Positions 1 through 64,000 of a stretch of 64,000 bases of DNA are shown piece by piece. Both the position numbers and the translations under genes were made by a program. Positions within the stretch are counted from its first letter, which is position 1; each line of letters opens with the position of its first letter. The notes below the pieces were generated by a model, which ran no database searches, had not been told where the DNA came from, and saw nothing but the letters and a program-made list of their open reading frames with translations. This DNA is from Paludibacteraceae bacterium. Its GTDB lineage: Bacteria; Bacteroidota; Bacteroidia; Bacteroidales; Paludibacteraceae. The DNA is taken from assembly GCA_017443145.1 (NCBI GenBank), contig JAFSPA010000009.1, positions 62,001 through 126,000 of the forward strand, written 5' to 3'.

Positions 1-159
1 TATCGATTTATGGAAGTCCAGCAGAAAGACATTGTCTTTTGCCATAAACAAACGCAGGAAAGCACACCGTGCCTCTTCGTCTGTTTCCAACAGAGGAAGT
101 GTTCGAACAACAAGGTCGTCGTATCGGCCGAAATATAGCAAGTCGAAAATTCTCGTCAT
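1..159 (-). CDS. Hypothetical protein, N-terminal fragment
   Basis: The frame is open from an ATG at 159 to the window edge (53 codons), beginning MTRIFDLLYFGRYDDLVVRT. It lies 24 bases downstream of the stop of the hypothetical gene at 184-807 on the same strand, so it is probably the fourth gene of that operon. The visible part is charged and soluble, with no signal peptide. I do not recognise a family; the rest lies outside the window. Confidence 0.55.
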   Translation of the reverse strand, partial: MTRIFDLLYFGRYDDLVVRTLPLLETDEEARCAFLRLFMAKDNVFLLDFHKSI

Positions 160-183
160 TGTTATTTAATAATATTGTATCTA

Positions 184-807
184 TCAGTCAAACATTACTC
201 GTGGGTTCATAATATTAGGGCTGCGCCATTCGATACCGCGTTTAGCGAGTGCCGCACGTTTTTCCGCCCAGTACGCAAAGCAGAAACCCATGCCATGAGG
301 GACGTCGGTCAGGTTGGCATAGGCTTCGCGGTCGGCGTCGTCAATCGCGTCCTCGTACTGCCGGGTCCATTCGACGGGGTCGGACTTGAGCATTCGGCCG
401 TCGTGTATATCGCCGAAGCGTCCTTCGTCAGCGGCTTGGATATTGCTCTTGAGTTGTTCTATCTCTTTGCGCAGGTCATCGGTTATGTTGAACTCGTGCC
501 CTTCAATCGCCTCCGCGTAGTTGACCAACTCCAGTTGCAGCAGTTTGAGTTCAAGCATGAGCCGCGGGTGTTCGTATAGGCATTCTTCTATGCGTTTGGT
601 CACGGTATAGGCCTCAGCGAGCGTGTGTTCGAACTGCCCGAGGTGACGGGCGTAGTAAATCACTTCCCGCACCATATTAGCTATCGGGCTCGGGTCGTCC
701 TGCTCTTGCAGGATATGTTCTGCTTTCTCACAGCACTTATCACAAATTTGCCCGTAACGCTCCAGCGCATCAGGAGTCGACTCTAATTTGGTTTTCTCGA
801 AATGCAT
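184..807 (-). CDS. Hypothetical cytoplasmic protein, mostly helical
   Basis: This is a 207-residue acidic protein without signal peptide or membrane segment. Residues about 20-130 look like long amphipathic helices, including an N-terminal stretch with a Cys pair (CDKCCEKA) and a Glu/Leu-rich middle. I recognise no catalytic motif or family. The ATG at 807 lies 4 bases after the stop of the Sel1-repeat gene, so the two are very likely cotranscribed from the promoter at 2632-2663. The function is unknown; a role with the neighbouring Sel1 protein is inference from position only. Confidence 0.75.
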   Translation of the reverse strand: MHFEKTKLESTPDALERYGQICDKCCEKAEHILQEQDDPSPIANMVREVIYYARHLGQFEHTLAEAYTVTKRIEECLYEHPRLMLELKLLQLELVNYAEAIEGHEFNITDDLRKEIEQLKSNIQAADEGRFGDIHDGRMLKSDPVEWTRQYEDAIDDADREAYANLTDVPHGMGFCFAYWAEKRAALAKRGIEWRSPNIMNPRVMFD

Positions 808-811
808 AGTC

Positions 812-2059
812 TTATTTTGTTAATAGTTCCCACATGCGGTCCTCGTCGTCATGGAATTCGCGTTGGATACGTAGGGCGCGGTCGTAGTCTTCTTCGCAGC
901 CGATACCGTTTTTGAGATAACGGCAGAGTAAGTCTACGGAGTCTTCGTAACTGCTGTCGTACGGACTGGCAGAGGAATGACTCCAGACATATTCCGCCAA
1001 CTCAAAGGCTTTCTTCTCGTTCTTCTCGCAGCCGCGACCTTCCTCGTACCATTTAGCGAGTTTGAGGGTATATTCGTGCGTGTGGTATTGGTCGGCAAGG
1101 CGTACGAGGTAGTTGAAGGCTTTGGTGTCATCTTTGTCTTCGTAGTGCCGGAACAGGCAAAGCAGGCAATCTTTATTGTCCTTTTCGGCACCTTGGTCTA
1201 AATATTTCCAGCCGAGTGCTTCGTCTGCTTCGTTGTTTTTGTCGAAGAGAACGGAGGCTGTTTCCCAGCAAGCTTCGGGGATATCGGCATCGGCAGCACG
1301 TTTGAGCCAAGGGTAGGCTTTGTCATGGTCCGCCTCTAAGATGGTGACGTTCGGATTACTGTATTTGGTACGAATACCATGCTTAAGCAAGTAACCTACT
1401 ATGTACATGGCAAATGGGTCACCTTTCTGCGCGTAAGAGAGTGCTTCGTGATAGATAGCCTCTTGGTTTGACGAACAATCGTCCCGGCGGTATAGTCCCC
1501 TCCAATAGTTTATTGTCTTTTCGGGCACGCAGTTGTTAATAGGTATCTCGTCGATAGGTGCTTCTGCGTTGGATTGACGGCCTACGTTATTGAGGTATGC
1601 GCGCAGGAGAGCGGGTTCGGCATCATCGAACAGGCTGTCAGGAGTGCCGGGTGCGCATAAAGCATTCTCGAACTCAACTGACAAACGAGACTTGTACTTT
1701 TTTTCATCTTCATAAATCTCTTTGGGCCATTTCTTTGCATCTTTGATAATTTGGCTAAGTTTTTGCCAAAGGGGAATGAAGGAGTCATCGTCTGTATCAA
1801 TCAGCATATCCATCAAATCCATTACATCTTCGGGCTCGTGGCATTTGATAGCCAGATAGAGCAGGACCTGCAGGCACTCAACATCCCGCACGGCGGCTCC
1901 TTTCCACAGGGCGGTCATGTAACCGGTGATATCTGATTTGGCGGCATATTCTTCGTAAACAGGAGTCACGAAGGACGGGTCGTCGATACGCTCTTTATTG
2001 ATTGGCAGGGACTTGGCGCCCGATGCCGCTTTGTGTAATTCAGGTGAGAAGATTGCCAT
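812..2059 (-). CDS. Sel1-like repeat (TPR-type) protein
   Basis: This 415-residue protein has helical pairs of the Sel1/TPR kind in its C-terminal two thirds. From about residue 215 on, units of the form A-x-x-G-D-P-x-A, KAYPWLKRAADADIPEA, KAFELAEYVW and YLKNGIGCEEDYDRAL can be read. Such repeats form a solenoid that binds proteins. There is no signal peptide, so it is probably cytoplasmic. It starts 39 bases after the YwqG-like gene and is followed 4 bases later by a hypothetical gene, in one operon. The first ~190 residues are not clearly repetitive. The binding partner is unknown. Confidence 0.75.
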   Translation of the reverse strand: MAIFSPELHKAASGAKSLPINKERIDDPSFVTPVYEEYAAKSDITGYMTALWKGAAVRDVECLQVLLYLAIKCHEPEDVMDLMDMLIDTDDDSFIPLWQKLSQIIKDAKKWPKEIYEDEKKYKSRLSVEFENALCAPGTPDSLFDDAEPALLRAYLNNVGRQSNAEAPIDEIPINNCVPEKTINYWRGLYRRDDCSSNQEAIYHEALSYAQKGDPFAMYIVGYLLKHGIRTKYSNPNVTILEADHDKAYPWLKRAADADIPEACWETASVLFDKNNEADEALGWKYLDQGAEKDNKDCLLCLFRHYEDKDDTKAFNYLVRLADQYHTHEYTLKLAKWYEEGRGCEKNEKKAFELAEYVWSHSSASPYDSSYEDSVDLLCRYLKNGIGCEEDYDRALRIQREFHDDEDRMWELLTK

Positions 2060-2098
2060 AAAACTATTTACAATTTAGTCATTTACAATTTACAATTC

Positions 2099-2614
2099 TT
2101 AATAGGAATAGAGGACGCATTTGACACGGTCGAAGTTGCGTGCGGCGAGGTCTTCGGGTTTGATGAGGAAGAAGAGCGAACCGCAATCGTAGAAGCGGAG
2201 GTTGATATCGTCATCTTCCTCGAGTTGGGCGAGGACTTGGTAGTCGGGATAGTCCTGCGCGAGTTCGTCGGTCCAGGTAGTGGGTTGACTTAGGACTTTG
2301 GAGTCGTAATCCTCCATCTTGCGTGGTTCGGGCACGGCGGAAGTGCCGTCGGCATAGCGGATTTCGTGTTCGTGGAGATTGGTTTGTGTGGGGCTGTAGA
2401 GCACTTTGTAGAAGTTGGTCGGCCATTCTCCGAGATTGCCGCCTTCGACATCGATGTCGCCGAAGAAATAGTCCAAGTCCGCAAATACATAGACGAGGCC
2501 TTCTCCAAGTTTGAACTGACAGATCAGGGTCATCGGATTATCCTCGCTGTTAGAGGGATATGTCATATTTTCGGGCATAGTAGCAAAGCCCCACCAGTGC
2601 TCAATCATATGCAT
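2099..2614 (-). CDS. YwqG/DUF1963-like protein
   Basis: The product is a 171-residue acidic soluble protein with the traits of the DUF1963/YwqG family: an early phrase on food-like reading of protein surface (NPMTLICQFKLGEG), a central YVFADLDYFFGD strand region and a C-terminal FYDCGSLFFLIKPEDL. The frame is open up to 2998, but a Bacteroidetes promoter at 2632-2663 lies inside that extension and the added residues are translated tandem repeats. I therefore place the start at the ATG at 2614 (a second ATG lies at 2608). It is the first gene of a minus-strand operon with the Sel1 protein. The biochemical role of the family is not known. Confidence 0.7.
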   Translation of the reverse strand: MHMIEHWWGFATMPENMTYPSNSEDNPMTLICQFKLGEGLVYVFADLDYFFGDIDVEGGNLGEWPTNFYKVLYSPTQTNLHEHEIRYADGTSAVPEPRKMEDYDSKVLSQPTTWTDELAQDYPDYQVLAQLEEDDDINLRFYDCGSLFFLIKPEDLAARNFDRVKCVLYSY

Positions 2615-2631
2615 TTGTGTTATTTTCGCGG

Positions 2632-2663
2632 CAAAGGTACGACTTTTTTTTGGAATATGCAAA
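2632..2663 (-). promoter_or_regulatory. Bacteroidetes sigma-70 promoter for the YwqG-like operon
   Basis: On the minus strand a -33 TTTG (2660-2663) and a -7 TACCTTTG (2632-2639) are separated by exactly 20 bases and followed by GCCGC. The ATG at 2614 lies about 18 bases beyond the -7 box. Confidence 0.75.
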
Positions 2664-2746
2664 TAAATTGCAGTTTTTTTGCAGAAATCGTATTTTTCTT
2701 GGTTCAGAGGTATTCTTGCGTCGTATTGAGGTCTCGCTATGATAAC

Positions 2747-2845
2747 GTGTGACCGTCGTGTGACCTTCGAACCACCGTCGTTCGACTGTCGTTCCACCAT
2801 CGTTCGACCTTCGGGTGACCTTCGGGTGACCTTCGGGCGACCTAC
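2747..2845. repeat. Degenerate 11-bp tandem array, 9 units
   Basis: Nine consecutive 11-base units cover this stretch, for example GTGTGACCGTC, GTGTGACCTTC, GTTCGACTGTC, GTTCGACCTTC and two identical GGGTGACCTTC. Most match a loose consensus G-[TG]-[TG]-[TC]-[GC]-[AC]-C-[CT]-[TAG]-[TA]-C. The spacer between the helicase stop (3003) and the YwqG-like start (2614) holds this array, the 15-bp array next to it and the promoter at 2632, and otherwise no gene. Confidence 0.75.
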
Positions 2846-2878
2846 GGGAAAAAGAGGAAGGGGGTGAGGAGTTAAGGG

Positions 2879-2998
2879 GCTAAAGTAAGGGACGCTGAAG
2901 GTAGAAGCACTGAAGTAAGAGGTACTGAAGCAAGGAATGCTGAAGGTAGAGGCGACAGAATTAGAAGCAATAGAGTTGAGGTGAGAAGTTAAAGACAA
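2879..2998. repeat. Degenerate 15-bp tandem array, about 8 units
   Basis: Purine-rich 15-base units follow each other, such as GCTGAAGGTAGAAGC, ACTGAAGTAAGAGGT, ACTGAAGCAAGGAAT and GCTGAAGGTAGAGGC, with the last three units more diverged. It abuts the helicase stop. It lies upstream of the promoter at 2632, so it is probably not translated, although the minus strand stays open through it. Confidence 0.6.
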
Positions 2999-3002
2999 AA
3001 AG

Positions 3003-4118
3003 TTAGAGGCGTTGAATATGCTTGTGGAGGAAGCGCTCGATACGTTGGAAGAAGCGTTTGTCTTGGTCTGAGACGAGTGTGATGGCTGTTCCGTTGTTCT
3101 CGGCTCTGGCTGTACGGCCTATGCGATGGACATAGTCTTCGGCATCGCGGGGGACGTCGTAGTTGATGACAAGCGGTATATCGTCCACGTCGATTCCGCG
3201 GGAAACGATATCGGTAGCGACGAGGACTTGGACTTTACCGTTACGGAAGTCGAGCATAACGGCTTCGCGATCTTTCTGGTCGAGGTCGGAATGCATCTGT
3301 CGGGCGTCGAGGCCTTTGTTGCGCAAGGCATGAGTCAGTTCTTTGACGCGTTGCTTTTTGCCTGCGAAAATGAGTACTTTGTTGAGCGATTTTTCTTGGG
3401 TCAGCAGTTCGACGATTTTGTTGGTTTTGTCGGCATCGTTGAGGTCGATGGCGAGTTGTTTGATGGCTTCCGGCGGGCGTGAGACGGCGATTTTGACCTC
3501 GACGGGATTGTGCATAATGGTTCTTGCCAGCTTGCGGATATCGTTGGGCATAGTGGCAGAGAACATGATTTTCTGGCACGTTTTGGGCAGTTTGCGGACG
3601 ATGGTCATGATATCGTCGTAGAAGCCCATGTCGAGCATTCTGTCGGCTTCGTCGAGGATGAAGTACTTGACGCCGGAAAAATCCGGGGAATAGATGTTGA
3701 TTAGGCTAAGTAAGCGACCGGGTGTGGCGATGATGATGTCGGCACCTTTGGTGATACCGGATGTTTGGTTTCCCCAAGTACCGCCATCGTTTCCGCCGTA
3801 GATAGCAACCGACGAGAAGGGAACGTAGAATCCGAATCCTTCCATCTGTTGGTCGATTTGTTGTGCGAGTTCGCGTGTTGGCGCCATGATGATGGCGTTG
3901 AGTTTGTCGGGATCATGGTTGTCTTCGGCGAGTTTGGTGAGCAGCGGCAGTATATAGGCAGCTGTTTTGCCTGTTCCGGTCTGGGCGCAAGAGATGACAT
4001 CCCGGCCATCCAGGATGACGGGAATGGTTTTCTCCTGAACGGGCGTGGGCACGTCAAAGTGCATATCCCATAGTGCGTCCAAGACGTCGTCGGAAAGAGG
4101 TAGTTCGTCGAAGTACAT
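3003..4118 (-). CDS. DEAD-box ATP-dependent RNA helicase
   Basis: The 371-residue product has the full helicase core in order: Q motif (PTPVQEKTIPVI), Walker A AQTGTGKT, PTRELAQQ, TPGRL, DEAD, SAT, and C-terminal ARQMHSDLDQKDRE, VATDIVSRGIDVDDI and HRIGRTAR. It unwinds short RNA duplexes with ATP, in the cytoplasm; family members act in ribosome assembly, RNA decay or cold adaptation. The frame extends upstream to 4745, but that part overlaps the epimerase gene and lacks homology; MYFDELPL at 4118 is the natural start. It ends shortly after domain 2 and lacks the basic tail of many relatives. It is the last gene of the operon starting with thioredoxin at 7739. Confidence 0.92.
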   Translation of the reverse strand: MYFDELPLSDDVLDALWDMHFDVPTPVQEKTIPVILDGRDVISCAQTGTGKTAAYILPLLTKLAEDNHDPDKLNAIIMAPTRELAQQIDQQMEGFGFYVPFSSVAIYGGNDGGTWGNQTSGITKGADIIIATPGRLLSLINIYSPDFSGVKYFILDEADRMLDMGFYDDIMTIVRKLPKTCQKIMFSATMPNDIRKLARTIMHNPVEVKIAVSRPPEAIKQLAIDLNDADKTNKIVELLTQEKSLNKVLIFAGKKQRVKELTHALRNKGLDARQMHSDLDQKDREAVMLDFRNGKVQVLVATDIVSRGIDVDDIPLVINYDVPRDAEDYVHRIGRTARAENNGTAITLVSDQDKRFFQRIERFLHKHIQRL

Positions 4119-4152
4119 GGATGATTTTTGATTTGGGATTTTTGATTTTTGA

Positions 4153-5682
4153 TTATTCCCAGCCTTCGAAAATTTCGGGTCCGTAAACGTTATCTTCTTC
4201 GGGTGAGTGGAGCGGAGCCCACAGTTGTGCGAAGAAGGGGTTTCGTTTGGCTTCTCTGTCCCATTGCCACGGACGTGGATTATCGTCTTTGTATGGCCAG
4301 GGGAAGCAGTCGGGACACCAGTGTCCGCCAAGGAGAATGAGTCGGGGCGAGGCCTTGAACTTGTGTCCTTCGGCGCATTGCCACTCGAGTTGTGTGTCGA
4401 GATCGCCTTTGACCATTGACTTGGAGAGACATTTGCCACCGCGGAACTCGGCGGTTTTTTGCATGTCTTGGAGATCGAGTTCGCTGAGCGGCTTGGTCTC
4501 GTCGTAGCCGTGGTTGAGGAGGACGGCATCTTCGCTATTGTGGGATACGTCGAAGTGCTTCCAGTCGGGAATGGCTTTGTAGGCCTCGAGGCTGCCGTAG
4601 TAAGCGTTGATGCGTTTGGTGACGTTGTTTTTGATCCACCACTGTGTTCCGTGCTCTTTGCTGTTGGCCATAGCGCGCATAGCGAGTTTGACACAATGCG
4701 GGAAGAGTTTGGCGATATGTGTTTTGGATGCGAACTTAATGCCACCGGGAACGGACGGAGCCTGTGCGAGTTGCTTGAAGTAGTCCTTAATAGGTACGTT
4801 TGCGCGGAAATGTAGGAATCCTTCGAGCTTGTCGCTATCGAGATACCACATACCGTGGAAATTGCGCGTTGTGAACCAGTTGGCGTTGAAGATCTGCTCG
4901 GGTTTGGGACAGCCTATGGCATCAAGCAGGAGGCACTCGAACTCGTAGTTGGAGATGCGGTATTCGGCACCGGAACCGATATTGTAGTAGTTCTTCCAGA
5001 ACTCATCCGGGATATTGGGTCGGCAGATACGCTCAAGCAGTCGGCCTGAGTCTTCGACGGTAGCCCACTCCAAGACGCCACGGATAGGCACATGGAACAT
5101 GATCGGGTCGTAGTTCTTGAGGATTGCGGGATAGAGGATACCTGATTGACGGAGAGATACCCAGTTCTTGATGCCGGAATCTGTAATGATGCGCTCTGCC
5201 CAAGCTTTGGTGATGCCGTAATGGTCATAGGCGCTGACACAGATGGGATCGCCTGTTCTGCCCCAATGGAGCGGTTCGCGACGGTCACCCATTTGTGCTA
5301 CTGAACCGACATAGACAACCTTTGGTTGTTTGTTCTCGGGTTGTGCCAGGACAGCGTCTCGAATATATGTCGCAGCGGTTATGTTCGTTTTGCGGGTAGC
5401 GGTTGGACGATAGTCGGCCTGCGGGGAAACCATTCCTCCGACGTGCAGGACGATGTCGGCGCCAGTGACGCCTTTGAGGATGTCTTCGTATTTGGTCAAA
5501 TCACCCCAGATAACGTTTAGCGTTGAATGTTTAGCGATTAGGGGTGTAAGTAGTTCTTTGTTTTTTTGGCTTGGTCTTGCGAGTATGCGCAAGTCGTATT
5601 GGTCCGGGCGTTTGAGTATTTCCTGCATTCCGGCAAATCCCATTGTGCCGGTAGCACCTGTTAAGAAAACAGTTGTCTTCAT
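4153..5682 (-). CDS. NAD-dependent epimerase/dehydratase with C-terminal zinc-ribbon-like extension
   Basis: The N-terminal ~300 residues form an extended short-chain dehydrogenase fold: nucleotide-binding FLTGATGTMG at residue 6, an early WGDLTK, and the catalytic pair YDHYGITK (Tyr and Lys four apart) near residue 157. It likely acts on a nucleotide sugar or related substrate. Beyond residue ~320 comes an extra region that ends with CLSKS, WQCAEGHKF and GGHWCPDC; the spacing of Cys and His resembles the small zinc-ribbon of DUF4379-type proteins. At 509 residues it is far longer than ordinary epimerases (about 310-350). It lies 11 bases after the antiporter gene and 34 before the helicase. 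The substrate is not predictable from sequence. Confidence 0.8.
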   Translation of the reverse strand: MKTTVFLTGATGTMGFAGMQEILKRPDQYDLRILARPSQKNKELLTPLIAKHSTLNVIWGDLTKYEDILKGVTGADIVLHVGGMVSPQADYRPTATRKTNITAATYIRDAVLAQPENKQPKVVYVGSVAQMGDRREPLHWGRTGDPICVSAYDHYGITKAWAERIITDSGIKNWVSLRQSGILYPAILKNYDPIMFHVPIRGVLEWATVEDSGRLLERICRPNIPDEFWKNYYNIGSGAEYRISNYEFECLLLDAIGCPKPEQIFNANWFTTRNFHGMWYLDSDKLEGFLHFRANVPIKDYFKQLAQAPSVPGGIKFASKTHIAKLFPHCVKLAMRAMANSKEHGTQWWIKNNVTKRINAYYGSLEAYKAIPDWKHFDVSHNSEDAVLLNHGYDETKPLSELDLQDMQKTAEFRGGKCLSKSMVKGDLDTQLEWQCAEGHKFKASPRLILLGGHWCPDCFPWPYKDDNPRPWQWDREAKRNPFFAQLWAPLHSPEEDNVYGPEIFEGWE

Positions 5683-5693
5683 GTGACTATGTT

Positions 5694-7316
5694 TTAGTTA
5701 TGATTTTTCTTTTTATTGTTGTCGATGAGGCGTTTCCATCGTGTGCGAACAAACTTGCCGGTATGCGCCACGAAGTCCATCCACCAGTGTGTGAGAATCT
5801 CGGCCTCTTCGTCCTCGCGTTCTTGGACGGCTTTTTGGGCGTTGTTGTCGGAAATAACGAGCAGTTGGTCGCCGAGTTGCAGTTCGGTGTCGCCTGTAGG
5901 GACGAAGAACGTATCCTCGCGTCGGACCATGATGACGAGCGTGTGCGGCTGGATAGTGAGCTGTTTGAGCTTAGTGCCTTTTTCCAGCAGTTTCTCGTCC
6001 ACGACGCGTTCCCAAGAAGAGGATTGAATCTCGTCCGGTAGGTCGATGTCGAAGTATTTGAGTTTGTGTTGCGGCGTTTGCGGCGTGGCGAGTTTGAGTT
6101 TTGCAGCCAGCGTTCCTAATGTTGTTCCTTGGATGAGCAAGCTAATGAGCGTGCAGGTGAAGACGACGTTGAAGAGCAAGTCAGAATGTGGCACGTTTCC
6201 TGCTTCGCAGAGGATGGCAAAGATAATAGGCACAGCGCCTTTGAGTCCGACCCAGCTGACGAAGATTCGGTCGTTTTGCTTGAACTGTTTGCGGAAGGGG
6301 AGTAGGCAAAGTGCCACGCTCAGCGGACGAGCGATAAAGATCATGATGACACTAACGATGAGGCTGAAGACCCAGACGTGCCAATCGAGCAAGTCATGGA
6401 TATGCACCATGAGACCTAACATCAAGAACATGACGAGCTGGCTGAGCCAAGTGAGTCCGTCGAAGAAGGCTTTGGTCTGACGTTTGCGGTAGAAACGGCT
6501 GTTACCGATGATGAGTCCTCCGATATAGACAGCGAGGTAAGGATTACCTTTTAGGTAATATGTTGCGGAGAAGATAAAGATACAAGCTGTGAGAACCATG
6601 ATGGGATAAAGGCTATCGTTGGTGAGAGCACCTTTGTTAAGCAGCCAAACAACCACTTTACCGAAGATGAAACCGATGACAGCACCCATTACGAGTTGGA
6701 TGAGTACGTCTTGGAAGATTTGCAGGGCATTGATGTCGGTAGATGCCGTCGTGACGATACCGATGAGTGTGATGGTAAGGATATATGCCATCGGGTCGTT
6801 GGCACCGGACTCTAACTCCAACAACGGACGGAGATTATGTTTGAGTTTGACGTTGTTGGTTCGGAGTATAGAGAAGACACTTGCCGAGTCTGTGGAAGAC
6901 ATCGTAGCCGCCATAAGCAGTGCGGACCAGACAGACATGGTCAAGACTCCGTGGAACCATCCGAAGACTACCCAAGCGAGCACGCCAGTGATGACACAAG
7001 TGAAGAAGACACCAATGGTGGCCAGCGTAATACCCGGTGCCATAACGGGCTGAATGTCCGATATTTTCGTGTCCAAGCCACCGGAGAACAGTATGACGCA
7101 GAGTGCGATAGTTCCGATAGCTTGTGCCGTGGCGATATTAAGGCCGTAACTATAATCGGCACCGAGCCATGTACCTAATCCGCTTGGACCAAAGAGCATA
7201 CCGACAGCCAAGAACATAAGCAAGGCCGGCACTCCGAACTTATAACCGATACGGTCTGTGAAGATGCTCGCGAAGAAAAGCAGGGATAGGACGAGTAAAA
7301 CGAATTCAACTTGCAT
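5694..7316 (-). CDS. Potassium/proton antiporter, NhaP2/CvrA-like (CPA1)
   Basis: A 540-residue inner membrane protein with about 12 hydrophobic segments in the first ~390 residues. Typical family traits are FGPSGLG, the LFSGGLDTKISDI turn, SSTDSASVFS in the ion site region, and ELESGANDPMAYIL. The cytoplasmic C-terminal part (about 400-500) contains a TrkA-C-like regulatory domain (FFVPTGDTELQLGDQLLVIS). It exchanges K+ (or Na+) for H+ and is gated by a ligand on the C-terminal domain in relatives. The start at 7316 is 3 bases after the thioredoxin stop, indicating translational coupling. Confidence 0.88.
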   Translation of the reverse strand: MQVEFVLLVLSLLFFASIFTDRIGYKFGVPALLMFLAVGMLFGPSGLGTWLGADYSYGLNIATAQAIGTIALCVILFSGGLDTKISDIQPVMAPGITLATIGVFFTCVITGVLAWVVFGWFHGVLTMSVWSALLMAATMSSTDSASVFSILRTNNVKLKHNLRPLLELESGANDPMAYILTITLIGIVTTASTDINALQIFQDVLIQLVMGAVIGFIFGKVVVWLLNKGALTNDSLYPIMVLTACIFIFSATYYLKGNPYLAVYIGGLIIGNSRFYRKRQTKAFFDGLTWLSQLVMFLMLGLMVHIHDLLDWHVWVFSLIVSVIMIFIARPLSVALCLLPFRKQFKQNDRIFVSWVGLKGAVPIIFAILCEAGNVPHSDLLFNVVFTCTLISLLIQGTTLGTLAAKLKLATPQTPQHKLKYFDIDLPDEIQSSSWERVVDEKLLEKGTKLKQLTIQPHTLVIMVRREDTFFVPTGDTELQLGDQLLVISDNNAQKAVQEREDEEAEILTHWWMDFVAHTGKFVRTRWKRLIDNNKKKNHN

Positions 7317-7319
7317 AGT

Positions 7320-7739
7320 TTACTTGATTAGCAGGTTGTCGTCAATAATCTCCTCGATAGTTTCCTTGGGCTGCAAGCCGATTTGCATCATAGGTTTTTC
7401 CTTAACCGGGATGTATAGGACGCGCGGGAAACTGGTTATCTGGAAGGCTTGCGCAATCTCACGCTCCTGCTCCACATCAACTTTGTAGAAATAGACTTTT
7501 CCGGCGTACTGTTTAGCAAGTTCCTCCATAATAGGCGCCAAGCGTTTGCAGGGTCCGCACCAAGTGGTATAGAAGTCGATGATACAGGGTTTGTCGCCTT
7601 TGTACTTCCACTCTTTTTCGGTGGTATAGTCAAACACTTTGGCTTTGAACTGCTCCGTTGTGAGGTAGCTTACTGTTTGCGCGTTAGCCGTCAGCGAAAA
7701 TATCGCAACGAGGGCCAATAAAATGAGTTTTCTTTGCAT
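7320..7739 (-). CDS. Secreted thioredoxin-fold protein
   Basis: The product (139 residues) starts with a signal peptide, MQRKLILLALVAIFSLTANA, and carries a thioredoxin domain with WCGPC in the phrase YTTWCGPCKRLAP, a cis-Pro loop (ITSFPRVLYIP) and the usual beta strands. It is a periplasmic thiol-disulfide oxidoreductase by family. The open frame extends to 7832 but the extension runs across the promoter at 7758-7789, so the ATG at 7739 is the start. It is the first gene of a four-gene operon with the antiporter, epimerase and helicase. Confidence 0.88.
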   Translation of the reverse strand: MQRKLILLALVAIFSLTANAQTVSYLTTEQFKAKVFDYTTEKEWKYKGDKPCIIDFYTTWCGPCKRLAPIMEELAKQYAGKVYFYKVDVEQEREIAQAFQITSFPRVLYIPVKEKPMMQIGLQPKETIEEIIDDNLLIK

Positions 7740-7757
7740 AATTATCCAATTTGGGCG

Positions 7758-7789
7758 CAAAAGTACTACTTTTTTTGCAAATATGCAAG
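7758..7789 (-). promoter_or_regulatory. Promoter of the thioredoxin operon, overlapping the aroB promoter
   Basis: Minus-strand -33 CTTG (7786-7789) and -7 TACTTTTG (7758-7765), spacer 20 bases, followed by GCGCC. It overlaps the plus-strand aroB promoter (7774-7805) by 16 bases. Confidence 0.7.
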
Positions 7790-7805
7790 AATTGTTGTAA
7801 TTTTG
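7774..7805 (+). promoter_or_regulatory. Promoter of aroB
   Basis: Plus-strand TTTG (7774-7777), spacer 20, TAATTTTG (7798-7805), then GCGGC. The ATG of aroB is 27 bases beyond. Confidence 0.78.
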
Positions 7806-7831
7806 CGGCGATTTTATTAAAAAAAAGTACA

Positions 7832-8815
7832 ATGCAAGCAGAATTAGATGCTATTTTGCGTCAATATGATGCCAACCAAGTGTTCGCTATCCGTAGCGCA
7901 AGGGTAGCGTATCCCTTGCTAAATTCGTCGTATGAATTGGAGGATGGCGAGGCAGCAAAAAGTTTGTCGAACGCGGAGAAGATTTGGCGTTGGTTGACGG
8001 AACAAGGAGCGACTCGGAAAGCGTTGTTGATTAATGTTGGTGGTGGCAGTATTTGCGACTTGGGAGGATTTGTGGCCGCAACGTATTTGAGAGGGATTGA
8101 TTACATCAATATCCCGACGACATTGTTGGCGATGGTAGATGCCGCTATTGGTGGCAAGACGGCAGTTAACTTGGACGGTTTGAAGAATCGCGTAGGAGCT
8201 TTTTATCCTCCAAAGGCGGTCCTGACGGATGCAGCATTTTTGCGTAGTTTGCCTGTTGAAGAGATGCTTTCAGGCTGGGGAGAGATTATCAAATGCGCTT
8301 TGTTGGAAAGCGAAGAGGCATTGGATAGCGTTCTGCGGGCATTGGAGTCGTATATGTCTGATGACAAGGCAGTTATGGATATGCAAATTGTTGCTGCGGC
8401 TCGGGGGTTTAAGGAGCGAATAGTAGCGCAGGATCCGACTGAACAAGGTCTTCGCAGGGTGCTGAATTTCGGACATACAGTTGGTCATGCTTTGGAGGAA
8501 AAAACACAGGCAAGGCATGGGTATTGTGTGCTGTGGGGAATAATTGTGGAGTTGTATTTGAGTGTGTTGAAGTTGGGCTGTGAGAAAGATGTTTTAACAA
8601 AGTTAAGTCATGTGATGCTGAGTTATTACGGAAGGCCGCAATGTAACTGTAAAGACGTGTCGGAATTGGTGGAGTTGATGCGTAAAGATAAGAAGAATTC
8701 GCGCGAAGAGGAGATTAATTTTACGTTGTTGCGCAATGTGGGTGAACCAGTCATCAATCAGACGGCAAGCGAGGCAGAAATTAATGAGGGAATAGAATAT
8801 CTATTCAGTTTATAA
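7832..8815 (+). CDS. aroB: 3-dehydroquinate synthase
   Basis: Catalyses the NAD-dependent conversion of DAHP to 3-dehydroquinate, the second step of the shikimate pathway, in the cytoplasm. Diagnostic motifs are the NAD-binding NVGGGSICDLGGFVAATYLRG (shown here by its core GGGSICDLGGF), PTTLLAMVDAAIGGKTAVN, GAFYPPKAVL, and the metal-site residues in GWGEIIKCALL, FGHTVGHALE and HGYCVLWG. The protein (327 residues) is shorter than the usual ~350. I start at the ATG at 7832 because the promoter occupies 7774-7805, excluding the longer frame from 7751. It has its own promoter and stands just before acpP. Confidence 0.92.
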   Translation: MQAELDAILRQYDANQVFAIRSARVAYPLLNSSYELEDGEAAKSLSNAEKIWRWLTEQGATRKALLINVGGGSICDLGGFVAATYLRGIDYINIPTTLLAMVDAAIGGKTAVNLDGLKNRVGAFYPPKAVLTDAAFLRSLPVEEMLSGWGEIIKCALLESEEALDSVLRALESYMSDDKAVMDMQIVAAARGFKERIVAQDPTEQGLRRVLNFGHTVGHALEEKTQARHGYCVLWGIIVELYLSVLKLGCEKDVLTKLSHVMLSYYGRPQCNCKDVSELVELMRKDKKNSREEEINFTLLRNVGEPVINQTASEAEINEGIEYLFSL

Positions 8816-8877
8816 GTGTTATTTTCGCCAAGTTTAGGTTGCAAAATACATGTTTTTGTAAGAAAAATGCACAAAAA

Positions 8878-8909
8878 TTTGCGTATATGAAAAAAAAGCA
8901 GTACTTTTG
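8878..8909 (+). promoter_or_regulatory. Promoter of acpP-fabF
   Basis: TTTG (8878-8881), spacer 20, TACTTTTG (8902-8909), followed by GCGGC. The acpP ATG lies about 40 bases downstream in an AT-rich leader. Confidence 0.78.
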
Positions 8910-8948
8910 CGGCCGCTTTTGAAATTATTAACTTAAAATTATACGACT

Positions 8949-9185
8949 ATGTCAGAAATTGAATCGAAAGTAAAAGCAATCATCGTTGACAAACTTGGTG
9001 TTGAGGAATCTCAAGTAACTTTAGATGCAAGTTTTGCTGCAGACTTGAATGCAGACTCGTTGGACACTGTTGAGTTGATTATGGAGTTTGAGAAGGAGTT
9101 CAACATTACTATTCCTGATGAGGACACTCGGAAGATTGCTACCGTAGGCGATGCAGTTGCTTACATTGAGAAAGCTGTTGCTTAA
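8949..9185 (+). CDS. acpP: Acyl carrier protein
   Basis: A 78-residue acidic four-helix protein that carries growing fatty acyl chains as thioesters. Ser37 in the motif [13 protein letters not shown] is the 4'-phosphopantetheine site, and [13 protein letters not shown] is the recognition helix II-III. Length and sequence are typical. It heads the cluster with fabF 71 bases downstream, the usual acpP-fabF arrangement. Translation starts at ATG 8949 after the leader ACGACTATG, without a clear Shine-Dalgarno. Confidence 0.97.
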
Positions 9186-9256
9186 TCGAAGTTTTTTAAA
9201 ATAGCACTTTACGAGTTTGCGGGTAACTGTAAGCTCGTAAATTGTACAATAATGTT

Positions 9257-10516
9257 ATGGAATTAAAGCGAGTAGTTGTTACTGGTTTGGGAGCCGTGAC
9301 GCCCATTGGCAATGACCTTCCAACCACGTGGAATAATATGGTATCCGGCAAGAGTGGAGCCGCAGAGATTACCCAATTTGATGCTTCGAAGTTTCGTTCT
9401 CACTTTGCTTGCGAAGTGAAGGATTTCAACTTTGACGGCATTATGGATCCGAAGGAAGCTCGTCGTTTGGATCGTTATTCTCAGTTCTCTGTGTATGTGG
9501 CGAAAGAAGCTTTGGAGGACTCGGCTTTGAATTTAGAGCAAGAGGATAAGGATCGTATCGGCATCATCTGGGGCAGCGGCATGGGTGGTTTGAAGAGTTT
9601 TGAGGAAGGTGTAGTGGAATTTGCTATGGGTGACGGCACGCCGCACTATAATCCGTTTTTCATTCCGAAGGCTCTGCATAGTATGGGTGTGGGTCATATC
9701 TCATTGGAGTTTGGTTTGACGGGTCCGGCATTTATTGTGTCGTCGGCATGTGCCAGCTCTTCCCACTCTATCGCACAAGCGTTTGATGCAGTTCGTTTGG
9801 GTCGTGCAGATATTATTCTGACCGGTGGAGCGGATGCGGATATCACGGCTTCGGGTATTGGTGGTTTTAATGCGATGCGGGCTATCTCGACCCGCAACGA
9901 GAGTCCCGAGACAGCCAGCCGTCCGTTCTCCAAGTCGCGTGACGGATTCGTGTTGGGCGAAGGTGGAGCGTGTCTCATCCTCGAGGAATACGAGCATGCG
10001 AAAGCTCGTGGTGCAAAGATCTACGCCGAGGTTGTTGGCGCAGGTGCCACCTCGGATGCATACCATATGACAGCTCCGGATCCGGAAGGCAAAGGTGCTA
10101 TCAAGGTGATGAAAGCCGCTTTGACCGATGCAGGTTTGCAGCCGACAGATATCGACTTCATCAATACTCACGGCACGTCTACTCCGCTTGGCGATATAGC
10201 CGAATTAGGTGCTATCCGCGCTGTGTTCGGTGACCATATCTACGAGATGAACCTGGATTCGACCAAATCGATGACTGGGCACTTGGTAGGTGCAGCCGGC
10301 GCTATCGAGGCTGTGGCTTGCGTTAAAGCTCTTGAGACAGGTATCATCCCGCCAACCATCAATCACGAGGAAGGCGACGAAGACGAGCGCATCGACTACA
10401 AGGTGAACTACACCTTCAATGTGGCGCAGAAACGCGATATTCACTATGCGCTGTCGAATAACTTCGGCTTCGGTGGCCTGAACGCGTGCTTGATTTTTAA
10501 GAAAGCAGAAGATTAA
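9257..10516 (+). CDS. fabF: 3-oxoacyl-ACP synthase II
   Basis: Condenses malonyl-ACP with acyl-ACP in fatty acid elongation. The 419-residue product shows the thiolase-fold active site: Cys165 in SSACASSSHS, His in NTHGTSTPLGD and His/Phe in the SNNFGFGG region, plus KSMTGHLVGAAG with its conserved Lys and His. A TTG at 9242 would add five residues (MYNNV), but the ATG at 9257 (MELKRVVVTGLGAVTPIG) matches the family start. It follows acpP. A small hairpin (ACCGAT/ATCGGT, 10517-10531) follows the stop. Confidence 0.95.
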   Translation: MELKRVVVTGLGAVTPIGNDLPTTWNNMVSGKSGAAEITQFDASKFRSHFACEVKDFNFDGIMDPKEARRLDRYSQFSVYVAKEALEDSALNLEQEDKDRIGIIWGSGMGGLKSFEEGVVEFAMGDGTPHYNPFFIPKALHSMGVGHISLEFGLTGPAFIVSSACASSSHSIAQAFDAVRLGRADIILTGGADADITASGIGGFNAMRAISTRNESPETASRPFSKSRDGFVLGEGGACLILEEYEHAKARGAKIYAEVVGAGATSDAYHMTAPDPEGKGAIKVMKAALTDAGLQPTDIDFINTHGTSTPLGDIAELGAIRAVFGDHIYEMNLDSTKSMTGHLVGAAGAIEAVACVKALETGIIPPTINHEEGDEDERIDYKVNYTFNVAQKRDIHYALSNNFGFGGLNACLIFKKAED

Positions 10517-10562
10517 ACCGATTCCATCGGTATTGTTTGTTAAATTTAAATTTTAAGGTATT

Positions 10563-10760
10563 ATGATTACAAGTAAAATCGGAGAGAATGCCGGCCTCGT
10601 TTGGGCTGCTCTGCAAAACGGCGCTCTCGCACAAAAGGCTCTTAAGAAAGCTACCAAACTGAAAGACGCCGACCTCAATATGGCTCTCGGTTGGTTAGCA
10701 CGCGAAGGCAAAGTGGCTTTCGACGTACAAAAAGCTGACACAGTTATTTCGTTACAATAA
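10563..10760 (+). CDS. Winged helix-turn-helix domain protein (DUF2582-like)
   Basis: A 65-residue protein beginning MITSKIGENAGLVWAAL, with helices at about 4-18, 24-33 and 38-50 and a short beta wing at the end (GKVAFDVQKADTVISLQ). This is the pattern of the DUF2582 winged-helix family common in Bacteroidetes. It might bind DNA, but many members have no known target. It lies 46 bases after fabF and 15 before asd, so it is in the same run of genes. Regulation of its neighbours is inference only. Confidence 0.8.
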   Translation: MITSKIGENAGLVWAALQNGALAQKALKKATKLKDADLNMALGWLAREGKVAFDVQKADTVISLQ

Positions 10761-10775
10761 GCAATTGTCACGATT

Positions 10776-11774
10776 ATGGTAGTAGCGATAGTGGGCGCGT
10801 CAGGCGCCGTAGGTCAAGAGTTATTGAAAGTGCTTGAAGAGCGTCACTTTCCTGTTACCGAACTGCGATTATTCGGTTCCGTGCGTAGCGCCGGGACCGA
10901 ATATTCATTCCATGGAAGCACATATAAAGTCAAAGAACTCACACATGGTGACGACTTCCGAGGTGTGGATATAGCATTCACATCTGCCGGAGCTTCCGTC
11001 TCCCGCGAGTATTGGCAGGATATCACCCGTTTTGGAGCTGTGATGATTGATAACTCCAGCGCGTTTAGGATGGAAGAGGATGTACCATTGGTTGTTCCTG
11101 AAGTAAATGCAGCCGATGCGTTTGTCCGTCCGCGTGGTATCATCGCCAATCCTAACTGTACAACGATTCAGATGGTGGTGGCGTTGCAAGCAATTGAGCA
11201 ACTGAGCCATATCAAGCGTGTACATGTCGCCACGTATCAGGCCGCTTCCGGTGCTGGTGCACAAGCGATGAAAGAGCTGGAGACGCAATACCGTCAAGTG
11301 CTTAATGGAGAAGAAGTTACGGTCAATAAGTTCGCCTACCAATTAGCATATAACCTCATTCCGCAAATAGACGTCTTCACCGACAATGACTACACCAAGG
11401 AAGAGATGAAGATGTACAACGAGACGCGTAAGATTATGCACTCCGATATCCAGGTGAGTGCCACCTGCGTTCGTGTTCCGTCCCTTCGTGCTCATAGCGA
11501 GAGTATCTGGCTGGAGACCGAGCAACCGATTACGGCCGAGCAGGCCAAAGACGCTTTCCGTCACTCAGACGGCTGCGAACTATTAGACGACCCTGCCAAT
11601 AAGAAGTATCCGATGCCGCTTTTCTTAAGCGGAACAGATAAGGTCTATATCGGGCGCGTACGCGCAGACATAAGTAAGGAGAACGGACTCACTTTCTGGT
11701 GCGTCGGCGATCAGATACGCAAAGGTGCTGCGCTCAATGCCGTGCAGATAGCGGAATATATCATCCAACAATAA
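10776..11774 (+). CDS. asd: Aspartate-semialdehyde dehydrogenase
   Basis: Reduces aspartyl phosphate to aspartate semialdehyde with NADPH, feeding lysine/diaminopimelate, threonine and methionine synthesis. The N-terminal [16 protein letters not shown] is the NADP-binding fold; the catalytic Cys is in [24 protein letters not shown] and [13 protein letters not shown] are the substrate-domain motifs with the active-site His. The length (332) fits the bacterial family. GASGAVGQ starts two residues after MVVA, supporting the ATG at 10776. Downstream the U32 gene starts 30 bases later. Confidence 0.94.
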
Positions 11775-11804
11775 CGCCTTACGACGAACACGCAAATCAA
11801 TATT

Positions 11805-13046
11805 ATGGCCCCGGTCGGTTGCTGGGAGAGTCTCACTGCCGCCATCGAAGCAGGCGCTAATAGCGTCTATTTCGGCATTGAGCACCTGAATATGCGTGCT
11901 CGCTCGTCGGCTAATTTCACTACATCCGACCTACATAAGATTGCGGACATCTGCCATCAAGCCGGCGTACAGACGTACCTCACACTCAATACGGTTATGT
12001 ATCCCGAGGATCTGCCGCTGATGCGAACGATTGTGGACAACGCCAAACAAGCCGGTATAACAGCCATCATCGCGAGCGATATTGCTGTGCTGCAATATGC
12101 GCATAGTCAGGGTGTGGAGGTGCATTTATCTACTCAACTCAATATATCCAACACCGAGGCGCTGCGGTTCTACGCACAGTATGCCGACACCGTCGTTTTG
12201 GCGCGTGAACTCAACATCCAACAAGTCGCAGCCATCCACCGCGATATCGTCGAACAGCATATCTGCGGCCCGAAAGGCGAGCTTATCCAGATAGAGATGT
12301 TCTGCCACGGAGCACTCTGTATGGCGGTCAGCGGTAAGTGCTACCTGAGCCTCAATAACCTCGGCGCAAGTGCTAATCGCGGAGCTTGCATGCAAGTCTG
12401 CCGACGCGGATATATAGTCAAGGACAAAGAGTCTGACCTCGAGTTGGAGGTGGATAACCAATATATCATGTCGCCCAAAGACCTCAAGACGATCGGGTTC
12501 CTTAATAAGATGCTCGATGCGGGCGTCACCATTCTCAAGATCGAGGGTCGAGCTCGCGGTCCGGAATATGTTCAAACCGTTGTCTCCTGCTACAAAGAGG
12601 CTGTCGAGGCTTGGCAAAACGGCGAATATGCGCAAGACAGCATCGATGCCAAAATCGACAACTGGAACACCCGTCTGGCACGCGTTTTCAACCGCGGTTT
12701 CTGGGACGGCTATTATCAAGGACAACGTCTCGGCGAATGGACTCGCCACTACGGCAGTCTGGCAACCCGTAAGAAAGTGTATGCGGGCAAATGCACCAAT
12801 TTCTTCAAGAACATCAGCGTAGCTGAATTCCTTCTTGAAGCTATTCCGGTACTCAACGAAGGGGACGAATTACTGGTTACGGGCGAGACGACAGGTGTAT
12901 ACGAAACTGTTGCGACGGATATTCACAACGACGCCCAACAGGTCACTTCGCAAGTCAAAAAAGGCGAACTATTCGCTCTCAAAACCGACAAGGTCCTACA
13001 TCGTGGCGATAAATTATATAAAATGGTAGTACAAGACAATGACTAA
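11805..13046 (+). CDS. Peptidase U32 family protein (TrhP/YegQ-like)
   Basis: The 413-residue product has the U32 signature: APVGCWESLTAAIEAGANSVYFG at the N-terminus (core AIEAGANSVYFG), LSTQLNISN, and a Cys cluster around residues 165-205 (MFCHGALCMAVSGKC, GACMQVCRRGY) that in relatives holds an Fe-S cluster, then LKIEGRARGPEYV. Family members once called collagenases are now known to act in 5-hydroxyuridine formation on tRNA or 23S rRNA modification. The first residue is unusually close to the conserved APVG, and no ATG, GTG or TTG lies between the asd stop and 11805. Its end overlaps the DUF4271 gene by 8 bases. Confidence 0.88.
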   Translation: MAPVGCWESLTAAIEAGANSVYFGIEHLNMRARSSANFTTSDLHKIADICHQAGVQTYLTLNTVMYPEDLPLMRTIVDNAKQAGITAIIASDIAVLQYAHSQGVEVHLSTQLNISNTEALRFYAQYADTVVLARELNIQQVAAIHRDIVEQHICGPKGELIQIEMFCHGALCMAVSGKCYLSLNNLGASANRGACMQVCRRGYIVKDKESDLELEVDNQYIMSPKDLKTIGFLNKMLDAGVTILKIEGRARGPEYVQTVVSCYKEAVEAWQNGEYAQDSIDAKIDNWNTRLARVFNRGFWDGYYQGQRLGEWTRHYGSLATRKKVYAGKCTNFFKNISVAEFLLEAIPVLNEGDELLVTGETTGVYETVATDIHNDAQQVTSQVKKGELFALKTDKVLHRGDKLYKMVVQDND

Positions 13047-13683
13047 ACTCCCGCTGATATCATCTCCGATCTCCGAAGCGTGGCCATCCTGGCTGATGCT
13101 CGGACTATTGCTCTGCATGGTCATGGCGGAAGTGCTGCAGCCGGAAACCATCCGAACCAGTTTTCGCACTACTTTCTCGCGTATGCAACGCATGTTCGGA
13201 GACAGTGCTGTTAACTTCTGGGGAGCGGTCGCGCTAACGGTCTTCCGCGTTTGTGTCATTGCCCTTACGCTCTATCTCGCTTGCTATGAAGAGGGCGCGT
13301 TCTCCATCCTCACCTTTGGATGGATTATACTCATCGTCATTGCTTTCGTGGCTATCAAGTCGGTGAGTGCTTGGATAGTGAGCTATACCTTTGATTTAAA
13401 GCGGGATACGGCGCTATATATGCCACAGTACTCCAACCTTTGGACAGCACTGTGCATCGTGTTATACCCTATCTTGCTCGTCACAATCAATATTGGCCAC
13501 AACGGTGTTATTCGCTGGATTATTCTGGGTATCGCAGCCCTGTTCTGCATTGATGTGATAGTCAAACTTATCCAGCACTTTTATAACGGCCTGCAATCCA
13601 TCGGGTATATTGCACTCTACACGCTCACGCTCGAAATCATCCCGGCTGCGGCGATGTTTATCGGCGTGCAACAAATAGTTTAA
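13039..13683 (+). CDS. DUF4271 family inner membrane protein
   Basis: A 214-residue integral membrane protein with about six hydrophobic helices (near residues 18-33, 60-80, 87-110, 131-150, 158-178 and 190-210). Size and position directly before hemD match the DUF4271 proteins of Bacteroidetes, whose function is unknown. It overlaps the U32 gene by 8 bases, so it is translationally coupled to it. Calling it a heme-pathway partner would be inference from gene order. Confidence 0.72.
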   Translation: MTKLPLISSPISEAWPSWLMLGLLLCMVMAEVLQPETIRTSFRTTFSRMQRMFGDSAVNFWGAVALTVFRVCVIALTLYLACYEEGAFSILTFGWIILIVIAFVAIKSVSAWIVSYTFDLKRDTALYMPQYSNLWTALCIVLYPILLVTINIGHNGVIRWIILGIAALFCIDVIVKLIQHFYNGLQSIGYIALYTLTLEIIPAAAMFIGVQQIV

Positions 13684-13707
13684 AAATCGACTATAGCAAC
13701 AACAGAT

Positions 13708-14451
13708 ATGATACAAAAGATTCTCATTTCTCAACCGCGTCCTATTACGGAGCGTAACCCATACACAGATATGGAAGCCCGTTTCGGAGTTCATTTCGAT
13801 TTCCGGCCGCTCATTCGCGTAGTCGGCTTGGATGCTCATGAGTTTAGGAAACAGCGTATTAACCCGCTTGACTATACCGCAGTACTGCTCAACTCGCGTT
13901 TGGGTGCAGACCATTACTTCCGCCTCTGCGAAGAACTGCGCGTACAAGTGCCCGATAGTATGCACTACTACTGCATCTCCGAGGCGGTCGCTAACTACCT
14001 GCAGAAGTATATCCAGTATCGCAAACGTAAGGTTTTTTTCAGCGAGCATAATAACTTCGCCGACCTGCTCCCGACGATGTTTCGCCGTCCAAACGAGAAA
14101 TACCTCATGGTGATGTCCGACGTGCACAACGACAACACTATCAATATGTTCGCCGAGCATAATATCACCATCAAACCAGCTGTGATGTACAAGACTGTGG
14201 CTGCCGAATGGCCGAAAGACCTGCCTTTTGACTATAACATGGTAGTGCTCTTCACACCGACCGGAGTCTCGTCTATTCACACCAACTTCCCCGAGTGGCA
14301 ACAAGGTGATACCGTGATCGGTTGCTTTGGACAAAACACCGTCGCTGCCGCCAAAGAAGCAGGATTACAAGTCAACATATCGGCACCCACACCCGAGTGC
14401 CCAAGCATAACTACCGCTATTGAGCGATACCTTGAGCAACAACTTTCCTAA
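13708..14451 (+). CDS. hemD: Uroporphyrinogen-III synthase
   Basis: Cyclises hydroxymethylbilane to uroporphyrinogen III. HemD sequences vary strongly, but the 247-residue product shows the two-domain pattern: ILISQPRP at the start, the LNSRLGADHYFRL helix, CISEAVANYLQ, then FTPTGVSSIHTNFP and GCFGQNTVAAAKEAGL, which lies over the active-site cleft in the family. It lies 24 bases after the DUF4271 gene, a pairing seen in Bacteroidetes. Its last 32 bases overlap rnpA. Confidence 0.82.
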   Translation: MIQKILISQPRPITERNPYTDMEARFGVHFDFRPLIRVVGLDAHEFRKQRINPLDYTAVLLNSRLGADHYFRLCEELRVQVPDSMHYYCISEAVANYLQKYIQYRKRKVFFSEHNNFADLLPTMFRRPNEKYLMVMSDVHNDNTINMFAEHNITIKPAVMYKTVAAEWPKDLPFDYNMVVLFTPTGVSSIHTNFPEWQQGDTVIGCFGQNTVAAAKEAGLQVNISAPTPECPSITTAIERYLEQQLS

Positions 14452-14779
14452 ATATGAGCGTCTCTGCGGCCAACTGCGCATTGCAGACCTCTACAAACGG
14501 GGCAAACGTCTCGCCGTGTGGCCGCTGCGCGTCACTTATCTGCCCGCCGATGACACACAAGTACTTATTTGGGCTCCTAAATCGCTCTTCAAACATGCGG
14601 TCGACCGTAACCGACTACGCCGACAGATGCGCGAAGCGTGGCGACTAAACAAACACAACCTCAACAACCACTATCTCATCGCGTTAAACTACATGGACAA
14701 AACGCTGCTCGGTTATTCGGTTATCGAAAAAGCAATTGCGAAGACTATTATAAAACTTAATGAAGAAACTAATTCGTAA
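14420..14779 (+). CDS. rnpA: Ribonuclease P protein component
   Basis: Protein subunit that helps the RNase P RNA cleave 5' leaders from pre-tRNAs. The product (119 residues) has [10 protein letters not shown] near the N-terminus, a central PLRVTYLP strand, and the family RNR-type motif [17 protein letters not shown]. There is no ATG in frame near the start; TTG at 14420 or TTG at 14432 must be used, both inside hemD. It overlaps yidD by 20 bases. The rnpA-yidD order is conserved; the link to hemD is typical of Bacteroidetes rather than rpmH. Confidence 0.88.
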
Positions 14780-14981
14780 TATATTCCTGCTGCCTGTATA
14801 TTTCTACAGATACTGTATCTCGCCACTTACACCTCCTTCGTGTCGATACACCCCGACATGTAGCCAGTACATGGTCGAAGCGGTACAGAAATACGGTATC
14901 TTCAAAGGTACATGGCTAGGCATTAAACGAATCCTACGCTGCAATCCCTGGGGAGGCAGCGGATATGACCCGGTCCCATAA
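14760..14981 (+). CDS. yidD: Membrane protein insertion efficiency factor
   Basis: A 73-residue YidD protein that aids YidC/Sec-dependent membrane insertion. It has an N-terminal amphipathic/hydrophobic segment ([19 protein letters not shown]), then the conserved Cys-rich core [31 protein letters not shown] and a C-terminal GYDPVP. Length and motifs are standard. The start overlaps the rnpA end by 20 bases. Confidence 0.93.
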
Positions 14982-14990
14982 CGATTTAAC

Positions 14991-15054
14991 AATTTAACGT
15001 TTTAACAATTTAACGTTTTAACAATTTAACGTTCTAACAATTTAACGTTTACAA
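14991..15054. repeat. 16-bp (8+8) tandem repeat, 4 units
   Basis: Four units of AATTTAACGTTTTAAC follow in tandem between yidD and trmD; the third has one substitution and the fourth diverges at its end. Each unit is two related 8-mers (AATTTAAC and GTTTTAAC). No promoter boxes are visible, so trmD is probably read from upstream. Confidence 0.75.
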
Positions 15055-15064
15055 AGTAAACTCT

Positions 15065-15781
15065 ATGCGCATCGATATCATCACAGCTTGCCCGGAATTA
15101 CTTGAGTCACCTCTCAACCACTCCATCATCCAACGAGCCAAAGACAAAGGACTCGCTGAAATCTATGTGCATAACCTCCGCGATTATACCCTCGACAAAC
15201 ATCGCAAAGTGGATGACTACGCTTTCGGGTTCTCGGCCGGTATGGTGCTGCAAATCGAACCCATCGACCGATGTATCTCAGCCCTCAAAGCCGAACGCGA
15301 CTACGACGAGATTATCTTCACCGCTCCAGACGGCGAACCCTTCACCCAGAAAGCCGCTAACTCCCTGTCACTCAAGCAGAATATCATCATCCTCTGCGGA
15401 CATTACAAAGGTGTAGATCAGCGCGTCCGCGACCATTTTATCACCAAAGAATATTCCATTGGCGACTTCGTTCTCACCGGAGGTGAGATGCCGGCTGCGA
15501 TGATGACTGATGCCATCGTACGCCTCATCCCCGGTGCACTCGGAGACGAGACTTCTGCACTCTCCGACAGTTTCCAAGATGGCCTGCTCGAGGCCGGCGT
15601 CTATACCCGCCCTGCTGAATACAAAGGCTGGAAAGTGCCCGAAATTCTGCTTTCCGGACACCAAGCCAAAATCGAAGAATGGCTCTACGAACAAAACCTC
15701 CAACACACACAAGAACGCCGTCCCGACCTCCTCGCTTCCACCCTAAGCGAAACTCCGGACTTGCTCAAACCCCAAAAATAA
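15065..15781 (+). CDS. trmD: tRNA (guanine-N1)-methyltransferase
   Basis: Methylates G37 of tRNAs with SAM to prevent frameshifting. The 238-residue SPOUT-fold protein begins [17 protein letters not shown] and shows the trefoil-knot motifs [48 protein letters not shown], and the catalytic Asp region [16 protein letters not shown] with [20 protein letters not shown]. Length is typical. It is not joined to rpsP/rimM/rplS here, unlike many bacteria. It lies 83 bases after yidD, behind a tandem repeat. Confidence 0.95.
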
Positions 15782-15811
15782 CCTCCTCGCCTCCAGTTAG
15801 CCTCCCGCTCC

Positions 15812-15855
15812 CAATGGCTGCTCAATGGCTGCTCAATGGCTGCTCAATGGTTCCT
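15812..15855. repeat. 11-bp tandem array, 4 units
   Basis: Three identical CAATGGCTGCT units and a diverged CAATGGTTCCT fill 44 bases downstream of trmD. The rest of the spacer (15782-16043) holds only the promoter at 15955. Confidence 0.8.
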
Positions 15856-15954
15856 CATCCCAAGACGAGTATAACTCAAACCTAACTTCAACCCAAGAGA
15901 TTCCCCCGACCGCGGTCTTTTTTTTCTGTTTTTTGCGAAAAAACTGCAAATTTA

Positions 15955-15986
15955 TTTGCACATGTGCAAAAAATGTTGTAATTTTG
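15955..15986 (+). promoter_or_regulatory. Promoter of the beta-helix protein gene
   Basis: TTTG (15955-15958), spacer 20, TAATTTTG (15979-15986), followed by GCGGC. The ATG is 57 bases beyond. Confidence 0.75.
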
Positions 15987-16043
15987 CGGCGCAAAAAACG
16001 TAATCCCCGTATTACGGAGTACTAACCATCAAATTTTAAACAC

Positions 16044-17531
16044 ATGAAAGTGAAAACTATCCTCTCCCTATTCGTTGCTATCGCAATGGTAGGTTCCATC
16101 CAAGCACAAGGACTGGGTGGCCTGATTCAACGTACTGCCACAAGCGCAGGCAACACGGCTATTGAAAAAGCGCGCATGGACGCCGGACACAACAACAGCA
16201 GCAACCAAACACAAACGCAAGCTGCTAAACCCGTAGGTAACGCAAAAATCTACTACGTTTCCAAAAACGGTTCCTCTCGTGGTGCAGACGGTCTGACTCC
16301 GGCTACTGCAAAGAAAGACATTCAAGCAGTTCTGAACATCATCAAAGAGAACGGTGACAACGGCGCTGTCGTTCGCGTAGGCGAAGGTAACTTCCTCGGC
16401 TACACTAACCAAGGTTACATTGAGATTTATAACTTCATCACCCTCGAAGGTGGCTGGAATGAAGATTTCACAGAGCGTGACCCGTTCAAATACATCACCC
16501 GTATTCAACCGGGCGAAGAGCAACGTGGTACGAATGGTTCAAAGGGTATGATTACCACCTCCCGCGACCTGGATGTAGCTACATCGAAGACTCCGCAAGG
16601 CACACTCATTATTGACGGTATCATGCTGGATATGGGTCTGGAGAACTTCTATAAACCCAATAACCCGAATGATGAGCGCAACGGTTGCCCATCGGCTGCG
16701 TTTGAGACCGGTCGTATGGAAGACGCTACTCCTCCGCAAATCCAACACCAGATTTTCCACTCCGACGGTGCTATTGCCGGTAACGTGATTATCCGTAACT
16801 GTCTCATCGCCAACAGTACCTATTTCGGTCTGCAATTCAACACTCGCTGCGGCGAAATCGAGATTTACAACAACGTAATCATCTCAAACCGTTACGGCGG
16901 CGTTCGCATCGACGGTTGGGACAAAGACGGTAAAGCTTCGCACGTGAACTTCCACCACAACACGGTTGCCTTCAGCTGGTGCCGCGACAAATACATGGAA
17001 GATATGGGTTATGGCTATGAGTTCATGAACAAAGTGAACGGTGATGTACACCACAACATCTTCATCGGTAACAACTACGCAGCTGTTGCACGTACCCGCA
17101 TCGATACCAAAGAGTACGAGGCTATCAAGAAAACCAACCTCTACGACAACTACTTCTTCCTCAACGCAGCTGACCTGCAACTCCCGTCCAGAGGTGGAGG
17201 TAAATGGACCAATATCAAATGCTCCGATATCGAAGATATGGTTGATGAGCAGACTCTTCCGAAGGCAGAGAACAACAAAGAGCTGCCTGGCGATGCTCCT
17301 GTGCTCAAAGCAATGGACCAAGAATACCTCAAAGCATTTGCTAACCTGAAAGTTATCTCTGAGTCGCAAAACTTCAACCCGAACTCCGCTTCCAACCAGT
17401 TCCGTCAAGCTATGGGTATGAACATGCAAGGTTCTGAAACCCGTCGCGTTTCGATGTATGGAAACCGCTATAACTTCGACAAAGCAATGCAACTCTTCGG
17501 AGCTATGCCTGGTTACGGCGCACAGAAGTAA
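16044..17531 (+). CDS. Secreted right-handed parallel beta-helix protein
   Basis: The 495-residue protein has a signal peptide (MKVKTILSLFVAIAMVGSIQ, cleavage near AQG), a linker rich in Gln/Asn/Ser, then from about residue 70 a pectate-lyase-like beta-helix: IYYVSKNGSSRGADGLTPATA is the DUF1565-type entry (core VSKNGSSRGADGLTP), followed by coils such as VIIRNCLIANS, IEIYNNVIISNRYGGVRI and VNFHHNTVAFSW. Such folds bind or cleave polysaccharide; no catalytic residue can be assigned. The C-terminal ~90 residues leave the helix. It has its own promoter and no obvious sorting tail. Confidence 0.82.
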   Translation: MKVKTILSLFVAIAMVGSIQAQGLGGLIQRTATSAGNTAIEKARMDAGHNNSSNQTQTQAAKPVGNAKIYYVSKNGSSRGADGLTPATAKKDIQAVLNIIKENGDNGAVVRVGEGNFLGYTNQGYIEIYNFITLEGGWNEDFTERDPFKYITRIQPGEEQRGTNGSKGMITTSRDLDVATSKTPQGTLIIDGIMLDMGLENFYKPNNPNDERNGCPSAAFETGRMEDATPPQIQHQIFHSDGAIAGNVIIRNCLIANSTYFGLQFNTRCGEIEIYNNVIISNRYGGVRIDGWDKDGKASHVNFHHNTVAFSWCRDKYMEDMGYGYEFMNKVNGDVHHNIFIGNNYAAVARTRIDTKEYEAIKKTNLYDNYFFLNAADLQLPSRGGGKWTNIKCSDIEDMVDEQTLPKAENNKELPGDAPVLKAMDQEYLKAFANLKVISESQNFNPNSASNQFRQAMGMNMQGSETRRVSMYGNRYNFDKAMQLFGAMPGYGAQK

Positions 17532-17543
17532 TACGAATAACTT

Positions 17544-17590
17544 TCAGCAATCAGTTATCAGTGGCCAGCCTGCTGATAACTGATTGCTGA
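17544..17590. terminator. 18-bp perfect inverted repeat after the beta-helix gene
   Basis: The arms 17544-17561 and 17573-17590 are perfectly complementary around an 11-base loop (arm core AGCAATCAGTTATCAG). No U-run follows, so it could be a processing or stability hairpin rather than an intrinsic terminator. A second small palindrome, AATTAAAA-C-TTTTAATT (17598-17614), lies directly before the next ATG. Confidence 0.6.
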
Positions 17591-17615
17591 TAAAAACAAT
17601 TAAAACTTTTAATTT

Positions 17616-18626
17616 ATGAAGAAACTTTTATCAATTTTCGCTGCCATCCTTTTTGCAGGCAGCATGTTCGCCGCTGAATATTGCCAAGTAAGCGGACCTG
17701 GCGACATTAAATTCAAAGCCAGCAGGATTATCGAAGGAACCAACAACGCCGTCCTCGTCTTAGTAACTAATCCAGAGTGGTTGGAGGAAACAGAACCCTC
17801 TTCAAACGGTACGCAAATAGGAATTCAATTTATTCCTAAACAAGGCACACTTACCGACCTCAGAGGAGCCTACGACCTCTCCGAAATAGACTACGTCGGC
17901 GATGTGATAGCAATCATCAAAACCGGTTCTGTAATCGAAAACTATAAGGCTAAAACCGGTACCTTCGGCATCTGGGCTAACGAAGATGAAGACGCATACG
18001 ATTTCGAGTATGACCTTACTTTCATCATGGATGACAATGAACCCTACAACGTCTCTGGATATGTGTACGACATCTGCTCCGAGGATATCAATATCAAATA
18101 CTGCCCTGTAACCAGCGAAGCAACCGAGGCAGAGTTCGACTTTGTCGCTGCTGAAATCAGTGGAGACGAAACGGAACTTGAAATAGCAGCAGCCACCTCG
18201 CCTAATTCACTCCTTCCAGGCTACACGGTTGCTGGCTCTCGGGTGGTATTCAAACCCGCTTTCAAAAACCGTAAAGACTTAAGAGGCACATACGCTATCA
18301 GCGATACGAAAAATAACGTCAATTTAACTATCTATGATAGCGGATCACCTCTCGATTTTACACCTGCAGGATCGTTCACTATTGTGCTCAATGCCAATAA
18401 GACAACATACGACCTGAATTATAACTTCACGGTCACTGTCGGTAGCGAAACACAGAAATTCAACGGCAAAATCAAAGGAATCTGCGATAGCGAAATGGAT
18501 ATTGAGCAAGCTATTGAGAACGTCTCTGCCCAAAAAGTGAACGGCAATAAGATCCTCCGCAATGGACACCTCTTCATCGAGCACCATGGACATCTCTACA
18601 ACGCTAACGGTATTCAAATCCAATAA
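17616..18626 (+). CDS. Secreted protein with shared C-terminal tail
   Basis: A 336-residue exported protein with signal peptide (MKKLLSIFAAILFAGSMFAA). The mature part consists of two similar beta-rich halves: residues ~25-155 and ~165-300 both hold a sequence of the type F-x-P-x-x-x-x-R/L-DLRG-x-Y-x-(I/L)S and a YDL/Y-x-YDLTF strand, suggesting an internal duplication. The final ~30 residues (ILRNGHLFIEHHGHLYNANG) resemble the end of the giant protein at 25929-35498. That tail looks like a degenerate Bacteroidetes C-terminal sorting signal. The function is unknown. No promoter boxes are visible in the 84-base gap before it. Confidence 0.75.
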   Translation: MKKLLSIFAAILFAGSMFAAEYCQVSGPGDIKFKASRIIEGTNNAVLVLVTNPEWLEETEPSSNGTQIGIQFIPKQGTLTDLRGAYDLSEIDYVGDVIAIIKTGSVIENYKAKTGTFGIWANEDEDAYDFEYDLTFIMDDNEPYNVSGYVYDICSEDINIKYCPVTSEATEAEFDFVAAEISGDETELEIAAATSPNSLLPGYTVAGSRVVFKPAFKNRKDLRGTYAISDTKNNVNLTIYDSGSPLDFTPAGSFTIVLNANKTTYDLNYNFTVTVGSETQKFNGKIKGICDSEMDIEQAIENVSAQKVNGNKILRNGHLFIEHHGHLYNANGIQIQ

Positions 18627-18655
18627 GCGCATCTAAGAGAAACTAAACACTCTAA

Positions 18656-18689
18656 AAAAATGCGGTTTTCTTAAGAAGGCCGCATTTTT
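18656..18689 (+). terminator. Intrinsic terminator before the efflux operon
   Basis: AAAAATGCGG (18656-18665) pairs with CCGCATTTTT (18680-18689), ending in a T-run. Only 16 bases separate it from the ATG of the adaptor gene. Confidence 0.82.
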
Positions 18690-18705
18690 AAAACAATTAA
18701 TCCAT

Positions 18706-19791
18706 ATGAAAAAATCATTACATTGTTTCATCGCGTTGGCCACCTTGCTGTTCGCTGGCTGCGGACCGAAAGTACCGCAAACAACGCCAACTTCCTATGC
18801 AACGCTTACCGTAGCTAAATCCGACATCACCGTTCCCCTCAAATACAGCGCAACACTCAAAGGTACAAACGACGTAACCATCAAACCGCAAATAAGCGGA
18901 CAATTGATGGAAATACACATCACCGAAGGACAACAAGTGAAGAAAGGAGATGTGCTCTTCCATATTGATGACCGCGACGCGAAGTTAGAGTTAGAGGTTG
19001 CAGAAGCAAATCTTTTATCCGCTGAAGCCGCTGAAAGCAGTGCAAAATTGGAGTACGAGAGCAATAAAAACCTCTATGAGAAAGGTATCGTGAGCAAGTA
19101 TGTGTTAGTAAATGCTGAAAACACCTACAAACAGTCTCAAGCTTCAGTGGCGCAATTTAAGGCAACTGCCAACCGCGCACGTGTGAACTTGGGCTATTGT
19201 ACCATCACTTCCCCCGTAGCGGGTGTCATCGGTTCTATTCCCGTCTTTGCAGGAGACCAAGTCAACACCGGAACCTATCTAACCATGGTTAGTGGCAATG
19301 CACAGATGTTCGCAGAGTTTTCCGTCAACGAGTCGGTATTGGCAGAACGTGAGACACACGAGCATGTGAGTAATCTCTTGGATAAGTTTCCCGACGTGAC
19401 CTTCGTGTTTAAAAACGGATCAGAGTATCCGATAAAGGGCCGTATCACCAGTATTACCGGAATGGTGGACCGTACGACAGGTACCTTGACTTGCAAGGCT
19501 ACGTTCCCAAACCCGGACGGAGGCTTGTATTCGGGTATTCAAGGAACCGTCGTTATTCCGTACAGTGCCAACAATGTAATAGTCATTCCGCAAAACGCCG
19601 TAGTTAGACTACAAGACAAATCACTGGTCTATCAAGTCGCGGCCGATAGTTGCGCGTATAGCACTATCGTCCAAACAGTAAGTTTCAATAGCGACAGAGA
19701 CCTCGTCGTAACGGATGGACTCGAAGTCGGAGACGTCATCGTCGTTGAAGGTGCCAATAACCTCGTAGAAGGACAAAGAGTGCTTTTCTAA
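18706..19791 (+). CDS. RND efflux periplasmic adaptor (membrane fusion) lipoprotein
   Basis: A 361-residue AcrA/MexA-type adaptor. The lipobox LLFAGC places the lipid on Cys19. The barrel-sandwich halves are visible as TIKPQISGQLMEIHITEGQQVKKGDVLFHID (core GQLMEIHITEGQQVKKGD) and YCTITSPVAGVIGS, with an alpha-helical hairpin between (about residues 85-145), followed by beta-barrel and membrane-proximal domains. It links the inner membrane pump to the outer membrane channel. The pump gene follows after 10 bases, in a complete three-gene RND operon. No promoter is visible between the terminator hairpin and the ATG. Confidence 0.9.
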   Translation: MKKSLHCFIALATLLFAGCGPKVPQTTPTSYATLTVAKSDITVPLKYSATLKGTNDVTIKPQISGQLMEIHITEGQQVKKGDVLFHIDDRDAKLELEVAEANLLSAEAAESSAKLEYESNKNLYEKGIVSKYVLVNAENTYKQSQASVAQFKATANRARVNLGYCTITSPVAGVIGSIPVFAGDQVNTGTYLTMVSGNAQMFAEFSVNESVLAERETHEHVSNLLDKFPDVTFVFKNGSEYPIKGRITSITGMVDRTTGTLTCKATFPNPDGGLYSGIQGTVVIPYSANNVIVIPQNAVVRLQDKSLVYQVAADSCAYSTIVQTVSFNSDRDLVVTDGLEVGDVIVVEGANNLVEGQRVLF

Positions 19792-19801
19792 ATCGAAAAC
19801 T

Positions 19802-22800
19802 ATGGCAAAAGGCAATATCTTTATATCCAAACATGTGATGGCGTGCGCGATAGCTATCGTCATCTTACTCGTCGGATTCATCTGTCTCAAAAGCCTTTCG
19901 GTGGAGCAATATCCCAATATAGCTCCTCCGAGTGTGCAGGTAGCTACTGCCTATTCGGGCGCTGACGCCAATACCGTGATGAAATCCGTCATCCAACCGC
20001 TCGAGGAACAAATCAACGGCGTGCAAGACATGACCTATATGACTGCTACCGCCTCTTCGACAGGTGAAGTGTCCATCATGGTCTATTTCAAGCAAGGAAC
20101 AGATCCCGACATGGCAACCGTCAATGTACAGAACCGCGTGTCGCAAGCGGAGTCTCTACTGCCAAGCGATGTGACGCAAGTCGGCGTGACGGTTAGTAAA
20201 ATGCAAAACAGTATCCTGCAAATCGCCGGACTCAAATCCACCGACGGCAAGTACGACGATAACTTCATCTCTAACTTTATCGACATCAACGTCAAACCGC
20301 GTATTATGCGTATCACGGGTGTAGGTGATGTGAACAACCTCGGTAACACCTACGCCTTGCGCGTTTGGCTCAAACCCGACGTAATGGCGCAGTACGGACT
20401 GACACCCGACGATATATCGTACGCTATCAGCTCGCAGAGTTTCGTATCGTCCACCGGTACACTCGGCCAACAGTCGGAAAATGCCTACCAATACCCTATG
20501 GAGTACAAAGGTACGCTCAAGTCGATTGAGGAGTTCAACCATATAGTTCTTCGCTCCGGAGAAAGCGGCAACTTGCTATACCTGGAGGATGTGGCGGATG
20601 TGGAAATAGGCGCTAAGAGTTACACCATGAGTTCGTCTATTGACGGCCAACCGGGTGTGTTCTATATCATCAACCAAGCTCCGGGGGCAAATGCCACCGA
20701 GGTGAACAATAAGATTGAAAAACTCTACGAGCAACTCACACCTACACTGCCTGCAGGACTCGAGTTTGTCGTGCTGGAGACATCGAACGACTTCCTCAAT
20801 GCCGCGATTTACAATGTCGTAGAGACACTTATCATCGCTATTCTGCTCGTGATTATAGTCGTCTATTTCTTCCTGCAGAACTGGAAAGCGACACTTATTC
20901 CGTCAATATCGATTATTGTGTCCCTGCTCGGCACATTTGCTATTGTGATGGTGGCGGGTTTCTCACTCAATATCCTCACCCTCTTTGCGTTGGTACTGGC
21001 CATCGGAACGGTCGTCGATGATGCGATTGTCGTCGTCGAGGCGGTGATGGCGAAGCTCGAAACAGGCAAGATGAAAGGAACACCCAAAGACAAAGCCGTA
21101 CAGGCAACACGCGAAGCTATGAGCGAGGTGTCCGTAGCCGTTATCTCATGTACGCTCGTCTTCATGGCGGTGTTCATACCTGTCACCTTCATGAGTGGAA
21201 CATCCGGAACTTTCTTTACCCAGTTCGGTATTACCATCGCCGGTTCCGTAGGTCTGTCCTGCGTCAGCGCACTCGTACTATGTCCTGCCCTGTGCGTACT
21301 GCTGATGCGACCAAACGATGAGTCGCAAACCCAGGGTAAGAAATGGAAAGGCTTTGATTATTACACCAAAGTGGCGTACGATGCTGCCTACAATGCCGTT
21401 CTCGGCAAATACAAAGGCGCTATAGCTAAATATATCAAGCGTCCGTGGGTATCCTTCCTGTTATTAGCCTGTGCGGCTGTCCTGTTCGTTATCTTCATGC
21501 GCGTTATGCCGTCAGGTCTGGTGCCGCAGGAAGACCAAGGTGTTATCATGTGTGAGGTGCGTGCACCCGAAGGAGCTACGCTTCATGAAACGGAAGAAAT
21601 AATGAAACAGGTCGAAGAGAAAGTGAAAGCCATTCCGGAAATGGAGAGTTACGGTATCTGTAGCGGATACGGTATGATATCATCCGCCGGTTCAAGCTTC
21701 GCTACACTCATTATTCGTCTTAAGAACTGGGAAGACCGTCCTGGATTCGAACACTATATCGACCTGATTATCTATAAGTTCTATCTGGACTGCCAGAATA
21801 TCCATAACGCCAAAGTGCTGCCCTTCCAGATGCCGCAGATTCCGGGATATGGTACATCGAACAGTATTGACCTTCAGGTGCAGGATAAGAGTGACGGAGA
21901 CATGTCGGACTTCGGTAACAAAACCAATGCTTTCCTCGCTAAACTGCAACAGCGTCCCGAGATATCCAGTGCCATGTCCACGTATTCGGAGCGCTATCCT
22001 AAGTTCAAGGTCGAAGTGGATCCTATTCAGTGTAACCGTGCCGGCACATCCGCCAGAGCCGTACTCAGTACACTCGGCGCGTACTGCGGAGGTTCCTACG
22101 TAGGTAACTTCAACCAGTTCAGTAAAATCTACCGCATCCTCGTCGGCGCTGCTCCTGAATATCGTCTCGATCCGTCTTCGTTGAATAATATGTATATTAA
22201 GGTGGCTGACGGTAAGATGGCGCCACTCTCGCAGTTCGTCACCCTCAAAGAGATTGTCGGTTCGTCATCGCTCAAGCACTTCAACCTCTTCCAGACCATT
22301 GCCTGCTCCGTCACACCAGCTAACGGTTACTCGGATAGCCAAGCGCAGCAAGCAATAGCGGAGGTGTTCAGAGAGACGATGCCTACCTATTGTGCTTACG
22401 AATACGGCGGTATGTCGCGTGAGGTGGCAGAGAGTTCGCAGAGTAATATGACTGTGCTCATTTACGGCATCTGCGTCATCCTCATTTACCTCATCCTCGG
22501 TTCGCTCTATAACAGCTGGATCACGCCGTTTGCCGTGCTCTTATCCGTTCCGTTTGGTCTGATGGGTTCCTTCCTCTTCTCATGGATTGGATACAAGATG
22601 GGACTGCCCGGTATGGAGAACAATATCTACTTGCAAACGGGTGTCATCATGCTTATCGGCTTGCTCGCTAAGACAGCCATTCTTATTACAGAGTTTGCTG
22701 CCGAGCGGCGCGCACAAGGTATGTCTATTGTGGAGGCTGCACTCGAGGCATCGCGCGAACGCTTACGCCCAATCCTCATGACCGTTATCACGATGATTGT

Positions 22801-23002
22801 CGGTATGTTACCGCTCGTGTTCTCAGGCGGTGCAGGAGCAAACGGTAACCGTGCTCTCGCGCTCGGCGTGGTAGGTGGTATGAGTATCGGAACACTCGCA
22901 CTCGTCTTCGTCGTTCCAGCTTTCTTCATCGTCTTCCAGACACTCGAGGAGAAAATCAGCGGAACACCCGTCGCTAAAGAAGAAAAGGAGGTAGAGAAAT
23001 GA
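19802..23002 (+). CDS. RND multidrug efflux pump, inner membrane subunit (AcrB/MexB family)
   Basis: The 1066-residue product has the HAE1 layout: TM1 near residues 12-30, a large periplasmic loop, TM2-6, a second loop and TM8-12. Signatures are SVEQYPNIAPPSV at the start, GVQDMTYMTATAS, the proton-relay Asp pair in GTVVDDAIVVVEAV, and GLLAKTAILITEFA in the second half. It uses proton import to drive export of hydrophobic compounds through a trimer. The stop overlaps the start of the outer-membrane factor by 4 bases (ATGA). The substrate range cannot be read from sequence. Confidence 0.95.
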   Translation: MAKGNIFISKHVMACAIAIVILLVGFICLKSLSVEQYPNIAPPSVQVATAYSGADANTVMKSVIQPLEEQINGVQDMTYMTATASSTGEVSIMVYFKQGTDPDMATVNVQNRVSQAESLLPSDVTQVGVTVSKMQNSILQIAGLKSTDGKYDDNFISNFIDINVKPRIMRITGVGDVNNLGNTYALRVWLKPDVMAQYGLTPDDISYAISSQSFVSSTGTLGQQSENAYQYPMEYKGTLKSIEEFNHIVLRSGESGNLLYLEDVADVEIGAKSYTMSSSIDGQPGVFYIINQAPGANATEVNNKIEKLYEQLTPTLPAGLEFVVLETSNDFLNAAIYNVVETLIIAILLVIIVVYFFLQNWKATLIPSISIIVSLLGTFAIVMVAGFSLNILTLFALVLAIGTVVDDAIVVVEAVMAKLETGKMKGTPKDKAVQATREAMSEVSVAVISCTLVFMAVFIPVTFMSGTSGTFFTQFGITIAGSVGLSCVSALVLCPALCVLLMRPNDESQTQGKKWKGFDYYTKVAYDAAYNAVLGKYKGAIAKYIKRPWVSFLLLACAAVLFVIFMRVMPSGLVPQEDQGVIMCEVRAPEGATLHETEEIMKQVEEKVKAIPEMESYGICSGYGMISSAGSSFATLIIRLKNWEDRPGFEHYIDLIIYKFYLDCQNIHNAKVLPFQMPQIPGYGTSNSIDLQVQDKSDGDMSDFGNKTNAFLAKLQQRPEISSAMSTYSERYPKFKVEVDPIQCNRAGTSARAVLSTLGAYCGGSYVGNFNQFSKIYRILVGAAPEYRLDPSSLNNMYIKVADGKMAPLSQFVTLKEIVGSSSLKHFNLFQTIACSVTPANGYSDSQAQQAIAEVFRETMPTYCAYEYGGMSREVAESSQSNMTVLIYGICVILIYLILGSLYNSWITPFAVLLSVPFGLMGSFLFSWIGYKMGLPGMENNIYLQTGVIMLIGLLAKTAILITEFAAERRAQGMSIVEAALEASRERLRPILMTVITMIVGMLPLVFSGGAGANGNRALALGVVGGMSIGTLALVFVVPAFFIVFQTLEEKISGTPVAKEEKEVEK

Positions 23003-24378
23003 AAAAATACATCGTTATCATACTATTCGGCTTCGTGCTAAGTTCTTGCGGTATTTACGGCAAGTACAAGCATAGTGATGAACTGAAGGACCGTACCGAC
23101 CAAATCACGCCTACACTCTTCGGCGACACGATTCCTACCGACTCGGTCCAGATAGCCGCTATCTCTTGGCGCGAGTTCTTCACAGACCCGCTTCTGCAGC
23201 AACTCATTGACTCGGCTCTGGCACGCAATACCGACCTCTATTCGGCACGTATAGCCATCGAGCAGTCACAAGCTTCGCTCAAAGCTGCCAAACTCGGTTT
23301 CCTGCCCTCCTTCAGTCTTGCACCACAAGGCAGTTGGAGCTGGAACAACAGCAGCAACGCTTGGTCGCACTCCTATGCTGCCAACCTGCAGATGAACTGG
23401 GACCTCGACCTATTTGGTGCCAACCTCAATGCGATGCGCAAGTCCAAAACTGTGCTGCAACAGGCGGAGTACAACAAGCTTGCCACACAAGCCAATCTCA
23501 TCTCTACCGTCGCGCAGCAGTACCTCATGCTACAGCTACTCGACCGAGAACTGGAGATTCTTATCAACACCGATAGCCTCTGGGAAACGTCACTCGAGAC
23601 CGAACGGGCGCTCTTCGAGAACGGACAAGCCTACTCGACAGCCGTCAACCAAATGGAGAACTCGTCCCTCGGCGTCAAAACACAGATTATCGATGCTAAA
23701 CGCCAAATACGCAGTACAGAGAATGCCATCTGCAGAATCTTGGCTATCACGCCCAGACATATCGAGCGCAACGCTTGGGATGCTTACGAACTGCCGGAAC
23801 GCATCTCTACAGGCGTGCCTGCACAGATGCTGGAACTCCGACCGGATATCCAATTGGCAGACAAGGCACTCGCCGAAGCGTTCTATAACACCAATGCCGC
23901 ACGATCCGCTTTCTTCCCGAAAATATCCCTGCAAGGTATTCTCGGTTGGGGCAATAACGGCGGTGTTATCGCTAATCCGGGAGCGCTGCTCTTCAATGCG
24001 CTTGCTTCACTCACGCAGCCTATTTTCCAGCACGGCAAACTGGTCGCACAGCTGAAAATCAGCAAGCTCTCCATGCAGGACCTACAGCAACAATACGTCC
24101 AAACCGTGATTAACGCTGGTAATGAGGTCAATGAGGCACTCGCGGACTGCCAGGCTGCCAAAGAGAAAGATGTCTATTACAAACGACAAGTCGAAGTGCT
24201 ACATGATGCATATGATGGCACCCACGAGCTCATGAACGCCGGTAAGGCTAACTACCTCGAAGTCCTCACCGCACAAGAGTCCCTCCTCTCCGCTCAACTT
24301 AACGAGGCAGAGAATATCTATAGCGGCACTCAAGCTCTCATCGCCCTCTACATCGCCCTCGGCGGCGCCACAAAATAG
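22999..24378 (+). CDS. RND efflux outer membrane factor lipoprotein (OprM/NodT type)
   Basis: The 459-residue protein is a TolC-like channel. The lipobox is VLSSCGIYGKY (Cys17). Two internally repeated halves contain long helices (SARIAIEQSQASLKAAKLG and RQVEVLHDAYDGTHELM region) and beta strands (LQMNWDLDLFG; LTQPIFQHGKLVAQL), as expected for the 12-strand trimeric barrel. It completes the tripartite pump with the two upstream genes. A strong bidirectional terminator follows. Confidence 0.93.
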   Translation: MKKYIVIILFGFVLSSCGIYGKYKHSDELKDRTDQITPTLFGDTIPTDSVQIAAISWREFFTDPLLQQLIDSALARNTDLYSARIAIEQSQASLKAAKLGFLPSFSLAPQGSWSWNNSSNAWSHSYAANLQMNWDLDLFGANLNAMRKSKTVLQQAEYNKLATQANLISTVAQQYLMLQLLDRELEILINTDSLWETSLETERALFENGQAYSTAVNQMENSSLGVKTQIIDAKRQIRSTENAICRILAITPRHIERNAWDAYELPERISTGVPAQMLELRPDIQLADKALAEAFYNTNAARSAFFPKISLQGILGWGNNGGVIANPGALLFNALASLTQPIFQHGKLVAQLKISKLSMQDLQQQYVQTVINAGNEVNEALADCQAAKEKDVYYKRQVEVLHDAYDGTHELMNAGKANYLEVLTAQESLLSAQLNEAENIYSGTQALIALYIALGGATK

Positions 24379-24394
24379 TCTGTAGTGCATACAA

Positions 24395-24430
24395 CAAAAG
24401 TGCAGCTTTTTCACGAAAGCTGCACTTTTG
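24395..24430. terminator. Bidirectional intrinsic terminator
   Basis: A perfect 15-bp stem (CAAAAGTGCAGCTTT, 24395-24409, with 24416-24430) around a 6-base loop sits between the convergent efflux operon and the ATPase gene. T-rich stretches lie on both sides, so it can serve both strands. Confidence 0.88.
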
Positions 24431-24438
24431 TTTGCGGA

Positions 24439-25626
24439 TTATCTAAATAACTGCTCAATATTCAGTGTCAGAAATTGCTCCAAGCTAAAGGCTTCTCCTC
24501 CGACGACCAATTCAACATCAGGATGGAACTGTTCACTAAAGATTGGTAAACCTTGATTATTCTGTCGTCTGCCACTCTTGACTTCTATGGCTACCAACTT
24601 CTTTGAAGATTGGAGAATAAAGTCCACTTCATTACCGTCATGACGCCAGAAATAGAGTTTGTACTCCAATCTATCTGCATGATTAATCAGATATGCGCCT
24701 ACGGCGGTTTCTACCCATCGTCCCCACTCTTGAGGATCTAAATACGCATCTTTAAAACACAAAGAACTTGTGGCACTTAATAGACCTGAATTATATACCT
24801 GATATTTGGGAACTGATTTATATTTACGTGCATCATCAGCGGCATACTGCTGCAAACCTGCCAGCAACTTGCTCTCATCCAATAGTTGCAAATAATTTGC
24901 TAAAGTTGTTGTGTTTCCCGCATCTTGCAGTTGTCCCAATATTTTATTGAAGGATAGCAATTCACCGGAATAAGAGCAACCAAGTAAGAACAGTTGGCGT
25001 AAAAGCGCTGGTTTGAGGACGCGCTTGGTTGTCAAAACATCCTTGGTAATCGCAGGTTCAATAATTGCATCATGCATATATTTGCGCCATCGTTTCTCAT
25101 CGTCAATGAGTGAAAACGCGCCTGGGTAACCACCATAATATACATACTGATTTAGTGTCATTCCGAACGCCTCGCGCATCTCATTATACGACCAGTGCTC
25201 CATTTCAATAATTTCATAGCGACCGGCAAGTGATTCATCAAGACCATCTTTAATTAGCAAGCGAGAAGAACCAAGTATAATCACTTTAATGTTGACATCG
25301 CGCATGGAGTCCGCATCCCATTCGGCCTTAACGACCTCACTCCAGTTGTCTAATTTGTGAATCTCGTCAATAACAAGTAGAAATTCGGGATAATTATTCA
25401 GTTGTAAGGCTTGCCTGGCTTGCTGCCATACATAGCGAATCCATGCAGGATTCTTATCCGGTGCTTCCTCTGCAGTGGTCAGCAGATGAGGGATGGTTAG
25501 CTCATTTACGACTTGCTTTACCATAGTTGATTTACCGACTTGCCGTGCACCTGCAACGACTTGAATAAACCGGCGTGGTTCGCCGATTCGAGAGAGTAAA
25601 ACGGATGCTTGTTGACGTTTAAACAT
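24439..25626 (-). CDS. AAA_14/DUF4143 family ATPase
   Basis: A 395-residue protein with an N-terminal P-loop domain (Walker A GARQVGKST, Walker B LLVIDEIHKL, sensor VIILGSSRL, GRYEIIEMEHWSYNEM) and a C-terminal DUF4143 region that ends with EVDFILQSSKKLVAIEVKSG, matching the active-site spacing of PD-(D/E)XK nuclease folds. These proteins are common, mobile-looking single genes of unknown role. The frame opens at 25653, but that is inside the -7 promoter box, so MFKRQQASVLL at 25626 is the start. It has its own promoter and is convergent with the efflux operon. Confidence 0.85.
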   Translation of the reverse strand: MFKRQQASVLLSRIGEPRRFIQVVAGARQVGKSTMVKQVVNELTIPHLLTTAEEAPDKNPAWIRYVWQQARQALQLNNYPEFLLVIDEIHKLDNWSEVVKAEWDADSMRDVNIKVIILGSSRLLIKDGLDESLAGRYEIIEMEHWSYNEMREAFGMTLNQYVYYGGYPGAFSLIDDEKRWRKYMHDAIIEPAITKDVLTTKRVLKPALLRQLFLLGCSYSGELLSFNKILGQLQDAGNTTTLANYLQLLDESKLLAGLQQYAADDARKYKSVPKYQVYNSGLLSATSSLCFKDAYLDPQEWGRWVETAVGAYLINHADRLEYKLYFWRHDGNEVDFILQSSKKLVAIEVKSGRRQNNQGLPIFSEQFHPDVELVVGGEAFSLEQFLTLNIEQLFR

Positions 25627-25650
25627 AATAGCACTTTTTAAAATTCGCTG

Positions 25651-25682
25651 CAAAGGTACAACAAATTCTCAATATATGCAAA
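25651..25682 (-). promoter_or_regulatory. Promoter of the AAA_14 ATPase gene
   Basis: Minus-strand TTTG (25679-25682), spacer 20, TACCTTTG (25651-25658), followed by GCAGC. Confidence 0.78.
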
Positions 25683-25777
25683 TAAAATTCGCAATTTGCG
25701 TCAAAAAAATTCTCAAAGTAGGACGTAAAAATTCTCAAAGTGCACCTTTGACACTTCAAAATTAACATAGTGAAATA

Positions 25778-25821
25778 ATACAAGTAGGATACAAGTAAGA
25801 TGCAAGCACAATACAAGTTTT
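25778..25821. repeat. 11-bp tandem array, 4 units
   Basis: Units ATACAAGTAGG, ATACAAGTAAG, ATGCAAGCACA and ATACAAGTTTT lie in tandem between the ATPase promoter and the end of the giant gene. In the same 275-base spacer ATTCTCAAAGT/ATTCTCAAAGT occurs twice at about 25709-25741 (25 bases apart). No gene is seen in it. Confidence 0.75.
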
Positions 25822-25869
25822 AGGAAATTCAAAAAGGGAACAAGGTGTTGGCGCTAAGATAGGTGGATA

Positions 25870-25902
25870 AATCGAGCCGTCTCGGTGTGAGGCGGCTCGA
25901 TT
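25870..25902 (-). terminator. Terminator of the giant surface protein gene
   Basis: AATCGAGCCG (25870-25879) pairs with CGGCTCGATT (25893-25902). On the minus strand it lies 27 bases after the stop at 25929. The following T-run is short. Confidence 0.7.
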
Positions 25903-25928
25903 CATGCAAATATTTCCTGCCAGCTGTA

Positions 25929-28900
25929 TTATTCTACTCTTGCACCTTGGGCATTGAAGAGGTGGCCGTTATGCTCGATATATAGTACACCGTTGATGAA
26001 GAGCTTACGGGCGGGAACTTTAGATTCTACATTATTTACACCCGTTGAGAACTTCTCTGTCTTCGAATACAAAACATTATAAGTTGCGTTGCCCGTGACT
26101 ATATCTGTAGGCTCAATATTTTCAAGACCTTCATAGGTATAGATATACTTTTCATCCTCGAAAGTATCGCCGCCTAAAGCCTCTTTCGCTTGATTTATCA
26201 ACGACGAAATCAATGTGCCATAAGGAACGTTCTCTATCGTATGATGCTTTGTTGGGTCATCTTTGACTACAAAGGTGATAGTATAGGTATTAAGCACGGC
26301 AGAATAAGTGGCAATATAGTCCGCGTTAACGGTAGCCACAACGATAGTTGGCGTCCAACCGTTGAAGGTGTACGTATATTGCGCATTTTCGAACTTGGTA
26401 GGTGTTGCACCAGTATATACAGGTAGTGTATTTTCCAGAACTTGCCCGCTTTGTAGCACAGTATTATCCCAGTTAAGGAAACGGATGGTGTAATAGACAG
26501 GGTCTGGAGTGACAGGTTTGGCAGTGGCGGTAAATTGTGCCGTGTAGTCTGCGTTAGCGGTAGCGGCTACGATGGTCGGCGACCACCCCTTGAACTTGTA
26601 CGTGTAGTTGCTGTCTTCCGGCCGCGTGGGTGTTGCGCCTGTGTATGTAGGAAGCGTGTTCTCCAGAACCTGACTGTTTTGCAACTCTGCACCGTTGTAA
26701 TTCAAGAAGCGGATGGTGTAATAGGTCGGCTGTGGAGGAGTCACACCTGCACATACTGCGTCCAATTTAAGGTTCCTAATAATCCAACTGCCATTCTTTT
26801 CGGAATAATAAGAGAATCCAAAAACAGTATTCTTTCCAACAAATCTTAGTGGCACATTAATTATTACATCAGTAAAAGTCGAAGAACTAAACTTTGATAT
26901 AGCCAATTCCTCCCATGTATCATCATCCGTATTTTGAAAATTCGCACAAATCCATAGTGTTAAATTATCAGTTGATGTCGTTGCATAATGGCTAAATGAC
27001 AACGTTACAGATGACATATTGGTCAGATTTTTAGCTGGAGTATATAGAAAGTCTTCACCTTGCCCAGATGCAGCGACTCCGCTTGGGACATTGTGCCATT
27101 TACTACCTTCTGCTATCATCTCACCCAAACTACTTTCGCCAGGCTGTAACCAGAGAGTGTGAATATCCTCGCAATCGCCTGTTGGTGCCTCTGTTACAGA
27201 ATATTGTGCTGTGTAAGTTGCATTTTCGATGACGGGAGCCAATGCTGGTATCCAACCTGTAAACGTGTATGAATAAATGCCATTAGACGGTTTAGTCGGA
27301 TTCTCATGAGTAGGCATTGCCCCGTAAGGCAGTTCTACTTGGTCAATGACAGAGCCATCGTCGTCCTTGAATGTAATGGTATATGTTTTAGGCTCAAAAA
27401 CAGCAGTAAAGGTGGTATCCTGCGTGATGGTTACGGAATGCGAGTTGCTTGTACTTCCATCGGACCACTGAACAAACTTATAACCTGTATTTGGAGTCGC
27501 GTATAATGATACGTTGTCCAAATATTCAGCCTGTGACGGATAGGTCACTGAACCTCGTTCCGAATCATACTCTACCTGAACGGAATAGATATTCTTGGCA
27601 AACCAAGCCCAATAGTTCTTATCCTCCGTTACCGTAATGGTTCGTGGGTTATCTGTATTGTCATCCCCCAGCCATTTTACAAAATGATAGCCATAATTTG
27701 GCTCTGCTGAGATTACTGTCGTGCTTCCGTGTTCATATTCTCCTGCACCGATTAGTGTACCCCATGTTTGCTGCGCCTGATACGTATAGAGATTTATCGT
27801 GTATACGTTTATTGCAAACTCAGCGGTAAAAGTAGTATCTTGCGTTATGATAACGGTGCGTGGGTTATTGCGATCTCCATCAGACCATTGCGAGAAGTGG
27901 AATCCCACAGAGGGGACAGGTGTTAGTGTAATTTCTTGCATATGCTCCGCTTGGGAAGGCCCCGAAATACCGCAAGAATCAGGGTTGGTGAGTTTCGTAA
28001 TTGTATAGACATTCTTTGCGAAATTAGCTATATAATTCTTATTCTCGGTTACCGTAATAGTACGCGGGTTATCGGTATTGCCGTCATTCCATTTTTCAAA
28101 ATGATAGCCCTCAATAGGAGTAGCGGAAATTTCTATTTGCTCTAAGTACAATACAGACGTATCGCCTTCTGTTGTTCCGCAACCGGAGGGGGTCGACCCT
28201 GTTGTAATGGTATAAGTGTTCTTTGCGAACTCTGCTACAAACGCGGTATCTTGCAAGAATGAGATAGTACGCGGGTTATCGGTATTGCCGTCGTTCCATT
28301 GCTCGAAGTGATAACCTTGGTATGCTATGGCAGTTATCTTTACCAATTCACCTTCCGTATATTGACCGGCACCAAGGACTTCTCCCATATTTGCATCATT
28401 GACAGAAAGAGAGAGAGTTCCAAATCCAATAACGATTATTGTCCGTTCTGCATAAACGCCGGAGCCGTCAATGGCAGTAGCGCGTACGCGCACTATACCG
28501 CCCTTCCCTTCAGGATTTGCGACAAGCAAACCATTGTTATAGATGGTGGCAAGTTCTTTACCGCTGACGATAGACCAGCGCACCTGTTTATAAGTTGCAT
28601 GACACGGGGTAATCTCCACATAGAGGTGCAGTTTCATTTGCGACGGAGAAAGCGTATAAGTCTTCTCCATAGATAATATCGTCATGTGGGTAGCTAAAGT
28701 CGTTTGTACAGAAGCGGATGACTCCATCACATTACTTTGTCCTGTCCGCAGGATACTATTTTTCTTCGCTTTGCGTGCAGGAATATTGGCGGCAGTACTG
28801 CCATATACCCATTCGTTTGTAAAGGCTTCATTGGAATATTTGATAGCGTAGTACCCCTCTTCGATAGGACTATTGTCTGTATAAGTACACTCATCACCAG

Positions 28901-31900
28901 CTACCGTAGCAAGGACTTGCATGTTAGACGAAGAAGAACCTCTCATTATTTGATAGGAGTCCACTACATCACCTTGATAATAAGTCCAGTAGAGGTTGAT
29001 TGCGCCATTTAGACCATAGTTAGTCTGCAAGTGCGGTGTCTTGTGGGCAGTACTCTTCGGGCTTTCGCCGCCATAGATAGAGGTGTATGCGATGCAGTAG
29101 GCATTGCTCTTGACGGACGGGTCAGAAGCATTGTCTATCCATTGTCCTACGGAAACAGGCACTTTGGCTTGCATTACCCAGTTATTGGTTTTTCCTTCCT
29201 CCTTGTAAACAATCATACTGTCTATATATGCGGGCAGGTTAGCCGGAGTGTCCCATGTAATCATGTTCTTTCCTGTTGCAGCATCCACCATTATCAATGA
29301 GATTGCAGGTGCATTACCGCTGCCTATAATCAGCGTTGAGTCGCGGAAAGTATTCACTTCGCCGCAGACCGCATCATTCTGGTAGAACTCGACCCAGCCC
29401 ATCTCGAAGTCATCGCCAGATGTACTCTTGAAACAGATTCGGAAGATGCGAGAGTCTTTTTTAGGCAATGAATACCCCGTGCAGTTATCGGAAGTGCGAA
29501 TTGCCAGATTAGCGATATTCTCATAGTTAGCAGGCAGCGTAACCTCGATCCAGGAATTGCTCAGTACCCTTTCAGGAAGAGCGAGAGTGAGGTCTTTCTG
29601 AGCGTTCTGCACATAGATAACGCGGGAATAAGTATTGCCGCTTAGCGTGGCAGTAACATTTTTTATTCCTTCCGTTGTCCAATAGACGGAGTATGTCCCG
29701 TCTGCGTTTTGCGATGCTGTACCGCCGTCAAAGTTCCATGAAATGCCGCCGTTGTTTGTCCCTGTATATCCCACAGTTACGGGGGCGTTCAGACAGGTTT
29801 GTGCCGGCATCGAAATCAGCACTTGCGGTTGTACCGTAAACGTGTAGGCGGCAGACATAGGGCTATGCGCGTTCCAAAGGTCGATGGACTGGATCTGGAA
29901 CTCGTATGTCTGACCGCCTGTCAGCTTGTCAATAGGGATGAAGTAACTGGTTCCGTGCGGATAGTAATAGCCCGGCACGATATTCGCTTCGTCGTATAGA
30001 CCGTTCATCGGAGAAACGATAAAGGCATTGTCTGTTCCTACAGCTACTCCTTGTTTCTTGACGGAGATATTATATCGCATCTGTGCCGCTGGTGTCTCTT
30101 TGTCTTTAGCGGCATCCCAATAGAGATAGATGCCATCGTTTTCTTGCACGGCACGTAAGTTGGTTGGCACGGAAGGAACTTCATTGGCGATATTGCTTTT
30201 GAAAAGATACTCCGTTAAATCAGGCACACCATCGCCATTCAAATCAACAAATGGATAGGTATCTATATCATAGATTTCAGTATATATGCTTCCGTCAATA
30301 TACTGGCATGTAACCGTATAATCATCGTGCATATAAATAATAAATGCATCATTGTGGGCGGCGGTCACGTGACCCGATTGTTCTACCGATATAAAATCAA
30401 GATACCCATTGTTGTCAAAATCAGGACCAACTTTTAAATACTTGGATTCTAATTCATTTAGTTCGAATTCACTCGGCAGATATATTTCCACAGTTTCGAT
30501 ACCTGCTTCTGTGTTTAGGTGCAAGAGAATAGTATGTTTATTCTTAATCGAGTAAGTGTCTGCCCTACCGTCATTATCGAAATCATAAGTTTCGGCTGGC
30601 TGCTCGGGGAATGTGTATGTGTCATTTGAAAACTCTACATCAAAATCCTCCATATTATACATGACAGAACCTTTAGAAGTTTGAGTTACCACATCCGGCA
30701 GACCATCCATATTCACATCAGCAAAAATACATTCACCAACCGGACCTGTTACACTTAGGTCTGCATTGTATGTCTTTGCCAATTTGATAAATGATCCGTT
30801 ACCTCGTCCTTTATAAAATCCTTCTGTTCTTTTCCATGTTCCCAATCGATTGGTTTTATAGCCGATGCCGTCCATTACGCCATCCATGTCCATATCGAAA
30901 TAAGACAAGGTAAGATATTCATCTCCTTCGGGATAATTCGGGTTTTTCACAATTTGAAGGGGAAGCACACTCACGTCTTGTGTTACAAGCGGAGACTTGC
31001 GCCCATCTGATGATGTTATTTGTAGAGAAATGTGTTTGTCTCCTTGAGTCGTATAGATAATAGTATATGTCTGCCCGGTCTGTGAGAGAACAACAGCACT
31101 ATCTCCAAAATTCCAGTTGTACGTACTACTCTCATCTATAGCACCGGCAAACTGCACCGTTATTGTGTCCGCTGTGGTAATATTATGATTGGATATATTG
31201 AATCCAAAAGGCACAAGAGCATGGTGGTAGACCACTTCATCACTCCACTCTCCGCCTAATCCGTTCGGGTCAATAGCTTGCACTGAAATATAATAATCAC
31301 CCTCTCTCCATGTGGATACATTTACTCTTTGATTAAGATAGGCTCCTACATTTGCTCCCCATAAACTGCGCTGTGTGCCGTCTGCGTTAGCGGCGGCGAA
31401 CCACATATCGCAAGCACCGGGAGTAGATCCTATACGAATAGAATATTCCAAATCCAATGAAGATGTCTGCGCATCACTACCTCTATCCCAATCGATATTC
31501 AGCATTGCTTTCTCTGCATCCACACTTATGCGTGGCTGGGACATCTTTGCAGGCGGAGTATTGATTGCTGCACATGGGAAATGTGCCAATGTATAAGGAC
31601 CATATTCTCCATTAGTATAGTAAAAATCGTTAACACCGTTATTATCAAAATCTCCATAGACAAATAATGGAGTATAATAATAGTTAGAATTTAGACTATT
31701 TACCACGAATGGATCATCCATGGTGACCTTAAACCGGTTGTTATAACGGATAAGATAATAACTGCCATTGTGAATCTTATCCGCCGTATAATTATCTAAA
31801 GAATCACGAGCAATGATTTCGTATTTTCCGTCATTATCCACATCCCGGCAATCCAAGAATTGGAAGTGTTTTACCGGATCATCAAATGCATTCTCAATTT

Positions 31901-34900
31901 TCTTAAAGGTATTATTTCCGTCATTGCGCCAAAATACCAAGAATGCATATCCCGATGTTGAGTTCCAGTCAAACGGAAGCAGAATGTCTACATCACCATC
32001 ATTGTCAAAATCATAACACCACACATTGGATATACTCATATTCTGCATCAATGTTTTGGTTGTCACATTGCCATTTCCCTCATAAATCTGCAAAGAGACC
32101 GTTTTGGTGGTTTTGTTATATATCACATAATCTAATATACCATCCCCATTTATATCTTTGGGTGTAACACTTCCAGGGAATGAGCCTTTTACATAAGTAT
32201 TGTCTCCCAAGTTATAAAGTACTACTCCCGTGGAAGATGATAATAAATCCATCAGACCATTTCTATCCAAGTCTATCGCCATATCTATAAAGTCAAAGCC
32301 GGTTGAATTATAATCATCCGGATCTCCGGGTGCTATAAACATAGTATTACGCAGGCTTATCTCGTCCCAAGTGGAAGTAATAAAGAAGAGTTCCTCAGAA
32401 ACAGTCTCCCACTTCTGATAGATGGCACTATCTATAGCAGCCGTATCAGACAAAACATTCAGTTCGGATTTGAGATAAGAGCCGTCCCATTGACGGAGTT
32501 GGAAATAATGTTTATTATTCTCATATATATAGAAGTCTTGCAATCCGTCTAAATTGGCATCCAGTTGGAAGATGTGGTTGTATTTTTTAGGTGCACCATC
32601 GTATTTCCCGGGAGCAAGGAATGATAAATCGTGTCGGTTATACCCCCCATTCCCGTCGGACTCATAAATAATGCTATCCAAATGCAAATCGATAATAGAG
32701 TCATTGTTTATATTGCAGGCATTCCAATGTTTGGATGTGTAGGCTATATTGGAGATGAGTGTATCTATCGTTGTACCATACAGATTATTTACAAGAATAT
32801 TATAATTATTTTGCGATATGATAGCATCCATCTGCCCAATCCCTTTTGTGTCATATAGGTTCGTTTTGATAGCAGCACTTGGAATGTTTGTGACCACCGT
32901 CATCGGATTTTGGAAGATGACTTCTTTGGCGGGTATATATTTGATGTTATTGGCTGTGATTGTATCACAAACATTGCCAAACACCAATGTATCAAGAACA
33001 ACTGGAAAGATGTTGCTCTTACTACTCACTTCATATTTATGGGTGTTCCATTCTACATAACTCAAACTATTACATCCTGAGAAAGCATAATTTCCGATAC
33101 TCGTAATACTGTTAGGAATAGTTACAGAAGTCAAACTGCTGCAACCATAGAAAGCATAAGCCCCTATTTTTGTGGCACCTTCCGGAATGATCAAATCTGT
33201 CACTAATACACCATTTAAACTCAAGTTATGAATATAGCTTAATGGGTTTTGACCATAACTTCCAAAATTGATTGCACACCATGATGCCAAGTCGGTTATG
33301 TTCAATGCCGTTAAGCCGTTGCAACCCTTAAAAGCATCCACTCCAATACTTGTAACACTGTTAGGAATAGTTACAGAAGTCAAACTGCTGCAACCATAGA
33401 AAGCATAATTCCCTATCTTAGTAACACCATCCGGAATAATCAAATCAGTAATTAATACATCATTGACATATAAATTTTGTATGTAACTTAATGGATTGCT
33501 ACCAGAAGATGCAAAATTAATTGCACACCAAGCAGCTATGTCAGAAATGTTTAACCTTGTTAACTTAGTACAATTAGAGAAAGCATTATTTCCAATGCTT
33601 GTGACACTATTAGGGATAGTTACTGAGGTTAGTTGTGTCATTCCGTAGCACAAATAAGCAGGTATGTGTTCTACTTGATCTCCAAAAACGACGGAAGTTA
33701 CAGGTGGTACATAATCATCTAAATCATAAGATGAGTCGAACGGAGATGCCGAAAAATTACCACTATTCTTTGCGTTCCATACAATGGAAGTTAGATTTGT
33801 ACATTTAGCAAACGCTGTCTGCCTGATACTTGTTACGCCATAGGGGATAGTAAGTGATGTTATCGGCAATCCATAACACAAAAAATCTGGAATACTCTTA
33901 ACATTTTCACCAAAGGTAAAAGTGGTGATATTATTGCAACCCCAAAATGGTCCATTAGGCGTGGTTTTGTAAGTATATTTGCAGTTCTGTGCGTTCCATA
34001 CCACAGAGGTCAAGCCAATACAACTTTCAAAAGCTTTCTCACCAATGTTTGTAACGCTCTCGGGTATAGTTATAGAAGTCAAACCACTACAACCCTTAAA
34101 AGCAGATTCTCCAATAGTTGTAACGCTACCGGGAATAATCACTTCTCCTTCTGCTGCTTGAGAACAAGCAAGGAGTGTTGTCTTTGAGGCATCTGCATAC
34201 ACAAGCCATCCATCCACATAACTATTTACACTCTTTGCTCCCCATGGAGAACCGGTAGCAGTACCACTATACAAAATATTAGGAACACTAGAGAACGCAT
34301 ATTCACCAATACTTGTGACGCTGTTGGGAATAGTAACCGAACTTAATTTACTGCATCCTGAAAATGCCCTAACTCCGATGCTGGTGACGCTATTGGGAAT
34401 AACTATTTCGCCTTCTGCCACTCTTGAGCAGGCAAGTAGAGTTGTCTTTGAAGCATCTGCATACACAAGCCATCCATCCACATACCCGTTCACGCTCAAT
34501 GCTCCCCATGGCGTACCGGTTGCCGTACCATGATATTCAATATTAGGTACATTATAAAAAGCATAATCTCCTTTTATAATACTTACACTATTAGGAATAG
34601 TGATTGACGTCAAACCACCGCAATTATAGAAAGCATAATCTCCAATGCTTGTGACGCTATTGGGAATCGTCACTGAGGTCAAACCGCTGCAACCATAGAA
34701 AGCATAATCACCAATGCTTGTGACGCTATTGGGAATCGTCACTGAGGTCAAATTGCTGCAATCACGAAAAGTAGAACCTCCGATGTTGGTGATGCTATTG
34801 GAAATACTCACTGAGGTCAAATTAGTGCAACCAAGGAAAGCTCTATCTCCAATGCTGGTGACGCTATTAGGAATAGTTACTGAGATTAAATCGGAACAAC

Positions 34901-35498
34901 CATAAAAGGCAGATTTTCCAATGCTGGTAACGCTATTGGGAATAGTCACAGAGGTCAAACCACTACAATTTTGGAAAGTTCCTTGCTCAATGCTTGAAAC
35001 ACTATTAGGGATAGTGACTGAGGTTAAACTGCGGCAAGCAGAGAAAGCGCTATAGCTAATACTTGTAACGCTATTTGGAATAGTCATGGATGTCAAATGG
35101 GTACAACCGCTGAAAGTTTCCGATTCGATTGTTGTGATTGTATTGGGAATAGTCACAGAGGTCAAACCAAAGCATTTTTCGAAAGCACTATATCCAATAC
35201 TTGTAACACTATTTGGAATTACCACTGAGACCAAACTACTACATTCATTGAAAGTATTAGGTCCAATACTTGTCACATTGTAAGTTTGCCCTTCATAGGT
35301 TACCGTAGAGGGAATGGATAAGTTTCCTGAGTACTCGTTAGAATAAGAATAATAGTAAGTACCACGATAAGTTACCGTTGCTGTTTGTGTACTACTGTTA
35401 AAATTGTACCAAATACCATCGACTTGAATGTCGGAAGCGAATAAAATTCCAGTACTTGCCATCATCGCAAGCAGAAGTGTAAATAATTTAGTTTTCAT
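25929..35498 (-). CDS. Giant BspA-type leucine-rich repeat mosaic surface protein
   Basis: The product has 3189 residues with signal peptide (MKTKLFTLLLAMMASTGILF). Layout from N to C: about 35 residues 30-815, LRR_5/BspA repeats of ~23 residues (core LTSVTIPNSVTSIG); 970-1310, FG-GAP/VCBS-like Asp-rich loops (DLDRNGLMDLL, DINGDGILDYV, DFDNDGDVDIL); 1430-1515, a PKD-like domain (YNWNFGDSAVV); 1520-1760, more Asp loops; 1775-2240, Fn3-like and PKD-like units; 2255-2357, a Big_2-like Ig domain; 2357-2705, five InlB B-like repeats (GYHFEKWNDGNTDNPRTI); then Flg_new-like repeats around a jelly-roll-like domain (2773-2916). The last ~30 residues end LYIEHNGHLFNAQGARVE, a likely export/anchoring tail. 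It is probably an adhesin; ligands are unknown. It is last in a three-gene cluster, 5 bases after the membrane protein gene. Confidence 0.9.
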   Translation of the reverse strand: MKTKLFTLLLAMMASTGILFASDIQVDGIWYNFNSSTQTATVTYRGTYYYSYSNEYSGNLSIPSTVTYEGQTYNVTSIGPNTFNECSSLVSVVIPNSVTSIGYSAFEKCFGLTSVTIPNTITTIESETFSGCTHLTSMTIPNSVTSISYSAFSACRSLTSVTIPNSVSSIEQGTFQNCSGLTSVTIPNSVTSIGKSAFYGCSDLISVTIPNSVTSIGDRAFLGCTNLTSVSISNSITNIGGSTFRDCSNLTSVTIPNSVTSIGDYAFYGCSGLTSVTIPNSVTSIGDYAFYNCGGLTSITIPNSVSIIKGDYAFYNVPNIEYHGTATGTPWGALSVNGYVDGWLVYADASKTTLLACSRVAEGEIVIPNSVTSIGVRAFSGCSKLSSVTIPNSVTSIGEYAFSSVPNILYSGTATGSPWGAKSVNSYVDGWLVYADASKTTLLACSQAAEGEVIIPGSVTTIGESAFKGCSGLTSITIPESVTNIGEKAFESCIGLTSVVWNAQNCKYTYKTTPNGPFWGCNNITTFTFGENVKSIPDFLCYGLPITSLTIPYGVTSIRQTAFAKCTNLTSIVWNAKNSGNFSASPFDSSYDLDDYVPPVTSVVFGDQVEHIPAYLCYGMTQLTSVTIPNSVTSIGNNAFSNCTKLTRLNISDIAAWCAINFASSGSNPLSYIQNLYVNDVLITDLIIPDGVTKIGNYAFYGCSSLTSVTIPNSVTSIGVDAFKGCNGLTALNITDLASWCAINFGSYGQNPLSYIHNLSLNGVLVTDLIIPEGATKIGAYAFYGCSSLTSVTIPNSITSIGNYAFSGCNSLSYVEWNTHKYEVSSKSNIFPVVLDTLVFGNVCDTITANNIKYIPAKEVIFQNPMTVVTNIPSAAIKTNLYDTKGIGQMDAIISQNNYNILVNNLYGTTIDTLISNIAYTSKHWNACNINNDSIIDLHLDSIIYESDGNGGYNRHDLSFLAPGKYDGAPKKYNHIFQLDANLDGLQDFYIYENNKHYFQLRQWDGSYLKSELNVLSDTAAIDSAIYQKWETVSEELFFITSTWDEISLRNTMFIAPGDPDDYNSTGFDFIDMAIDLDRNGLMDLLSSSTGVVLYNLGDNTYVKGSFPGSVTPKDINGDGILDYVIYNKTTKTVSLQIYEGNGNVTTKTLMQNMSISNVWCYDFDNDGDVDILLPFDWNSTSGYAFLVFWRNDGNNTFKKIENAFDDPVKHFQFLDCRDVDNDGKYEIIARDSLDNYTADKIHNGSYYLIRYNNRFKVTMDDPFVVNSLNSNYYYTPLFVYGDFDNNGVNDFYYTNGEYGPYTLAHFPCAAINTPPAKMSQPRISVDAEKAMLNIDWDRGSDAQTSSLDLEYSIRIGSTPGACDMWFAAANADGTQRSLWGANVGAYLNQRVNVSTWREGDYYISVQAIDPNGLGGEWSDEVVYHHALVPFGFNISNHNITTADTITVQFAGAIDESSTYNWNFGDSAVVLSQTGQTYTIIYTTQGDKHISLQITSSDGRKSPLVTQDVSVLPLQIVKNPNYPEGDEYLTLSYFDMDMDGVMDGIGYKTNRLGTWKRTEGFYKGRGNGSFIKLAKTYNADLSVTGPVGECIFADVNMDGLPDVVTQTSKGSVMYNMEDFDVEFSNDTYTFPEQPAETYDFDNDGRADTYSIKNKHTILLHLNTEAGIETVEIYLPSEFELNELESKYLKVGPDFDNNGYLDFISVEQSGHVTAAHNDAFIIYMHDDYTVTCQYIDGSIYTEIYDIDTYPFVDLNGDGVPDLTEYLFKSNIANEVPSVPTNLRAVQENDGIYLYWDAAKDKETPAAQMRYNISVKKQGVAVGTDNAFIVSPMNGLYDEANIVPGYYYPHGTSYFIPIDKLTGGQTYEFQIQSIDLWNAHSPMSAAYTFTVQPQVLISMPAQTCLNAPVTVGYTGTNNGGISWNFDGGTASQNADGTYSVYWTTEGIKNVTATLSGNTYSRVIYVQNAQKDLTLALPERVLSNSWIEVTLPANYENIANLAIRTSDNCTGYSLPKKDSRIFRICFKSTSGDDFEMGWVEFYQNDAVCGEVNTFRDSTLIIGSGNAPAISLIMVDAATGKNMITWDTPANLPAYIDSMIVYKEEGKTNNWVMQAKVPVSVGQWIDNASDPSVKSNAYCIAYTSIYGGESPKSTAHKTPHLQTNYGLNGAINLYWTYYQGDVVDSYQIMRGSSSSNMQVLATVAGDECTYTDNSPIEEGYYAIKYSNEAFTNEWVYGSTAANIPARKAKKNSILRTGQSNVMESSASVQTTLATHMTILSMEKTYTLSPSQMKLHLYVEITPCHATYKQVRWSIVSGKELATIYNNGLLVANPEGKGGIVRVRATAIDGSGVYAERTIIVIGFGTLSLSVNDANMGEVLGAGQYTEGELVKITAIAYQGYHFEQWNDGNTDNPRTISFLQDTAFVAEFAKNTYTITTGSTPSGCGTTEGDTSVLYLEQIEISATPIEGYHFEKWNDGNTDNPRTITVTENKNYIANFAKNVYTITKLTNPDSCGISGPSQAEHMQEITLTPVPSVGFHFSQWSDGDRNNPRTVIITQDTTFTAEFAINVYTINLYTYQAQQTWGTLIGAGEYEHGSTTVISAEPNYGYHFVKWLGDDNTDNPRTITVTEDKNYWAWFAKNIYSVQVEYDSERGSVTYPSQAEYLDNVSLYATPNTGYKFVQWSDGSTSNSHSVTITQDTTFTAVFEPKTYTITFKDDDGSVIDQVELPYGAMPTHENPTKPSNGIYSYTFTGWIPALAPVIENATYTAQYSVTEAPTGDCEDIHTLWLQPGESSLGEMIAEGSKWHNVPSGVAASGQGEDFLYTPAKNLTNMSSVTLSFSHYATTSTDNLTLWICANFQNTDDDTWEELAISKFSSSTFTDVIINVPLRFVGKNTVFGFSYYSEKNGSWIIRNLKLDAVCAGVTPPQPTYYTIRFLNYNGAELQNSQVLENTLPTYTGATPTRPEDSNYTYKFKGWSPTIVAATANADYTAQFTATAKPVTPDPVYYTIRFLNWDNTVLQSGQVLENTLPVYTGATPTKFENAQYTYTFNGWTPTIVVATVNADYIATYSAVLNTYTITFVVKDDPTKHHTIENVPYGTLISSLINQAKEALGGDTFEDEKYIYTYEGLENIEPTDIVTGNATYNVLYSKTEKFSTGVNNVESKVPARKLFINGVLYIEHNGHLFNAQGARVE
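33060..35290. repeat. 69-bp coding repeats of the BspA domain
   Basis: The leucine-rich region is built of 69-base units (23 codons). Neighbouring units share long exact stretches, for instance around 34640-34750 where the same ~45 bases recur. Two larger blocks are duplicated as well: about 34150-34290 and 34400-34540 (the YVDGWLVYADASKTTLLACS module), and about 33180-33330 and 33420-33560. This invites slippage and recombination. Confidence 0.85.
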
Positions 35499-35503
35499 AG
35501 TTA

Positions 35504-36280
35504 TTATATTTTCACAAATGAGCCATCGTCTAAACGCTCATAGGTATTGCCGTCATTATCTTTATATCGGTTACTTAACGAGTTTATACGTTTGATTTCC
35601 GTTCCGTCACTTAAGACATACTTGTCCCATCCTAATTTATCCTTGATAAGGAACCAGATAATGTAAACGACAAGAACCGCCATACCAAGATATAACATCG
35701 CGTAGCCAATGAGCAAACTCAGAGCGATACTGACGATTGTAATGGAAATTTTTGTGCTCGTAGAGTCCAATGCCTCGTAACTTTTATATGATATATAGAT
35801 TGCGTAAAGGAGAATAACAATTCCAAAGCCTCCTATAATGAGCCATATATACAAATCACGTAAGTGTACTCCAAAGGAACAAATCATAAACGTTACACAT
35901 GCAACGAATCCCATGATGGCAGAGAACTTAGAAACCTTGAGAGAGGTATAAATTATCGGGTGGTTATCTAACGTAACTGAGTTATGACGCAGCCAATAAA
36001 ACGCATAACAGAAGACAATTAGGATGAGTCCTAATAAGATATATGTGACGATGTCACCGACTTTACTATTGCCTTTTTTCTGCGCGTTATTCACTGCGGT
36101 TTCATCCTCATATTCATCAAAATAGCCTTCCTCGCCTTCAATCTCGATTATTTCGTCATCCGATTGAACATAAGTAAGGATATTTGACGAAACATATTTG
36201 ACTGGTTGAGCGGCTGTTGCCGGAAATGCCATGCCCTTTATAGCGAGCATCAACACAAAAATCTTGAAATATTTGGTCAT
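35504..36280 (-). CDS. Membrane protein of unknown function with exported N-terminus
   Basis: A 258-residue protein with a signal-peptide-like start (MTKYFKIFVLMLAIKGMAFP, then ATAAQP), an acidic exposed stretch (DDEIIEIEGEEGYFDEYEDE), and about five hydrophobic segments (near 75-95, 115-133, 140-158, 172-190 and 190-210). The C-terminal ~50 residues are polar and end in short repeats of the type DG-T-E-I-K-R and DDGSFVKI. I do not recognise a family. It is 5 bases upstream of the giant gene and 38 downstream of the lipoprotein gene, so it may help assemble or anchor the giant; this is inference. Confidence 0.7.
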   Translation of the reverse strand: MTKYFKIFVLMLAIKGMAFPATAAQPVKYVSSNILTYVQSDDEIIEIEGEEGYFDEYEDETAVNNAQKKGNSKVGDIVTYILLGLILIVFCYAFYWLRHNSVTLDNHPIIYTSLKVSKFSAIMGFVACVTFMICSFGVHLRDLYIWLIIGGFGIVILLYAIYISYKSYEALDSTSTKISITIVSIALSLLIGYAMLYLGMAVLVVYIIWFLIKDKLGWDKYVLSDGTEIKRINSLSNRYKDNDGNTYERLDDGSFVKI

Positions 36281-36318
36281 AGTGCTATATCATTTTTGTT
36301 TTACTAACTCTGTTATTC

Positions 36319-36588
36319 TTATTTCCCGTGTTCTTTGTTATATTTTGCCTTTTCTGTGGCAGGGATTTTATGATTAATACGCTCTACTCGGAGATACTGC
36401 TCCTTGTCAAAATTATCGCCTTCCAGAGCGGCAAAAGCTTCATCTACTAACAAACAAGCCTTTTGGTAGTCCTTGGCTTCATAGGCAGCTTCCAAGTCGT
36501 TAGCTAATTGTTCTGGAGTTTTTTTTGCATTACAGGCACTAAAAGTTACTGCAGCCATGAGAGCTACAAGATAAATGATTTTTTTCAT
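36319..36588 (-). CDS. Small lipoprotein
   Basis: An 89-residue protein with signal peptide and lipobox (VTFSACNAKK, lipidated Cys19). The mature part is a short charged helical domain (EQLANDLEAAYEAKDYQKAC). It resembles the small periplasmic or outer membrane lipoproteins common in Bacteroidales, but no family is recognised. It is the first gene of the cluster with the membrane protein and the giant surface protein, and lies downstream of the structured region at 36672-36837. Confidence 0.7.
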   Translation of the reverse strand: MKKIIYLVALMAAVTFSACNAKKTPEQLANDLEAAYEAKDYQKACLLVDEAFAALEGDNFDKEQYLRVERINHKIPATEKAKYNKEHGK

Positions 36589-36671
36589 TGCATTTACTAT
36601 TAATAGTTTTGCCTACTCTTTATCGGATTTTCGGCATCTTCCGTATAATTATTGTTTGCACGTATACATAG

Positions 36672-36837
36672 AAAAAGCGTGGGCTTTACGCTCGCTTCAT
36701 TTGATTTGTTGAGGTCTTCGACTACCTTAGATATTCAAACTTACGCACGGAAAACTCACGCTAACACGTGAGCGTGCATAAACCGTACTTGAATATCTAA
36801 TCAGATTTGTGAAAGTGTCGAAGTTTCAACAAATCAA
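36672..36837 (-). ncRNA. Candidate structured RNA or leader with terminator
   Basis: The 332-base spacer 36589-36920 holds a nested inverted repeat: TTGATTTGTTGA (36701-36712) with 36826-36837, CTTCGAC (36716-36722) with 36817-36823, TTAGATATTCAA (36727-36738) with 36789-36800, GCACG (36745-36749) with 36773-36777 and CTCACG (36755-36760) with 36767-36772. On the minus strand this is followed by a stem AGCGT/ACGCT (36676-36692) and five U (36672-36676). The shape is a long rod with an asymmetric internal loop (16 versus 4 bases), then a terminator. It could be a free small RNA (a 6S-like rod is possible), an attenuator for the lipoprotein operon, or the remnant of a mobile element. No standard promoter was found upstream. 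Minor hairpins near 36885-36915 follow the MNT gene. Confidence 0.4.
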
Positions 36838-36920
36838 GTTTGGCTTATTACGCTATATTTCATTATGTCCTTCTATTTTGCGTCAGTAAGTGACGGTCGC
36901 GAAAACCTCGCGGCGGGGTA

Positions 36921-37241
36921 TTATAGTGCTACACCTGTGCGCATCACTTCGTGATAGATAGGTGTATTCTCATGTTCTTCTAAAAGAATAGGTTCAATAC
37001 GCAGACTTATGTCATCAACAGCCAAACCAAGAGCAACGGAAGTCTCCAACCACTTCTTCTCATCGACTTTCGGCACAATAACAGCTACGTCAATATCACT
37101 CCAAACATTTGGAGTTCCTTTAGCATAGGAGCCAAATAACATAACTTTCGGCTGCGAGCTAAACAAAGATGATATAGCCTGTTTGTACTGACGAACCAGA
37201 CTTATTGCTTCGTCACGGCTGAGAGCTTTTGAAGTATCCAT
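36921..37241 (-). CDS. MNT-type nucleotidyltransferase (HEPN-MNT module)
   Basis: A 106-residue minimal nucleotidyltransferase. The signature GSYAKGTPNVWSDIDVAVIV contains G-S and the D-x-D pair that binds metal and NTP, near residues 38-57. In characterised pairs such proteins neutralise a HEPN ribonuclease partner by AMPylating it. The ATG at 37241 lies inside the upstream HEPN gene (40-base overlap), so the two are translated together. Confidence 0.85.
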   Translation of the reverse strand: MDTSKALSRDEAISLVRQYKQAISSLFSSQPKVMLFGSYAKGTPNVWSDIDVAVIVPKVDEKKWLETSVALGLAVDDISLRIEPILLEEHENTPIYHEVMRTGVAL

Positions 37242-37612
37242 TGTTGCATTTGTTTGGTTTGTTCAAGAATTTGTAATGTCAGTGGCTCGTCAAGCATCGC
37301 TGCTATGCGACTTTTATATTCGCGATAACGAGCTTCAATATTCATTTCGCGGATGGTTGTAAGGAAGATACGCTGCTCTTTTGTCATTTCAGAGAACAGA
37401 CCACACTCTTCCGCCAGACGTTTATGGTCATGGATATAAGGAGGATCGTCCTCACGCGTGGCTGTCCAATAGGCCTTAAGCGCTTTTTCGATGACTTGAT
37501 GGCACATAAACGCCACGTACAACCAATGCTTCGTTTTGTACAAATCTTCGGCGACAGAGAGGTCTTCATTAACTATCTCTATCCACCGCTTTATTACATC
37601 TTCTTTTGCCAT
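37202..37612 (-). CDS. HEPN domain protein (HEPN-MNT module)
   Basis: A 136-residue all-helical protein. The HEPN features are DVIKRWIEIVNEDLSVAEDL at the start, CHQVIEKALKAYW in the middle and ARYREYKSRIAAMLDE towards the end. This PF05168-type fold pairs with MNT nucleotidyltransferases; in some pairs HEPN is a toxin RNase with an R-x4-6-H motif, but a clear R-x4-6-H is not obvious here. The gene order HEPN then MNT and the overlap are typical. It has its own promoter at 37643-37674. Confidence 0.83.
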   Translation of the reverse strand: MAKEDVIKRWIEIVNEDLSVAEDLYKTKHWLYVAFMCHQVIEKALKAYWTATREDDPPYIHDHKRLAEECGLFSEMTKEQRIFLTTIREMNIEARYREYKSRIAAMLDEPLTLQILEQTKQMQQWILQKLSAVTKQ

Positions 37613-37642
37613 ATTTTTTACTTCGTTCTACCTTTGACGCGG

Positions 37643-37674
37643 CAAAGGTACAACATTTTTTTGATATTTGCAAA
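37643..37674 (-). promoter_or_regulatory. Promoter of the HEPN-MNT pair
   Basis: Minus-strand TTTG (37671-37674), spacer 20, TACCTTTG (37643-37650), followed by GCCGC; the HEPN ATG lies 30 bases beyond. Confidence 0.78.
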
Positions 37675-37749
37675 TAAAATGATAAAAAATATAGGAAAAT
37701 GATGAAAAAGTGAAGAAATAATTTGGACAAAAAGGTGAGAGGTTGACGG

Positions 37750-38496
37750 TTAGAGGATGGTTAAGACATCTTTGAGTTCGGGAATGATGTAAGTGGCGGT
37801 AGTGGTAGCGGTGGTGGCAGTGGGGGTGGCGGTGTCGGTTGTTTCGGCCGTTTCGCCTTTGTGCAGCCAAATTTGGTCGATGCCGGCAGCCTTGGCACCT
37901 GCGATATCGGACGAGTAGCTGTCGCCGATCATGACGGCCTCGTCAGCTGTGACACCGTTGAGGTCTAAGGCGATGCGGAAAATCTCAGGCTGGGGTTTAT
38001 TGATACCCACTTCTTCGCTGATGATGGTGTGGGCAAAGCAATCTTGCAGGCCTGAGTGTGCGAACTTATAGTACTGCACTTCCTTGAATCCGTTGCTGAG
38101 GATGGTGATCGGGTACTTCTTCGCCAGCTCGCGGACGACTTCAGCCGCTCCGGGTAGCACGGAGAAATACTTGTTCGTCAGTTGCAGGAACATATCTCCC
38201 ATTTCATGCGCGAGTTGGGTCTTGGAACGGCCGCGGAACTCGGTGTATTGATTGACCATAAGCGGATAATAAAACCGCTCAAAATGCAACTGTTCTTTGG
38301 TGACTTCGCCCCGTCCGTACTTACCCCACAGCTCGAGGTTATAGGGCTCGTAGGTATTGAAAAACTCGGAAACGGTGTCGTACAGTTCGTCGAGATGATA
38401 GTGCGCGTATAAATCCTGCAACGCCTTCTCTGCGGCATGGGTCCAATCGCCAATTGTATCGTCCCAATCCATCAATATAGCTTTATACTTACTCAT
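37750..38496 (-). CDS. HAD family hydrolase (YjjG-like)
   Basis: The 248-residue product has the HAD motifs: DWDDT (motif I with nucleophile and acid Asp) near residue 10, ILSNG (motif II), a Lys in GINKPQPEIF (motif III) and MIGDSYSSDIAGAKAAG (motif IV). The helical cap fits subclass I, as in nucleotidase YjjG. It dephosphorylates small phosphometabolites. The frame extends to 38529 but overlaps the promoter, so MSKYKAIL at 38496 is the start. The C-terminus carries a Thr/Ala-rich stretch from a GGTGGC-like microrepeat (about 37790-37835) before the end. It diverges from ileS. Confidence 0.88.
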   Translation of the reverse strand: MSKYKAILMDWDDTIGDWTHAAEKALQDLYAHYHLDELYDTVSEFFNTYEPYNLELWGKYGRGEVTKEQLHFERFYYPLMVNQYTEFRGRSKTQLAHEMGDMFLQLTNKYFSVLPGAAEVVRELAKKYPITILSNGFKEVQYYKFAHSGLQDCFAHTIISEEVGINKPQPEIFRIALDLNGVTADEAVMIGDSYSSDIAGAKAAGIDQIWLHKGETAETTDTATPTATTATTTATYIIPELKDVLTIL

Positions 38497-38504
38497 TTCG
38501 GGTG

Positions 38505-38535
38505 CAAAAGTACAAAAAAATTTGTACATATCAAA
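38505..38535 (-). promoter_or_regulatory. Promoter of the HAD hydrolase gene, overlapping ileS promoter
   Basis: Minus-strand TTTG (38532-38535), spacer 19, TACTTTTG (38505-38512), followed by GCACC. It overlaps the ileS promoter by 15 bases. Confidence 0.7.
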
Positions 38536-38552
38536 AAAAAGTAGTAATTTTG
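38521..38552 (+). promoter_or_regulatory. Promoter of the ileS operon
   Basis: TTTG (38521-38524), spacer 20, TAATTTTG (38545-38552), followed by GCGCG. The ATG lies 18 bases beyond. Confidence 0.78.
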
Positions 38553-38570
38553 CGCGCTAAATATGTGGAT

Positions 38571-41500
38571 ATGAAACGTTTTAACGAATACAAACAACTA
38601 AATTTGCCCGAAATGAGCCGCGAAGTATTGGCTCATTGGGAGCAGGAAGACCTGTTTCACAAGAGTATAACCACCCGCGAGGGACATGAACCATTTTACT
38701 TCTTCGAGGGTCCTCCATCGGCAAACGGCAAGCCTGGTATTCACCATGTGCTGGCGCGTACGATCAAGGACACGTTCTGCCGCTACAAGACGATGCAGGG
38801 CTATCAGGTATATCGCAAAGCCGGTTGGGACACGCACGGCCTGCCTGTGGAATTAGGTGTGGAGAAGATGCTCGGTATCACCAAAGAAGATATCGGCAAG
38901 AAGATATCCGTGGACGAGTACAATGCCGCTTGCCGTAAGGAAGTGATGAAATACACGGCCGAGTGGACTGAACTCACCCGTCAAATGGGCTATTGGGTGG
39001 ATTTGGAGCATCCGTATATAACCTACGACAATAAGTATATCGAGACCCTGTGGTTCTTACTCAAGGAGCTATACAAGAAAGGCTATCTGTACAAAGGTTA
39101 TACGATACAGCCCTACTCTCCTGCCGCAGGAACGGGTCTGAGTTCACACGAGCTCAACCAGCCGGGTTGTTACCGCGACGTAAAGGACCTCACGTGTACG
39201 GCTAAGTTCCACCTCAAAGACGGACGATATATCATCGCTTGGACCACCACCCCTTGGACGCTGCCATCTAACACCGCTCTCTGCGTAGGACCTAAGATTG
39301 ACTACGTCGAAGTGAAGGTCGGTGAAGATCGTATCATTCTTGCCGAAGCACGTATGGCAGCCTATGCCAAAGAACTTGGCGAGGAACCGGAGATTGTGGC
39401 GCGATACAAAGGTACGGACTTGGTAGGACTGGAATACGAGCCGCTATTCCCGTGGGTACACCTCGAAAACGCTTGGCGAGTTATTCCGGGCGACTACGTG
39501 ACAACAGACGATGGTACTGGTATAGTGCATATCGCGCCCACATTCGGTGCGGACGATAAACGCGTTGCCGACGCAGCAGGCGTGCCGGGACTATATATGC
39601 AGACCAAAAACAACGGTCCGCGTCCGATGGTGGACTTCACCGGTAAGTACTGGAAAGTGGAAGACCTTGACCCCGAATGGTATCAGGCTAACGTGAACGA
39701 CGCACTCTATAGCCGTTACGCAGGACGGTTCGTGAAGAACGCCTACGACCCGAACCTGACGGACAAAGACGAGACACTGGATCTGCACTTGTGCCTCGAG
39801 ATGAAAGCCGACGGACGGATGTTCAAAACGGAAAAACACGTGCACACGTATCCACACTGCTGGCGTACGGACAAACCCGTGTTGTACTACCCGCTGGACA
39901 GCTGGTTTATTCGTTCCACCAAAGCTCGTGATGAGATGATTGCTCTCAATCAGACCATCAACTGGCAGCCGGAATCGACGGGCACGGGCCGTTTCGGACA
40001 ATGGCTGAACAATCTTAACGACTGGAACCTCAGCCGCAGCCGGTATTGGGGCACACCGCTGCCCATCTGGCGCACAGAGGATGGACAGGAAGAGATTTGC
40101 ATCGGTTCCATCGCAGAACTGTTTACAGAAATAGACAAATCCATTAAGGCCGGCTTCATGAAAGCCAATCCTTGGCCGAAACATATCGTCGGAGATTATT
40201 CGGAAACTAATTACGCGCCGGAAGTGATTGATTTGCACCGTCCGTACGTGGATGGAATCGTGCTGGTATCGCCAAGCGGCAAACCGATGAAACGCGAATT
40301 GGACCTTATCGACGTATGGTTTGATTCAGGCGCTATGCCTTATGCGCAGAATCACTATCCATTCGAAAATGCAGATGCGCAACGCACGGCGGACTTTATC
40401 TCGGAAGGTGTGGACCAGACCCGCGGATGGTTCTTTACACTCCATGCTATACACACGATGATAGAAGGTACGGTCGCTTATAAGAACGTGATCTCCAATG
40501 GACTCGTTCTCGATAAGAACGGCGCGAAGATGTCCAAACGGCTTGGTAACGCTGTGGATCCGTTTGAGGCCATCGGTAAGTATGGCGCAGACCCTGTTCG
40601 CTGGTATATGCTGACCAACTCTTCGCCATGGGAGAACCTGAAGTTTGACCCGGAAGGAGTGGACGAGATACGCCGTAAGTTCTTCGGTACACTGTATAAC
40701 ACCTACGGCTTCTTTGCGCTTTATGCAAATGTGGATGGGTGGACTCCTAATACCGGAATACCGGAATACCGGAATACCGAAATAGACAGATGGATCTTGT
40801 CCAAACTCAATTCGCTGGTGAAGGAAGTGACTGAAGCCTATAACGCGTACGAACCGACAAAGGCCGGCCGTGCTATAAGCGACTTCGTGCAAGACGACCT
40901 CTCCAACTGGTACGTACGCCTCAACCGCAAACGTTTCTGGGGAGGTGAGATGGACTCCGACAAACAAGCCGCTTATCAGACGCTGTACACCTGCTTACGC
41001 ACAGTGGCACAACTGATGGCACCGAACGCTCCGTTCTATGCAGACCGACTCTATCGCGACCTCACAGGCGCGGTCAGCGACCGAGGCGGACAGAGTGTTC
41101 ACCTGAGCGAGTGGCCGAAAGTGGATGAGGCACTTATCAACAAAGACTTAGAGCGCTCGATGTCTCTGGCACAACAGGCGACGTCGATGATTCTCAGCCT
41201 GCGCAAACGTGCCGAGAAGAATGTGCGTCAACCGTTGCAACGTGCGGTTATACCGACTCCGGATGCACAAACAATGGAGGCGCTGCAGCATGTGAGCGAC
41301 CTGATTAAGAGCGAAGTGAACGTCAAAGAGTTGCTTATTGTTCGTGCCGAAGACAGCGAAGTGAAACTGGTGAAGAAGATTAAGCCTAACTTCAAAGTGC
41401 TCGGTAAGAAAGTGGGTGCGAACATGAAAGCCGTTGCTGCCGAGATAGCCGCTATGTCACAAGACGACATTGCTAAAATGGAGGCAGAAGGACAATATCA

Positions 41501-41885
41501 ACTATCAACTGTCAACTATCAACTAACCGCTGAAGATGTGGAGATTATTACCGAGGATATGCCTGGTTGGCTTGTGATGAATGAAGGCCAACTGACTATC
41601 GCACTGGATATCGAGTTGACGGACATCCTGATTGAAGAAGGTATCGCCCGCGAACTGATTAACCGTATCCAGAACCTGCGTAAGTCTTCCGGACTGGAGA
41701 TTACGGACCGCATTATTGTGAGTCTGAATAGAATGCCACAGATTGAGAATGCAGTGCTGCACTTCAACAAATACATTGCTTCGCAAGTATTAGCAACTGA
41801 GTTAAAACTTGTGGATAACCTCACCGAAGGTGAAACTATTGAGATGGATAACTATAACGTGATTATTAACATTAAAAAAGCATAA
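38571..41885 (+). CDS. ileS: Isoleucyl-tRNA synthetase, long eukaryote-like type
   Basis: Charges tRNA-Ile. The 1104-residue protein contains the class I HIGH-type motif (PSANGKPGIHHVL) near residue 45, the editing domain with WTTTPWTLPSNTALCVG and TDDGTGIVHIAPTFG, and KMSKR in LDKNGAKMSKRLGN. It is much longer than the E. coli enzyme (938) and lacks a C-terminal zinc finger, like the type 2 enzymes of Bacteroidetes and eukaryotes. Two microrepeats lie in frame: ATACCGGA x4 (40750-40781) giving IPEYRNTE, and TATCAAC x4 (41496-41523) giving QLSTVNYQL. The ATG at 38571 is chosen because the promoter covers 38521-38552. Five genes follow tightly. Confidence 0.95.
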   Translation: MKRFNEYKQLNLPEMSREVLAHWEQEDLFHKSITTREGHEPFYFFEGPPSANGKPGIHHVLARTIKDTFCRYKTMQGYQVYRKAGWDTHGLPVELGVEKMLGITKEDIGKKISVDEYNAACRKEVMKYTAEWTELTRQMGYWVDLEHPYITYDNKYIETLWFLLKELYKKGYLYKGYTIQPYSPAAGTGLSSHELNQPGCYRDVKDLTCTAKFHLKDGRYIIAWTTTPWTLPSNTALCVGPKIDYVEVKVGEDRIILAEARMAAYAKELGEEPEIVARYKGTDLVGLEYEPLFPWVHLENAWRVIPGDYVTTDDGTGIVHIAPTFGADDKRVADAAGVPGLYMQTKNNGPRPMVDFTGKYWKVEDLDPEWYQANVNDALYSRYAGRFVKNAYDPNLTDKDETLDLHLCLEMKADGRMFKTEKHVHTYPHCWRTDKPVLYYPLDSWFIRSTKARDEMIALNQTINWQPESTGTGRFGQWLNNLNDWNLSRSRYWGTPLPIWRTEDGQEEICIGSIAELFTEIDKSIKAGFMKANPWPKHIVGDYSETNYAPEVIDLHRPYVDGIVLVSPSGKPMKRELDLIDVWFDSGAMPYAQNHYPFENADAQRTADFISEGVDQTRGWFFTLHAIHTMIEGTVAYKNVISNGLVLDKNGAKMSKRLGNAVDPFEAIGKYGADPVRWYMLTNSSPWENLKFDPEGVDEIRRKFFGTLYNTYGFFALYANVDGWTPNTGIPEYRNTEIDRWILSKLNSLVKEVTEAYNAYEPTKAGRAISDFVQDDLSNWYVRLNRKRFWGGEMDSDKQAAYQTLYTCLRTVAQLMAPNAPFYADRLYRDLTGAVSDRGGQSVHLSEWPKVDEALINKDLERSMSLAQQATSMILSLRKRAEKNVRQPLQRAVIPTPDAQTMEALQHVSDLIKSEVNVKELLIVRAEDSEVKLVKKIKPNFKVLGKKVGANMKAVAAEIAAMSQDDIAKMEAEGQYQLSTVNYQLTAEDVEIITEDMPGWLVMNEGQLTIALDIELTDILIEEGIARELINRIQNLRKSSGLEITDRIIVSLNRMPQIENAVLHFNKYIASQVLATELKLVDNLTEGETIEMDNYNVIINIKKA
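40750..40781 (+). repeat. 8-bp microrepeat inside ileS
   Basis: ATACCGGA is repeated three times, then ATACCGAA. It encodes a short loop (NTGIPEYRNTEI) just before the conserved IDRWILSKLN of the anticodon domain and stays in frame. Confidence 0.75.
41496..41523 (+). repeat. 7-bp microrepeat inside ileS
   Basis: Four units of TATCAAC (the third TGTCAAC) lie near the 3' end of ileS and encode YQLSTVNYQL in a variable hairpin. The same type of oligomer is seen elsewhere in Bacteroidetes spacers. Confidence 0.75.
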
Positions 41886-41887
41886 TT

Positions 41888-42310
41888 ATGAGAAAATCAT
41901 TTATTTGGGTGGCTCTGATAGCCATCGTAGCAGGCTTTGCCTCATGTACTCAAACTATCACCTATACGGAAGATGACTTGCATGGTCGCTGGCAAGAAGA
42001 GGACAAGAAGGCTTACGTCGTTTACACGACAGAAAAGGACACGGTAAGCGATATCAAGGACAAGGGTTATCTTTGGGGCTATGAATGGGACGAGAGTGAT
42101 GCGGTGTACGAAAAAGACGTGTTAGACGAGAAATACGGCAACGGTTGGTTTGTGTATAACTTGAATGGCTCTCAGTTGACACATATCCATATGCAATCGA
42201 ACAGAGGTGCTGATATTCCGAAAGTGTACACGGTAAGCGTGCTGACGAATAGCGATTTGAAGTATAAAGATTCGGAAAAGGTTGAATTCTCCTATAAAAA
42301 AGTGCAATAA
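41888..42310 (+). CDS. Lipoprotein, lipocalin-like fold possible
   Basis: A 140-residue protein with lipobox (AGFASCTQ, Cys20 region). The mature part (DDLHGRWQEEDKKAYVVYT) resembles the start of small Bacteroidetes lipocalin-like lipoproteins, in which a G-x-W motif opens a beta barrel. Ligand and role are unknown. It starts 2 bases after ileS and shares TAATG with the next gene (1-base overlap), so it is in the ileS operon. Confidence 0.75.
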   Translation: MRKSFIWVALIAIVAGFASCTQTITYTEDDLHGRWQEEDKKAYVVYTTEKDTVSDIKDKGYLWGYEWDESDAVYEKDVLDEKYGNGWFVYNLNGSQLTHIHMQSNRGADIPKVYTVSVLTNSDLKYKDSEKVEFSYKKVQ

Positions 42311-45300
42311 TGAAACCTGCATTAGCAAAAGCGTTGAAGATTACGGGTATCACGTTGGCATCTATCGTCGGCGTGGTACTGATAGTGGTAAGTGTACTGT
42401 GCTACGTGGTGTTTACGCCTAAACGTTTGACGCCGATCGTGGACCAGGTAGCGGACTCGTTACTTACTTGCCCTCACGAGTTGGAAGAAGTGAACCTGAC
42501 GTTCTTCCGCACGTTCCCGAACTTTGGCTTGTCCGTCAAAGGACTGTATATCATCAATCCAACCGAAGGGGCACAAAGCGATACGCTGCTGGCAGCTCCG
42601 GAAGTGGTAGCCTCCGTACAACTATTCAAAGCCATCAAAGGCGATATCTACGTGAATCAATGCTATATCACCAATGCGGAAGCGAATATCTATATAGCGG
42701 AGGACGGAACAACTAACTTCGATGTGTTCAATCTGTCGCCGGACACGGTGGAAGAAGAAGTGGACACCGTTGGCGGTTGGCGTCTTAACTCGATTGGCTG
42801 GGACGAAGATATACGTGTTACAGCCTGCAAGCTGACGTTCATTGATAAGAAAGACGCTATTGATGCTTCCTTGCGCAATGCGGATATTCGTGTGGCAGCG
42901 CTGGAGAAAGACACGATGGCCGGTGCTGCTTTGACACTCAAGGCAGAAGATATCAATGTGAACCTAAAGGGTGAGCAGTACACGAATAACCTGCAACTGC
43001 AATTATATCTGCCGGCGTTACTGGCTAACGGCACAGAGCGCGTTATTATTGACGGCACGAAACTGCAGGTTAACGAGTTTGCTCTGACGCTCGATGGCAA
43101 AGTGGGTACACCTTGTTTGTCCAGCGGGGTGTACAACTGCGACGTGACACTGAAGACAGACGAGTGGCAGATTAAACCTCTGCTGGCTCTTGTTCCGACA
43201 CAATTTACATCGGCTCTGAAGGATATAGATGTGGACGGCGCTCTTCAACTGGAAGCGAACGCACAAGGCACTTACAGCGATTCGATTATGCCTCTCGTCA
43301 AAGCTCATGTACTGCTGAACAAGGGCGAAGGACAATATAAACCGCTGCCGTACCAGTTGCAAAATATCGCGCTGGATGCAGATGCTACGCTGGATCTGAA
43401 TAATAAGAAATCTTCCGCTGTTAAGGTGAATAGTCTGAAGGCGAAAACAAAGAACACGACTGTAAGCGCCAAGGGTCAAGTGAGTGAGTTGTTAGGCGAC
43501 ATGCTGCTGAATGTGCAAGCTAACGTGAATGCTAATATTCCAGACTTTGCGTATTTTATTCCTGAAGGAATGAATGTAACCGGCCACGCTAAAGGTGACG
43601 TGAAGGCAAAGATTCGTCTGTCCGATTTGACGAATATGCGTCTTGAGAAAGGCGTTATATCCGGCGATCTGGCCTTGGATAAGATTCATTATACGATGGA
43701 CAGCCTGGAAGTGGATTTGCCGGCTAATAAGTTGACCTTCCGCATTCCGAATGCTCAACCGACCTGGCGCAAACTGACTTGGTTGGACGCCAAACTGCAG
43801 ATGGAGAAGTTAGACTTCCAGCAACCGAGTCTGGCGATAGCTAAGCTTGGGAAATCCGACTTGCGTATTGAGTTAGGCAACGTGCTCAAGACGATGCCTA
43901 TTATCTATGCCAATATCGATTTGGCGTCGGAACAGGAGTTGATAGTAGACATGGATACGATACGTGCCACTATTGCAGGTCCGAAACTCACGGCTTATGC
44001 TGAACTGGATACGAAAGACACGACAAATGTGCCGATTGTTAATGCGAAGATGTCCTTTAACGATCTAAAGGCTAACTTCAACGAAATATATGCCCACTTG
44101 CGTCAATCGGAGTTGGAGGCTAAAATGAGCGGAGCAGCGCGCCTTAAATCGGCTCCTCGTCTGAGTGCATCTATTCGCTCGGAAGCAATGCAAGGCAATG
44201 TAGGCAAGGATGTGGTACTTGCTACCAACAAGTTCAATATCAAGGCTCAAGCAGCATACAACCCCCAAGCCAAGGAGAAGGAGGAGAATATCCTGCTGCA
44301 ATGGAATCCACGTTTGCATTTTGACATGAACAAAGCCGAAGTGGATATTGCTGCATTCCCGCAACATGTGTCTGTGCCGCAGGTAAGCTTCGACTACTCG
44401 AACCGCAAGTTCTCGATTGAGACCTCGCAGATTAAGTTAGGCGATTCGGACTTCTCGCTGACGGGTGAAGTGTATAATATCGGTAAATGGTTGCAGAACC
44501 GCGACACACTTACGGGTGAGTTGAACTTTATATCCGAGCACACAAACGTGAACCAGCTGCTGGATCTTTTCTCGGCAGACTCGGGATCGGAAGAGACTCC
44601 AGCTCAAGCAGCCACCGAAGCGCCTGAAGAGAAAGACGGTAACGGTCCATTCCTTGTGCCTCAGCGTGTGGACTTGGTGCTGAAGACCAAGATCAAAGAG
44701 GCAAAAGTGTTTAACGAGACGGCTTACAACCTCGGTGGACAAGTGTATATCCGCAATGGAGCGTTGGTGTTGGAAGAGATGGGTTTTGTATGTAATGCAG
44801 CGAAGCTACAGCTCACGGCCATGTATCGCACGCCGAGACGCAACCACATATATCTGGGATTGGATTATCACATGTTAGATGTGGATATCGAAGCGTTAAT
44901 CAGTATGCTGCCGCAGATTGATTCGATGATGCCGATGCTCAAATCGTTCAAAGGCAATGCCGAGTTCCACTTGGCAGCTGAGACCTTCCTGAACCAGAAC
45001 TACCAACTCAAGCCATCGACTCTGCGTGGAGCTTGCTCGCTGTTCGGTAAAGACTTGGTAGTGCTTGACTCTGAGACGTTTGACCAGATAGCCAAACTGC
45101 TGATGTTCAAGAAGAGTACCGAGAATAAGGTGGATAGTATCTCGGCTGAGATTACGCTCTATAAGAAAGAAGTGGATGTCTATCCGTTTGTGGTCAGCAT
45201 GGATAACTACATGGTGGCACTTGGCGGACGACATAACTTAGATATGACATTTGACTACCACGTTAACGTACTGTCGCCGATATACTTAGGCGTCGATGTT

Positions 45301-45453
45301 AAAGGTAAGCCGGATGACTTAAGTATCAAACTGGCGAAGTGTATCTACGCGAAGGATTTCCGTCCGATTATTCACAAGGATGTGGACAAACAATCGGCAG
45401 AGCTTCGCTCCATCATTCGCGAGTCGATGCGTAAGAACGTGAAGATTAAGTAA
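42310..45453 (+). CDS. AsmA family protein
   Basis: A 1047-residue protein with an N-terminal membrane anchor (about residues 12-35, VVLIVVSVLCYVVF) and a long periplasmic region of beta-rich repeats. The N-terminal NLTFFRTFPNFGLSVKGLYI and the C-terminal region (LDMTFDYHVNVLSPIYLGVD) match AsmA-like proteins, which bridge the periplasm and are thought to transport phospholipids to the outer membrane. It follows the lipoprotein gene with a 1-base overlap and precedes a beta-barrel-like protein, which agrees with an envelope role. Confidence 0.85.
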   Translation: MKPALAKALKITGITLASIVGVVLIVVSVLCYVVFTPKRLTPIVDQVADSLLTCPHELEEVNLTFFRTFPNFGLSVKGLYIINPTEGAQSDTLLAAPEVVASVQLFKAIKGDIYVNQCYITNAEANIYIAEDGTTNFDVFNLSPDTVEEEVDTVGGWRLNSIGWDEDIRVTACKLTFIDKKDAIDASLRNADIRVAALEKDTMAGAALTLKAEDINVNLKGEQYTNNLQLQLYLPALLANGTERVIIDGTKLQVNEFALTLDGKVGTPCLSSGVYNCDVTLKTDEWQIKPLLALVPTQFTSALKDIDVDGALQLEANAQGTYSDSIMPLVKAHVLLNKGEGQYKPLPYQLQNIALDADATLDLNNKKSSAVKVNSLKAKTKNTTVSAKGQVSELLGDMLLNVQANVNANIPDFAYFIPEGMNVTGHAKGDVKAKIRLSDLTNMRLEKGVISGDLALDKIHYTMDSLEVDLPANKLTFRIPNAQPTWRKLTWLDAKLQMEKLDFQQPSLAIAKLGKSDLRIELGNVLKTMPIIYANIDLASEQELIVDMDTIRATIAGPKLTAYAELDTKDTTNVPIVNAKMSFNDLKANFNEIYAHLRQSELEAKMSGAARLKSAPRLSASIRSEAMQGNVGKDVVLATNKFNIKAQAAYNPQAKEKEENILLQWNPRLHFDMNKAEVDIAAFPQHVSVPQVSFDYSNRKFSIETSQIKLGDSDFSLTGEVYNIGKWLQNRDTLTGELNFISEHTNVNQLLDLFSADSGSEETPAQAATEAPEEKDGNGPFLVPQRVDLVLKTKIKEAKVFNETAYNLGGQVYIRNGALVLEEMGFVCNAAKLQLTAMYRTPRRNHIYLGLDYHMLDVDIEALISMLPQIDSMMPMLKSFKGNAEFHLAAETFLNQNYQLKPSTLRGACSLFGKDLVVLDSETFDQIAKLLMFKKSTENKVDSISAEITLYKKEVDVYPFVVSMDNYMVALGGRHNLDMTFDYHVNVLSPIYLGVDVKGKPDDLSIKLAKCIYAKDFRPIIHKDVDKQSAELRSIIRESMRKNVKIK

Positions 45454-45455
45454 GG

Positions 45456-46283
45456 ATGCGTAGAAGCCTATTGGTCATCGTATTTACGTTGGCATATGTA
45501 ACTGTTTGGTCACAGACGGTTACTAATGCCGATTGCTATGAACAAGACCAAAAGGCAGTTATCACGTACTCTTTGGACAAAGAGGCTAATATTGACTTAG
45601 AAGTATCGGTTAACGGCCAAGTGTTCGAGCCTGTTGACCGAACGCATTTGAGTGGTGATGCGGGCGTGAACGTGTCGAAAGGTAAGTCGAAGAAGATTGT
45701 GTGGGATGTGCTGAGCGAACGTTCAGCATTAGTTGGTGATGTACAATTCCGCGTTGTACCGTCGGAGTCTTACAATAACTACAACAAACGTATTCGCAAG
45801 GAGAACTACTACAAGAGCGGCTATCCGGCTTTGTGCAACAAATACTTCAATACTAACGGCACATTCTCTTTGTCCTTTGCAGACGTTGGCATAGCTGCGG
45901 GAATACGGGATAAGAAAGGTGTAGCACCCTTCTATTTTGGCGCAGCGACCATACGGTATAAGTATTTCGAATTAACGCTGGTGTCGTTTGCTATCGAGTT
46001 GTCCTCTATCACTACAAGAGCGACAGATGAGACAGAGATTTACTGGCGTCCGCAAGCACGCTTTGTCATACCGATGACAGAGGATTGGGCGTTTGTGTTT
46101 TCCGCCGGTCCGTCTTACGATATCCTTGACGCATGGGGTGTGTCGGATAGTAAACGTTGGTCCGTAGCGGCAACAGCTCGCATACGATATGGAATCAAAT
46201 TGGCTCAAGTAGAGTTCTATGCAGGTTATGAACATAGCGCTATTATTGCCGGAGCTGCTTTGTCATTAAAATGGGGAAGATGA
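45456..46283 (+). CDS. Exported beta-rich protein, outer membrane barrel-like
   Basis: A 275-residue protein with signal peptide (MRRSLLVIVFTLAYVTVWSQ) . After an Ig-like N-terminal part (ITYSLDKEANIDLEVSVNG, KIVWDVLSERS) the C-terminal half has alternating strands ending in aromatic residues (FYFGAATIRYKYFEL, FVFSAGPSYDIL, VEFYAGYEHSAIIAGAALSL), as in small outer membrane barrels. It starts 2 bases after the AsmA gene and overlaps the caspase gene by 4 bases (ATGA). No named family is recognised. It may anchor or display the caspase-like partner; this is inference. Confidence 0.72.
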   Translation: MRRSLLVIVFTLAYVTVWSQTVTNADCYEQDQKAVITYSLDKEANIDLEVSVNGQVFEPVDRTHLSGDAGVNVSKGKSKKIVWDVLSERSALVGDVQFRVVPSESYNNYNKRIRKENYYKSGYPALCNKYFNTNGTFSLSFADVGIAAGIRDKKGVAPFYFGAATIRYKYFELTLVSFAIELSSITTRATDETEIYWRPQARFVIPMTEDWAFVFSAGPSYDILDAWGVSDSKRWSVAATARIRYGIKLAQVEFYAGYEHSAIIAGAALSLKWGR

Positions 46284-47944
46284 TGAGACGGAAAGTGAAC
46301 ATATTGTCTATTGTGTTGCTGCTATCCACTTGTTTGATGGCACAACAATCTGCGACTACTCCGAAGAAATTCTTCAATATCCAGAAAGTGGTGATTCCTG
46401 CTATTCTGCAAGTGGTAGATGGTTCGGTGGTGTTCGAAGATGCTGACGGCAACCAGACTATTAATGCGTTGGAGACTTGTTATATCCGCATGAAAGTGAC
46501 GAATACAGGTCGTGGAGACGGATACGGTTGCAAAGCCGTTATTCAAGCGACGGGAACAGTAGATGGCATATCTACATCCAACCAGAGTCTGCCGGTTATC
46601 AAACCGGGACAGACGAAAGATATCACGTTCCCGATTAAGACGTCGATGCTGACAAAGAACGGTCAAGTGCGTTTTACGGTTCAAGTGACAGAACCGAACG
46701 GTTTCGGAACGGAAGAGCAAAATCTGGTGATTGCGACACATGAGTTTGATGCGCCAAACGTGCAGATTGTAAGTTATAAGATTCTGGGCAATGCTTCGGG
46801 CGTGCTGAAGAAGCGCGATATCTTCACGCTGCAAGTGATGGTACAAAACACAGCTCACGGCAAAGCGGAACAAGTGCGGTTCGATATTCATTTCCCGGAA
46901 AATATCAGTTGGATGGCAGGAGACATGCAACGGATTGATATTAATACACTTGAGCCGGGAGAGACGAAGATTTATGAGTTTGAGTTAGCGGCAAGTGCTA
47001 ATGCGGCAGATGTAGTTACTATTCCTATTCAACTGAGCGAGAAATACGGCAAGTACGCGAAAGGCACGGAGATAGTTATCAAATTCGGACAAACGGTATC
47101 CGGCAAAGATATTGTTGTAGAGTCGCACCAAGAAGAACACAAAGAGATACAGAAAGGTTCGCTTATATCGGATGTGGATGATAATATTCCTGTGACGAAT
47201 AGTAAAAACAGCAACACGTTTGTGCTTATTATCGCCAACGAGAAGTACCATTCGGTAGGCAACGTGTCTTACGCACTTAATGACGGAAGTATCTTCAAGA
47301 AATATTGCGAACTGACGTTAGGTGTAGATGCCAAGCGGATTCACTATCTGCCTAATGCGACAGGCAATCAGATTAAGACTGAGATTAACTGGCTGCAGAA
47401 TGTGTTGAGTGTGTTTGATAACGCAAATGTGATATTTTATTACGCAGGCCACGGTTTGCCGGATGAGAGTAATCGGACATCGTATCTGATGCCTATTGAC
47501 GGAACGACTAAAGACTTAAGTACGTGCTATAAGTTAGATGATTTGTATGCGTTATTAGGCGAGATGTCGGCTAAGCAAGTGGTGATCTTCATGGATGCTT
47601 GCTTTAGCGGTAGCAATCGTGGTGAAGGCATGTTATCCTCTGCTCGTGGCGTAGCTTTGAAGTCCAAACCGGGACAGCCACAAGGTAATATGGTTGTGTT
47701 CTCTGCGGCTCAAGGAGACGAAACGGCATATCCTTATTCGGCTCAACAACACGGTATGTTTACCTATTTCCTGCTCAAGAAGTTGCAGGAAACAAAAGGT
47801 GATGTGACGTGTGAAGAGTTGGGTGATTATATCAAGACGAAAGTGAAACAACAATCCATTTTGGAGAATAACAAGTCTCAAACACCTTGTATTACTCCAG
47901 CAGCTGATGTGGCTACGGAATGGAAAACTTGGAAATTACGTTGA
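46280..47944 (+). CDS. Exported caspase-like (C14) protease with CARDB-like domains
   Basis: A 554-residue protein with signal peptide (MMRRKVNILSIVLLLSTCLM). Residues ~25-290 are CARDB-like/DUF11-like beta domains (MKVTNTGRGDGYGCKAVI; VMVQNTAHGKAEQVRFDIHF). From about 310 comes a peptidase C14 domain: FVLIIANEKYHSVGNVSYAL, His391 in YYAGHG and Cys441 in DACFSGSNR, the catalytic dyad, with FSAAQGDETAYPY downstream. Such orthocaspases cleave after Arg/Lys in characterised cases. The signal peptide points to periplasm or surface. Start at 46280 (ATGA overlap) is preferred over 46271 or 46283. It is coupled to the DUF4384 gene. Confidence 0.85.
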   Translation: MMRRKVNILSIVLLLSTCLMAQQSATTPKKFFNIQKVVIPAILQVVDGSVVFEDADGNQTINALETCYIRMKVTNTGRGDGYGCKAVIQATGTVDGISTSNQSLPVIKPGQTKDITFPIKTSMLTKNGQVRFTVQVTEPNGFGTEEQNLVIATHEFDAPNVQIVSYKILGNASGVLKKRDIFTLQVMVQNTAHGKAEQVRFDIHFPENISWMAGDMQRIDINTLEPGETKIYEFELAASANAADVVTIPIQLSEKYGKYAKGTEIVIKFGQTVSGKDIVVESHQEEHKEIQKGSLISDVDDNIPVTNSKNSNTFVLIIANEKYHSVGNVSYALNDGSIFKKYCELTLGVDAKRIHYLPNATGNQIKTEINWLQNVLSVFDNANVIFYYAGHGLPDESNRTSYLMPIDGTTKDLSTCYKLDDLYALLGEMSAKQVVIFMDACFSGSNRGEGMLSSARGVALKSKPGQPQGNMVVFSAAQGDETAYPYSAQQHGMFTYFLLKKLQETKGDVTCEELGDYIKTKVKQQSILENNKSQTPCITPAADVATEWKTWKLR

Positions 47945-48825
47945 TGAAAAGAGTACTATTGATATTACTGTGCGCGATGTCACTACCTTTGTTTGCAGCA
48001 AAGGAGAAATTGACTAATGTCTCGATTACGTATGACTATCTGTCGAACGATAGAAACGAGTCCAAAGCTGAGGCTGAGATTCATGCAATTGAGAAAGCTA
48101 AACGTAGAGCGTTGGAGAAAGCTTTTGGTGTAGACGTGAGCAGTATTGTTGTGTCGATGGACAGAGAGAACTTCGAAGAAGGCAGACTCTTTAGTGACGA
48201 AGAGTTTTTCTCGTTGGGTAGTACAGTAGCCAAAGGCGAATGGATTGAAACCGTAACGGAAAAGATTCTGAGCATCTATCACGACGGCGACGTTTGGCAC
48301 GTGCGCGTATTTGTAGAAGGTAAGGCGCGTGAGAAAAGTGGTGTGCCAATCGATTTGCAATATGCTTTCATCAATAATTCGCACGACAAACAAAACCGAA
48401 CGACGTACTACGATAACGACGATATATTTCTGCGCTTTACTTCTCCCGTAAGTGGCGCATTGTGCGTTTATTTGATAGATAACGAGAAAACGGCTTACTG
48501 TTTGTTGCCGTATATGCGTAGCGAAAAAGGTTATCAAGATGTTCGTGCGAACAGGGATTATGTGTTTTTTAGTTCGGATAGGGATAAAGAAGCGGATGAG
48601 TATGTGCTAACGACACAAACGGCCGTGGAACACAATGTATTGTACGTGATTTTCTCTCCGAATAAGTTTACGAAGGCTCGCGATCGTAAAGGAGCTCGCA
48701 ACTGGCGTAAGCAGCAGGTTCCTCGCAATCTACCGTATAAAGATTTTGTCGAATGGCTTGCGAAGGTTCAGACTGCGGATAAAAACATGCAAGTTCGTAC
48801 GGAAGTCATATCGATTTTCCAATAA
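47944..48825 (+). CDS. Exported DUF4384 domain protein
   Basis: A 293-residue protein with signal peptide (MKRVLLILLCAMSLPLFAAK). Residues ~25-130 contain a long helix (EAEIHAIEKAKRRALEKAF) then strands; residues ~150-280 match DUF4384 (YYDNDDIFLRFTSPVSGALCVYLID, then CLLPYM and YVLTTQTAVEHNVLYVIFS). DUF4384 is often found with caspase-like proteases, as here, where it starts in the TGATG overlap with the caspase stop. The start at 47944 is chosen over 47920 because the signal peptide begins there. The role is unknown. Confidence 0.8.
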   Translation: MKRVLLILLCAMSLPLFAAKEKLTNVSITYDYLSNDRNESKAEAEIHAIEKAKRRALEKAFGVDVSSIVVSMDRENFEEGRLFSDEEFFSLGSTVAKGEWIETVTEKILSIYHDGDVWHVRVFVEGKAREKSGVPIDLQYAFINNSHDKQNRTTYYDNDDIFLRFTSPVSGALCVYLIDNEKTAYCLLPYMRSEKGYQDVRANRDYVFFSSDRDKEADEYVLTTQTAVEHNVLYVIFSPNKFTKARDRKGARNWRKQQVPRNLPYKDFVEWLAKVQTADKNMQVRTEVISIFQ

Positions 48826-48830
48826 TCAAA

Positions 48831-48901
48831 AGTGGCGTAAGAGTGGCGTAAGAGTGGCTGCAAAGGTAGCGTATCCCTTGCGTATCCTATGCGTATCCTT
48901 T
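48831..48901. repeat. Two 11-bp tandem arrays
   Basis: AGTGGCGTAAG occurs twice (48831-48852) with a diverged third copy; then GCGTATCCCTT, GCGTATCCTAT and GCGTATCCTTT (48869-48901). Both blocks have the 11-base period. Confidence 0.72.
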
Positions 48902-48913
48902 GCTAAAAATTAA

Positions 48914-48934
48914 GAGCGCGAAAAGCGCTCTTTT
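48914..48934. terminator. Bidirectional terminator between the caspase operon and tRNA-fMet
   Basis: GAGCGC (48914-48919) pairs with GCGCTC (48925-48930). TTTT follows on the plus strand and TTAATTTT on the minus strand, so it can end both convergent transcripts. Confidence 0.78.
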
Positions 48935-48936
48935 AG

Positions 48937-49008
<72 letters not shown>

Positions 49009-49018
49009 AAATCGGCTG

Positions 49019-49050
49019 CAAAAGTACTGCTATTTTTTGACATACACAAA
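49019..49050 (-). promoter_or_regulatory. Promoter of tRNA-fMet
   Basis: Minus-strand TTTG (49047-49050), spacer 20, TACTTTTG (49019-49026), followed by GCAGC; the tRNA begins about 10 bases beyond. Confidence 0.78.
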
Positions 49051-49097
49051 TTTTTTTGCAAAAAAATGCCATTTTTCGTTGATTTTTAGGAATTTTA

Positions 49098-49129
49098 TTT
49101 GCACGTTCCAATAAAATGTAGTAATTTTG
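49098..49129 (+). promoter_or_regulatory. Promoter of secDF
   Basis: TTTG (49098-49101), spacer 20, TAATTTTG (49122-49129), followed by GCACG. The leader to the ATG at 49212 is 82 bases and ends in AATAACTATTATG. Confidence 0.78.
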
Positions 49130-49211
49130 CACGCTTTTTGTGCGTGGTGCGCAGTCGCGCGCATGAGAGCAACTAATTGGTAAGAGAAATAAATTATTAA
49201 AAATAACTATT

Positions 49212-52200
49212 ATGCAAAACAAAGGACTTGTTAGAATTTTGGCTGTGTGCCTTGCGTTGGTATGCGCCTTCTACCTCTCTTTCAGTTTTATTACTTCGCA
49301 CTATGACAAGCAAGCGAAGAAGTATGCTGACGGAGATTCCGTAAAAGAGTACTTCTATTTGGACTCTATTGCGACTCAAAAAGTTTGGTTTGGTTACACC
49401 CTGAAAGAGTGCCGCGAGAAAGAGATTAACCTCGGTTTGGACTTGAAAGGCGGTATGAACGTAACCATGGAGGTATCTGTTCCGGATATTCTCCGCGCTC
49501 TGAGTGGTTACAACACGACAGAGAACTTCAACAACGCCATGGCAATGGCTCAACAGAAACAAAAAACCAGTGGTACCGACTTTGTGACTCTGTTTATTGA
49601 GTCTTACAAAGAAATAGACCCCGAGGCTCAACTTGCGAGCATATTCTCGACTTTTGAGCTGAAAGACAAAGTGACACTTAACTCGACGAATGCTGAAGTT
49701 GAGAAAGTGATTCGCGAAGAGGTTGATGGTGCTATCAATAACTCGTTCAACGTACTTCGTACCCGTATAGACCGTTTTGGTGTTGTTCAACCGAACATCC
49801 AGAAGCTGAGCCAACCGGGTCGTATTTTGATTGAGTTGCCGGGTATCAAAGAGCCTGAGCGTGTACGTAAACTTCTCCAAGGTTCTGCGAATCTTGAGTT
49901 CTGGGAGACTTATGAGTTTGCTGACTTGCTGCCGCAAATGGCACAGATTAATGCCGAATATGCGAAAGCTAATGCCGCAGAAGCAACAGAAGCTCCTAAA
50001 GCAGAAGAGAAAAAAGAAGACGTTAAGAGCGATGACCTGACGGATTTGGTTGAGAATTTAGGTCAAGACAGTTTGGCACAATTGGAAGCAGACCAAGCCG
50101 CAGCCGTTGAGAAATACAAGAAAGAGAATCCTCTGTTTGCTATTCTCAACCCGAGCATCAACAACGCCGGTCAAGCGTTCCGTGGTCCAGTAGTAGGCTC
50201 TGTTCACTATACCGATACGGCTCGCGTGAATGCGATGTTGAGCTCTACGGTTGCAAAGCAAGTACTTCCTCGTGACCTTCGTTTGAAATGGACCGTTAAA
50301 GCTATTGATGAGGCAGGTTCATACTACCAACTCGTAGCCCTGAAAGCACAACGCGATGGTCGTGCAAGTCTGGAAGGCGACGTTATTACGGACGCTCGTG
50401 CAGACTTCAGCCAACTGAGTGCTTATGCCAACGTATCGATGTCGATGAACGCAGAAGGTGCTAAAGCATGGCAACGCATCACTCGCGATAATATCGGCAA
50501 ATCGATTGCTATTGTACTGGACGGATATGTTTACAGCTTCCCGACTGTACAAAACGAGATCGCAGGTGGTAACAGCCAGATTACCGGTAACTTCACAGTA
50601 GAAGAGGCAAAAGACCTGGCAAACACTCTCAAATCCGGTAAGATGCCGGCTCCAGCTCGCATCATTCAAGAGGATGTTGTTGGTCCGTCTCTGGGTCGTG
50701 AAGCTATTCAATCTGGTATGTGGTCCTTCTTGCTCGGCTTCCTGCTGATTCTCATTTACATGATTTTCTACTATGGTTGGATTCCTGGTCTTATTGCCGA
50801 TGCTGCTTTGCTGTGCAACGTATTCCTGCTGGTAGGTATCTTAGCATCGTTCTCAGCCGTTCTGACTCTGCCGGGTATTGCCGGTATCGTGCTGACGATG
50901 GGTATGGCGGTGGATGCGAACGTGCTTATTTATGAGCGTATCCGTGAGGAGATTCGTGCCGGTAAGAATATGCGTAAGGCTATTGCCGATGGTTTCAAAG
51001 GTGCGATTTCCGCTATTGTGGATGCTAACGTAACATCCTTCTTGACGGGTGTGATTTTGGCTATCTTCGGTACCGGTCCTATCAAAGGTTTCGCAGTTAC
51101 TTACATGATTGGTATTGTTTCATCCTTCCTGACAGCCGTATTTATCACCCGTCTGTTGCTCGAGGACTATGCAAAGAACGAGAACGCCAAAGAACTGAGT
51201 TTCACAACTAAGCTGATGCAAAACTTCTTGCAGAATATGCACATTAACTTTGTTGGTGCACGTAAGTGGTTCTACTGCATTGCCGGCACATTGGTAGTTG
51301 TTGGTATCCTCGGTTTGGATCCTCATATCTTCGGTAAACTGAATCTGGGTATCGACTTCTCGGGTGGACGTAACTACGTTGTTCGTTTTGCCCAAGACGT
51401 GAACACGCAAGAAGTGACAAACTCGTTGACGGATGTGTTTATGGAGAAGAATGCCGAAGGTGAGAACCTGTCTCTGCGCGTTATCACTATCGGTAACCCG
51501 AACCAAGTTCGTATCTCGACAAACTTCCTCATCAATGAGAATTCTGAAGATGTGGATGAGCAAATTGAAGCACTTATCTACGAGGGCTGCAAACCGTATC
51601 TGGATGAGAGCATCACATTAGAGCAATTCAAATCCACAGAGATTAATCCGGAGATTGGTATTATGCAATCGCAGAAAGTCGGTCCTGCCATTGCGGACGA
51701 TATTACTTCCGCCGCTATCATCGCCGTTATCTGCGCACTTATCGGTATCTTCCTGTATATCTTACTGCGTTTCCGCAACTTTGCTTACTCAGTAGGCGCA
51801 GTAACAGCCTTGTTCCATGATACAGTTTTGGTACTTGGATCGTACGCTATCTTGTGGAAGATTATGCCTTTCTCCATGGAGATTGACCAAGCATTTATTG
51901 CAGCAATTTTGACCGTTATTGGTTACTCTATCAACGATACCGTGGTTATTTTTGACCGTGTACGTGAGTACAACACACTCTACCCGAAACGTGATGGCGC
52001 ACAAAACATCAACGAAGCCTTGAATGCAACGCTTAGCCGTTCGTTCTCGACATCAATGTCTACCTTCGTAGTATTGCTGGCTATCTTCGTATTCGGCGGA
52101 GAGTCCATTCGCGGATTCGTATTTGCATTGCTGCTTGGCGTTATCGTAGGTACATTCTCCAGTATCGGTATCGCTCCGCAAGTTGCTTACGAAATCCAAC

Positions 52201-52247
52201 GTGCACAACAACGTCGTCGCGAGAAGAAAGCGTTGAAAAACAAATAA
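49212..52247 (+). CDS. secDF: Protein translocase subunit SecDF (fused)
   Basis: A 1011-residue fusion of SecD and SecF that uses the proton gradient to help Sec export. TM1 lies near residues 10-28; the SecD motif GLDLKGGMNVTMEV follows and a large P1 domain. Six-segment SecD and SecF cores are seen: GMAVDANVLIYERIREEI (SecD motif D4), GIDFSGGRNYVVRF (SecF D1) and GYSINDTVVIFDRVREY (SecF D4). A stretch of Ala/Glu/Lys around 260-280 is an insertion in the first periplasmic part. The fused form is typical of Bacteroidetes. It has its own promoter and is followed by a terminator. Confidence 0.96.
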   Translation: MQNKGLVRILAVCLALVCAFYLSFSFITSHYDKQAKKYADGDSVKEYFYLDSIATQKVWFGYTLKECREKEINLGLDLKGGMNVTMEVSVPDILRALSGYNTTENFNNAMAMAQQKQKTSGTDFVTLFIESYKEIDPEAQLASIFSTFELKDKVTLNSTNAEVEKVIREEVDGAINNSFNVLRTRIDRFGVVQPNIQKLSQPGRILIELPGIKEPERVRKLLQGSANLEFWETYEFADLLPQMAQINAEYAKANAAEATEAPKAEEKKEDVKSDDLTDLVENLGQDSLAQLEADQAAAVEKYKKENPLFAILNPSINNAGQAFRGPVVGSVHYTDTARVNAMLSSTVAKQVLPRDLRLKWTVKAIDEAGSYYQLVALKAQRDGRASLEGDVITDARADFSQLSAYANVSMSMNAEGAKAWQRITRDNIGKSIAIVLDGYVYSFPTVQNEIAGGNSQITGNFTVEEAKDLANTLKSGKMPAPARIIQEDVVGPSLGREAIQSGMWSFLLGFLLILIYMIFYYGWIPGLIADAALLCNVFLLVGILASFSAVLTLPGIAGIVLTMGMAVDANVLIYERIREEIRAGKNMRKAIADGFKGAISAIVDANVTSFLTGVILAIFGTGPIKGFAVTYMIGIVSSFLTAVFITRLLLEDYAKNENAKELSFTTKLMQNFLQNMHINFVGARKWFYCIAGTLVVVGILGLDPHIFGKLNLGIDFSGGRNYVVRFAQDVNTQEVTNSLTDVFMEKNAEGENLSLRVITIGNPNQVRISTNFLINENSEDVDEQIEALIYEGCKPYLDESITLEQFKSTEINPEIGIMQSQKVGPAIADDITSAAIIAVICALIGIFLYILLRFRNFAYSVGAVTALFHDTVLVLGSYAILWKIMPFSMEIDQAFIAAILTVIGYSINDTVVIFDRVREYNTLYPKRDGAQNINEALNATLSRSFSTSMSTFVVLLAIFVFGGESIRGFVFALLLGVIVGTFSSIGIAPQVAYEIQRAQQRRREKKALKNK

Positions 52248-52276
52248 TTTGACCGCGCGTGCGTGCGTGTAATACA

Positions 52277-52313
52277 AATATGGAGTCGGGTGTATATCGC
52301 GACTCCATATTTT
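52277..52313 (+). terminator. Intrinsic terminator after secDF
   Basis: AATATGGAGTCG (52277-52288) pairs perfectly with CGACTCCATATT (52300-52311), followed by T. The ATG of clpP is only 20 bases downstream, and no promoter boxes fit between. Confidence 0.85.
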
Positions 52314-52333
52314 AACCTCAAAATAGTACTATT

Positions 52334-53017
52334 ATGCAAAATGATTTTTTGAAGTTCGCCGTTTCACAAGGTCTCAACTCCATGCACGTGGAGAAAGTAA
52401 TGAGTGAGTCCGCTAGCCGAAGCGTTATATCAGACAACTATATTAGTCCGTCTATTTTGGAAGAACGCCAACTGAATGTGACTCAAATGGATGTATTCAG
52501 CCGTTTGATGATGGATCGTATCATCTTCCTTGGAACGGATATTAACGATTATACAGCCAATGTGATACAAGCTCAGCTGCTTTATCTTGATTCGGCAGAC
52601 TCTGATCGAGATATCAGCATCTATCTCAATACTCCCGGTGGCTCCGTTTATGCAGGATTAGGTATTTATGATACGATGCAGTTTGTTAAATCACGCGTTG
52701 CAACTATATGCACCGGTCTTGCAGCTTCCATGGGAGCTGTGCTTCTGGTTGCCGGAGAGCAAGGAATGCGCGCAGCATTACCTCATAGTCGGGTCATGAT
52801 TCATCAACCACTCGGAGGTATTCAGGGTCAAGCATCTGATATTGAGATTACTGCTCGTGAGATATTGAAACTTAAAGAGGAACTTTATCAGATTATCGCC
52901 CAACATTCGGGACAATCTATTGAGCGTATTCGTCAAGATGCCGACCGTGATCACTGGATGACCGCACAAGAAGCATTGGAGTATAAGATGATTGATAAAG
53001 TGTATACACGTAAGTAA
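52334..53017 (+). CDS. clpP: ATP-dependent Clp protease proteolytic subunit
   Basis: Serine protease that forms the double heptamer barrel fed by ClpX. The 227-residue product shows the triad Ser132 ([10 protein letters not shown]), His157 (MIHQPLGG) and Asp206, and the hydrophobic pocket motif [19 protein letters not shown] ~30-residue N-terminal extension, probably removed by self-processing, precedes the body. The ATG follows leader AGTACTATTATG, without Shine-Dalgarno. Its stop overlaps the clpX start (TAATG). Confidence 0.96.
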
Positions 53018-54261
53018 TGGCTAAGATTCAAAGTGATTGCTGTTCGTTCTGCGGACGTCCTATGAAGCATCTATTTTCTTCGGAAGACGGAGCTATGATT
53101 TGTGACGAATGCATCGAGCGCGGCCATCAAATGGTACAAGAGATGATGGCTCAAGAAGCAAAAGGAGGAAAAGGTAATACGTTAAATCTTCATTCGCTTC
53201 CTAAGCCTGCAGATATCAAAGCATTTTTGGACCAATACGTTATTGGGCAAGATGATGCTAAAAGATATCTGTCTGTCGCTGTTTATAATCATTACAAGCG
53301 GCTCTTGCAGCCAAAAGATGATGGTGTAGAGATTGAGAAGTCCAATATCATTCTGGTTGGTTCAACCGGTACGGGAAAGACACTTCTTGCGCGGACAATT
53401 GCCAAGATGCTGAAAGTGCCATTTACCATTGTTGATGCAACTGTTTTGACCGAAGCAGGTTATGTGGGCGAAGATGTGGAATCGCTACTTGTTCGTCTTT
53501 TACAGGAGTCTGATTATAATGTCAAAAAGGCAGAGCAAGGTATCGTTTTTATCGATGAAATCGACAAAATTGCGCGCAAGTCAGATAATCCATCTATCAC
53601 CCGCGACGTGAGTGGAGAAGGTGTTCAGCAGGCGTTGCTCAAGCTATTAGAAGGAAGTGTCGTGAATGTTCCACCACAAGGAGGACGCAAACATCCGGAA
53701 CAAGAATTCATAAAGGTTGATACGCAGAATATACTCTTCATCTGCGGTGGTGCTTTTGATGGTATAGAGCGTAAGATTGCTCAACGTCTCAATACACAAG
53801 TTGTCGGTTTTGACGCATCTCAAAAGGCACAGAGTTTTGACAAAAACGACTTGCTCAAATATATAGCTCCGCAAGACTTGAAGTCGTTTGGCTTAATTCC
53901 CGAGATTGTAGGTCGTTTGCCGATTTTAACATACCTTAAGCCGTTAGACAAAGCTGCACTTCGCAATATCCTTGTTCAACCGAAGAACGCCATCACCAAA
54001 CAGTATCAGAAACTACTTGCGATGGATGGTATAGATCTTGTGTTCGATGAAGAGGCGTTAGACTATATTGTCGATAAGGCCATCGAATTTAAGTTAGGCG
54101 CTCGTGGTTTGCGGAGTTTGACCGAAACGATTATGATGGATATCATGTTCGACTTGCCATCTCGCACAGATCAATCCGACTCCCGATTTGTAATCACCAA
54201 ACAACTGGCGGAGCAGAAACTGAATAAGGCAGATACGATGCGTTTGCGTTCGGCTGTTTAA
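53017..54261 (+). CDS. clpX: ATP-dependent Clp protease ATP-binding subunit ClpX
   Basis: AAA+ unfoldase that selects substrates for ClpP. The 414-residue protein has the N-terminal C4 zinc-binding domain (CCSFCGRP and [10 protein letters not shown]), Walker A GSTGTGKT, Walker [10 protein letters not shown], sensor regions and the pore-loop/IGF-type contacts in the middle. A long family length and order are normal. It shares TAATG with clpP, and ends near the convergent radical SAM gene (stop at 54258), overlapping it by 4 bases. Confidence 0.96.
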
Positions 54262-55280
54262 GGCTCGCAGTTGGAACAGATTTGCAGTGTGGACCGCTTT
54301 CGGAGAACAGACTCCCGGAAGCGGTTTGCTTTATCACTATGATAGATCTCCGAAAGGGATGAAGTGAAGATGTTCCCAAACGGATATTGTCCATTTTTGT
54401 CAAAGCAGCACGGCAAGACATCTCCATGAACCGTAATAACACATCCTGTCCATAAACGATAGCAACTACGTCCAGGTTTGCGTTTTAGGTGATATAGTCC
54501 GTCTTTTCGTTTAACGTAGCGGGAGTATTTTTCATTGGTCGGCATTAGAGGATGTCCATGCTCGTAATCATATAGTTGCGCAGTCTTGAGTGTCAAACTA
54601 TCAGCACCCATCTTACGATATCGTTGAGAAATCGTTGACCATTCGTTCTCATTGGTCCGCAAACGGAGCATCTGTAATTCGATATGTGTGCTACTTCCTG
54701 TTGTGTCTTTTGCTTGACGAAGAGAGACTAAGCCTTCCATTGCTTTATGCAAACTGCCACCAACTCGATATGCTCCGTAGCTCTCTTCAGACAGACCATC
54801 TATAGATACGATAATGCGATTGAGGCCGGATTGCATAAGTTGTTTCGCCAGTAAAGGTGTAAGTGCTAAGGCATTGGTAGAAAGAATTGTATGAATACCT
54901 TCCTTATGAGCCAATTGAATCATTTCCGGCAGGTCTTTATTCAATAATGGTTCGCCCTGGAAATAGAACTGCATGGTATGAACAGAAGTCTTTACCTGTT
55001 CTAAGATTTGCTTGAAATGGGTCATAGTTAACAAGTCTCGGCAGACATCAGTCTTTTTGTTTCGCATCCCGACAGGACATTCCGGACAACTTAATTGGCA
55101 GAAATTTGCCGGTTCCACCGATACAAACGTAGGTAAATGACGCACACGCACTATCCCTAAAAGAGACAGTGCGTAGGAGAACTCGGCTTTCAGTATGTTG
55201 ATTAGTCGCTTAATATCTAATGAATAACTAACGGTTAACGGGTATTTTGTTGATGCGGCGTTCGTGACGTCCGCCTTCAA
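54258..55280 (-). CDS. Radical SAM/SPASM domain protein
   Basis: The core is [11 protein letters not shown], the CxxxCxxC motif that binds the 4Fe-4S cluster and SAM. The strand-helix pattern that follows ([53 protein letters not shown]) is that of a TIM-barrel SAM enzyme. C-terminal Cys residues ([22 protein letters not shown]) form a SPASM auxiliary cluster site. The start is uncertain: homologous N-terminal sequence begins around [17 protein letters not shown], but no ATG, GTG or TTG lies between the rpiB stop and there, so I chose the TTG at 55280, inside rpiB (53-base overlap). It may modify peptides or other substrates; none can be named. Confidence 0.75.
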
Positions 55281-55680
55281 AATCCGTGGTGAAGAATTTC
55301 TCGACACAAGCGAGCGCTTTTTCTTTGGTAATGTAGTTAGCCGGTAATCCGAGCACGTTTGCATTATTGTGCAAGCGGGCAAATTCCGCTAAAGGAACAT
55401 CCCAGCACAATGCAGCGCGAACGCCTTGGTGTTTATTGGCAGTTATGCATATACCGTTACCCGTTGAGCAGATAGTGATTCCGTAATCAAACTCACCTTT
55501 CTCCACAGCCTCAGCCAATGGATGAGCGAAATCGGGGTAGTCGCAACTCTCTGTGGAGTAACAACCGAAGTCCTTTAACTCTGCTCCTTTGTCACGCAAG
55601 AAGGCCATCACATCCTGCTTGAGATTATAACCTGCATGGTCTGAAGCCAATGCAATCTTCATTTCCGATAATGCTTTCAT
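55228..55680 (-). CDS. rpiB: Ribose-5-phosphate isomerase B
   Basis: Interconverts ribose 5-phosphate and ribulose 5-phosphate in the pentose phosphate pathway. The 150-residue RpiB/LacAB-type protein contains IALASDHAGYNLKQ at the start, and the catalytic Cys in ICSTGNGICITANKHQGVRAALC, with LHNNANVLGLPANYI. Family length is about 145-150. The ATG at 55680 is followed by a second in-frame ATG (MKIALAS, 55662); either is possible. It starts 11 bases after marC. Confidence 0.92.
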   Translation of the reverse strand: MKALSEMKIALASDHAGYNLKQDVMAFLRDKGAELKDFGCYSTESCDYPDFAHPLAEAVEKGEFDYGITICSTGNGICITANKHQGVRAALCWDVPLAEFARLHNNANVLGLPANYITKEKALACVEKFFTTDFEGGRHERRINKIPVNR

Positions 55681-55691
55681 GATATAGAGAT

Positions 55692-56291
55692 TTAAAAAAC
55701 AGCAGCGAGATTACCAAACATCAACTTACATGCAATCGCTAACACGATGATTCCAAAGAACTTCCGTATGATGTATAACGATGTTTGTCCAAGATATTTA
55801 GTCAACCAATGGGTACCAATGAGCACCAAATACAAAACCACTATACACAAGCACAGCGAAATGCATAGGTTAAGTATCGTATACTCAGCCGTAATGGCCA
55901 ATAATGCTGTAAAAGCACCAGGTCCCGCGTACATTGGAAATGCCAGCGGCACCAACGATCCATCACCAGTCAAGTCGGTAGATTGAAAAATGGTCACATC
56001 CAAAATCATCTCCAGTGCCATCAGAAAGATTACAAAACCACCGGCTATTGCAAAATACTCTATTTGCACGCCAAACAGTTTAAGAATCCATTCCCCGGCA
56101 AAAAGAAAAGCCATTAAGATAACAAAACTGGCAATACTAACGCGCAGAGGATGAATCTTTTTTCCTTTCTCCTCTAATGCGACAGTAATAGGTATATTGC
56201 CAAACGGATCAATAATGGCAATCAAGAAAATGAAGGATGATAAGACCTGCCAAATGTCAAAATGTCCAAAAAACTCACTCATGGTATTCAA
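55692..56291 (-). CDS. MarC family integral membrane protein
   Basis: A 199-residue protein with six hydrophobic segments. The family phrase IAIIDPFGNIPI lies in the first helix region and LAFPMYAGPGAFTALL in the second half. Despite its name, the family has no proven antibiotic transport; it is an inner membrane protein of unknown function. Start at 56291 (MNTMSEF) or 56282; both are after the promoter at 56302-56333. It heads an operon with rpiB and the radical SAM gene. Confidence 0.88.
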   Translation of the reverse strand: MNTMSEFFGHFDIWQVLSSFIFLIAIIDPFGNIPITVALEEKGKKIHPLRVSIASFVILMAFLFAGEWILKLFGVQIEYFAIAGGFVIFLMALEMILDVTIFQSTDLTGDGSLVPLAFPMYAGPGAFTALLAITAEYTILNLCISLCLCIVVLYLVLIGTHWLTKYLGQTSLYIIRKFFGIIVLAIACKLMFGNLAAVF

Positions 56292-56301
56292 ATTTACGCT
56301 G

Positions 56302-56333
56302 CAAAGATAGTATTTTTTTTACAAATACGCAAA
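56302..56333 (-). promoter_or_regulatory. Promoter of marC-rpiB-radical SAM operon
   Basis: Minus-strand TTTG (56330-56333), spacer 20, TATCTTTG (56302-56309), followed by GCAGC. It abuts the efp promoter: the -33 boxes form CAAATTTATTTG. Confidence 0.78.
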
Positions 56334-56337
56334 TTTA

Positions 56338-56369
56338 TTTGTGTATTTTGATTTTTTTTCATATCTTTG
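56338..56369 (+). promoter_or_regulatory. Promoter of efp
   Basis: TTTG (56338-56341), spacer 20, TATCTTTG (56362-56369), followed by GCACG. Confidence 0.78.
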
Positions 56370-56414
56370 CACGCCGAATTGAGAGAATAGTAACAGATTT
56401 AACGCAAAAATAGT

Positions 56415-56978
56415 ATGATTAACTCACAAGACATTAAGAACGGCGTGTGCATTCGCATGGACGGTCGTTTGTATTTCGTGATTGAATTCCTTCACGTTAA
56501 ACCGGGAAAAGGTAACACAATTATGCGTGTTAAGTTCAAAGATGTTGTGGACGGTCGCGTATTGGAGCGCCGCTTTAACATTGGTGAGAAACTGGAAGAT
56601 GTTCGCGTAGAGCGTCGTCCCTATCAATACCTCTATCAAGAGGGAGAGGATTACATCTTCATGAATCAGGAGACCTTCGAGCAAGTGCCAATTGCCCATG
56701 ACTTGATTACGGGTGTTGACTTTCTTAAAGAAGGTATGGTTTGCGACGTTGTTTCCGATGCATCGACAGATACCATTCTGTTTGCAGAGTTGCCAACCAA
56801 GGTTGAATTGGCAATCGCTTATACCGAGCCGGGCTTGAAGGGTGATACAGCTACTAACACGCTGAAACCAGCCAAGTTAGAGACCGGTGCAGAAATTCGC
56901 GTTCCTCTCTTTATTAACGAAGGCGAAATCGTACGCGTAGATACACGCGACGGAAGTTATTGCGAGCGCGTTCGTTAA
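56415..56978 (+). CDS. efp: Elongation factor P
   Basis: Binds the ribosome between the P and E sites and helps peptide-bond formation at polyproline stretches. The 187-residue three-barrel protein begins INSQDIKNGVCIRMDGRLY; the tip loop VKPGKGNTIMR holds Lys35 at the usual position of the modified Lys. The C-terminal signature LPTKVELAIAYTEPGLKGDT is intact, and GAEIRVPLFINEGEIVRVDT follows. It has its own promoter, divergent from marC. Confidence 0.96.
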   Translation: MINSQDIKNGVCIRMDGRLYFVIEFLHVKPGKGNTIMRVKFKDVVDGRVLERRFNIGEKLEDVRVERRPYQYLYQEGEDYIFMNQETFEQVPIAHDLITGVDFLKEGMVCDVVSDASTDTILFAELPTKVELAIAYTEPGLKGDTATNTLKPAKLETGAEIRVPLFINEGEIVRVDTRDGSYCERVR

Positions 56979-56999
56979 GCGGATAACAGAAATAGCGAT

Positions 57000-57782
57000 T
57001 TAATATCGCCGAATGGATACAAGGTGGTGCGTATAAGTGCCACCTTGTTCTATTGAAAAAATACCGGTTTCATCGAGCTTTTCGACTTTGACGCGACCAG
57101 AACTATGAATAACACGCTCGCTATCTAATATAATTCCGACATGACTAATCTTTCCATCCTCATGGTCAAAGAAAGCCAAGTCACCGGGAAGTGCGTTTTT
57201 TATCGATTTCACCGGCAATCCTTGTGTAACTTGTTCGCTCGCATTTCGTAATAGCTGATGGCCGAAAAGCGAGTGAATTATCTGGGTGAAACCTGAACAA
57301 TCCATACCTAATGCATTCTTGCCGCCCCAAAGATAAGGGATATTGAGGAAGAAACGAACCGTATTCATTAGCGATGTTTCATTCAAGTCTAACGGTTTGT
57401 CAGCCACCATATTTGGATCAACACGGAAGCCTACACCTAATATCTCAAAACGACCATTTTTATAGTTTGGCAAGCATGTTCCGGCAGTTAAAGGAATTGT
57501 TTGTCCGTTATTCTCACTAACAGCATAGGCCATCGGCATAACAATACGAGCAGATGTATCGGCATTTTCTACAATTTGGTTTTCGGCATCAGACAGTTTG
57601 GTGATCATTTTAAAATCCACCCAACCGATTTGCCCGTCGACATCTGATTTTATTCGATTCCACCGAGGTTTTTCGTCCAGAATCTCGGCCGTCTCAGCAA
57701 ACAGAAGTTGTGTTAATTGTTCGCTTGATTCATTTGGTTTTGAGCGAACGGGAACGACACTATGTAAAACGATAGCCTTCAT
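57000..57782 (-). CDS. NlpC/P60 family cysteine peptidase
   Basis: A 260-residue protein: N-terminal SH3-like domain (VVPVRSKPNESSEQLTQL, WVDFKMITK) and C-terminal NlpC/P60 domain with the catalytic Cys in ALGMDCSGFTQ, His in ISHVGIILDS and a third polar residue in VIHSSGRV. It resembles dipeptidyl-peptidase VI-type enzymes that cut gamma-D-Glu-DAP bonds in cell-wall peptides. There is no signal peptide, so it may recycle peptides in the cytoplasm. The start at 57782 shares TAATG with nadB; a further ATG at 57788 would overlap nadB. Confidence 0.88.
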   Translation of the reverse strand: MKAIVLHSVVPVRSKPNESSEQLTQLLFAETAEILDEKPRWNRIKSDVDGQIGWVDFKMITKLSDAENQIVENADTSARIVMPMAYAVSENNGQTIPLTAGTCLPNYKNGRFEILGVGFRVDPNMVADKPLDLNETSLMNTVRFFLNIPYLWGGKNALGMDCSGFTQIIHSLFGHQLLRNASEQVTQGLPVKSIKNALPGDLAFFDHEDGKISHVGIILDSERVIHSSGRVKVEKLDETGIFSIEQGGTYTHHLVSIRRY

Positions 57783-59383
57783 TACCAAACCTCTTGTGTA
57801 TTCAATGATGGATCTTTTGGATAGTCAATATTGAAATGCAATCCTCGACTTTCCTTGCGTTCTAAAGCTTGGCGCGTAATGATATAACCTACATTAATCA
57901 TATTGCGCAGTTCACATATTTCGCGGGTGGCTTTTACGCGCTTAAATAAGTCTTCAGTCTCTTCGTAGATTAGGTCGAGACGCTCCCAGGCACGACGTAA
58001 ACGCAAGTTGCTACGCACGATACCAACATAAGTGGACATAATTTGTCCGACTTCTTTCATATCTTGCGAAATAAGCACTTTCTCCTCATTCGACATTGTT
58101 CCTTCGTCGTTCCATTCAGGCACTTGCTCGTTGAAACCGTAATCCTCAATGACGCTTAGTGCATGTTTAGATGCTGCGTCTGCATATACAACGGCTTCAA
58201 TAAGAGAGTTGGATGCTAATCGGTTACCACCATGCAGACCTGTGCAAGAGCACTCTCCAACGGCGTAGAGGCGATTGATGGTTGATTGACCGTCAAGATT
58301 CACTTTGATTCCACCACACATATAATGTGCACAAGGTGCAACAGGGATATACTCTTTCGTTATATCGATACCGATGCTTAGACATTTCGCGTAGATATTG
58401 GGGAAATGATGCTTGGTTTCCTCCGGATCCTTATGTGTGACATCCAAACAGACATGATCCAGACCGTGAATCTTCATCTCATTGTCAATGGCACGTGCGA
58501 CTATATCCCGTGGCGCAAGACTCAAGCGTGCGTCGTATTTCTGCATGAACTCTTCACCGTTTGGTAGACGCAAAATGCCTCCGTATCCACGCATAGCTTC
58601 TGTGATGAGATAAGCCGGGTGTGTTTCTCCGGGATGGAACAGAGCTGTCGGGTGGAACTGAACAAACTCCATGTCTTGTACGATACCTTTCGCCCGATAG
58701 ACCATGGCGATACCATCTCCTGTTGCGATATTCGGATTGGTTGTTGTGGCGTAAATAGCTCCGGTTCCACCGGTAGCCATTAATGTTATTCGGCTAAGAT
58801 ACGTATCGATTTTGCCGGTTTCAGGATTGAGGATATAAGCACCATAACATTCAATATCCGGTGTACGGCGCGTGACACGAACACCTAAATGGTGTTGAGT
58901 AATAATCTCAACGGCAAAATGGTTTTCCAAGACTTCGATATACGGATTCTCCCGAACAGCAGCCATCAATCCGCGTTGGATCTCAGCGCCGGTATCATCT
59001 GCATGATGCAGGATACGAAATTCGGAATGTCCACCTTCACGATGCAAATCAAATTGTCCATCCTCTTTTTTGTCGAAGTTAACTCCCCAGCGCAGCAACT
59101 CTTCAATACCTTTGGGGGCGTTACGAACAACTTGTTCTACCGCCGCCTTGTCGCTGAGCCAATCTCCCGCCACCATCGTGTCGTGGATATGCTTATCAAA
59201 ATCGTCAACGAGAAGATTCGTCACAGAAGCTATACCGCCTTGTGCTTTTGCTGTATTGGCTTCATCTAAGGTGGTTTTGCAGCATAGCGCTATCTTATAC
59301 TTTTGTGTCCGCGCAACTTTCAGCGCAAAACTCATACCGGCAACGCCTCCGCCGATAATGAGAAAGTCGTAATGCTTTACCAT
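57782..59383 (-). CDS. nadB: L-aspartate oxidase
   Basis: Oxidises L-aspartate to iminoaspartate, the first step in NAD synthesis. The 533-residue flavoprotein starts with the FAD dinucleotide fold DFLIIGGGVAGMSFALKVA and contains KAQGGIASV, GGTGAIYATTTNPNIATGDG, PTALF(HPG), and the capping-domain residues in CAHYMCGGIKV and GECSCTGLHGGNRLASNSL. Family length is ~530. NlpC/P60 is translationally coupled after it. NadA and NadC are not in the window. Confidence 0.95.
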   Translation of the reverse strand: MVKHYDFLIIGGGVAGMSFALKVARTQKYKIALCCKTTLDEANTAKAQGGIASVTNLLVDDFDKHIHDTMVAGDWLSDKAAVEQVVRNAPKGIEELLRWGVNFDKKEDGQFDLHREGGHSEFRILHHADDTGAEIQRGLMAAVRENPYIEVLENHFAVEIITQHHLGVRVTRRTPDIECYGAYILNPETGKIDTYLSRITLMATGGTGAIYATTTNPNIATGDGIAMVYRAKGIVQDMEFVQFHPTALFHPGETHPAYLITEAMRGYGGILRLPNGEEFMQKYDARLSLAPRDIVARAIDNEMKIHGLDHVCLDVTHKDPEETKHHFPNIYAKCLSIGIDITKEYIPVAPCAHYMCGGIKVNLDGQSTINRLYAVGECSCTGLHGGNRLASNSLIEAVVYADAASKHALSVIEDYGFNEQVPEWNDEGTMSNEEKVLISQDMKEVGQIMSTYVGIVRSNLRLRRAWERLDLIYEETEDLFKRVKATREICELRNMINVGYIITRQALERKESRGLHFNIDYPKDPSLNTQEVW

Positions 59384-59411
59384 AAACGATGGTTTTATAA
59401 CTAATAACTCG

Positions 59412-59443
59412 CAAAATTACACTTTTTTACGCATATACACAAA
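59412..59443 (-). promoter_or_regulatory. Promoter of nadB
   Basis: Minus-strand TTTG (59440-59443), spacer 20, TAATTTTG (59412-59419), followed by GCGAG. The nadB ATG lies 28 bases beyond. Confidence 0.75.
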
Positions 59444-59456
59444 AAAAAGTGTGTAA

Positions 59457-60140
59457 TTATCGTGTTTTTCCTATTCCGAAGACCGAAAAGTGGCATTTTC
59501 TAATTGGTCGCAACACATCAATGCAGGCCTGTAGAGTTGCTCCGGTAGTGATGATATCATCCACTAATAACACATGTTTCTTGAATAATTCTTCCGGATG
59601 ATTGACAGCAAAGATATTTTTTACGTTGTCGGAACGTTTTTCGCCAGCCGTTTGTGCTTGGTGGGCATTATTTAGGATACGCGTCAGATGGGTAGTATCC
59701 ATGGGAATACCTGTGACATCGCTCAACCCTTTACATATCCACTCCGCCTGATTAAATCCACGTTCTCTTAATCGCTTTGGATGGAGCGGAACGGGCAATA
59801 AAACGTCGATTCCATCGAAGAAATCCGACTGCATAAACTCATATGCTGCCTCTTTGGCTAAGGCGTATCCTATAAGCGGATTGGCGAACATGCCATACTT
59901 CATTTTATGCAACAGATTCTGTACAGGCGCATCTTTCTCGAAGAACAAAAAGGTTGCTCCACGAACGAATTTGGCTTCTTTCATGAATAATCCCTCGGTC
60001 ATATTTCCTCGCATAGTGGCTTGCTCTGTTCGTGGTAAATCGGCCAGACAGTTATCGCAAATCACCTGCTGCGATTCAATCACATCATCACAGATGGGAC
60101 AACAATGAGGAAAAAATAAGTCTTTCATACTCACTTTCAT
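59457..60140 (-). CDS. ComF family phosphoribosyltransferase-like protein
   Basis: A 227-residue ComF-type protein: an N-terminal four-Cys zinc motif (HCCPICDDVI and VICDNC) and a C-terminal PRTase domain with VLLVDDIITTGATLQACIDV (PRPP-binding loop) and PLHPKRLRERGFNQAEWI. ComFC proteins aid DNA uptake in competent bacteria; in non-competent ones the role is unknown. The frame opens at 60215 but crosses the promoter, so MKVSMKDL at 60140 (or MKDLFF, 60128) is the start. It diverges from ychF. Confidence 0.88.
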   Translation of the reverse strand: MKVSMKDLFFPHCCPICDDVIESQQVICDNCLADLPRTEQATMRGNMTEGLFMKEAKFVRGATFLFFEKDAPVQNLLHKMKYGMFANPLIGYALAKEAAYEFMQSDFFDGIDVLLPVPLHPKRLRERGFNQAEWICKGLSDVTGIPMDTTHLTRILNNAHQAQTAGEKRSDNVKNIFAVNHPEELFKKHVLLVDDIITTGATLQACIDVLRPIRKCHFSVFGIGKTR

Positions 60141-60144
60141 GCCG

Positions 60145-60176
60145 CGAAGATAGCACAAAAAATTCAAATACGCAAA
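60145..60176 (-). promoter_or_regulatory. Promoter of the comF-like gene
   Basis: Minus-strand TTTG (60173-60176), spacer 20, TATCTTCG (60145-60152; one mismatch to TTTG), followed by GCGGC. The -33 boxes of this and the ychF promoter form the same CAAATTTATTTG as at marC/efp. Confidence 0.62.
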
Positions 60177-60180
60177 TTTA

Positions 60181-60212
60181 TTTGCATATATCATCAAAAA
60201 GTTGTACTTTTG
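60181..60212 (+). promoter_or_regulatory. Promoter of ychF
   Basis: TTTG (60181-60184), spacer 20, TACTTTTG (60205-60212), followed by GCACG. Confidence 0.78.
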
Positions 60213-60237
60213 CACGCAATTTTAATGTAAAAAGTAT

Positions 60238-61344
60238 ATGTCATTACAATGTGGAATAGTAGGATTGCCTAATGTTGGCAAATCAACACTCTTCAACTGT
60301 TTGTCAAACGCGAAGGCTCAATCGGCCAATTTTCCGTTTTGTACTATTGAGCCGAACGTAGGTGTTATCACGGTTCCAGACGAGCGACTTATCAAGCTTG
60401 GCGAGTTGTGTCATCCTGAGCGCGGAATTATCCCTACTACCGTTGAAATCGTGGATATTGCGGGTTTAGTTAAAGGAGCGAGCAAAGGTGAAGGATTGGG
60501 AAATAAGTTTTTAGCTAACATCCGTGAGACCGATGCTATCATTCATGTACTGCGTTGTTTTGATGATGAGAACGTAGTGCATGTGGACGGAACGGTTGAT
60601 CCGGTTCGTGACAAAGAGATTATTGATGCCGAACTACAACTCAAGGATCTTGAAACGGTGGAATCGCGTATTGCCAAGACCGAGAAACAAGCGAAAGCCG
60701 GTGGTGACAAACAGGCTAAATTAGCACTCGACGTCTTACTCAAATATCGTGAGGCATTGTCCCAAGGTCGTTCAGCTCGTACGGTTGAACTGATCAACAA
60801 GGAAGAAGAGGCTGCAGCTAAAGAGATGTTTCTGCTGACCAACAAGCCAGTTATGTATGTGTGCAACGTGGATGAGGCGTCCGCAGTAAACGGTAATAAA
60901 TATGTAGAGCAAGTGCGCGAGGCAGTAAAAGACGAGCATGCGCAAGTATTAGTTCTTGCCGCAAAGATAGAAAGTGAGATTGCCGAGTTGGAGACGTACG
61001 AAGAACGACAGATGTTCCTTGAGGAAATCGGGCTTCAAGAGTCGGGAGTTAATCGTTTGATCAAATCGGCATATGCGTTACTTAATTTGCGCACATTCCT
61101 TACGGCCGGTTCGGACGAGGTGCGCGCTTGGACGTTTAAAGCCGGCAGCAAAGCGCCACAATGCGCAGGTGTTATTCATACTGATTTTGAACGCGGTTTT
61201 ATTCGTGCTGAAGTAATCAAATACGACGATTTCATCGCACTTGGAGGAGAATCGGCATGTCGTGCTGCCGGCAAATTAGGAATAGAGGGCAAGGATTATG
61301 TTGTTCAGGACGGCGACATAATGCATTTCTTGTTTAATGTATAA
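60238..61344 (+). CDS. ychF: Redox-regulated ATPase YchF (OLA1 type)
   Basis: The 368-residue Obg-family NTPase has G1 [10 protein letters not shown]3 [17 protein letters not shown], a Met/Asn-rich NMxE-type G4 region (VCNVDE) that prefers ATP, and a C-terminal TGS-like domain ending [12 protein letters not shown]. It interacts with ribosomes and acts in stress responses. Length matches (363-368). It starts the operon with a Ca2+/cation antiporter 17 bases downstream. Confidence 0.95.
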
Positions 61345-61361
61345 TTAATCAATCGGGTCTT

Positions 61362-62366
61362 ATGTTCGGTTTTCTTGATACATGGTTAAATGCTGGTGTT
61401 TGGGTAGGGATAATACTGATTATCCTCGGTTTCATCGGACTTATTAAGGGTGCAGATTGGCTGGTTGATGGTGCTTCTGCCATTGCCAAAAGGTTTGGAA
61501 TATCTGACTTGGTTATTGGTTTGACGGTAGTTGCCTTCGGCACGTCGATGCCTGAATTCGTGGTCAACATGATTTCTGTGGTTCACGGTTCGACGGATTT
61601 AGCTATCACGAATATCCTCGGGTCAAATATTATCAATACTTTTGTTATTCTGGGTCTTACGGCAGCTATCTATCCTATTGCTACTCAGGAACGTACGCGG
61701 AACTTCGACATTCCGATGTCTATTGTTGCCGGAATCATTGTCGTTGTGTGCATTTTACTGCGTCCTATTCTTACAGGAGAGGAACGAGGTATTGATTGGA
61801 TTAGCGGAATAATTTTACTCCTTATATTTATCTATTTCTTAGCCAATACGTTTCTGCACGCTAAACATAATCCGGATGATCCGGGCGTTGAGGAAGTCGA
61901 GATTAAACCAATTTCTCCGGTGAAATCGGTGATTTTGATACTTTTAGGTTTAGCAGGTCTTGTTATAGGAGGTGAGCTTATAGTTAAGAGTGCTGTTAAT
62001 ATTGCGACAAGACTTGGTGTATCTGAAGCTATTATCGGTTTGACTATTGTGGCCCTTGGCACATCTCTTCCAGAATTAGCGACATCGGTCATTGCGGCTT
62101 ATAAGCACAACTCGGATATTGCCATAGGAAATGTGTTTGGCAGTAATATCTTTAACGTATTTTTTGTTTTAGGCACGAGTGCATGTGTCAATCCGCTTCC
62201 GGCGTATAATGGAATTGAGTTGGATGCTTGCATGGCGGCATTAGGCGGAATCATCACTTGGTTAGTCGTAAAAGCGAACCATGATCGCAAGGTGACCCGG
62301 TGGGGAGGAATCATTCTGTTGGTAGTTTATTCGAGCTATTTAACCTACCGATTAATGATGGTATAG
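61362..62366 (+). CDS. Calcium/sodium antiporter (CaCA family)
   Basis: A 334-residue membrane protein with about ten helices and two inverted repeats, each with an alpha-repeat: VVAFGTSMPEFVVNMISV and VALGTSLPELATSVIAAY, carrying the conserved Glu that bind Ca2+ and Na+. It exports Ca2+ in exchange for Na+ or H+. The segment between repeats (about 160-190) is a short acidic cytoplasmic loop (NPDDPGVEEVEI). It follows ychF by 17 bases. Confidence 0.93.
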   Translation: MFGFLDTWLNAGVWVGIILIILGFIGLIKGADWLVDGASAIAKRFGISDLVIGLTVVAFGTSMPEFVVNMISVVHGSTDLAITNILGSNIINTFVILGLTAAIYPIATQERTRNFDIPMSIVAGIIVVVCILLRPILTGEERGIDWISGIILLLIFIYFLANTFLHAKHNPDDPGVEEVEIKPISPVKSVILILLGLAGLVIGGELIVKSAVNIATRLGVSEAIIGLTIVALGTSLPELATSVIAAYKHNSDIAIGNVFGSNIFNVFFVLGTSACVNPLPAYNGIELDACMAALGGIITWLVVKANHDRKVTRWGGIILLVVYSSYLTYRLMMV

Positions 62367-62417
62367 GCCATTTTTTGCACAAAATACATGGAAAAATGCA
62401 TTTTTTTCCAAAAATAT

Positions 62418-62448
62418 TTTGTCAGTTCAAAAAAAAGCAGTACTTTTG
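62418..62448 (+). promoter_or_regulatory. Promoter of tRNA-Met
   Basis: TTTG (62418-62421), spacer 19, TACTTTTG (62441-62448), followed by GCAGC; the tRNA begins 10 bases later. Confidence 0.78.
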
Positions 62449-62458
62449 CAGCCGCTTT

Positions 62459-62532
62459 GGCGGGGTAGCTCAGCTGGTTAGAGCGCATGATTCATAATCA
62501 TGAGGTCCCCGGTTCAATCCCGGGCCCCGCTA
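62459..62532 (+). tRNA. Elongator tRNA-Met (CAT)
   Basis: Acceptor GGCGGGG pairs with CCCCGCT (G1:U72 wobble), D-arm GCTCAGCTGGTTAGAGC, anticodon loop TTCATAA (CAT) in stem CATGA/TCATG, T-loop TTCAATC. The paired end of the acceptor and the A:T-rich anticodon stem distinguish it from the initiator at 48937; tRNA-Ile(CAT) cannot be fully excluded. CCA is not encoded. Confidence 0.88.
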
Positions 62533-62544
62533 CAAAGAAGATAA

Positions 62545-62581
62545 AGAGAGCGTATCCAAAGTGGTACGCTCTCTGCTTTTT
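62545..62581 (+). terminator. Terminator of tRNA-Met
   Basis: AGAGAGCGTA (62545-62554) pairs with TACGCTCTCT (62565-62574), followed by GCTTTTTC. Confidence 0.85.
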
Positions 62582-62611
62582 CTATCAGTTAAGTTCCGAT
62601 GGTCTCAGGAT

Positions 62612-62666
62612 AATAGTGCAGTAATAGTCCAATAATAGTCCAGTAATAGTCCAATAATAGTCCAAT
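62612..62666. repeat. 11-bp tandem array, 5 units
   Basis: Units AATAGTGCAGT, AATAGTCCAAT, AATAGTCCAGT, AATAGTCCAAT and AATAGTCCAAT lie in tandem just after the rpoD stop (62679, minus). The array separates tRNA-Met from the convergent rpoD. Confidence 0.82.
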
Positions 62667-62678
62667 AATTACGGGATG

Positions 62679-63539
62679 TTAGCCGAGATAGGTTTTGAGG
62701 ACTTTGTTGCGTTTACCGTCTTTTATTTTCCCGATTGCTTTTTCCTTAATCTGGCGCACGCGCTCACGCGTAAGACCCAGTTCTTCGCCAATCTCTTCAA
62801 GTGTTTTCTCGGGAACGCCGATACCGAAGAACTTACGGAGTATTTCCGCCTCGCGCGGTACGAGTAGAGCAAGTGCTCTATCGATCTCGGTTTTGAGGGA
62901 TTCGTTGATGAGTCCACGGTCAGCATTAGGTGAGTCCTCGTTGACCATTACGTCGATAAGGCTGTTATCTTCGCCTTCTACGAAAGGCGCATCCACAGAG
63001 ACATGTCGTCCGGACATCTTGAGCGTGTCAGCAATCTTATCAACAGGGATATCGAGTACTTCAGCGAGTTCTTCCGGTGAGGGTTTGCGCTCATGCTCTT
63101 GCTCAAAGCGTTGGAAAGCCTTGTTGATTTTGTTGAGCGATCCGACTTGGTTAAGCGGAAGACGCACGATACGTGATTGCTCCGCTAAGGCTTGTAGAAT
63201 CGATTGACGGATCCACCAAACGGCGTAGGAGATGAATTTAAAGCCACGTGTTTCATCGAATTTCTCAGCAGCTTTAATGAGTCCGAGGTTACCCTCGTTG
63301 ATAAGGTCAGGTAAGCTAAGTCCTTGGTTTTGGTACTGCTTAGCAACAGAGACGACAAATCGCAGGTTGGATTTGGTGAGTTTCTCAAGCGCAGCGCGAT
63401 CTCCTTGTCGGATACGTGCAGCGAGTTCCACCTCTTCCTCGACGGTTACGAGACTTTCGCGACCGATTTCCTGCAGATACTTGTCCAATGAAGCCGACTC
63501 ACGGTTAGTAATCGACTTTGTAATTTTAAGTTGACGCAT
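62679..63539 (-). CDS. rpoD: RNA polymerase primary sigma factor, RpoD/SigA family
   Basis: A 286-residue sigma-70 protein with regions 1.2-4.2: [16 protein letters not shown] (1.2), [26 protein letters not shown] (2.1-2.2, core [13 protein letters not shown]), [18 protein letters not shown] (2.3-2.4), [17 protein letters not shown] (3.0) and the helix-turn-helix [20 protein letters not shown] (4.2). It lacks the long region 1.1 and non-conserved domain of proteobacterial RpoD, as in Bacteroidetes. It presumably recognises the TTTG-N20-TAnnTTTG promoters found here. It lies 22 bases after tRNA-Arg with no promoter of its own between, so it is probably cotranscribed. Confidence 0.94.
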
Positions 63540-63561
63540 TGTTAGTTATGCTTTAAATACG

Positions 63562-63635
63562 TGATTCGGGCGGGAGTCGAACCCGCGACCCACAGCTTAG
63601 AAGGCTGTTGCTCTATCCAACTGAGCTACCGAACC
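63562..63635 (-). tRNA. tRNA-Arg (TCT)
   Basis: Acceptor GGTTCGG/CCGAATC, D-arm GCTCAGTTGGATAGAGC, anticodon loop CTTCTAA (TCT) in stem ACAGC/GCTGT, T-arm GCGGG-TTCGACT-CCCGC. CCA is not encoded. It lies just upstream of rpoD. Confidence 0.95.
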
Positions 63636-63674
63636 TTACCCGCCATTTTCACGGCAGGTACACAAAAAAGCGCG

Positions 63675-63706
63675 CAAAAGTACTGCTTTTTTTTGAAATA
63701 ACCAAA
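63675..63706 (-). promoter_or_regulatory. Promoter of tRNA-Arg and probably rpoD
   Basis: Minus-strand TTTG (63703-63706), spacer 20, TACTTTTG (63675-63682), followed by GCGCG. No other promoter boxes lie between the tRNA and rpoD. Confidence 0.78.
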
Positions 63707-63750
63707 TTTTTTATACAAAAAAATTACTTTTTGCGGTTTTTGTGTTGGTT

Positions 63751-64000
63751 TTACATCAATGCATCGATGATTTTTTCGAGGTCGGGCTTACGGCAAGCAC
63801 CTACGTGACGATTGACTAATTCTCCGTTTTTGAAGAAGAGCATCGTCGGGATATTCATAATGCCATACTGCTCGCATGTGTCTGGATTTTCGTCCACATT
63901 GAGTTTACCGATGATGACTTTTCCATCGTATTGTTTGGCAAGTTCGTCCACGATGGGGAGCATCATTTTGCAAGGGCCACACCATGGTGCCCAGAAATCG
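63751..64000 (-). CDS. trxA: Thioredoxin, C-terminal part (cut by window edge)
   Basis: The last 83 codons of a thioredoxin: DFWAPWCGPCKMMLPIVDEL contains the WCGPC redox site and the conserved Trp, then KLNVDENPDTCEQYGIMNIP with the cis-Pro, and FFKNGELVNRHVGA. No signal peptide region is visible, and the sequence looks like a cytoplasmic TrxA rather than the exported thioredoxin at 7320. The stop TAA is at 63751. The start lies beyond 64000. Confidence 0.88.
   Translation of the reverse strand, partial: DFWAPWCGPCKMMLPIVDELAKQYDGKVIIGKLNVDENPDTCEQYGIMNIPTMLFFKNGELVNRHVGACRKPDLEKIIDALM

Follow-up and report, generated by a model that had tools for sequence, protein, structure and literature searches.

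The window (the whole stretch of 64,000 nucleotides of the Paludibacteraceae genome that was analysed) contains six tandem arrays with units of 11 bases. The first, array 1, lies on the minus strand upstream of a gene with a DUF1963 domain. The arrays and their associated features are given below, with promoter-like boxes called from TAnnTTTG, which we take as the promoter consensus.

2099..2614, minus strand: gene downstream of array 1, with a DUF1963 domain (Pfam E 1.3e-15)
2632..2639, minus strand: promoter-like box TACCTTTG, called by sequence, with array 1 on one side and the gene at 2099 on the other
2747..2845, minus strand: array 1, about nine 11-bp units of group B/E, solo copy (Tandem Repeats Finder)
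15812..15855, plus strand: array with unit CAATGGCTGCT, found at two loci in the genome sample (Tandem Repeats Finder 15812-15850, 3.5 copies)
15868..15875, plus strand: tail AGTATAAC, also near arrays of two other unit groups
15979..15986, plus strand: promoter-like box TAATTTTG, called by sequence, with array 15812 before it and the gene at 16044 after it
25778..25821, strand not applicable: weak array with unit ATACAAGTAAG, single in the sample (Tandem Repeats Finder 25778-25818, 3.7 copies, 76%)
48831..48858, strand not applicable: array with unit AGTGGCGTAAG, 2.5 copies, a stop codon 5 bp before it, single in the family count
48869..48903, strand not applicable: array with unit GCGTATCCTTT, 3.2 copies, four loci in the sample
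62610..62669, strand not applicable: array with unit AATAATAGTCC, 5.5 copies, three loci in the sample

The six spacer arrays described in the initial annotation were all recovered by Tandem Repeats Finder, and all period-11 arrays of the window are intergenic, with genes called by our own hexamer scorer. An array was found at every locus given there, with somewhat lower copy numbers at some of them. For array 1, Tandem Repeats Finder gave 2746-2843 with 8.9 copies and a 78% match, plus 2805-2848; in minus-strand reading, its units are CGAAGGTCACC, GAACGACGGTC and variants. Array and flank together resemble another locus of the same genome (L010) at 79% across 240 bp. The genes on both sides of array 1 lie on the same strand as the array, its last unit is 143 bp from the box TACCTTTG, and the DUF1963 gene beyond is outside the small-protein family described below. 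A sigma-70-type gene has its stop codon 9 bp away from the array at 62610..62669. A gene of the small-protein family was found behind none of the window arrays, and the search for small-gene remnants beside them gave nothing convincing, the best hit (E 0.004, 13 residues at 26277) being inside a large gene.

Several other features were recorded in the window. A period-16 array (TAACGTTTTAACAATT, 4.5 copies) occupies 14979-15050, ahead of the gene at 15065, and a match to the DUF805b cis-regulatory RNA lies at 36610-36644 on the minus strand. The long ORF at 25929-35498, presumably reminiscent of leucine-rich surface proteins, has degenerate repeats of 69 bp and multiples at 33078-35097. An AT-rich promoter block (TTTGCATAT, an A-run and TAnnTTTG) is found at 2620-2690 and at many places in the genome as a dispersed similarity; in one similarity search, most of the 42 genome matches were this block containing TTTGCATAT.

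Period and unit groups across the genome

A lag scan treating every period alike was carried out over 1.246 of the 1.900 Mb of the genome (66%), with spacer limits that are approximate because the gene calls come from the hexamer scorer. Intergenic arrays numbered 0, 23, 6, 0, and 1 at periods 6 to 10; 47, 0, 0, 5, and 0 at periods 11 to 15; and 2, 0, 1, 0, and 3 at periods 16 to 20, with a further 36 at period 22 and 15 at period 33. The even spread from 6 to 20 that, by the initial annotation, would have spoken against its proposal was not seen, with 47 arrays at 11 vs. 0, 1, 0, and 0 at 9, 10, 12, and 13. A second, smaller peak at period 7 was seen in the lag scan and in an exact-match count of the first 846 kb, which gave 28 arrays at period 11, 20 at 7, 8 at 14, 17 at 22, 8 at 33, and 0 to 3 at every remaining period from 4 to 44. 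Period-11 arrays were found outside called genes in 47 of 49 cases and inside them in two. The 290 spacers of at least 80 bp contained 43 such arrays, compared with none in each of ten order-1 resamples, and 41 of the 290 carried one. The arrays are real, and their period of 11 is not due to chance.

For the grouping of units (at most two mismatches, single linkage), the window arrays at 25778, 48831, and 48869, which are below the lag-scan threshold, were added by hand to the 47 to give 50 arrays. These fell into 15 groups of 13, 12, 4, 4, 3, 3, 2, and 2 members plus seven singles, so that 43 of the 50 belong to eight multi-member groups, one of the groups of two being a single spacer (L009). 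Unit pairs within one mismatch numbered 66 vs. 0.24 in shuffled units, and those within two mismatches 111 vs. 3.4. Array 1 belongs to the largest group (13 arrays), which merges the groups B and E, and the window arrays are drawn from different unit groups. The earlier view that the units are unrelated between loci does not hold across the genome, where units recur, and the view that they form no dispersed family is not supported. The conserved stretch around related arrays is mostly short, comprising the array and tens of bases per side, at times more. The tail AGTATAAC, a motif picked after being seen, lies near six of the 50 arrays of three groups, including that at 15812, vs. 0.24 expected.

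A length held at 11 over many unit sequences, as initially suggested, was seen in this genome and in its congeners. Neighbouring units within an array are often identical. As a measure of possible selection against indels, the indel/mismatch ratio at period 11 was 0.04 in the genome vs. 0.08 in arrays of 7-8 bp, and 0.12 in congeners vs. 0.04 in arrays of 7-8 bp.

Two further properties of the units were considered and set aside. Minor-groove reading, taken from complementary changes (A/T, C/G), rested on a raw count of 95 vs. 43 other transversions, which became 29 vs. 21 (controls 19 vs. 20, p 0.40) with related copies counted once. Bending by phased A-tracts was rejected for groups B and E, the units of which have no A-tract.

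At one threshold, the genome has 51 arrays per 1.246 Mb; nine congeners have 21 in 0.8 Mb, and 80 named loci around the sigma gene, mostly from Bacteroidales, have 4 in 1.34 Mb. Among 19 congener units compared, seven were within one mismatch of a unit of the genome. Group A units in tandem were found in three of 36 congeners and in none of 24 other genomes of the order, and the tandem patterns of groups A and B were absent from viral contigs. Five orthologous loci in 29 congeners held 13 arrays besides those of the genome itself, one of which had the unit group of the own array there. A conserved array position is not claimed because about 13 arrays would be expected anywhere by a rough density-based estimate.

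Arrays, small-protein genes and shared leaders

Two kinds of small proteins recur behind the arrays, one of approximately 166 aa (L019:4693-5193) and one of approximately 160 aa (L013:13171-13653). Both lack a Pfam match and reach only chance-level NCBIfam scores. Among the family members scanned, no match rose above the cut-off in Pfam, NCBIfam, or PHROGs, including any to a transposase; searches with these collections and Foldseek revealed neither a known DNA-binding domain nor a clear fold match. In the genome, an array is present upstream of all five subfamily 1 loci (two truncated), the three longest copies of subfamily 2, and three more distant members (L009, L025, and L038); 11 of the 23 profile matches have an array and 12 do not. 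The array-less matches comprise the whole of a near-identical 104-aa subgroup (eight genes), and the rest are partial or divergent. In this subgroup, 7-bp tandem repeats of the CGTTTAG or CGGTTAT type occur up to approximately 35 bp past the stop codon of four of the eight genes (L426, L428, L430, and L433), and the period-7 peak may come in part from these repeats.

In congeners, the 400 bp upstream were scanned for arrays at 19 subfamily 1 loci (21 fetched, two dropped for want of upstream DNA) and at 28 subfamily 2 loci (29 of 102 matches fetched, mostly the best per genome, and one dropped); an array is present at 13 and 25 of these, respectively, 38 of 47 in total. Four control genes, read as glyA, rimP, secDF, and metallo-beta-lactamase-like, of which only SecDF has a Pfam match above cut-off, had an array at that distance in 1, 1, 1, and 7 of 29 congener loci each (10/116); the presence of an array at the own copy was the reason for choosing them, a choice that makes the control rate, if anything, too high. 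The difference (38/47 vs. 10/116) has a Fisher p of 2e-19, which is only a guide, as the loci are mutually related, and of 2e-18 without the L402 array, which is T-rich and doubtful. Period-11 arrays are tied to an uncharacterised small-protein gene family. A second SecDF-like gene was seen at G000:C6:5725-6717, with 83% identity over the part searched.

The family profile (21 members) matched only this genome among 149 of the order (0/148 others), one of which is from another genus of the same family. Within the genus, with the genome itself counted, subfamily 1 is present in 16 of 41 genomes and subfamily 2 in 31 of 41. Arrays and gene family share this range, the arrays being denser in the genus and the genes absent from the 148 genomes elsewhere in the order.

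The layout of gene-linked arrays is recurrent. In 27 of 49 gene-linked copies, a TAnnTTTG box lies at most 70 bp before the array, in 19 of these 13 to 29 bp before its start; the box is between array and start codon in two, and no box was found in the searched places in 20. With the promoter-like box directly ahead of the array in these 27 copies, the gene-linked arrays would be transcribed as leaders beginning near the transcription start. The core of the units differs by subfamily. In subfamily 1, GGTS occurs three or more times in 16 of 18 arrays, with CRWM ahead of the core, and GTKATT in 0 of 18; in subfamily 2, GTKATT occurs in 23 of 28 arrays, seven of 28 also satisfying the GGTS criterion. 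The core-motif matrices were anchored on the cores, with the remaining unit positions free, and common descent alone could account for the matching of motif and subfamily. All eight proteins checked carry a charge of +6 to +8 within their first 60 residues. The subfamily 1 model (pLDDT 84) has one beta hairpin and five helices; Foldseek gave no match for it, and a second look yielded middling scores only.

Taken together, the 11-bp period, the units that recur, the enrichment at the gene family, the subfamily-specific core, and a box that precedes the array in roughly half of the gene-linked copies lead us to favour, tentatively and somewhat short of an even chance, a reading in which recurring unit groups upstream of the small-protein family act in autoregulation. 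Each 11-bp unit would be one putative site, one helical turn long, for the encoded protein, and the proteins would line up head to tail along their own leader. Contact would most likely be made on DNA rather than RNA, and the bound protein would most likely repress its own promoter. The upstream enrichment, subfamily cores, box position, basic N-terminal part, shared range, and known readers of 11-bp repeats count for autoregulation. Against it count the searches that gave no known DNA-binding domain or clear fold match, the 12 of 23 own matches that are array-less, the 20 of 49 copies without a box, and the dual motif in seven of 28.

Most arrays are solo, a family gene, truncated copy, or remnant being found behind at most 11 of 50, and some of the solo ones share leader sequence with gene-linked arrays. 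For instance, the solo group A arrays at L036, L047, and L032 match the L365 leader over 50 nt at 92%, 46 nt at 91%, and 31 nt at 97%, respectively, and three further solo group A arrays match it over 21 to 25 nt. Two such cases were seen in group B: L262 shares 69 nt at 81% with the leader of L259, and L267 shares 31 nt at 90% with that of L019. At L024 (group A), the array comes with 60 nt at 98% of the L365 leader and a gene remnant. The tail of array 1 has matches of only 7-9 nt to gene-linked leaders, and a direct leader match was seen neither for array 1 beyond its own units nor for the other window arrays. Solo arrays, those of the window included, are most likely leader copies dispersed without the gene. 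In a separate case, L013 and L261 share 90% identity over 217 bp of upstream DNA, array included, their proteins being 45-50% identical, so that copying or retention of the leader seems to have been separate from that of the gene.

Groups A, B, and E together have 25 arrays. Of the 13 that lie in co-directional spacers, 12 are oriented with the next gene (p 0.003), and the remaining 12 arrays lie in divergent spacers; three of the 12 are gene-linked. A promoter-like box is found downstream of 17 of the 25, at distances of 122 to 406 bp, with no common helical phase between array and promoter in these 17. Promoters were called in 26 of 36 array-bearing spacers vs. 71 of 128 others, which is not significant (p 0.085), and the genes behind solo arrays have by reading no common function. 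Together with the rarity of arrays kept at orthologous loci, the lack of common function, of helical phase, of a significant promoter excess, and, with related copies counted once, of a minor-groove signal also counts against autoregulation.

The main rival to autoregulation, a serious one even though we hold it to be unlikely, is a copied or mobile module of array, leader, and small gene, in which the solo arrays would be derivatives that lack the gene and the role of the array would be in copying, not gene control. Comparable logic is known from RAYT genes with REP sequences and from MITEs. The copy number of the family (0 to 9 per congener), its stop-interrupted and truncated copies, and the leaders common to solo and gene-linked arrays (L365 with L036, L047, and L032; L259 with L262) are in line with such a module, as are the remnant at L024 and the single array of the own unit group among 13 at orthologous loci. 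Copying by itself leaves the fixed 11-bp step unexplained, however, and the family shows no transposase match; moreover, subfamily 2 protein is absent from the phage collection, and subfamily 1 from the plasmid collection and viral contigs.

Alternatively, the array could act as RNA, its units forming successive 11-nt sites within the 5' leader, read by the encoded protein or another factor to control translation. A role as RNA would fit the 27 of 49 gene-linked copies that have a promoter-like box ahead of the array and the 12 of 13 arrays in co-directional spacers that are oriented with the next gene. It is nevertheless rather improbable in our judgement: a step of 11 bp is natural for a turn of DNA, and many solo arrays (17 of 25) are upstream of a promoter-like box. 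RNA hairpins were dismissed as the reason for the arrays, as 12 folds of six array regions on both strands were no more stable than shuffles (z -0.94 to 2.19), a result with which unstructured sites are still compatible.

The initial annotation had left it between selection and slippage which of them fixes the length. The fixed length of 11 stands; slippage alone leaves the gene link, subfamily cores, and promoter position unexplained. Replication slippage combined with a bias of repair or replication in the genus toward steps of 11 (and 7), with functionless arrays, draws on the second peak at 7, the frequent identity of adjacent units, and indel/mismatch ratios in the ordinary range (0.04 in the genome and 0.12 in congeners). 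The same units nevertheless recur at many loci, arrays are linked to one gene family, leaders are common to solo and gene-linked arrays, and 47 of 49 arrays lie outside genes; we regard this explanation as quite improbable. Plain slippage repeats with locus-independent units were rejected on the 66 pairs within one mismatch vs. 0.24 expected.

Extending the autoregulatory reading, it is possible, and held with more reserve than that reading itself, that a small basic protein family so far seen only in the genus has radiated into protein-array pairs, each reading its own 11-letter code at one unit per turn. Stacking would fix the length and leave the letters free, and array copies would be scattered as potential control sites. 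If the pairs are real, they form a naturally occurring set of matched proteins and sites with constant spacing and changing specificity, in which the way a binding protein acquires a new target could be followed in the sequences and put to a direct test. The reading would also assign a role to a gene family that has no match in Pfam, NCBIfam, or PHROGs, and would account for the arrays carried by about one in seven longer spacers (41/290, in the sampled part of the genome).

Comparison with known systems

The initial annotation knew of no named element of this kind, and none was recognised in the literature searched on 11-bp intergenic tandem or leader repeats in bacteria, which included PMC4060949 and PMC4679880; subscription journals were mostly outside this search, and the lack of a match to any named element for 11-bp leader arrays tied to a small-protein family is no proof of novelty.

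REP sequences are palindromic hairpins, and RAYT is a transposase gene. The likeness to the present system is a small gene with a repeat beside it and gene-less repeat copies across the genome. This identification was rejected, as the arrays here are direct repeats without unusual folding (six regions vs. shuffles), and the linked gene has no transposase match in Pfam, NCBIfam, or PHROGs.

Heptamer direct repeats (TAACTGA) are described in Beggiatoaceae and some Bacteroidetes (PMC4679880) and share with our arrays the abundance of intergenic tandem repeats, the fixed unit length, and an orientation bias towards the gene. They were rejected as the same element, with one 7-bp sequence there vs. 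11-bp units of many sequences here.

Head-to-tail repeats of 11 bp are read by several proteins, including CarH (PMC9304148), SARP (PMC10936776), PhoP (PMC9019756), and ParR of R1 (PMC9426499). No model of CarH, SARP, PhoP, or ParR matched the small-protein family in Pfam and NCBIfam scans. Direct repeats of 11 bp read by OmpR-type winged helices make up the PHO boxes of Streptomyces PhoP and the SARP/AfsR boxes (PMC9019756 and PMC10936776). The array 1 unit has GGTCACC, one base off the PHO core GTTCACC, and the other groups are unlike it. The genes behind group B arrays, unlike those of PHO boxes, are by reading not phosphate genes, and the afs box differs in having two repeats.

The parC site of plasmid R1 consists of 11-bp direct repeats bound by ParR and lies beside the ParR gene (PMC9426499). 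There, as here, an 11-bp direct-repeat array adjoins the gene of a repeat-binding protein, which in our case is a candidate role; parC, however, is a single plasmid centromere, whereas the present arrays have many chromosomal copies.

The operators of the MerR-type CarH comprise three to five tandem 11-bp repeats, nnnnTnnACAn, overlapping the promoter of carotenoid genes (PMC9304148). The CarH motif was rejected for our arrays, as by reading no TnnACA occurs on either strand in the consensus units of group A (GTATGTGATTA) and group B (GGTCACCCGAA and GGTCGAACGAC). The likeness lies in head-to-tail 11-bp direct repeats at a promoter, which in CarH are read by one oligomer along one DNA face. 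The present arrays differ in having many unit groups and up to nine or more units, and in standing ahead of an orphan gene family.
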